Of a DNA stretch of 36,457 nucleotides, positions 1 to 36,457 are shown piece by piece. The stretch lies in NCBI GenBank assembly GCA_025201365.1, contig JAIXMF010000117.1, positions 1 to 36,457 of the forward strand, given 5' to 3'. Within the stretch, counting starts at the first letter, position 1. The number at the start of each line of letters is the position of its first letter. Made by a program: the position numbers and the translations under genes. The notes below the pieces were generated by a model. That model saw only the letters and a program-made list of their open reading frames with translations. It ran no database searches and was not told where the DNA came from. The stretch comes from Syncephalis plumigaleata. Taxonomy: Eukaryota > Zoopagomycota > Zoopagomycetes > Zoopagales > Piptocephalidaceae.

Positions 1-3000
1 TCCTATATCAAATGTTATTACTATTACTATTTACTTGTTCATTCTTGTATTATGAATTACCTTAAGTGACCATGATTTACTGTGTTTTTTAATCGCTTCT
101 CCAATCAATTCATTAGTGTTGGACACTTTAGCGTATTGACACGCCAATCCATCTAATGTACGTATACGTAAATAATTATTCTACTTTACATCTGTATAAC
201 TATAACTCACTCATGGCTACAAAGGATGGTTGCGTGGCATGTTCCTCGAATTGATCACGCGTAAATTGCACCAACGATTTACCACCTAGAAATCCGTCTA
301 GAGCTGCTTTCAATATTGATTTCGCTTCCTTAGGTAACACGATACTTTCATTCGCTAGTGCTATAAGACATCATCATCATAATAAGAATGAGAATGCAGT
401 GTTTGAGTCATTCAGTCAACTTGCATACCTTGCTCTAGTTTTACAATGTAACCCAGGTAATTTGGATGACTTGACTCGATAGTCATCGCTTTGTTAAGAC
501 TAGCAAGGGCAAGTAATGGTTTCTCTACATAAATAAATAAACAAGTCTATTAATATGAATATCATCATCATCATCATCATGTATCACTTACGCTTCCTTA
601 TGGCCACTTCAAATCCAAGGATGTGTGTGTTCACATGATTGGGCAAATGCGTTTGAAGGATTTGTAGCCATTGTGTAGCTGCTGCCAATGGATCCTTGGT
701 CTAATCCGTACAGTTTAATAATAACTTCATAGAATGAATAAATAGCCATTATATCACTTACTTCCAAGTAGGACTTGCCATCCTTATCCTCTTCAGTAGT
801 GGTGGATGCAGCTTTCTTGGTAGTATCTGTTATCAAATAGTGCATAATAGATCATTAGTAAGTAATAACATCATCTAACTTATAATGACATGCTGCTATT
901 ACCTGATCGTGACTCTTTGGCTTTCTGCTGCTGTTGCTGCTCTTTAATCTTTGCTTCCTGCTTGCGTAGTTTACTCATGTACTTTTTCAATTCGGACGGG
1001 GTCATTGTAGCTATACATCAATCAACATTATAATCATGCTTATCTATTATTATCACCGTACTTATTACTTACATGTATCTACGGCTGAAGCATTTGCACC
1101 TGCACCACCTTCAGTATTATTAACTGCTGCACCACCAGTAGCCATTTGAGGTTCATCATACAATTTCAGATATGCCTACATTTCCGATTAATTAGGATAT
1201 AATACTAGTATATATAGTGTAGCTACCTTGATTGCTAGATCAGCAGTTTCTACGTAGACTGGACTGGTATAAATGGTATCTTCGAATTTTAGTAGTCTAA
1301 TGTCCATAATAAGCATAGTATTATTAGTATCAGTATTAGTATTTACATAGTCAATTACCGTAGATAGGATTGAATGGTCGTTTTCCTTAAACAATAAGTA
1401 TGGAAATCGAATTGATCATCAATGAAATCATCAAAATGCTAATAGATCATTAGTAAATCACTAGTTGATACTCATCTAATTTACCTTGCCAATTTGATGT
1501 AGTAGTTTTAGTGCTTTGCCTAATTGATTCTGACGAACAAGACTACGCGATGATTCCATTTCAAACCATAAACATTGCATATCAATCAGATCCTTGACTG
1601 GTTCCTTAACATCCGGCTAAATCACTTGATTAGCATACAACAACAATATAGCTATCAATTTCACGCTAGCTTACTCGTGTGAATAGACCAATGGTCTTTT
1701 CCGCTTCTTCTACTTGATTGTTACGCAACAAATATTTTGTGCACTTTGAATTAACAAATCGATCTTGTAAATCCAATTGACGTGCCTCAACCATGATTTG
1801 TGCTGCCAATTCAGGTTGTCCCAAATGCTAATACGTCTATTTGTTAGCAGTAATAATAAGCATGCTATATGTCATTATTATTACCTTAGCAATACGTGCT
1901 TTCACCATGTATAATTCCACTAGAGTTGGTGTATGCGCGATGGCTTCATTGATATACTTTAATGCACGTTCTTGCTGGTTTAACTTGTCGAAATGCTGTG
2001 CCAAGTAGAATAACGTCCATAAATAGGTGGTTGGTGCTTCTTTATCGACACTCTCTATTATTCGATGTATCAGTATATATCAGCATATATATATAAGCAA
2101 ATCACTAATACTTACCATCCAATGTCTTGCCATCGCATAATTGCTTTTGATAGTCAAGCATGAGCTTTTCAATAATCTCTACACGCTTAGTATCCGCATA
2201 CAATGACTTGATATTAGCGAATAGTGAGGGGACACCCTTTCGTAGCATTGCTTTGAAATAAGTGTCGATACGTTGTTGGAATGTATCACCTAACATGATG
2301 ACTCCTATTAATCTTTACGTATTTCTAATTACTCTAATAGCTTGCACTTACCATGCATATAATTGAGCGGTAATCGTTTCAACAAATTGGAACGTGGATA
2401 TTGCGTGGCTAACTGATCATATGCCTCAACAATTTGGTTCTCTTGTGACTTGTCACCTATTATTACTATTATTAATACGCTTAATAACCTGGTTATTGTT
2501 AACTTACTTGCATCAATACCTGAACAAGTCAGATATCTATCCAAATAGAATCGATAATCTGGATTCTCGTTGATTAATCGACGATACACTTCTTTTGCTT
2601 CATCGAGACGATTTAGCTTTTGTAATAGATTGGCTAGATAACAATGATTGTATTAGAGCTATGCTGATCTATCTCATTCAATGTTTCAATGACTCACCTC
2701 GCTTCTCCCAAACACCGATAACATCGCATACTCGATTCTGAATGGTGTCCAAGTCTTTTAGTGCATCCTCTAGATCACCCTTTTCTTCAATCGTCAAATT
2801 GCGATACATTAGCAATTCACTATGATCGTAATCCTTGCTGGGTGGTGGTATCTAATACATATATAGCTGCATTAGTATAAATGTATTGCATTGATACGAA
2901 TGCTAGCTCACCTTCATACTATTCTCAAATGCACGTAGTACATTAGCGGCCAAATCATAATCACCGAGTAGATGAAGTGAGATGGCATAACCAATCCAGA

Positions 3001-3870
3001 ACATTCTATTGTTTGTGTTGAGCGAAAGCAATAGATCTCGAGTATCCTATGTATATCATGATGGTTATTACTAGTCAACATGATAGTGTTATTGCCAATG
3101 ACTAACCGCATAAGCCTCGTAGTTACGCATTTGGATTTGTAATAATGCTAAATCACGAAGAATTTGCATATTATTCTAGTATAGATGAGCATTATAGTTA
3201 CAGTATTGTTCTTTCATATACAAGCGATGATGGATTAGTTACCTTATCGAATTTCAATGCATTTCGATAACATTTAATGGCTTCCTCGTAGTTCTTTTCG
3301 GCGCGATATAGCAATCCAAATACATGCCAACCTAGTAGAAGAAAATACGCGACATGACGCGTGTGTGCGTGTGTGTGTGTCAAGCATAAACCATACTCAC
3401 GAATAGAATGCCATCACTATAGTGGCCAACCACCATGATAAAGGATACAAATATGACTAGTGAGATCGTTCTTCAAACCTTTACGAACGAATTCGAAACC
3501 TTCCTCCTTTCGTTCTAGACTTGACAGGAAAAGACCTTTCATAGCAAGGGTCTCTATCATTATCATATATCATTATTATAGATGCGGTAAGGTTAATCCT
3601 ATGCTGCATTGATATGCTGATTAGCTTTGTTTGTTTGTTTCTCTCTTACCGCCATGTTCGGGAAACTTTTTCAAGATCTGATCGGCTGATTTCAATCCAC
3701 GTTTATATTGTCGATGCTCGAAGAAACGCTAGCAAGATCAAGTTGGTTAGATTCCCGGTAAAAGATCCTATTTGCATATGCGTGTTCGTGTTTTTGTTTT
3801 GAGATCTTACCAGTAGTCCTTTAAATTGGGATGCCTCTCTGGAGGGCAATTCACGCTTAGTGGCCGCCAT
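1..3870 (-). CDS. NAA15: NatA N-terminal acetyltransferase auxiliary subunit (NAA15/Nat1), 3' end beyond window
   Basis: Large TPR scaffold of the NatA complex; the family anchors the catalytic NAA10 subunit at the ribosome. The start is ATG at 3868-3870 ([18 protein letters not shown]), which matches the family N-terminus; a Met further upstream in the same frame is less likely. Hand-built exons, phases closing: 3811-3870, 3650-3728, 3449-3553, 3243-3331, 3107-3175, 2912-3046, 2698-2851, 2508-2633, 2352-2456, 2116-2304, 1885-2054, 1675-1827, 1485-1616, 1359-1438, 1227-1296, 1073-1175, 903-1010, 762-826, 592-700, 429-524, 211-360, 61-152, <1-2. Landmarks: [20 protein letters not shown] and RNALKFDK (TPR), [29 protein letters not shown], and the Lys/Gln-rich [20 protein letters not shown] segment. 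About 813 residues are visible; family members have about 850. A TAG at 200-202 lies inside the 58-nt intron 153-210 and is not taken as the stop, because the next exon continues family-like sequence in frame. Confidence 0.95.
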
Positions 3871-4304
3871 AATGTAAGTCAACGAGAAACGATAGCCACA
3901 CTGGTATGAAGAAATACGCGAGAGTAGTAAGTAGTAACTGCAGCTACGCACTATTAGAGCTTACTACAGCTGACTACAAATAACAACAACAAATAACAAA
4001 CAATGACGACGGTATAAAAGTGTTGTGTGCGCAGTAGTAGTAGTAGTTTACGCGTTAGGCTAAAACTACAGTGTTTTTCCATCCAATTTGCGCATTTATC
4101 TTTTCACTTTTGCAGTTTACTAATAAATAGATTAACACAATTGTTAACACCACTATTACCATAGAAATGCCAATTGACACAGCACGATAATAATAACAAT
4201 TCAGTATTTCGTAATTGATCCTTTATTGATAGCGATAACTATCATCATCAATTCTATAAGGTAGATGATACAAGTGTACTAGTATAGTTGGATATTACCA
4301 TGTC

Positions 4305-4508
4305 ATGTACTTACAAGTAGCTATTGAGTATCGTGTATGGAATCGGGATATGGCAGCATGTCTGAATTTCATCCAGATTATCCACAGTGCTCGCAATGGA
4401 AACGGTATTCCAACACAATTCCAACGAAGTACTGTTCCTTCTAAACGTTCAAGCAATGATGAGCAAGACCAAGCGGGAACCAAACAACAAATAACAATTC
4501 ATCCGTGA
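4305..4508 (+). pseudogene. C-terminal fragment of a Fanzor (eukaryotic TnpB-like RNA-guided nuclease)
   Basis: An open stretch of 67 codons contains YRVWNRDMAACLNFIQII followed by RNGNGIPTQF. The NRD-x2-A-x2-N core followed by a Gly-x-x-Pro turn is the hallmark of the C-terminal RuvC-III segment of Fanzor/TnpB proteins, where the Asp of NRD is catalytic. Nothing of the upstream RuvC-I/II motifs or the Cys zinc knuckle is readable before it, so this is a remnant of a protein normally several hundred residues long. The segment lies near the right end of the element, where Fanzor genes usually end. A second copy at 10219-10374 keeps the reading frame, which argues that the shared ancestor was coding. 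Family assignment is by motif memory only. Confidence 0.65.
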
Positions 4509-4558
4509 TGGTTATCGCTATCACCCCAGTCTTTCCCCCAAGGGAAGGAGGGGCTGGG
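4505..4558 (+). other. Stem-loops just 3' of the Fanzor fragment (possible omega-RNA scaffold relic)
   Basis: Two hairpins follow the fragment. GTGAT...ATCAC (4505-4524) has a 10-nt loop. CCCAG (4525-4529) pairs with CTGGG (4554-4558) and is extended by a pyrimidine/purine stem (TCTTTCC with GGAGGGG, including G-U pairs). In Fanzor/TnpB systems the guide-RNA scaffold overlaps the 3' end of the nuclease gene and the element end, which is the position seen here. The GTGATGGTTATCGC part is kept in copy C; the GC-rich hairpin is not. Function is speculative. Confidence 0.25.
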
Positions 4559-4656
4559 AAACAAAATACGGGGGTACTTGTACTTGTAAGTGTTAATTAT
4601 TATTTATTCGTAAAGACAAAAGGCTAACTGCGCAAATTGGATGGAAAAAGCCTGTA

Positions 4657-5900
4657 ATTTTACAATTTATAAAACTACATGTTACTACTATCGTCATAAT
4701 CATCATCCATTTGTAGCTATTTGTTACAGCAAGCGTATCATAAAATAAAACAGGCACTAATATGAATGCATTACCACATCCTATTGTATATATGACATGT
4801 TATCTATATTCAGTATGAGTAGTGACGACTACTTGATAAACAATGAAAGTCATTGATTGATTGTGTATCATGATGCTGTTAATCCACTTGACGAGGACTT
4901 GTCCCAGACCATATCGTGTTTTATGAACGAAGAAGATCCCACATGGCACATTGTAGCATGCGACTATGATGATTATGATTATGATTCTTGATTACTAGTA
5001 GTTAGAACGCAGCATGGCGTACCACAGAATAGAGACAATCACTCGACCAATACGGATGATAGATACGCATGAAAGAATGGACAATGTACACCCCGTAATG
5101 TGACATGGCTAAAGTGGCGCCATTATAGTATGAATAGCAGCACTCATAATGATGATAACCTGTCAATGGCAAGGCCATTCATTATATAAACGAGCAGTAG
5201 GAATAAGAGCGTGAGCATGGCTACTCTACGCAGCACGGCCATCCCTTGACCTTTTTCCATTCCTCTGTTGTCTCTTTAGTGCTACCACTACTGCTCTCAC
5301 CCTTTAGCTCACTTACTCTCGTTCTCGTTTTTATTTCCCTTTCCAACTATTCATTCAAAGACTAGGCACGGCACGCCTCTATTCTCACTTTACTTGACGG
5401 CTGATTAGTTACCAATTCCTACTCATTTCCACCGATAACTACCTCTTATACGATATTCTTGTGTCATTACTACTATTACAGATATTGAAGGTATATATAT
5501 AGATATATCCAATAACATAGTTATCTATTTTTATAGTGATAATAATAGTAGCAGCAGTAGTATCAGTATCCGTATCAGTTATCTATTCTGTTCTTTCTCT
5601 CTTATTTTATATCTTTTGGTTCTTTTTATACTAGTAACTAGTAGAACGTTTGCTTATCGACCGTAGTAGCACATTATCGCCACAGCAATAACGAATAATA
5701 ACAGTGGTAGTAGTAGCAGCAGCACCAGCAACAACTTATCAACAGACGCCTAGTGCATAACAAATACTCGTCGTTATTATTGGTGCTGCTTACTGTTGTG
5801 ACTCTGTATTTCGCGCGTGTGCACATCTATGTGTATCCGAGTTGCGTTCACTTCTTAATTTCTCCATATACCAAGAGTAGAACAATAGACTAGGCATATC

Positions 5901-5935
<35 letters not shown>
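4657..5935. other. Intergenic region and probable 5' leader of the UBL3-like gene
   Basis: No convincing gene was found. An ATG-less open stretch around 4870-4988 ends in an Asp/Tyr-rich tail, but it has an upstream in-frame stop and no recognisable family. From 5215 on the plus strand is CT-rich and then rich in AGT/ACT trinucleotides, as expected of a long leader. A short upstream ORF begins at 5217 (MATLRSTAIP, then stop). Confidence 0.5.
5183..5190 (+). promoter_or_regulatory. TATA box candidate, UBL3-like gene
   Basis: TATATAAA sits about 35 bp before a CT-rich stretch. If used, the transcript would have a leader of roughly 700 nt, so an unseen 5' UTR intron is possible. Confidence 0.35.

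Positions 5936-5937
<2 letters not shown>
5901..5937 (+). repeat. (TCA)n microsatellite abutting a start codon
   Basis: Twelve TCA units run directly into the ATG at 5936. The run is part of the leader. Related ATC/CAT repeats recur elsewhere in the window, including the poly-His tracts of two proteins. Confidence 0.9.
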
Positions 5938-6648
5938 GTCTGATAGAGCATCCACAGTTCAGGATACAGTAACGCCCACATCAACCGTTGTAGGTGGTAA
6001 TGATCCTCACTCAGTTCCATCTATCTTTACTAAAGACGATATGATTGATCATGACCATGATGACCATGAAGAATCCACCGCTACTACACATTCAGGCCAA
6101 GTGGCACTCACATGTCTACTCGTGAATGGTGAACGACATACATTCCACTTTACACCAGAGACATCGATACAACTAGCGAAGCAACATATTCATGAACACT
6201 GGCCTAAAGGTAAATAATAGCATGCGTCTGTAAACAAAAAACGCACACACGCTAATAGTCACCCTTTTTCTACGTTTATTTATTTAACCACCCCATTTGT
6301 TTTGTTAGAATGGACGGAACCACGTCCTGATGACATTGATAGTCTCAAACTATTATATTTAGGTCGATTCCTAGATGATGAAAATACATTGACAGGTAAG
6401 TTAATCGAATATATAGATATTAGTAGTAATAGTAATTGATTATTTATATTAGACAATAGCATGGCTGCTAATCGTTCTTATATTGTTCACTTGACCATTC
6501 GACGACGAGTACCTTCAGAATCCGGTAAGCTAATATCTTGATAGTAGTCTCATACTCGTATATCACTAACAATAGTCTACATGCCTCATTAGAGAGTCGT
6601 AAATTAACGGATCATTCTATTCGATGGCGATGCTGTTGTATTTTGTAA
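5936..6648 (+). CDS. UBL3: Membrane-anchored ubiquitin-fold protein with CAAX box (UBL3/MUB-like)
   Basis: A 162-residue protein from exons 5936-6209, 6309-6395, 6453-6524 and 6593-6648, all introns in phase 1. An acidic, His-rich N-terminal extension of about 60 residues precedes a ubiquitin-like domain with QVALTCLLVNGERHTFHFTP, DIDSLKLLYLGRFLDDENTL and YIVHLTIRR. This is the layout of animal UBL3, plant MUB and fungal homologues. The C-terminus is RWRCCCIL: a CAAX box (CCIL) whose final Leu favours geranylgeranylation, with a further Cys upstream for possible palmitoylation. There is no C-terminal di-Gly, so it is not a conjugated modifier. The family sorts cargo to vesicles and tethers partner enzymes at the plasma membrane. 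The N-terminal extension is longer than in UBL3/MUB proteins. Confidence 0.88.
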
Positions 6649-7390
6649 TCATTCTCGCTTCCTTCATATCACATAACATAATGGTCAAGCACATATCTTC
6701 ATTTCCCTTACCATTACACTGACCGCTGTTCATTCTTTCATGTATGATCATCATGTTTATGACTACTATCACTGCGATTACCATATTCTTCTTTGTCTTC
6801 TTTATACTTTTGAATACAATAATGCTAATCGACCATGTTTATCTAGTAGCAGTATTCTCATTATCGCCATCATTCTTACTATTAAAAAGATTATTGATTT
6901 AGAGACATGTTATATTGATGCTTGAATGATAAGTGGATTGGGTTCAGTTGAACTGATGTCAAGTTACAAAAATGATAGGTGCCACCTTAATGATTCAAAT
7001 TCAGCATTCATACGATCAATTCATCCTCATTCCCTTACTTGTTCACTCTTCATCCTATTTGCGTACTACTATTTCGTTGTTACACGTCCCTTCTTTGCCT
7101 GCATACACTACGATAGAAAACCCTATCGTATCCCATCACTTTATCAATAGTAGCCGCACTTGTCGCACTCCTTACACCTGCTATTCATTGTAGACGTGTA
7201 CCACGAGTATTCTTTATGCTTGTTGACTTTTTCCATCTGGTAGTTACGAACGTTGTCACATTACACGCACGCACATATATATGCATATATAAATATATAG
7301 TCATATCTAGTTGCTTACCCTGTCTATGTACTTGGTGACCCATACAATAGAATTCATAGGTTGACACTTTTATACTGAACAGCTGAACTC
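6649..7390. other. Intergenic region, UBL3-like 3' flank to PWWP gene promoter
   Basis: About 740 bp with only short, low-complexity ORFs rich in Tyr, His and Ile. No splice-linked coding sequence was found on either strand. The right end carries the promoter of the next gene. Confidence 0.5.
7286..7299 (+). promoter_or_regulatory. TATA-like element of the PWWP gene
   Basis: TATATAAATATATA lies 92-105 bp before the ATG at 7391, a reasonable core-promoter distance. It is an AT-rich setting, so the match is suggestive only. Confidence 0.35.
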
Positions 7391-9607
7391 ATGGAGGGTA
7401 ATCGACAACCTCCTCCTTCTCTTCCTCCACCGCTTGACTCCTCGCAGTCGTCCTTGCCGCCGGTGCAAACGCACTACCGACACCGATCCTATTCGTCAGG
7501 TCATGGACAGAATATGGAAATAATACCACCTGATCTATCCGTAAGTTGAATAGATAATTCCAATAGAACGTGAACTCACTTATACTCACATATGTATATA
7601 TATTAGAGCGCTAATCATGCGTATTCGATGCATCATACACATGCGCCACCTGCTATAGGCTCAGTTGGTGTCTGGCCTGCGCAACCACCTGTAGGTTGGT
7701 GGCCTGAACGATCTACCATTGACGTAGCTAACATCAATCCTACTACTACTACTATTATTCCTACTACAATGATGACAACAGCTACTAATACTGCCACTAC
7801 TGCTACGGGTATACCATCTGCATCCATGAGACATGAGCCAGTTCATACTAGTAATAGCGCTAATAATAGTGGACGTACACGTCGATCAACCCTTACTCAT
7901 CGGAGCCAGCCGGCACAAGATTATCCGCATTCCTCCGCATCAAGTACCACTGCCGATGAAGGAAGGTAATATAATTGCTAGTATATCAAGTGAATACTAG
8001 ATCAAGTATAACCTGTATTGTATTCAATTAGTGATGGAGGTGAATGGACTGATGGTCGATCTCGAACTACACGTACTGCCGACAAAGGAAAACTGCAACG
8101 ACCAGCACCACCACTTTTACGAAGTGTTAAATCAAGTCAAAATAGACGAATGAGTCAGGGTAAGCTATACATTATATAAGATATAAGATATGTATAGCAG
8201 TATTAACTTATTGTTATTATCACAGAGACAGTTCCTGTTAATATGCCAAACTATCCTGTAATGCACAACATGTCAGAATCTGAATTCCCCATGATTGAAC
8301 GACGATATGGACCATTTAGAGGATTTGAATTGGTATTCGTAGATCCATTAGATGTTACTGTACGCTATTGGTGGCCTGCTATGGTAAATGGTTTGATACT
8401 GGATAAAGAACTGCTAGTAAACCTTATTCTTGATCCATCTATGGATTAGGTGGTGCCACCCGAGCAGATTGATAGATACATGCGTCTACCCTATCCCGGT
8501 CATGATGAATGTCTAGTACGCTACTTTGAGGATAATAAGTTGTAAGTTGATGACTACTATGAGATGAATGCATTTGTATATACATTGTACTAATGGTGAT
8601 TTAGTTCCATGGTTAAAATGAAAGACTTGGTGCCGTTTAACCTTAACACTGAACCTTATTTGTACTTTAGTCGAAATCTTCCTGAATTCTTGGAGGATAG
8701 CGGTGTACGTAGAGCGACACGCTATCTACACACAGGCATTCTACCAAGAAAGTTCCCCTGGAAAGCATGGCGTGAAATGGCATCGAGCGATTACAGATTG
8801 ATCGGTTATCGTGATACATTCCGATTAGCTCGATTGGCACACATTAAGGATCCCGAGGAGATTCCTAGTCATAGTGAACGAGAGGAGAATGGCGAGGAGC
8901 ACGATCATCATCATCACCACCATCACCATCATGATGGAGAAAGTATGGATGGCGTGCAAGTGAAAGAGACTACCGCTTATTCCTCTACTACTGATGACCA
9001 TGCTGGACTATCACATCAACGGTCTAATCTGACTACCAATACAAAAGCAATACAAAATGGATCAGGTAGGATATATACATAGTATGTTTATTCATGTGCC
9101 CTATTAATCCATCTACTAGATAAAGAGCCAACTCATTTGGAAGGCAAAGCAAAGTCATCCTATCCAGATGGTGCCTCCACTGCCAATGCAACCAATCATC
9201 CACAAACACCGACAAAACGAGGTCGCGGAAATCATCGAAGTGGCTATGGTCGTCGTCGTGCAGAACACGAAGAAGCCAGTACAGGTATTCCTCATTCCTA
9301 TAAGATTAGACTAGACTTGATACTAATAAACTGTGCTATATTATTAGAGAAACGTATACCCTATCAACGACCACCCACTCGACCACCCGATGTATGGGAT
9401 TACATTCGATATGATGAGCATGGTCAGCCGCGTGCTGCCGATGAACGAGAAGCGCTGTATCAATCAGGATTTGAACGATTATACGAGTTACAAGCGGAAT
9501 ATCGACAGTTAAAACGAACAACGCGTGAACTAGCCAAGGAACTAGTGGGTCGTCACGAGAATGGTGGAGCAATTACACGATCTCGTAGACGGAAACTCGC
9601 TCTTTAG
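7391..9607 (+). CDS. PWWP-domain chromatin protein with poly-His tract
   Basis: A 590-residue protein from exons 7391-7540, 7607-7965, 8032-8159, 8226-8383, 8450-8541, 8605-9065, 9120-9284 and 9348-9607, phases closing. The N-terminus is Pro/Ser-rich and then Thr-rich (about residues 1-210). A PWWP-like domain spans about 235-320: VRYWWPAMVVPPEQIDRY, LVRYFEDNKF and VKMKDLVPFN. This core appears only when the 66-nt intron 8384-8449 is removed, which supports the model. PWWP domains bind methyl-lysine histone tails and DNA. After it come a run of nine His (encoded near 8906-8932), a basic RGRGNHRSGYGRRR stretch and a C-terminal helix rich in Glu, Arg and Lys. No catalytic domain was seen. The nearest described type is an Ioc4/Pdp-like reader, but no orthologue can be named. 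Confidence 0.75.
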
Positions 9608-9726
9608 ATGATGCTTGCTGTTACGTATTTTGTTTTTTAATTGCCTCCACTTTTATTTTCTTTCTCTTTTCATTTACATATAAACATTATTGCTGTCTAT
9701 TGATTGTCATAACCATGTCATACGAT

Positions 9727-9995
9727 TTATTCTTTAGACTTGCTATCCCTAATACGTCGTTCCTCTCCATAAACAACTAATAACAAAGAGTGATATAAGT
9801 ATTTATCGATTAGTAGTGCCATTCTATCAACTTACCACGTCGATATAGTACCCAACTCGTAGATACAAATATAGGTGCTGTCACTATCATAACTACAAGT
9901 CTATACATGTATCATATATGTATTAGCAGGTTACTTGTATTCTACAACAATGATTACCTTTTTGCTTGCGGTGATAATTGAGAGAATTTAACCAT
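9727..9995 (-). CDS. 50-residue single-span membrane protein
   Basis: Three exons (9958-9995, 9836-9900, 9727-9776) join in phase to give 50 residues: MVKFSQLSPQAKR, a hydrophobic segment LVVMIVTAPIFVSTSWVLY (about 14-32), then RRVVYGEERRIRDSKSKE. Both introns (57 and 59 nt) have good GT-AG ends. A short basic N-terminus, one membrane span and a charged tail is the pattern of small fungal mitochondrial inner-membrane or ER proteins. The form LSPQAKRLV...TAPIF...VLYRRxVxGEE looks like a conserved fungal small-protein family whose name I cannot give with confidence. It starts about 120 bp from the transposon end at 10119. The gene is too short for ordinary ORF calling. Confidence 0.7.
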
Positions 9996-10118
9996 AATGA
10001 GCAAACGTGACAATACTTGTAATCGACAATACGCGATAGACTTGTTAAATAAATAGACTGAGAGTCGAATAAGATGGATAGAAATAAAAATAAGACATCA
10101 ACACATTCATCACCACCG

Positions 10119-10393
10119 TACTTTTCCAACCAATCAACGCTGTTACCCTTTTGCTTTTACCAATAAATAATAGCTATAATAATACGTATTTAGATGTGAG
10201 TAGCGATAACCATCACGGTTAAGTTGTTTCTTGTTGTCTTTCATTTATTGAACGTTTAGAAGTAATGACACATTGATGTAGTTGTGTTGGAACACCATTT
10301 CCATTGCGAAGACTGAGAATAATCTGAATAAAATTCAGACATGCTGCCATATCCCAATTCCATACACGATACTCGAATCATTTACCATTCATG
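10119..10393 (-). mobile_element. Decayed end of the Fanzor-bearing Tc1/mariner-like family (copy C)
   Basis: Read on the minus strand, this stretch parallels copy A at 4305-4654: the codons of the Fanzor tail, then CCGTGATGGTTATCGCTA, then a poly-A/T-rich stretch, then GTTGATTGGTTGGAAAAGTAC as a degenerate terminus ending next to TA (10119-10120). The opposite end of the element is not adjacent. The only inward-facing partner nearby is the end at 12889, beyond the F-box gene. Similarity stops at about 10393. Confidence 0.6.
10219..10374 (-). pseudogene. Second Fanzor C-terminal fragment, catalytic motif region altered
   Basis: The minus-strand frame ending at the TAA at 10219-10221 reads YRVWNWDMAACLNFIQIILS and then RNGNGVPTQL. 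It is the same C-terminal RuvC-III region as at 4305-4508, with the Arg of NRD replaced by Trp while the Asp is kept. Many of the nucleotide differences between the copies are silent or conservative, suggesting both descended from functional ancestors. Upstream of the YRVW codons the two copies go out of frame. It is clearly a relic. Confidence 0.6.
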
Positions 10394-10630
10394 TCATCTT
10401 TACAATTCTGATGTGTGCATCTAATAGAATAATGAATTAGTATATTGTTATACATTGTACTCATATTAAGAAGGCATGACAAGTGACAGTAGGATATCTC
10501 GTCAATTAGAAATACTTGAACACCATGCTTCATTATTATCCACACTTGCGTATGCTTTATTTGTGTTCTTGATTAAAATAACGTCATCCTATTTCTCTAC
10601 CTCATATCGCCTTTCTTATTCCATTCCACT

Positions 10631-12391
10631 ATGTCTACTGCTACTACTACTGCTGCTACTACTGGCAATACTACGACAACCACTAGTACTGCTACCACTG
10701 GCAATACTACAACTACTACTATTACTAGTATTACTACTACTGCAACTACTAGGACCACTACAACTACGACTACAACTACGACTACTGAAATATTGAGTAA
10801 TTCCAGCTCGTCTGGTAGATTACTTGATTGTCTGAATAGTCTTTCATTTCAGGACCAGCGTGTCTTCCGTAGCCAACTTGGTCATACCGAATTATTGCGT
10901 TTATCAGCATGTTGTCGCTCGTTAAGAAGCAGTATTCGAAATGATACAGTATTATGGCAAGCACTATACCGTAGGGATTTCCTATCGGGAGCGTATTACG
11001 ACAAAGAAATGGAATTCGTATTATGGTGTATACGCACGGATGTCAACAATCCATGTACATCGGATAAACGAGCCGATCTACTAGAGAACGTGGACTGGTA
11101 CAACACATATCGTCGACGAGTGAGCACCGAGAATAATTGGCGATATGGACGATGCAAGACCACGGATGTCGATATGAAATCTGACAACGGTGGAATATGT
11201 TATTACAAATATAGTAGTGATAATTGTATAATTATCGCACAGCAAGATTGCTCAGACGAAGAGTCATGGCGTAGTTGTATTTTAGAATATCTGCCACATT
11301 CAAATCTTAGATCAAGCAACAACATTGTAAATAGCATTACATTCTCCACATCGCCAAACGTTCTTTCACTTGATATTGGTAATACAGCTCAGCATAAATA
11401 TGTCACAGGTGATCATTATATAGCCGTATCTCCTTATCCAATCATGAGCAATACCAGCTATAATGTAAAAATACTTACTCGCAAACGTGGTGGTCTTTTC
11501 ACTACATTCAATATTCCAGCACGATATGAAGTGGAGACAATCGAGGGGAAATGGATATTATTAGTGTATGGATCACAAAAATCATACGCATTTTCACCAA
11601 TTTGTAAGAGTGATAATTGTACAATGATGCCCCATAACTAGTACTAATCATTAATGGATGTAGTCAATGTAATGGTATTCGATATAGAAGATAGTATCAT
11701 GTGTTCAGGAAGCATTGATGGTACATGGAATGCGGCTCGTTTCTATAAAACAACCAATGATACAGCAATAGTATACACGGCAAGACTAGTCAAAGATGAT
11801 GATACAGATCGTATTGAATGGGCATTATACCAATTCTCGAGCAATAATCCCGTTGTGCAATTGCAAAATGGCTGGTTTCAACTACCTGAAGGGATTAGAG
11901 CTAGGTCAATATCTGCTCATAATGCATACGATTCGCATATGATAATTGAATTACGTTGCAATCATGCTTATGATTTATACATAATTCATAGTGTAGCATC
12001 CAGTGGTCAAAGCCATACTCCACGTAATTGCTACACTATAACTGACCAGCATATACCTATTCCATTGTTAAGGGCTGGATACATGTATTCAATGTTTGAT
12101 TCCAAACCAGTAAAAGTATGGACAGACTTGTCCTACAATTACGATCAGATATTACGAATACCCGGTACAGTTTCCATTGACAACGTTATAGGAGATTTCT
12201 ATATCTTTGATGTAAAAAATTATAATCAAACATACAATCAATTCCTTGTAAATATTAATACAAAAGAAATAATACGCAAATTGGAAGCATCAAGTACACG
12301 TAGGCATTTAAAAATTGACGCAATGGTTGGTACAATAGGTAGTTCCTATAACAACCGTATGCAAATAATACAAGAGTATGGCGAATTATAA
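10631..12391 (+). CDS. F-box protein with Thr-rich N-terminus
   Basis: Two exons, 10631-11603 and 11664-12391, give 566 residues. The 60-nt intron (GTAAGA donor, TACTAAT branch, TAG acceptor, phase 1) removes an in-frame stop at 11639-11641, so the gene is not broken. Residues 1-52 are a Thr tract coded by ACT/ACA/ACC repeats. About 65-115 form an F-box: LDCLNSLSFQDQRVFRS, LLRLSACCRSLRSSI, LWQALYRRDF. The F-box binds Skp1 to recruit substrates to an SCF ubiquitin ligase. The remaining 450 residues have no repeat I recognise; short beta-like segments suggest a propeller-type substrate domain, which is a guess. The gene sits between two inward-facing transposon ends (10119 and 12889). A different-frame ORF starting at 10476 overlaps the Thr tract as a Leu tract and is probably not coding. 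Confidence 0.7.
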
Positions 12392-12780
12392 CAACTATCA
12401 ATAAATCATACTATACTAGTTGTTAAGAATAGTGCTTATACATCATTAAACCATAACACATGCTAATACTTTCTATGAACTGGATGATTGATCGAATAAA
12501 TCAACTATAGTAGCAATTGAGACATCAAGCTGTACAAACTGATGAATGCTTCTCAACGCATAGAGGATGTTGCTCGGTAGCACATGTACTGCGTCATCAT
12601 TTCATTCTGCTTGATTGAAGCTTGCTATCTGAATAATCTCGAATGCCATTATAACAATGCACTGAATGAAACAAACATCCATGTTGTCCTTTACTAAATG
12701 TTCCTGTCAATTCATCATAGCTTGTCAAAACTATTGCAATATATGATATCGCAATCATTAACATCTCCCTCAACTGCTAG
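12392..12780. other. Intergenic, 3' flank of the F-box gene
   Basis: AT-rich, with no ORF of note and no splice-linked coding sequence. It may be the unrecognisable interior of the element whose end lies at 12889. Confidence 0.4.
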
Positions 12781-12889
12781 AGCAATGACAACTACTCAAT
12801 AATAATAGTAATGTAATAGTGGTGCTAACAACTGTGCAAATTTATTTATTAATAAAAAGCAACAATGTTAATTGGTTGGAATAATCCTG
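12781..12889 (-). repeat. End of the Tc1/mariner-like family (D)
   Basis: Matches the left-end 90 bp of copy A in reverse orientation: GTGGTGCTAACAACTGTGCA, TTTATTTATTAATAAAAAGC, then AATTGGTTGGAATAATCCTG. The last base pairs read inward as CAGGATTATTCC and are followed by TA at 12890-12891. It faces the copy C end at 10119. To its right, the minus-strand frame of the DUF3533-like fragment runs straight into it, so it appears to cut that gene. Confidence 0.6.
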
Positions 12890-12891
12890 TA

Positions 12892-13487
12892 GTAATGTAG
12901 ATATAACGATTAGAATACCGATGGATTTCAGTAGAGTGTAAGCGAGTGTACGTGATAACAGTGCTAATCGATGACGCTTATGATTCATTACTAAGTGACG
13001 TGATTGAGATGTCGATTGATTTACGGCAAGGTGATGATGGTGGCATTGATCGTGTTTAATGGTTGACACGGATAGCCAAGTATTCAAATGGCAAGCGATG
13101 ATGATACAGGCAACATAAACACCTATTACTTGCAGATAAATGGCTGCGTATTGACCGGTGTGTTCCACTGAGTAGCGTGACATAATCGTTAGATCTACAG
13201 GTAATGTCCAAGCAATGGATGAAATGGTTGTCGAGGTCGACTTCATTAAGCGGTGCCTTCATGGAAGAGTAGTCTCAATTGACTACTAAGCTGTTGGATC
13301 GTTGTTTGTATCGATTCCCTTAGTAATATGTCCAGCAGTTGATGATGGCCACTATTGTATAGGAATGTGAGGGTAGGTGATGGTGTACGGGTCGATGGAT
13401 CGGTATCATTTGATTGAAGATGCTTGACGAACCATTCAGTAAAATTGGCCGGAATAACTAGAATGGCCATGTAGCCATCTTTATCTA
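12892..13487 (-). pseudogene. Broken DUF3533/SNG1-like (YhgE-type) membrane protein fragment
   Basis: Read on the minus strand, a possible exon begins after an acceptor near 13488 with DKDGYMAILVIPANFTEWFV and continues to QQLSSQLRLLFHEGTA, then a stop at 13246-13248. A second frame carries on with SIAWTLPVDLTIMSRYS, GQYAAIYLQVIGVYVACII and further hydrophobic sequence, ending within the transposon terminus at about 12889. The order (an 'A-x-LVIP-x-NF' motif, an amphipathic region, then a Tyr-Gly-like motif and membrane span) resembles DUF3533/SNG1 proteins of fungi. One frameshift, upstream stops and loss of the rest of the C-terminus point to a dead gene. The family call is tentative. Confidence 0.35.
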
Positions 13488-14013
13488 ATAGCGTTTACGA
13501 CTAATTATCCATCATTAGCAATCGATTATTTAGCGTATCAATAACTTCTTAGATTGTCTGTTCGTTACTTGAATTGTTTATACATCCTAACATTGTATTG
13601 ACTAGTATGTCTATGTCCAATTGATCATTACATCGATGATAATGAATGGCATAATCATGCTATTGTTATTGTCATCATCGTGATATGGATTGATTTACAT
13701 TCAGCTATATTCATACAATCATTTCAATAGAATATGACCAGTCATGATGGTTATAACAGGTGTACGCGTCATTATTGATGGAGTATTTTGAAATGATGAT
13801 GATGTGTAGATTCAGACAATAGACAGATCATGCGGTTACACGACATGACAGACATTCATCACTAATTGCTATGGTGATTAGACAGATGGATAGCTTTCCT
13901 TACATCCTCATACTCGCTCTTCTACTATACTCTATTCTAACTGCTTTCTATTGCTTTCTACTCTCGTACTAGTCAGCTTATCTGTCTATCCATTCCACTA
14001 GGCCAACATCAAC
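13488..14013. other. Promoter and leader of the secreted micro-exon gene
   Basis: No supported coding sequence. The last 110 bp before the ATG are CT-rich (TACTATACTCTATTCTAACT and similar), like the leaders of other genes in this window. No clear TATA box was seen. The left part may contain decayed 5' parts of the DUF3533-like gene. Confidence 0.4.
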
Positions 14014-15832
14014 ATGAAGTTCTCTGCCATTATCGCTATTGCCGTCGCCGTCGTCGCTCTCACCAGTTTGGTCGCCGTTGAAGCTAGTCCCGCCTTGGTC
14101 CGTCGTGGTACGTATGACTACTATGATCATATCAATTGATGTACTAACCGTAGTCTATTGTTTCATTGCCTACCGATGATTACCGATAGATCGTAAGTTC
14201 ATGTATATTAAATGGATGTTTTGAGATGTTAATCACATTGTAATGTTTATTCTATCTATTAATTTGTTAGCCGAACCTGGTAAGTCATTCTATTGACCAT
14301 AACAAGCACTACGCTAATCACTCCATACGGTTTATTCTTTCTATTAATATGTTAGCTGCAAATAGTAAGCTATTTTACTGATCGTAACAAGTACTATGCT
14401 AATTGTAGTCTAAATCCTTATCGTATGTGGTTCCATTTGGAAGTTGTAAGTTATCATTCTGGCCGTAATGTATACATGTACTAATTATAATATGGCTCAC
14501 AATTCATACGGCTGTATATATAGGGCGTAGATTATTGATTGATTGTATCGTATGGATGTGCTAACTGCAGCATGGCTCATAATCCAACCGTTTGTGTATA
14601 AAAGCCCGTAAGTCAATAATCTGATTGTAGCGTACAATATATTAATCACAATACGGTGCATGGTCCATGGTCCATATTCTCGTGTATATAATAGATCGTA
14701 AGTCAATAATCTAATTATGGCGTACGATGTATTAACCACATAAAATATGTGATTCATATGACTGCATATATAGGGCGTAGGTTATTGCTTGCTTGTATTG
14801 TATAAATGTGCTAACTACAGCATGGCTCATAATCCATACTCTCGTATATAATAGGTCGTAAGTCAATACTTTAATCGCATCGTATAGTTCATTAACTGCA
14901 GCATGGCTCATAATCCACTTGTTTGTGTATAATAGATCGTAAGTCAATAGTTCAATTTTATCGTATAGTATATTAATCATAATGCGGTGTATGACTCGTA
15001 TTCTCGTGTATAATAGAATGTAGGTTGACACTTGATTGTGATGAATGGGTGTACTAACTACAACATGGCTCGCAATCTATATGGCTGTATATGATAGGGC
15101 GTAAGTCAATGCTCCGATTGTAATGTATACTTTATTAACTACAGTATGATACGTAATCCACTCGCTTGTGTATAATAGTTCGTAAGTCAATGCTCTGATT
15201 GTAGCATATAATTTATTGACTACAGCATGGCTCATAATCCATATTTCTGTATACAGTAGTTTGTAAGTTAATAGTTCAATTTTATCGTATAGTATATTAA
15301 TCATAATGCGGTGTATGACTCGTATTCTCGTGTATAATAGGATGTAGGTTGACACTTGATTGTGATGCATGGGTGTACTAACTACAGCATGGCTCGCAAT
15401 CCACTCGTTTGCGTATTAACAGAGAGTAAGTCAATACTTTAATTGTAGCGTACAATGTACTAACCACATAAAATATATGATCCATATGCATGTATTAACA
15501 GAAAGTAAGTCAATGCTTTGATTGTAATGAATGGTGTACTAATTACAATATGGCATACGATTTTTGCTTACTCCTTTATAGGAGCCTGTAAGTCAATACT
15601 TTGCTTGTAACGTATAATGCGCTAATCATTCTATGGCACACAATCCACATACATTTATGTATAACAGGCCGTAAGTCACCACTTCAATCGTTATTTACGA
15701 TATACTAATCACAATACAATCTACATCAATTGAATGATAGGATCAATAAGCAGTAAGTCATAATCCACATGATAATCATACCGATACTAATCCAATATGA
15801 TTACAGAACAAGACGAGGATATCATCAAGTAG
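14014..15832 (+). CDS. Secreted peptide gene built from a signal-peptide exon plus an array of candidate micro-exons
   Basis: Exon 1 (14014-14107) encodes MKFSAIIAIAVAVVALTS, then LVAVEASPALVRR: a signal peptide with likely cleavage after VEA and a dibasic Kex2-type site at RR. It ends in phase 1 at a GTACGT donor. Downstream, AG-N-GTAAGT-like windows enclose candidate exons at 14190-14192, 14271-14279, 14356-14364, 14524-14526, 14605-14607, 14695-14697, 14774-14776, 14855-14857, 14936-14938, 15017-15019, 15098-15100, 15179-15181, 15260-15262, 15341-15343, 15423-15425, 15502-15504, 15582-15587, 15668-15670 and 15741-15752, all multiples of 3. A terminal exon starts at 15807 after a normal intron; in phase 1 it ends QDEDIIK at 15832. 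Sequential inclusion reads DPEPAANRPHRRHQWLL after the RR and then stops (15262/15341). In another phase the last exon is open to 15981. The exact transcript cannot be settled from sequence. Confidence 0.5.
14193..15752 (+). repeat. 81-bp-period tandem array of intron-plus-micro-exon units
   Basis: About 19 diverged units follow one another. Anchoring on the donor, the steps from 14526 are 81, 90, 79, then 81 seven times, then 82, 79, 83, 83 and 82. Each unit has GTAAGTCAAT (or GTAGGTT), an internal TACTAAC/ATTAAC-like branch motif, often followed by CAGCATGGCTCATAATCC, then GTGTATAATAG, then three variable bases and the next GTAAGT. The 9-bp excess in one unit is a TGGTCCA duplication. One unit (near 14441-14446) encloses only two bases, AAG-TT-GTAAGT, and breaks the rule. 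The first units (to 14364) are less similar and have 9-nt inserts. The donor and acceptor parts are the most constant. Confidence 0.85.
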
Positions 15833-16085
15833 ATATTATAGGTATTCAAGTCAAGAGTGGATTGGTGCAAGACCCTCATTTGGTGTCCATGTCATTCAAG
15901 TCATTATTCCTTGATACAACAACAACAAGTATATCTGCAAGATCATTCAATCATTTATTGAGTAAATATGTCCTATTCTGACCATCACATCCGTAGTTAA
16001 TGTTCATGCATATCAATTGTTTAGTACTGTCATTATATCTAACAAACCATTACATTATTTATACACATCGTCAGATCACTAGTAC
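15833..16085. other. 3' flank or alternative terminal exon of the micro-exon gene
   Basis: A plus-strand frame stays open from the 15807 acceptor to a stop at 15979-15981 (58 codons from TRRGYHQVDIIGIQVKSG). It needs entry in a phase different from that left by exon 1 plus 3n micro-exons. No further gene was seen before the transposon end. Confidence 0.4.
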
Positions 16086-16209
16086 AGCTATACTAGCATA
16101 ATAATAGTAACAGCAATGCGATAATGGTGTTAACAATTGTGCGAATCTACTTATTAATAAAGAGTAAAAGTTAAAGGTTAACAGTGTCAACTGGTTGGAA
16201 AAACCTCCA
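16086..16209 (-). repeat. End of the Tc1/mariner-like family (E)
   Basis: GTGTTAACAATTGTGCGAAT, CTACTTATTAATAAAGAG and CAACTGGTTGGAAAAACC match the inner and terminal parts of copy A's left end and the end at 12781-12889. It finishes at 16209 next to TA (16210-16211). No inward-facing partner was seen in the window. It ends 65 bp before the RPF1 start codon and so lies in that gene's promoter or leader. Confidence 0.55.
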
Positions 16210-16274
16210 TAGTTTACTATTTGTTTTTTTGTTTTTTTCTTTTTCTTTTCCCGTTAGTAGCAGTAAAGAACATA

Positions 16275-17703
16275 ATGGAATCGGAATCACAACAACAGCA
16301 GCAACCCAACTTTGCTAACATTAAGAATAAGCAAAAGCGACAAGAGTTGTTTGCAAAGTTCATACAGAAGCGAGCAAAGAAACAACGAGATGAGCGACTT
16401 CGAAGGAAACGAGAAGAGAAAGCGGATCCCAGTAAAGCGGAAGTACGTCGGTTGACACTAGCTATATACTAGTCTACAACATAGTAATAACTTGCTCATT
16501 CATTTACTTGTTCTGTATTGTCTATGCTGTATCACTAATAATAGGAACGTCGTGCTAATAACATACCGAAGACACTGGAATCTACACGAGAATTCGATGA
16601 CACAATAGTGACCGAGAATGACGACGAGGTAATAGCGAATAACTTGCATAGATGTCAATAAGCATCATGAATAGTATTTGACTAATGATGTATTGCCATT
16701 CACTATTCATTATTTAGGTGGCAATGGATGAAGCAACCGATGAACTTGCTAGCTACTTTAATGGATTACCACCCAAAGTACTCATTACAACAAGTAAATA
16801 TGTAGCCAAGGTAATAAATATAGATATGTATATAGATATAGTGTAATACTAATGATATTGTATAGCCTACTTACTCGTTTGCCGAGGAATTACTATCAAT
16901 CTTTCCTAATGCTGAATTCGTTCGACGTAAAGCAAAGTATGAAATTAAGCAAATGGTCGAATTCTGCAAGAATCGTGACTACACTGATCTTATGATTGTT
17001 AATGAGGATAAGAAAGAACCAAGTAAGTAAACAAGTAACATTTGTTATTAGTATGTATCTAATGAATACTGTAATAGATGCCATTACATTGATCCATTTA
17101 CCTGATGGACCCACTGCTTATTTCAAATTGACTAGTATTCAAGGTCACAAGAGTATTCATGTAAGTGAGCGTATCGATTCACTTTATGACTATCTGCTTA
17201 TACTTTATGCTTATGTCTATCTGTCATTATTAGAATCATGGTCGCATTACTAGTCATTATCCCGAGTTGATCTTGAATAACTTCAATACACGCTTGGGTC
17301 ATACGGTAGGTCGTATGTTTGCCGCTCTATTCCCGCAACGACCCGAATTCGAAGGTAGACAAGTGTGTACATTCCATAATCAGCGCGACTTTATATTCTT
17401 CCGTCGTCATCGGTAAGTGAGCATGTAACAACAACTGCAATAGTAATAATAATATATATACTCGATTCGTAGTTACATGTTTCAATCGGGTAAACGAGCC
17501 GATTTGCAGGAGATTGGTCCGCGTTTTACATTAAAGTTGAAATGGCTTCAAAAGGGTACATTCGATAAGGAACAGGGACAACGTGAATGGGAGTTCAAGG
17601 TAATTATTATCCTCATTAATGTAAAGAGTAATCAAGTATACTAAATGGAATACTTGCCTTATAGTCCGAGTTGGAAACAAGTCGTCGTCGATTCTTCTTA
17701 TAA
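16275..17703 (+). CDS. RPF1: Ribosome production factor 1 (Brix-domain 60S assembly factor)
   Basis: A 309-residue protein from exons 16275-16442, 16545-16628, 16718-16810, 16866-17022, 17078-17160, 17234-17412, 17473-17599 and 17665-17703, phases closing. The basic N-terminus ([17 protein letters not shown]) is followed by [18 protein letters not shown] and a Brix domain at about residues 85-285: [67 protein letters not shown], and the end [10 protein letters not shown]. This matches yeast Rpf1 and human RPF1 (295-349 residues), nucleolar factors for 27S pre-rRNA processing and 60S subunit assembly. ATG 16275 was chosen over an in-frame ATG at 16221 because the latter would add a Phe-rich stretch and begins 12 bp from the transposon terminus; TTTTCCCGTTAG before it may be a leader intron acceptor. 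Confidence 0.95.
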
Positions 17704-17868
17704 ATCCATCATTACTATTACTACTATCATTATCATTATTATTAGAACAATCTACGATGCAATAAATAAGATACGAATACATACACAAAGCGTGATTGAT
17801 CATATGTTGTTTGTACAAAAGAAAACGACAAACTATTTATTAAATAGCAAAATAATATTGAAATAGTA

Positions 17869-19313
17869 TCAAACGAAGCTTTGTCGACAATCGCATGGTT
17901 CTCGTTCTTCAAATAGTCCATTAACTGAAGATGATGTAGTATAACTATGCTGATGCTGATCATGATGATGATTGTGATGATGATGATGATGATGATGTCG
18001 ATGCACTAATGATGTAGCTGTCGTATCATGTTGTTCATCACTTGTATTATTATTAGTATTAGTATTAGTATTATTAAGTAGCGATGCTACCATCTGCTCT
18101 TGTTGCTCTTTTTCTTTCTGCTCCTCTTGACGTCGTTGAATCTCGTTGGCCTCTAGTGTGTCCTCTTGTTCCATGTTATACCAGTTGGGCAAAAGATTCG
18201 ATGGTATTGGTAAGGGTGGGATACGTGCCAACACATTAGATTTCATCCATGTGGGACGTGTTTTCGTCTTGCTAAATCCATCCGTGCTCTCCATGTAATT
18301 GGTCGTAAATCGCATAATGTCATCCAATACCTCGGGACGACGTTCATCCAAATCACCAAACTGATAGGTGTACTTGCCAGGAGCGGTGATGGCAATGCAA
18401 TTACCACGATCGCAATTGCTTAGACAGTCAACGGGAATGATACGCAATTGATGCTGCTGTTGAATGAGTGCGTCGTCTGTCGTCTCCTTCGTCGATAGTT
18501 TGTCCAGTCGACGAGCGCGTAATCTATGATACAACTTGCGACCGGTTTTAATCTGGATAGATGAGGTATTGTCGCCCTCTTGACTCATTGCTAATGCAGT
18601 TGACTTTATATCGCGTGCACTCATTAATGAGGGATTTGCCAGTGTGGTACCGCCACCTATTAGATCCTCCATATCTCCTAGTAGAGGTGTGCTTGCTGAG
18701 GCAGAAGCACGACAACTGGCTGCCATAGTACAGGCCTCCGGTAGATCACGTCTAACACACTTGGAACATACCATTAGCGTAGTGATAGGCAAGGAAGTAT
18801 CCGATGACGATGTAGCACTGGCAGTATCACTACCATCATCTTTTGTCACGCTGAATACATCTCGAGTTGGCGTGGTAATAGCTTGTTTTAGCGTGGATAC
18901 GAATGACGATGCTGATGACAATGACGATGGTGGTGGTGGTGGTGGCAGTGCTTTTGATGCTACGCTAGACGAGGCTATCGATGCTTCCAAGGCAGTAGCA
19001 GAAATATTCTGTCTACGATAGGAAGTGCGAATGGAAAGGTGTCGTTTCACAAATGGTAAAAAAGTGTTCTATATAGAAGAGGGATACATCATACGTTACC
19101 ATAAGCATCACCTCCTTCATTATTATTTCATTCTCATAGCGAGAACGCGCGTTACCAACATATTCTACTTACTCTGAACCAGCATGTCTCGCAGAACCAG
19201 CAAATGCCAATAATGATCATGGCTAACGCCCAAAAACGCCAACAACCCAGTATGCACACCAGTTTACTGTGTTGCTCGCTATGACTACCAGTATCCGGAC
19301 AAAGGAGTGACAT
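17869..19313 (-). CDS. DUF1636 predicted metal-binding (ferredoxin-like) protein with N-terminal membrane anchor
   Basis: A 446-residue protein from exons 19173-19313 and 17869-19068, joined in phase 0 across a 104-nt intron. The start is ATG 19311-19313 (MSLLCPDTG); the long exon alone has no good ATG at its open start. Residues about 18-46 are a hydrophobic, Trp/Cys-rich span (FWALAMIIIGICWF), which suggests membrane attachment. A low-complexity Ser/Pro linker follows. The DUF1636 domain covers about 145-365: Cys148 and Cys151 in MVCSKC, GRKLYHRLRARRL, then Cys262, Cys266 and Cys271 in VDCLSNCDRGNC, then GKYTYQFGDLDE and ARIPPLPIP. The family is thioredoxin-like ferredoxin-type, probably Fe-S binding, of unknown role. 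The C-terminus is His-rich (HRHHHHHHHHNHHHDQHQH), a further possible metal ligand. It is convergent with RPF1, 165 bp away. Confidence 0.85.
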
Positions 19314-19839
19314 GCTTGCGTAATAAAGAGGAAGAGAGGAAGAGAGAGGAGTTGTAAAATCGTAGCAATGAATCACTGGTAGAACACGTAGCCAATAGAG
19401 TGTATAGCCCGTGGCATAGGACAAGGGAGGAACGTTAGCTAATAAACAAGGAAAACATGTAGCGCTATGGGAGTGTAAGCGACCAATGTTGCTGTTTCTT
19501 CATTAGAGTAAACAAACAGACAAACAACCAAGTTTGAAGAGAGGAAGAGTTGTGGAGAAAATAAGAAAAGTGCGAAATGACATTATTATTATCAGATCAA
19601 TGCATCTGATAGATTTGCGTGAACATTTTATACTGTTCACGTTGACCACTTTCATATTGATTGTATTAAACATGGTTTTACGTCTAATTCCCTTGAGAAT
19701 AGATCTCGTATTCAAATGAATACTAGTAATATATGTATGTGGTAAACACATGAATGCTTATTTATTCAGTAGAATCAGATACAATGCTATATAGCTGTGG
19801 CGTATCTCTCACTCATTCATTCATATACACAAATGCCAG
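19314..19839. other. Intergenic, between DUF1636 5' end and glutamate decarboxylase 3' end
   Basis: About 525 bp. The left part is the presumed promoter of the DUF1636 gene (minus strand). The in-frame extension upstream of its ATG (as far as 19424) has no family support. Nothing else was recognised. Confidence 0.5.
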
Positions 19840-21837
19840 TTAACATGGTCGTGAATAGCCGTATTGTTTCTCTTCGTCATCTTTCTTTCTAAACGGATCA
19901 TGCTCCTTGCCTTCAAGCTTGGTTTCTTCCACCATAGCTAATGCCGCTGATCCTGGTACATCCGCCTTCATTAAGCTTTCTATGGCCATGACCGCGTCAT
20001 TGACCATACGCTCCACTAGATCGACTGTGGTATTCTCGTGCACAACCACTCGTAAGATCATTTCCGATTCACAATCAGGTGGCAACTCATACGCCGGTAT
20101 GATCCAACCGTGATACTGCATTACGGCAGAGAATCGGAATTCCGTTAATTGCTTGTTTTCCTTCTTTAGATCTGGCGCAATTCTAAAGGCAACCAGGGGT
20201 AGGCCAACCTCGTAGCCCGATGAATTGGTATCGCTTCGCTTGTGGATAGACGAGATGATATCAAAGAATTTTGTTTTCTCCAGTCCTTCCGTCAATAGAC
20301 GTGCATTGTTGAGGCAAGTGTTCATCACGTTGGTGTAGCCACGCTGACCCAATCGTAAAAAGTTGTAATACTGGCCCATGACAAAGCAAGAGGGTCGTGA
20401 GAAATTAAGCGTATACGTGTAATCGACACCTATGATTATATCATATGTCATATCAATGACTCTATTCTACCGTTGTTTATACATGATAGTAACTTACCGC
20501 CGAGATAGTGCAATTCAAATACAAGGTCCTTGGGCAGTAATTCTTGATTCCTCCATAGAACCCAACCAATTCCCTATTGTTTTGTTATTTGTCATTAATA
20601 CAACAATAGATAGAGCAATAGCTTATAACACTCACCGGATAGACTAGACCGTATTTGTGTCCACTCGTATTGATGCTCACCACGCGTGGTATCTCGAAGT
20701 TCCATCGTAGCTCAGGTGTGGCAAATGGAGCAACGAATGCACCCGATGCACCATCAACATGAATGGGTATATTATGACCGGTACGCTCCTCGTATTCATC
20801 CAGTAATTTTGCTAGTTCCTCCACTGGTTCATAATGTCCCGTATAGGTAGATCCAAGTATAGCCTAACCAATAAAGTAACGATTGTTATTCTCTAATACT
20901 ACTACCAATAGGATGATTTACTTACAAATATACCTATGGTGTTCTCATCTACCATCTCCACTGCTTTCTTTGCATCTAAACAGTAGTTGCTCTCTTTAGA
21001 TACGGGTACACGTCGTGGTTCCACGTCAAAGTAGCGTGCAAACTTCTCCATAACTACTTGGGCATTGTGTCCGAACACAATGTTAGGTTTGCTGCAATCT
21101 TGATTATTGGCCTTTCGCTTGTTGCGCCAGTTCCATTTCATAGCCAGACCAGCTAGCATCACGCCTTCGGAGGATCCAACCACCGCGGTACCTGTCGCCT
21201 TTTGATCATGGCCATTTTCACTCTTGGGTGCCTTCCATAAATGGGCCAGTATCTCGACACAGCGTCCATGTATATCTTGAGTGGCCGGATATTCATCCTA
21301 GTTTATCATCATTAGCAATGGTAGAAATGGTAAAGTGATACATCATTATCATAATTACCACATCAGCAAAGTTCTTGGACATTGATTCAAGCATCAGTTT
21401 CTCGCATTCAGGTTCCATCCATGTTGATACTAAAATAAATATCATTAATTACAATTATTACTATTACTACTACTATTACTACTAACAGAATGAGGCACAA
21501 TTCTATCATAAATACGATGTTAATAATGATCAATGTATTCATAGATTATATTACTTACGGCAACAGGTCGTCCATCCATTTCGAGTTCATCATGAATGGC
21601 ACGATAAGCAGCAGAAGGATTGGTGCCCTTCTCGCCTAATTGATACTACATACATATACATGTTAATCAATTGACTGATTAGCTAATATTGACAAATATC
21701 AAATGACAATTGGTACCTACCCTTGGAATATCTTGATCAAAATAACGCGAGCCATAGGCCATAGGTTGCAAGTGTGCTTGACCATGTGGCACAAGCGATC
21801 CTTGTTTACCGTGTTTATGCAAAGGTCTGCGCGGCAT
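19840..21837 (-). CDS. GAD1: Glutamate decarboxylase (PLP-dependent)
   Basis: A 518-residue enzyme that converts L-glutamate to GABA and CO2, the first step of the GABA shunt. Exons: 21721-21837, 21559-21645, 21487-21502, 21359-21429, 20926-21297, 20636-20863, 20498-20573, 19840-20429. The 16-nt exon at 21487-21502 is required: without it the frame fails, and with it the product reads DGRPVANCASFLSTWMEPE, matching the family's N-L-A-S-F-V-S-T-W-M. Other landmarks: [44 protein letters not shown], and [18 protein letters not shown] with the PLP lysine in HK. TLNFSRP and [17 protein letters not shown] follow. The C-terminal tail (about 40 residues, Lys/Glu-rich) shows no clear Trp-based calmodulin site as in plants. 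This is the group II decarboxylase form shared by bacteria, plants and fungi. Confidence 0.95.
21487..21502 (-). other. GAD1: 16-nt micro-exon of glutamate decarboxylase
   Basis: The reverse strand reads ...ATGATAG|AATTGTGCCTCATTCT|GTTAGTAG. The flanking introns are 56 and 57 nt, normal for this genome. It supplies N-C-A-S-F plus one base and restores the frame between exons 2 and 4. Leaving it out loses one base of frame and removes a conserved motif. Confidence 0.85.
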
Positions 21838-22187
21838 TGTTTACTATTGAAATGGTTACAGTATAAGTTGAATCGTATAAGATAACAATAAAGGAATAGA
21901 ACAAAAGTAAAAGAAGCGTAACTAACTAACGTACGAAAGAATGAAACAATAGATCGGCTATTTATTCATGTAGCAAGTTGATAATGAAACTGTTTGTCGT
22001 CATAACATGCTCATTAGAAACCTAAAACCATCATCAGTATATCATTCTTATGATCTTCAAGACGGTTGATGAAACTTGCATAATCTATATTAAGATGAGG
22101 AATGACATCATTATTGCTATTATTATCATCACGTTTATTGATTATAGTGAATAACAGATGTCGCAAACAAAAAGAAAGGAAATATAT
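21838..22187. other. Intergenic, glutamate decarboxylase promoter and NUP160 3' flank
   Basis: A 350 bp AT-rich gap between two minus-strand genes. No additional coding sequence was seen and no clear TATA box was identified. Confidence 0.5.
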
Positions 22188-25100
22188 TTATAGATTAACT
22201 TGTACCAACTGCTGTTGTTGTTGTCCCTCATCCTTTAGTAGATTAAAGTACTCGTTCAACTTTGAGGATAACGTACGATGCAACTGACTTAGTGTTGATT
22301 CAGATTCACCCAACATAGATAGATAAAGTTCATCCGATCCATTAAGTGGCTTGCCAGATGATAGCGATGACACATGTCCTACTGTGTCCTCTAGTGTCTT
22401 GACGAGTGTGTCGAGTAACGAGTAGGGCAGCCAATGCAATGAAGTAACAAGTGGCTTCGTATTAGATGCCGATATTTCCTAGAAATGATCATTAGTCATT
22501 AGATAGTGACATCATACAAAGACACTGATTGCTTGATTACCTTTTCAATTTGAAGTAATGCCTGTTTAGCCGCATCTTCAATGAGATTATACTTTAAATA
22601 AATACGGATTAAATCCTCTGGATTATGTATCTATATTATACAGGTTAATACCCGCTTGTTATCACGTAATCTACTAGTCAATTACCGTATAGAAATGAGT
22701 TAGCCATGCGGGTAATTTGGCATATCTATTAAGTTTAAGTGTCTCCTCTAGAACTAGTGCACGATACTGATATTGCGTATCATGACTATCGTATCTATTC
22801 AGTAGTTGTTCCAATAGACGCCATGCACGCGCTGATGGTGGTCCCTCCATGGAATCGGTGTATGATGCGTCATCGCTATCCGTGCTAATATCGAATACAC
22901 GATCTTGAACATTATAGGCAGCCGGTCTATTCACAAGTGTTGCACGCACGTCAGTATATAGCAATGTAGCAATGATGACAAGAATAAAGAGTGATCACAC
23001 TTACTTTCCCTCAAGATCTTCTTGCGCCAAACGTACACACTTTCTAACCATACTAACAAATATAGGCGATAGATCAAGGGAGAACACTTTGGATAGTGCG
23101 AATGCATGTCCATATTGTCCTCGCTGATTGAATAGATTGACGGCATCACTTGGCTTGATAACCCACACTGCAATGATACGCATATTAACTACTATGAAGT
23201 AATGGCTAATCATTCTCACGCTTACTTGTTTTAGCCATTTCAGGATAGGAACGTATAAGTTGAAGACGAGCAAGTGCTAGACCGTATTCGCGTTTCATGT
23301 CATCCATATCGATCATAATGGTATTCGTCGTTACACTGTGCTTGTTACCTAATCATGTTGTCGATGAGTATATACTATGCTTGTTTACGGGCAATCTCCT
23401 ATCATATTCAACATACCATGATCATCTTGCACTCGAACACGACGACGTTTACGTGTCTAGTAAAAGCAATCGTCATTATTGTGATAATGCTTGTTATTCA
23501 TTACTTACACTTGTATGGCTCTTGGTTCTATCATCGCCATCATGCATGTCATTCATCATATCATCGTCATTCATGTCGTCATCCATGCCAAGCATGCCAG
23601 CATCATTGATGTCGTCCACCAGTATCCAGGCATGAGTGCCATCAACAAGATGCAAAGCATTGATGGCTGCCAAATAGCTACGTGCTTGATTGGCAATCAC
23701 ATCCACATGGAAGGTGGACGGCATTACCTTGCCTAATCCCTGTGCATTATTGTACATGGCTCGTGCAGCTATATACATGTATTGTATTTAATAACCAGCT
23801 AACTAGTAACTACTAATGTAATTGCGCTTACCTTGTCGGAAATTACCACGATGTACGTGATACGCGTAGAGAACACGATAATAGTTGGGCGTGGCTAATA
23901 CGCCGCAAGTACGTGCTCGGAATTCGAGTGTTGCCTCCACTTCCGATTGCAATCCACCAAAAGCGTAACTGCACAATTTGCCAATATGCTGTCCATCGCA
24001 TAATTTAATCACAAACTGACTAAGGCATGTGTTCTGTCTGTTTACATATCATTGATATTAGCACAACTATATCTATATACATATACGTCGTTATACTGCT
24101 TACTTGACGGGATCTGGATTCTGCATCATTGCCGCAAATGCATCATCATATTGATGCAGTGCCAAATAGCATTTGAATAATTGTGAATACAATTGTGCAG
24201 TCAATGATTGTACCTGTACTAATGGTTAGTTTCTATCATTTCCTAGTAATCTAATTTTACTATGCTATCACTTACCTTATTGTTTGATGATGTTAGATGG
24301 AATTTCAGTGCAAGTTGATAGAAATCAGAAGCATACTCGTAATGCGATTGCTTCTCGAATAGACCGGCTACATAGGTGTAGTAGCCATTAATTGCCGAAT
24401 TAGTAGCGCTGCTGGACATGGCTGCTGCTACCGCTGCTGAATCAACACCGAATAGAGCCGTGACATTGGATGGTTCGACAAGTATCGAATTGAATAAAGC
24501 TAGACTTGAATGCATTTCCGGTTCAGGTGATTCTATATAAAAAACATGATTAGCATTCTATCAATAGAAATGCACGTTATGATGTCATACATACCTAGTT
24601 GTATACCGGCTTTAATGAAATTATCCTTGGCTTTCTCGTATTCATCATGTCGTAAATGGATACTACCACGTAGATGACATACAATAGGTGTGGGTAATAA
24701 TAGTTGTAAACTCTGATAACTGATATGCGTTAAATCCAATGCTAGTAGATGTGCCGCTAGCTTGGCTCCTTCTAGTTCATTTTCATCTTCCAGCATGTTT
24801 ACTTTTGTTTCATTATTCGAACCGGGCAATTGCAATTGAATATGCTCCGCACCCATGGTGATCGTGTCTGCTAGTGATGCACTTTGCACTTGTACCGTGT
24901 AGAACGTATGAATCAATTGATGAATAATACTGTAATACTGATGATGATCTGTTACATGGAGTGCACCACCACTACCTGCACCATTACCATGACCATTATC
25001 GGATACTTGTAGTTTTGTGAAATATCTAATGAAATCATCCTCCTTAAGGAGTGTGCTTGATCTACTTGATTTACTGGTAGTATCCGTGGATTTACGATGG

Positions 25101-27850
25101 AGTAGCGCAGTAGTGGCATTACCGGTAGTGGCGGTGACACTGTTCACTTGCGATGCACTCGATACATCGCAGATACGTTTAAGCATTGTCGTGTAGCGAA
25201 CAGCCTGTACACATTGGGCCACCAAGGTTGGACTCAATCGCGGTAGACTTCTAAGTTCCGAATCCAATAGACTGATCAACACTAGGAGTACAAGTCGAAT
25301 GGCTAGTTGATAGGTGATGCTAATACGTTGTGCCAATGCTACCACTACGGTGGATTCAACTAGACGGGAGGCACGTTGCAACGGTAATATATCCATGGTG
25401 GAGGGTGCGTGTCCACGAGTGACATCAAGTAACTGGTGAATTGCTTCGGACAGATTGTTGCAACCGCGTAGCAAACCGAATAAACGATACTGACCATGAT
25501 GGGATAGTTTATCGCGTACAATGTCGTAAATGTCGTATCCCGCCGTATCTAATGGCTCATTAATCGCGGTAATCAGCATGACGCGTAGTTCCTCCTCCAC
25601 GTAGCGTAGCGTGTCCTCGCCCATATCCTCTTGCAGTGTTATCATGGCCTCGAGTAAGCTTGCCATATCTTCGCGACCATTTTGTCGCGATAATGAAGGG
25701 AAATGCGCGGTGAACACGCTCGAAGGCAAAAAGGATAGCGCGGCCAAATCGTATTGTTCATCGACATGATGCCATAGCAATTCAGGCTCGCTGCAACGTC
25801 GTAAGAATGAAAGTGCACGCTTACGCACAATACACATGATACCCATGGATGAGTCGACGAATAGACTCATTGGTTGTCGTGTTACTTCTCGGAATTGCGA
25901 ACACATTGTTAAGAAGCGGTACCATTCCTTCTTGACCATCTCGGAGAATTCATCCAAAAGCACGGCACCAGTAGGCTCGTAGACTGGCAGGGTTAAACGA
26001 CGTGATATCGCATTGGTGACACGTTCCACCAATAGTGCCTCGTTCGTAAATCGATTCTGACTCGATGGAATCATGGTTCGATCAGTGTTGGCTTGACTTT
26101 CATAGCAATCGAGTGCCTTCTCGATGATGGCATGCGAGAATCGATTCGGGAAGAAGATGTGCTGCAGGTAGAGTTGCGAGACAGCCTCCGGTTGTGCCTC
26201 CACCATTGAGTTGAGCTGCGTCAAATCGAATAGATCAGATGCATCGGTGGCCACCGCAAACCATCGTTCTCCGTACAAGGCGCGATAATCGGACAAGTAG
26301 CTCTTGAACTCGTTCTGTATTGTCGTGGTAACCGTGGTGGATTCCGTCATTTCCTGATCATCCTGCCTTGTTGACGTGTATCGTAATTTGTACGCGGTAC
26401 CCGCCATGGAGGATAGCGTAAGGAACGTGAAACGCATCTCAATCTGTTGTTGTTGTCGTTGCCATAATGTCCATAGACGTACTACGTGTTCAGTCTCGCG
26501 ATGACCAATGGCGGGATTGAGATACTCGCATGCGACATCCAACAGGCCGAATACATCATTGCCACCATTGTTAACGGAGGTTATCCAGGGTGATGGATGC
26601 GTATACACCTTGATCAACTCGTCTAGATGACCCGATTGATCGAGTTGACCGCGTAGAATCGTGAATACTTGCTCACGATCATTAGGCACATACGTCAGTA
26701 GATGAAATGCCGCGCTATTATCACTGATCGTCGATGCACTATGTCGCAATGTCCATATACACTTTCGTGGCTGTTCCGGCAGGAGAGACGGTGCGGTCAT
26801 GGAGGCAACTCGATGATTCTCCATTGGATTCGGATCATGCTGCTGTAATGGCCTTGTCCAAATACATTTACGCTTTGCCAACGACCAAGCACGTAGATAG
26901 TTGTCGCGACAAATGCCAAATATAAACGTGTCATGCTCGAATGTATACGTGGTTAGACTGATGACTTGTTCCGGTGTCGATGCCGCCTCATAGACAAGCA
27001 TACCATCCGTGTCTTCCGATGCATTGTTGGACAATGAGTTGGATCGCTTAAGCGCGTGTGATAGCATACGAGCTGGCACCACTAGCATTTTCGCTAATAA
27101 TGATTCCGGATTAAATGCAGCCTCCATCACTATATATATATCATACAAAATGAGTCAATCCTTTCAATGTATATACTACTAGCATGTTGTATACTTACCT
27201 CCTTGTGTTATAAACCCATTAGCATTGACTGATCGTTGTTGATATTGATGTCTTGGCAGTTGAATGGTGAATAATGATCCATCCGTACACGCTACCACCA
27301 TGGTAGTTGCATCGATACCCGCCATGATCACTGGTGCACACTCGCCTGTAATGGATTGCATACGATAGATGCAAATGTCTGCCGCATCCAGTGATGCTAT
27401 TTGAAATAGCAATGGTGCCGAGAAACTCAAACGTACAATAGTACCGGTAACAAGTAGTACTAGACAGTAGAGTCGACGATTCGCCACATCCTCATACCAG
27501 TAGATGTTAGGCAGGATGGCCGAGGGAAATCGAAAGCGTACCGGTGTCGTGGCTTGTGTGCTATCGCCACCAGAGGGTAGTTCCATCGCATCGCGTTCAT
27601 GTCCAAGTAGCATACGACTAACCTCAAGTACCTTACTATTTTGAATAACCCGCCATTCCACGCATGTATCGCGTTCCATCTCCAGTTTGTAGAGGGAACC
27701 CGCTAAGGGTGGCGGTGTACGCGTCTGATAAAGGAACGGTGTCGCCGGCTCATAGTTGAATACAGTATGTTCTACGATAGCACCTTCCACTGGTCGATAC
27801 GTCGTTGACGGCACGAGCGTCTCCTTAAACCATAGATCTTGTACAGACAT
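22188..27850 (-). CDS. NUP160: Nucleoporin NUP160/Nup120 (Y-complex)
   Basis: A 1655-residue scaffold nucleoporin of the Y (Nup107-160) complex. Exons: 27199-27850, 24595-27129, 24276-24532, 24104-24213, 23832-24037, 23509-23768, 23417-23456, 23226-23348, 23005-23167, 22686-22926, 22541-22630, 22188-22478, all phases closing. The N-terminal beta-propeller (about residues 1-550) contains PEQVISLTTYTFEHDTFIFG and CRDNYLRAWSLAKRKCIW, the conserved NUP160 block. The helical domain has LCDGQHIGKLCSYAFGGLQS, NYYRVLYAYHVHRGNFRQG and ANQARSYLAAINALHLVDG, followed by AWILV, and later YNVQDRVFDISTDSD. These follow animal NUP160 order closely. An Asp/Met-rich insert (DDDMNDDDMMNDMHDGDD) sits where vertebrate NUP160 has a short loop. 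It is longer than human NUP160 (1436). It diverges from the VAMP7 gene, 630 bp away. Confidence 0.93.
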
Positions 27851-28480
27851 GATTCACCAAGCAAAGAAAGAAAGAAAGAAGAAAAAGAAAGAGAAAAAGT
27901 GTAGTGTTTCCGTGTTGTCGTTCTAACTCGGTTATTCGTTATTTATGCAGCGATTATAATCAGTAAAGATCGCCTCATAAATACGTGTTCATAAACCAAG
28001 AAAGACGAGGATAATCCTGTAAAAGAAACAAGAATCGCGTACACGCTACATGCAATATTTTGATATTCTCAATGGTTGTAGAATTACACTCGAGTGCTCA
28101 TTGTTATTTTGTTATGATTCCATTATTAAAAACTAACAAATTAAAACTAGATGATCACAATGATGATGATGATCATCGTCAATGTCACCCTATAATACGA
28201 ATATATCTGTGTGTGTGTGTGTGTGACGGTTCCTTTGACAACAACCACAACTACAATGGCCCCATTCCATCATACATTCATGCATACATTCACTTCTTAC
28301 TCACTCTGACACCGCTACTTACTTTTTCACCTTACACTCTCTCGCTCGCTCTCTTTCTCTTTATTTTGTCATTTTGCTCTACTTTACGTCAAGTATTTCT
28401 ATCTCGTTTCTATCGAGTGTTAGCAACGCTAACTATTAGTCAATTCACTGACAAGCTATTGTAACTACACGTTGTCTACC
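27851..28480. other. Divergent promoter region, NUP160 and VAMP7
   Basis: A 630 bp region between head-to-head genes. It contains a purine-rich AAAGAAAG tract next to NUP160, a (GT)8 microsatellite at about 28209-28225 and a CT-rich stretch at 28320-28400 near VAMP7. A 134-codon open frame at 28060-28464 is low complexity and not believed. Confidence 0.5.
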
Positions 28481-29685
28481 ATGTCTATCATTTATGCATT
28501 GGTTGCTCGTAGTGCCACGATTCTAGCTGAGCACACATCATCCAATGGCAATTTCACTACAGGTACTATAGAGTATTCGTGTTCAACAAGCTTGACTAGT
28601 AGACTAATTCATTGAATACTTAGTGACGCAACATATATTGGAAAAGATTCCCGAAGAGGATTCAAAACTTACCTACGTCTACGATCGGTAGGTTTATTAT
28701 TCGTTTCTTGGCGGTTAACGTGTAATATAGATGGCATTACTGATATTACTCAATTCAATTCTAGTTACTTGTTCCATTATATCAGTCAGAATGGCCTTGT
28801 TTATATGTGTATGGCAGATGATGCTTTTGGTAAGTGAGCATGTAATATATGCATATACCTATAGATGAGACACTTGTAGATGCAATGAATACTGATATAT
28901 ATATATATATATACGTATTATTTGATAGGTCGACGAATACCCTTTGCTTTTCTCGAGGATATTAAGACAAGGTTCACATCGCTATACAGTAATGATCTGA
29001 TTAATTCTGCCATTGCCTATGGTATGAATGAATTCTCCAAAGTGATTGCCGAGAGAATGGTAGGTCAATCATTGAAGCATAAAATAGAAGTATCATATAC
29101 TTAGTTCAATATATATATATATATATATAGGATTTCTATTCCAATAGTCCAAATGCTGATCGTTTCCGTCAAGTACAAGGGGAAATAGAGCAAGTTAAAG
29201 ATGTTATGGTACAAAACATCGGTAAGTACTTATAGTATATACATACTCATTATATATTATATGATTAACAACAATCATGATTAGAACGAGTACTGGAACG
29301 AGGTGAACGTATTGATTTATTAGTGGATCGTACCGATCAATTGAATCAAGCTGCATTTACTTTCCGTAAACGAAGCACTGCTCTAAAGGTAATTAAATAA
29401 TGGCTAAATGATCAAACGATGATGCTTATTACTTTTACTATTTAGCGAGCAATGTGGTGGAAGAATGTAAAGCTAATGATGATGCTAGCTCTAGTGGTAT
29501 TAGTAAGTATGACGATATACACACATACATCAATATTGATCATATCGTATTTTATTATGAATAGTTCTTTGTTTACTTTATTGTGAGTGCAGCCTGTGGA
29601 TTTCCAAGTAAGTATACAATGATTATAATCACATTGGCTATTTATACTAAGTAATGCATTATTAGCCTGGCAAGAATGTCGTTAG
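28481..29685 (+). CDS. VAMP7: Longin-domain R-SNARE, VAMP7 type
   Basis: A 218-residue vesicle SNARE for endosome/vacuole fusion. Exons: 28481-28562, 28624-28687, 28765-28829, 28929-29059, 29131-29221, 29285-29388, 29446-29502, 29565-29607, 29666-29685. The longin domain (about 1-115) has SIIYALVARSATILAEH, KIPEEDSKLTYVYDRYLFHY and VYMCMADDAFGRRIPFAFL. The SNARE coiled coil (about 125-185) has QVQGEIEQVKDVMVQNIERV and then LERGERIDLL, with the zero-layer Arg expected in the RGER segment. A C-terminal membrane anchor (about 190-210) is followed by CGFPTWQEC, closely parallel to animal VAMP7. The last exon is only 20 nt and codes the tail TWQECR. Confidence 0.95.
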
Positions 29686-30353
29686 TCTATCGTCCGATTG
29701 ATGTTAACTAGTCAATATTGTCTAGTTAGTTAGTTAGTTGATTATTGATAATACCATTGCTACTATTACTCTATATCCTTCATGTTGAATGTCTACCATT
29801 GCTACTTTATACATATATACACCTATATACATACACCTATATATACATACATCTGTGCAATCTGTACATGTATCCGTATCTCATGTATGAAGGCATAACA
29901 AACAATACTATGTATGAAAGTGTGAATTTCACTTTAATGCAGGTATAAAAAGCAAAATACATCGTGACGACGAATTGCAATGAAATGACTGGTACAAAAA
30001 ATAAACGTCAATGCTCGCGTCATTATCTCGATCAGTCACCATAATAATAATAATAATGGCAGGAGTGTAGTAGCAAGAGCAGGAGCAAGAGCAGTAATAG
30101 TAGTAGTATTAAGTGAAGAGGATCAACCAAAGCAATCATTACAAATTAATAGAAAAAAGTAATAATAAAGTAAAGTGAGGAAACTAGAGTGAATAAAGAA
30201 TGTATGATGTGTCATACACATCAATCAATCATTATTGCTCTAGTCTATAGAAAGGGAATGGAAATAGAGGAAATTCCCTTATGTGATTGTTGTTCTTATA
30301 TAAACAGACAGTGATAGGCATACACTCATAAATAAATATGTATATGTATATAT
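29686..30353. other. Convergent intergenic region, VAMP7 and CNOT9
   Basis: A 668 bp 3'-to-3' gap. It holds TAGT repeats (29705-29735), TA/CA-rich tracts and AATAAT repeats. AATAAA-type motifs occur near 29999 and 30170. No gene was recognised. Confidence 0.5.
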
Positions 30354-31787
30354 CTATGATACGGCCACCACATTATCGGATAGATTAACGAGTAATTGCG
30401 CTAGACATCGTTTGGTGGGACCGTCATCCTTGAGTGCCTCCGAGAAACTGGCATCTCTTAATGCATCGGGTAAGCATTGACGTAGTGCTTCGCGTGCTCG
30501 TGGATTATCCGATAATCTTAAATAACAGCGGATGATATGCTTCAACAAACGTACTGCTTGTGTCTCCACAATGGCTATGACCATGTTGTTCAACACGGTG
30601 GTCACGGCAAAGAATCGCTCATACGTTTGGCATATATAGGCCAGACCAACATCGTCCATGAGAATCTTTTGTATAATAAATATGGCCACCGTCTTCGATA
30701 GTTCACTGCCAGTCTCCATGATACGAAGACAAAGTGGAATAATCTCGGTGGAGAGTAGAAATTGAATCACTTCAGGATTATCATTCTATTATCGGCATAT
30801 TAGCAAGTAGTAACACTACTAGTAGTATATAACTCACCTTCACTAATGCACCAATAACGCCTAGACTGGTCAGTCTTAGATACTCGAATGGTTTCGGTTT
30901 ATAGGTCGAGTTGAGGAATGGATAAAGATACAAAGGAATATGTGCTAGATAGTAGTAATCCTATTAGTAAACAGTTACATTTATATCTATATATCTATAT
31001 ATCTATATATTACCATTGAGTAAAAGACCGCGTGTTTCATTATGACTAGCAACACATTGTAATAGAGCAAGCGCATTACATACACGATTGGATACAGCTG
31101 TGGTAAATGCGTCAGGAGTAAGAATTGGATAAACATTGGTGATCTCTTGTAGTAGAATAGCCATCACTCCTGTAATCAATAAAGAGACATAATAATGAGT
31201 AAGCATTATCTATTGTTATTAGTATAATCTAATTACCATAAGCATGCCATAGAATGAGTGCAAGATCATCGAATTGTTCTCGTTTCTTTGATAGTTCAAG
31301 TAGTGCTTGTTCACGTAGAGTAGGATTGGCTAGATCTAGTATAAGCTGATAGATCTTTTCCTCATCTGCTTGTGAGAGACGCATGGGAGGATAAGGAGAA
31401 GTATTGATGCCGTAATTACCGGATGCATTCATTGTATTACCACCACCACCAGCAGCAGCACTGTTGGCAGTAGTACTATTGGCAGTACCACTTGTAGCAG
31501 GATTAGTAGTAGTAGCAGTAGTAGTAGGATTAGTAGCAGTATTTGTCATACTATTGCTATTGTTGTTGTTGTTGTTACTATTATTACCACTACTATTATT
31601 GGGTGCTGCCATCCCAGCTAACACGGATGGTGGTGTCGCTGTATTACCCATAGGTCCAACGTTGGCACTACCCGCTAGATTACCCGTATAACCAAACATA
31701 TCCGCGGCGCTGTTGCCTAATCCAGGTTGCATACCACGATAGTTGAGTGAATGAGCAGCTGCACCAGGCAGATTCGTATTGGTACCC

Positions 31788-31821
<34 letters not shown>

Positions 31822-31912
31822 TGCCTCCACTACCCGATAATAGCGGATTCGACTGCAACTGAAGGATCTGCTGCAATTGCGAGTTGCCTTGGTGCAAGGA
31901 ATGCATATTCAT
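30354..31912 (-). CDS. CNOT9: CCR4-NOT subunit CNOT9/Rcd1/Caf40
   Basis: A 456-residue protein from exons 31237-31912, 31014-31169, 30838-30944 and 30354-30785. The last about 270 residues are the conserved armadillo-repeat core: [96 protein letters not shown] and [22 protein letters not shown]9 joins the CCR4-NOT deadenylase complex and binds Trp-containing peptides of GW182/NOT4-type partners. The first about 180 residues are low complexity (Gln, Ala14-like, Asn, Thr/Ala runs, then Gly) and probably disordered. The acceptor of exon 3 was chosen at 30944 because it restores [14 protein letters not shown]. Confidence 0.96.
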
Positions 31913-32920
31913 AATCAGACAAGAGCGTAGTAGATCGATCTAAGTGTGGCTATTTGGTTGAAACACAATGATGCAGCGATGACGGTAGAAAAAGTGTCCA
32001 AGGGAAAGAATGTGGAGGGTGTAATAAGCAATAAGAAATGAGTGAGTGGTGAGTGAGTGAGTGTGTGCGGATGTATGTTCGTGTGATCTCTCACTCACTC
32101 TTTCACTTTAGGGTGTAAAGAGGATTAGCACCACACTACATCTTGCAAATAGTTAGCAGGTAGGTTAGTGTCTATGTGGAGAGAAGAATACAAGGTAACG
32201 CTGTAGTACAAACACCTGTACCGTCTATTCCCTTTGTACATGGTACTGCAACAAATACAAGAAATAACAAGAGAAATCTATTTATTGATACTTCGCAGGT
32301 TGATTATGCAGTACAACTGGAACCATTTATTTATAAACAGTATACTTTTTAGGCCATGTATTACCCTAGCATTATGCTTGTACATGTACATGTATATATA
32401 GCAACATTCCAGTGACGTCGCTTATCAATTACACTGTGTGTGCGATAAATACACACGCAAATATCAATGGCATTCTATTGACATCACACTTTCGTGGTAA
32501 TTACGACGGTCTCCCGTGGTTACATGATGGTCTTACACCGAGCGTGTCACCAATTGTAAGAATTGTTAAACCGCGGTGCCTTGTCTAAGCTTAAACCATG
32601 TACAATGACGTTGATCCTATTGTACGTGAGTACATTATGTATGATGTAAGATGTTGTGTATGTGTATGTGTGTGTGTTCGCCTACTTGTTTCTCGCTCTT
32701 TCCATTCCGTTCCGTTCCATTCTACTCTACTCTATTCCGTTCTGTTCTTGTTCTTGTTCTATCCTACCTACTTGCATTCAATATAAATAGAGGGCATGTC
32801 GTCGACGGTTTAACATTCGATATCAACATCACTCGCACAAAACAACAGAACACTTACTTGTTATTGTAGGATACTTTCTACGCTAAGCTTTCAAACAACA
32901 GTTACTTTTCTATCTTCAAT
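31913..32920. other. Divergent promoter region, CNOT9 and small heat-shock protein
   Basis: A 1 kb region without a gene. It has GAGT repeats near 32040-32065 on the CNOT9 side, a CRE-like TGACGTCG at about 32412, a GT repeat at 32655-32680, and direct TTCC/TTCT repeats at 32697-32760. I found no clean inverted nGAAnnTTCn heat-shock element. Short ORFs here look spurious. Confidence 0.5.
32782..32789 (+). promoter_or_regulatory. TATA box of the small heat-shock gene
   Basis: TATAAATA within CAATATAAATAGAGGG, about 130 bp before the ATG. This is a strong match in a good position for an inducible gene with a leader of roughly 100 nt. Confidence 0.6.
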
Positions 32921-33421
32921 ATGGCACTCTGGGCTCGTGGTATGGGTGGTGGATCTTCCATGGATCCAATGGAATCCGCCATGAATCGTATGATGCATGA
33001 CTTTTGGGGCTCACCTCGCATGATGATGCGTCGCGGTGGCGATGAAATGATGGGTCGCGGTGGTGGTGGTGGCGACTCGGATATGATGATGCGCAGCACC
33101 TGGTGTCCTGCCGTCGATGTTTGCGATGAGAATGATCGTATGATCGTGCACGCCGATCTACCAGGTGTGAAGAAGAACGACATCAAGATCGAGATGAAGG
33201 ATGAGTGTATTCAAATCTCTGGTGAGACGAAGCATCAAGCGCAATACAATCGCGAGAACATCCAACACTCGGAACGCCGCTACGGTAAATTTGTACGTTC
33301 CATCCCGTTGCCAAACTCGGTGGATGCCAGTCAAGCGAAGGCCAAATTCGAGGATGGCGTACTCTGCGTGGAAATGCCCAAGAAAACCGATACTAAACCA
33401 AAACAGATCAATATCTCGTAA
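32921..33421 (+). CDS. HSP20: Small heat-shock protein (Hsp20/alpha-crystallin)
   Basis: A 166-residue ATP-independent holdase chaperone with no introns, unlike nearly all its neighbours. The N-terminus (1-58) is rich in Met, Gly and Arg (RMMMRRGGDEMMGRGGGG). The alpha-crystallin domain covers about 60-155: WCPAVDVCDENDRMIVHADL, PGVKKNDIKIEMKDECIQIS, RRYGKFVRSIPLPNSVD and KFEDGVLCVEMPK. The C-terminal I-x-I motif (INI in QINIS) mediates oligomer assembly. Lack of introns and a strong TATA box are typical of heat-induced genes, whose transcripts must not depend on splicing under stress. Codon use is more GC-rich (CGC, CTC, GAC) than in surrounding genes, consistent with high expression. Confidence 0.97.
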   Translation: MALWARGMGGGSSMDPMESAMNRMMHDFWGSPRMMMRRGGDEMMGRGGGGGDSDMMMRSTWCPAVDVCDENDRMIVHADLPGVKKNDIKIEMKDECIQISGETKHQAQYNRENIQHSERRYGKFVRSIPLPNSVDASQAKAKFEDGVLCVEMPKKTDTKPKQINIS

Positions 33422-33932
33422 ATAGTTACTGCTCTAGTATACTACTACTGCTAGTAATAGTAATAGTAGTATATTATTAATAGCAGTTAATGAGATTGTT
33501 GTATATATCTACGCATGTGTGTGTATATGTTCATACCACCATGCTACCATTGATACACTATGTCCTCAGCAAGTGTATTGTTTATCCTTCATATCATTAT
33601 ATGCTATTAATAAAGGCAATATTTTAAGTTGATTTATACATACAAGTGTGTAATGCAATCATCTACATGATTAGAAATGGTAGTCAATAACAAAAACAAC
33701 GCGACATTTCTTGATTATTACTGTCTATGTTATTCCTTCCTTTCTCATCCTCTGTGTGTGTGTTATCTATCTTTTTTCTCCTTGTTCGCTTTTCTCAACA
33801 TTCTGACCTCTATGATATTGACTAATCCTATCTAACTGGTGTCCCTTCTATTGATTACACACCAGTGAACGCGTTGTTGATTCCTACATATACATATCTA
33901 TATATTAAGTATAGCAGTTCTTGAATAAAACC
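33422..33932. other. Intergenic, Hsp20 3' flank and kinase promoter
   Basis: About 510 bp. AATAAA at 33609-33614 could be a poly(A) signal for the heat-shock gene. The stretch 33720-33850 is CT-rich, like other leaders in this window, and leads to the kinase start. No coding sequence was recognised. Confidence 0.5.
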
Positions 33933-35983
33933 ATGAACGAGAAATACGAAATACTCGAACCGATCGGTCAAGGTTCATTTGGTGTAATACGAAAAATACG
34001 CCGTAAACAGGATAACAAAGTAATTACACGCGTGTCTCTATTATGACAATAACATACGCGTATGTACTAATACCACTACTTGTTCCTATTAGTTGTTCGT
34101 TCGTAAGGAAATCAATTATGGTCGCATGTCAGAGAAGGAACGCCGTCAAATGGTCAATGAAGTCAATATACTCAATAAGCTTCGTCATCCCAATATCGTA
34201 CGCTATCATGAACGCTTAATCGATCATGACCAACGTATCATCTATATCATCATGGAGTATTGTTCGGGTGGTGATTTGGCCGTCATTATTAAACATTACA
34301 AGGCTAACAAGTAAGCATTCATCTATGAATGATAATGATGATCACACTAATGCATAATCAATATACATTGACTAGTATGCGAATACCAGAGGATACTATA
34401 TGGCAAGTGACATCACAAATACTACTTGCACTACATGAATGTCACGAAGGTCGTGTTATCAAGAATCCAGTGGATAATTCGGAATCACGCGTTATTATTC
34501 TGCATCGTGATTTAAAACCTGATAATAGTAAGTGGCAAATAATACACGTACACTCTACTTATGTTCTCATCATTTCATATAGTATTCCTTGATGAACAAC
34601 ATAATGTAAAGTTGGGTGATTTCGGTTTATCGCGTGCTATGGAGGCAGCAAAAGAGCAATTAGCTCATACATTTCTTGGTGTAAGTTTGATACACACATC
34701 ATATGCGCATTTAACTAGTTATTTACTATGAATATCATACTATTAGACTCCTTATTATATGTCACCGGTAATTATAATCACTTGTATAATAGTTACGAAT
34801 TAGCCATTATTAACATGTAATCTGCTATAGGAACTTATATCTGGAATGGCATACAATTCAAAAACAGATATCTGGTCATTAGGTTGTATTATTTATGAGA
34901 TGTGTGCTCTACAGTAAGTTACAGATGATTCCCTATACTATAACTAATATGTCATATGTAATTACTAGTCCACCATTTCCAGCCTCTAATTTACAAGAGT
35001 TAAATCAAAAGATACAACATGGTGCAGTGGCTAAATTCCCTGATGGATATTCACGTGAATTACAAGAATTCGTAATGAGTATGCTGAAAGTAAATGTAAG
35101 TAACAATCATCACGTCGATGACAATGATTGTAGTATAACCATTATGAATATGGTATTGTGAATAGCCGGAATTACGTCCAACTACCGCCAAGTGTTTGGA
35201 ACATCAACGATTTCGTGCTTTCTTACGAGAAACAGAAGCACAATATGCGTAAGTACTCTATAATAACTATAATACATACATGAGATACTAATGAATGAAT
35301 GAATGAATGAATACGTGATTCTAGTCAGGAAAAGCTTAAAACATACGAGAAGGAACTGAGTCTACGTGAAGCGAATATTAAAAGCAAGGAAGAAACACTA
35401 AAGAGTCGAGAGGAGGCACTCAATAGCAGAGAGGAAGCACTGAAGAGTAGGGAAGAAGCATTAACCGCGCGTGAACAACAGTTGAATGCACTGAAAAGCG
35501 AGTTACAAGCACGTCGTACAGAGATTGAACTACGCAAAGAGATCAATGCTCGACAAGAGGAAGCATTACGTAAACAAGTTGACATGATACAGTTAAAAGA
35601 AAAGAAATATCGTATGTAATATTGAAACAATAGTAGCAACCAATACTAATCTATATATATATATATATGAATGATAATGTCATCTAGGTGTGAATACTGT
35701 AGTACGACGTAATGATGCACCCTACAATAAAGCATTACGACCAGTGAAGCGGGGGTAAGTCATCTCATATTTGATATTAATCTATTCATTAACCATGATT
35801 GCTAGTCTATTAATACCGGAAGCAAATGATATGACACTGGATAATCGTCCTATAGTACATCCAATACGTCATCCCAATCATCCTAGTCGATCCATGCCTG
35901 AATTACCCACTACAGCCGATTTGTACACTGAAGACAATTATCCATCACCTTATATTAAGCGACCTACTAAGAATGTTAAATAA
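33933..35983 (+). CDS. NEK2: NIMA-related mitotic kinase (NEK2/NimA/Kin3 type)
   Basis: A 466-residue Ser/Thr kinase from exons 33933-34019, 34093-34310, 34376-34527, 34583-34680, 34747-34767, 34831-34913, 34969-35095, 35166-35248, 35325-35611, 35688-35754 and 35806-35983. The kinase domain covers about 1-290: EILEPIGQGSFGVIRKIRR (Gly loop), FVRKEINYGRMSEKER (Lys), EVNILNKLRHPNIVRYHERL, IILHRDLKPDNIFLD, VKLGDFGLSRA, TFLGTPYYMSPE and [20 protein letters not shown]. A long coiled coil with heptad-like repeats (SREEAL units, about 295-385) follows, as in NEK2, where it drives dimerisation. A short Pro-rich tail ends the protein. The P-loop, catalytic Asp and DFG are all intact, so it is predicted active. 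Fungal members act in mitotic entry and spindle pole function. Confidence 0.95.
34747..34767 (+). other. NEK2: 21-nt exon coding the kinase activation-loop end
   Basis: ACTCCTTATTATATGTCACCG, flanked by TATTAG and GTAATT, codes TPYYMSP, the universally conserved end of the activation segment. It is phase 0 on both sides, so skipping it would keep the frame but remove the P+1 loop and inactivate the kinase. Confidence 0.85.
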
Positions 35984-36127
35984 AACTATTAGATCATGTT
36001 ATTGTAACAATTATAAAGTACATTAATGAATTGGGAAATATAAATGAGTGTATGTCTCAATCTATTGAATAACCTCTTTCCATTTCCATTTCTAGTTACT
36101 ATTATCTCAGTAACAGTCTAGACATCT
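35984..36127. other. Short gap between the kinase gene and MOCOS
   Basis: A 144 bp AT-rich, tandem-oriented gap. It must hold both the kinase 3' flank and the MOCOS promoter. No distinct motif was identified. Confidence 0.5.
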
Positions 36128-36457
36128 ATGACGTATACAAAGGAGCAATTACTACAAACTATATCGTCTGACTATGGCTACAACGGGACTATTGACGAGA
36201 TAAGACGAGTGGAATTCGCTCGTCTAAAAGGTAAAGCGGTACACTCCCTTGACGTGTATATGTATATGTATATATAGCTAATGAATTAACCATGTCTTTA
36301 TTCTAAAACAAAAAGGTACCGTCTACCTAGACCATACAGGCACGACACTCTATCCGACATCGACTATCAAGGCATTCTCGCGTAATTTAGAGGAACATGT
36401 CTATGGTAATCCGCATTCACGTCATCCCAGTTCTACGCTATCTGATAGAATGGTGGA
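36128..36457 (+). CDS. MOCOS: Molybdenum cofactor sulfurase, N-terminal part (cut by window end)
   Basis: Exons 36128-36230 and 36316-36457 (continuing beyond the window) join in phase 1. They encode MTYTKEQLLQTISSDYGYNG, EIRRVEFARLKGTVYLDHTG, TTLYPTSTIKAFSRNLEEHV and YGNPHSRHPSSTLSDRMV. The VYLDHxGxTLxP and YGNPHSxxxSS motifs are diagnostic of the aminotransferase class V (NifS-like) domain of MOCOS/HxB. That enzyme takes sulfur from cysteine to sulfurate the Mo cofactor of xanthine dehydrogenase and aldehyde oxidase. The PLP lysine and the MOSC domain lie outside the window. The second exon's acceptor is A-rich (AAACAAAAAG) and lacks a pyrimidine tract. Confidence 0.93.

Follow-up and report, generated by a model that had tools for sequence, protein, structure and literature searches.

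The micro-exon genes (MEGs) of schistosomes are described as having 10–20 exons of 6–81 bp (3–81 in the abstract), mostly of 15 bp, with introns of up to about 5 kb, and their automatic annotation is reported to be difficult (PMC10526429). Aphid bicycle genes, which encode putative effectors, are reported to have about 17 exons on average, with internal exons in phase 2, and the aphid megacycle gene to have more than 100 micro-exons (PMC9168663). Isolated exons of 3 nt are reported in mouse Ncam and Drosophila TnT (PMC8042270). Among fungi, one regulated, functional microexon is described in Xlr2 of Trichoderma virens, in a 2024 abstract that calls functional microexons previously undescribed in filamentous fungi (PMC11121469). 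In the open-licence literature, searched through titles and the beginnings of abstracts with subscription papers outside its scope, we found nothing on arrays of one-codon exons or on the gene family considered here.

The locus lies in a window of 36,457 nucleotides (positions 1 to 36,457 of contig JAIXMF010000117.1) from Syncephalis plumigaleata (order Zoopagales), whose genus is called mycoparasitic (PMC10386755). Our comparative analyses identify positions 14014–15832, with high confidence, as a predicted member of a large S. plumigaleata secreted-peptide family built of one-codon exons, in which an exon of 5 or 2 nt sets phase 0 and the reading frame closes at a TAA in the penultimate exon. 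At the level of predicted gene models, they establish the unit structure, the frame, the stop and the last junction, which reads as in intronless relatives, and a deposited protein maps only as micro-exons. The mature peptide behind a dibasic RR site would be encoded in a tandem array with a period of about 83 bp, each unit consisting of one intron (mode 80 nt) and one codon. Like the schistosome MEGs as published, the family has fast-evolving, putatively secreted proteins and many short, mostly frame-neutral exons; unlike them it is fungal, has up to 68 internal exons, 823 of 985 being 3 nt long, and combines tandem introns of about 80 nt with phase 0, and a profile search with the family returned no schistosome protein among its matches. 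With the bicycle genes it shares many small internal exons of one phase, but its array exons are single codons in phase 0 rather than phase 2, again in a fungus. The Ncam and TnT exons, in the accounts available, illustrate that the spliceosome can splice in a one-codon exon, but these are single exons in long genes and do not spell a whole mature protein as in Syncephalis; Xlr2, as described in its abstract, likewise involves a functional fungal microexon (predicted ones in our case), but a single regulated one. The Syncephalis family works like a MEG or a bicycle gene, is a member of neither, and stands at the extreme of the micro-exon kind of secreted gene.

The features of the window gene are given below, with the basis of each in brackets.

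14014..14107, plus strand: exon 1, 94 nt, encoding signal peptide, pro-region and dibasic RR, together MKFSAIIAIAVAVVALTSLVAVEASPALVRR, plus 1 nt (family matches)
14108..14189, plus strand: intron 1, 82 nt, donor GTACGT, TACTAAC inside (82-nt span between exon 1 and the first micro-exon)
14190..14192, plus strand: micro-exon ATC, 3 nt, phase 1 (parse)
14271..14279, plus strand: micro-exon CCGAACCTG, 9 nt (parse)
14356..14364, plus strand: micro-exon CTGCAAATA, 9 nt (parse)
14444..14445, plus strand: frame-setting micro-exon TT, 2 nt (5 nt typical in relatives), phase 1 to 0 (parse)
14524..14526, plus strand: one-codon exon GGC, followed by the weak donor GTAGAT (GTAGGT in L009) (parse)
14605..14607, plus strand: one-codon exon CCC (parse)
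14695..14697, plus strand: one-codon exon ATC (parse)
14774..14776, plus strand: one-codon exon GGC (parse)
14855..14857, plus strand: one-codon exon GTC (parse)
14936..14938, plus strand: one-codon exon ATC (parse)
15017..15019, plus strand: one-codon exon AAT (parse)
15098..15343, plus strand: block of four one-codon exons with their introns, GGC (15098), TTC (15179), TTT (15260) and GAT (15341) (parse)
15254..15259, plus strand: tandem acceptors CAG TAG ahead of exon TTT (use of the first AG adds an in-frame TAG)
15423..15425, plus strand: one-codon exon AGA (parse)
15502..15504, plus strand: one-codon exon AAA (parse)
15582..15587, plus strand: exon GAGCCT (first AG) or CCT (second AG, 15585–15587, the parser's choice) (parse)
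15668..15670, plus strand: one-codon exon GCC (parse)
15741..15752, plus strand: penultimate exon GATCAATAAGCA, with final residues D and Q, then stop TAA at 15747–15749 (parse)
15753..15806, plus strand: last intron, 54 nt (parse)
15807..16005 (end nominal), plus strand: terminal exon, conserved 3' untranslated block (family comparison)

The flat-prior parse of the window thus holds 20 internal exons between 14190 and 15752, of which 16 are 3 nt long, two 9, one 12 and one 2, and a terminal exon from 15807. A reading made from the letters of this DNA (the sequence-only reading) had placed the array correctly and was also right that the 94-nt exon 1 of the window ends in phase 1. Its count of 15 exons of 3 nt is recovered under a first-AG rule, by which 15582–15587 is the 6-nt exon GAGCCT, whereas the flat-prior parse gives 16. 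Its central proposal, a secreted-peptide gene of single-codon micro-exons, is backed on comparative grounds by codon usage, stop avoidance, the last junction of intronless relatives and the mapping of a deposited protein. The window copy closes in frame, and its product after phase-0 splicing would be ..RRDPEPAANIGPIGVINGFFDRKPADQ. The codons GGC TTC TTT GAT are missing from the near relative L009, and a 324-bp tandem repeat overlaps the block at 15098–15343. The window copy may be weakened by the GTAGAT donor behind GGC at 14524 and by the CAG TAG acceptors, which could give a premature stop; because of these two features, we are surer of the family structure than of the window copy itself.

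The S. plumigaleata genome (32.6 Mb, 383 contigs) contains further such genes, as a same-genome search proposed in the sequence-only reading was meant to reveal: the signal-peptide exon of the window has at least 150 matches at E up to 0.001, a lower bound given that 150 of 170 candidates were scored. Two sets of these places were read, the 39 best DNA matches to the window region (L009–L047) and 46 further signal-peptide loci (L048–L093), the latter a non-random choice made mostly for long open frames; about 65 places lie outside both. Behind the signal peptide, 32 of the 46 have no array, 12 start one and 2 (L076, L078) are of another kind. The parse set comprises the 37 loci out of 40 with both ends recognised, that is, the window and 36 relatives; L010, L025 and L043 were left out for want of a terminal block or a signal-peptide match. 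Some loci on small contigs, including L015 (C223) and L017 (C58), are near-identical copies of loci on large contigs, which suggests that the assembly contains haplotypes left uncollapsed or segmental duplications of recent date.

The parser, whose penalty on exon length was flat and gave multiples of three no advantage, assigned 985 internal exons to the 37 loci. Those of 3 nt number 823; the others are 50 of 9 nt, 44 of 6, 29 of 5, 14 of 2, 12 of 12, 6 of 15 and 7 of other lengths. A gene has between 9 and 68 internal exons, the maximum in L015, where a Cys-rich part is followed by a Pro/Arg-rich tail; a stricter version of the parse gave no solution for 9 of the 37 loci. The stretches from signal peptide to terminal block contain 943 GTARGY donors, and for 740 of them the nearest upstream AG is exactly 3 nt off, against about 45 in shuffled sequence and 4 donors in the flanks. 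Genome-wide, the strict pattern GTAAGT-N{60,85}-AG-N(k)-GTAAGT has 1,921, 34, 29 and 109 matches at k = 3, 4, 5 and 6, compared with 106, 217, 64 and 43, respectively, for reversed-pattern controls, some of the k=4 matches being 6-nt exons that start with AG (places on C58 and C223 are common to k=4 and k=6). The array structure is far beyond chance. Runs of 3-nt-exon units also lie on contig C1, at 2256065–2256397 (plus strand) and 1412781–1416851 (minus strand); their introns look unlike those of the main family, the places fall outside the 150 signal-peptide matches, and they are possibly other genes with one-codon exons.

How is the frame of such an array set? Exon 1 is 94 nt long in 36 of the 37 loci and 85 nt in L009, ending in phase 1 either way, and small exons of 3, 6 or 9 nt come next (more of them in L020, L026 and L031). 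Behind these, 33 of the 37 parses have an exon of 5 nt (29 loci) or 2 nt (4 loci) by which phase 1 gives way to phase 0, and therefore each later 3-nt exon is one whole codon; L016, L018, L046 and L047 are without it. This exon overturns two statements of the sequence-only reading, that all internal exons are multiples of three and that phase 1, which holds 85 stops, is kept to the terminal exon; a third, that the terminal exon is coding, fails with the end of the reading frame at TAA 15747–15749, which leaves the exon from 15807 untranslated. The total closes in frame in 30 of 37 parses, and in 24 a clean frame ends at TAA GC[AG]; the motif TAAGC[AG] stands ahead of the last donor in 35 loci. 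The clean frames of L032 and L041 end instead at a TGA at the start of the same, penultimate exon, and their arrays spell a short His/Gly peptide, HHHGHHGGHH. Eleven parses are without a clean product: L012, L018, L019, L027, L040, L044 and L047 show no in-frame closure, and L016, L020, L023 and L046 close in frame but have an internal stop or no stop exon. L023 and L027, with 1-nt losses in the 3' block, look broken; the other unclean parses may be parse failures, mutations or dead copies.

Stop codons were counted in 734 array codons of 29 genes (the 37 less L018, L012, L023, L027, L040, L044, L046 and L047). Phase 0 contains 5, against 22.7 expected from base composition, and all 5 fall in off-length parses, three in a 45-nt exon of L016 and two after a 7-nt exon of L019. 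Phase 1 contains 85 (89 in shuffled order), and the phase-1 reading of the array was rejected on this count; because phase 2 has 9 against 9.8 by shuffling, stops by themselves separate phase 1 and leave phase 2 undistinguished. Codon usage separates all three phases: between 640 array codons (ten genes set aside) and 1,174 codons of 27 intronless loci, read-through ones included, relative synonymous codon usage correlates positively in phase 0 (r = 0.84) and negatively in phases 1 and 2 (r = −0.21 and −0.29), so that the array matches its intronless relatives in phase 0 only. Codon usage in the Nup160 gene of the window matches neither set, with r = −0.05 against the array codons and 0.09 against the intronless relatives.

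Read in phase 0, the predicted products, for example ..RRALTPKDCKPDETFYDGFGGGHCCKKEPVGDCRYQ from L011 and ..RRAHPNCTGVCCNVGKDGCQGWMRDWGN from L030, appear as coherent mini-proteins behind the RR site. At least three cysteines occur in 6 of 17 non-redundant products, all 6 with CC; shuffling yields a mean of 1.8 CC products and, in 5,000 shuffles, a maximum of 6. In an alignment of 7 array products with the intronless L064, four cysteines (C..CC..C) are invariant; their spacing is present, as a sequence pattern, in part of the family, and the preceding exon is signal-peptide-like as judged from its sequence.

Most of the 32 intronless loci share the order signal peptide, RR, peptide, stop and 3' block (for L084, L089, L090 and L091 the full layout does not appear), and three of them, L085, L073 and L081, have long Gln/Asn-rich, coiled-coil-like peptides rather than short ones. 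In seven (L058, L066, L068, L069, L071, L080 and L086), TAAGCA is directly joined to the 3' block, the very text expected from removal of the last intron in array genes. Since TAAGCA adjoins the block in these seven, the intronless loci fix the predicted position of the last junction and the frame in which the stop is read, and mark the terminal exon as untranslated. Other intronless loci have TGA or TAG near the 3' block, and in L050, L051, L053, L074 and L087 a different frame stays open into it. A coding terminal exon was considered, as two frames are open over 40–60 codons in many loci and in one of them the third position varies most (82 against 55 and 43 changes), which counts against an untranslated region; that frame has stops in L020, L021, L023, L028, L033, L044 and the window, and we rejected it because the intronless relatives stop before the block in the frame of the peptide. 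An AAG|CA acceptor for the penultimate exon, leaving 2 nt, was also rejected: in 32 of 37 parses, use of the earlier AG yields an exon of 9, 12 or 15 nt.

Peptide comparison found no parent–copy pair between array and intronless products, the matches being weak (best E 0.003, over a Pro-rich stretch). In a tree of signal-peptide and 3' block DNA from 37 array and 31 intronless genes, the array genes form one short-branched group with several intronless genes inside it, and the most divergent genes are intronless. Support is low; on this tree, the short branches of the array group and the intronless state of the most divergent genes suggest an intronless ancestor.

All 92 residues of the deposited protein BDF22DRAFT_685685 can be placed on L037 (C362) without a mismatch, in 42 exons of which 39 are 3 nt long: exon 1, GTC, the 5-nt CACCC, 38 one-codon exons and a last exon that retains the final intron. 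None of 100 versions with residues 33–72 shuffled maps to the locus, nor does the mature part of another family protein, and the best contiguous genome match behind the RR covers the final 25 residues only. The model omits six predicted internal exons, at which its introns are 147–165 nt long; AAC, ACACCT and CC have weak acceptor scores, and TGC, GGA and CCT ordinary splice scores. Models with dozens of 3-nt exons are not what gene callers usually produce, and for this reason we infer that transcript evidence lies behind this one. In BDF22DRAFT_685769, 51 residues behind the RR are without a contiguous genome match, a weak result taken alone. A profile search with the family returned 19 proteins (16 named S. 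plumigaleata, 2 from JGI metagenomes, 1 unnamed from NCBI), and no candidate homologue emerged from a search with the mature peptide of L022. Four deposited models, P0013, P0014, P0016 and P0019, seem to join the signal peptide or 3' block to other sequence, perhaps as a result of gene callers failing on the arrays. The Nup120/160 nucleoporin gene at 24536–27853 (minus strand) of the window is 85% identical over 48% to a JGI metagenome protein, on which basis close relatives may exist in environmental data; to Thamnocephalis sphaerospora it shows 36% identity over 96%.

Introns before 3-nt exons have a mode of 80 nt (261 of 788) and range from 59 to 89 nt, save four at 135–165 nt, with GTAAGT-like donors and a TACTAAY branch site. 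The long distance from TACTAAC to AG pointed out in the sequence-only reading is family-wide, the branch A lying 43 nt from the intron end in 400 of 756 introns (the mode). Behind the branch A, AG is absent at 10–30 nt and has a frequency of 0.0014 at 30–40 nt and 0.031 at 5–10 nt, compared with 0.0149 on the donor side, in counts that are non-independent, the introns being related by duplication and the acceptors parser-chosen. Such an exclusion is the mark left by a scan for the first usable AG, and an AG at 5–10 nt is probably too close for use; an exon start at such an AG close behind the branch site was rejected, as it is not conserved in relatives and AG is absent further on. Array introns thus combine GT-AG ends, a branch site and AG exclusion, as in a spliceosomal micro-exon gene; the sample of ordinary introns in the genome is limited to 4 candidate donors. 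Over ten close pairs, per-site differences are 0.021 in splice signals, 0.044 in array exons, 0.047 in introns and 0.041 in the signal-peptide exon. Pairs with identical structure differ by 5 codon changes, all non-synonymous and too few for a claim of positive selection.

Could the array be a purely intronic repeat expansion, with exon 1 joined to the terminal exon and the AG-NNN-GT triplets no exons at all? The units are tandem repeats that could spread by duplication without selection on the triplet, but the direct join reads QDEDIIK and a stop, and the phase-0 peptides would be accidental; with codon usage at r = 0.84 in one phase only, the C..CC..C pattern, the depletion of stops, a stop and junction shared by intronless relatives and the mapping of a deposited protein, unlike its shuffled versions, through 39 exons of 3 nt, we regard this expansion as very improbable. 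Even less credit is due to the triplets as recursive-splicing ratchet points, at which one long intron would be removed stepwise with the 3 nt incidental. AG-NNN-GTAAGT does look like a ratchet point whose step is 3 nt, and splicing probably does proceed serially from 5' to 3', yet true ratchet points, to our knowledge, leave no bases behind, whereas these triplets are used as codons are, avoid stops and spell conserved cysteines, and some exons are 6, 9, 12 or 15 nt long. Slightly better placed, and still very unlikely, is a decaying repeat family whose copies are mostly non-functional remnants left by retro- or segmental duplication: array codons change at about the intron rate (0.044 against 0.047 in the ten close pairs), L023 and L027 carry frame-breaking losses and 11 of 37 parses lack a clean product, but clean frames in 24 of 37 parses, the frame-setting exon in 33, TAAGC[AG] in 35 loci, an exclusion zone free of AG and splice signals that change more slowly than introns all count against decay.

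Combinatorial exon skipping, in which each 3-nt exon is an optional residue and one gene yields many peptides, is a possibility of another order, though on balance a doubtful one. The array exons are frame-neutral, and the six predicted exons left out of BDF22DRAFT_685685, where its introns are double-length (147–165 nt), include three with weak acceptor scores (AAC, ACACCT and CC). The omissions may instead be losses of alignment or annotation, and the splice scores of TGC, GGA and CCT are ordinary. Faithful inclusion is favoured by the retention of the C..CC..C positions among relatives and by the slow change of the splice signals, at less than half the intron rate (0.021 against 0.047).

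For the preferred reading, a secreted-peptide family of one-codon exons, we propose the following model. For steric reasons in the spliceosome, the two splice sites of a 3-nt exon cannot be occupied together, and on this ground the introns would be removed one by one, by intron definition and from 5' to 3', leaving the growing coding exon beside the next donor. The RR site would be cut by a Kex2-like protease, and the peptides would be secreted and act outside the cell on a fungal host, as is plausible in a mycoparasite. Because the units are near-identical at about 83 bp, unequal exchange between introns could add or remove single residues as whole codons, and we read the family as diversifying by gain and loss of codon units of about 80 bp. 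More speculatively, and with less than even confidence, we envisage one-residue exon cassettes: secreted mini-proteins built codon by codon and evolving by unit gain and loss, maybe with a combinatorial readout by skipping residues, on splicing machinery that handles dozens of consecutive 3-nt exons.

What is the relevance of such a family? Its members are micro-exon genes at the limit, with a single amino acid to each exon, in a group of fungi without a counterpart in the literature searched, and they offer a natural test of the spliceosome on exons too small for both splice sites to be bound together, dozens of them consecutive and in frame. The 16 named S. plumigaleata proteins set against at least 150 signal-peptide matches, and the one protein tested that mapped as micro-exons, suggest that a large secreted repertoire escapes standard gene callers or comes out garbled. 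The arrays also suggest an evolutionary route in which insertion or loss of a single residue is a clean recombination between near-identical introns, which would fit an arms race with a host.
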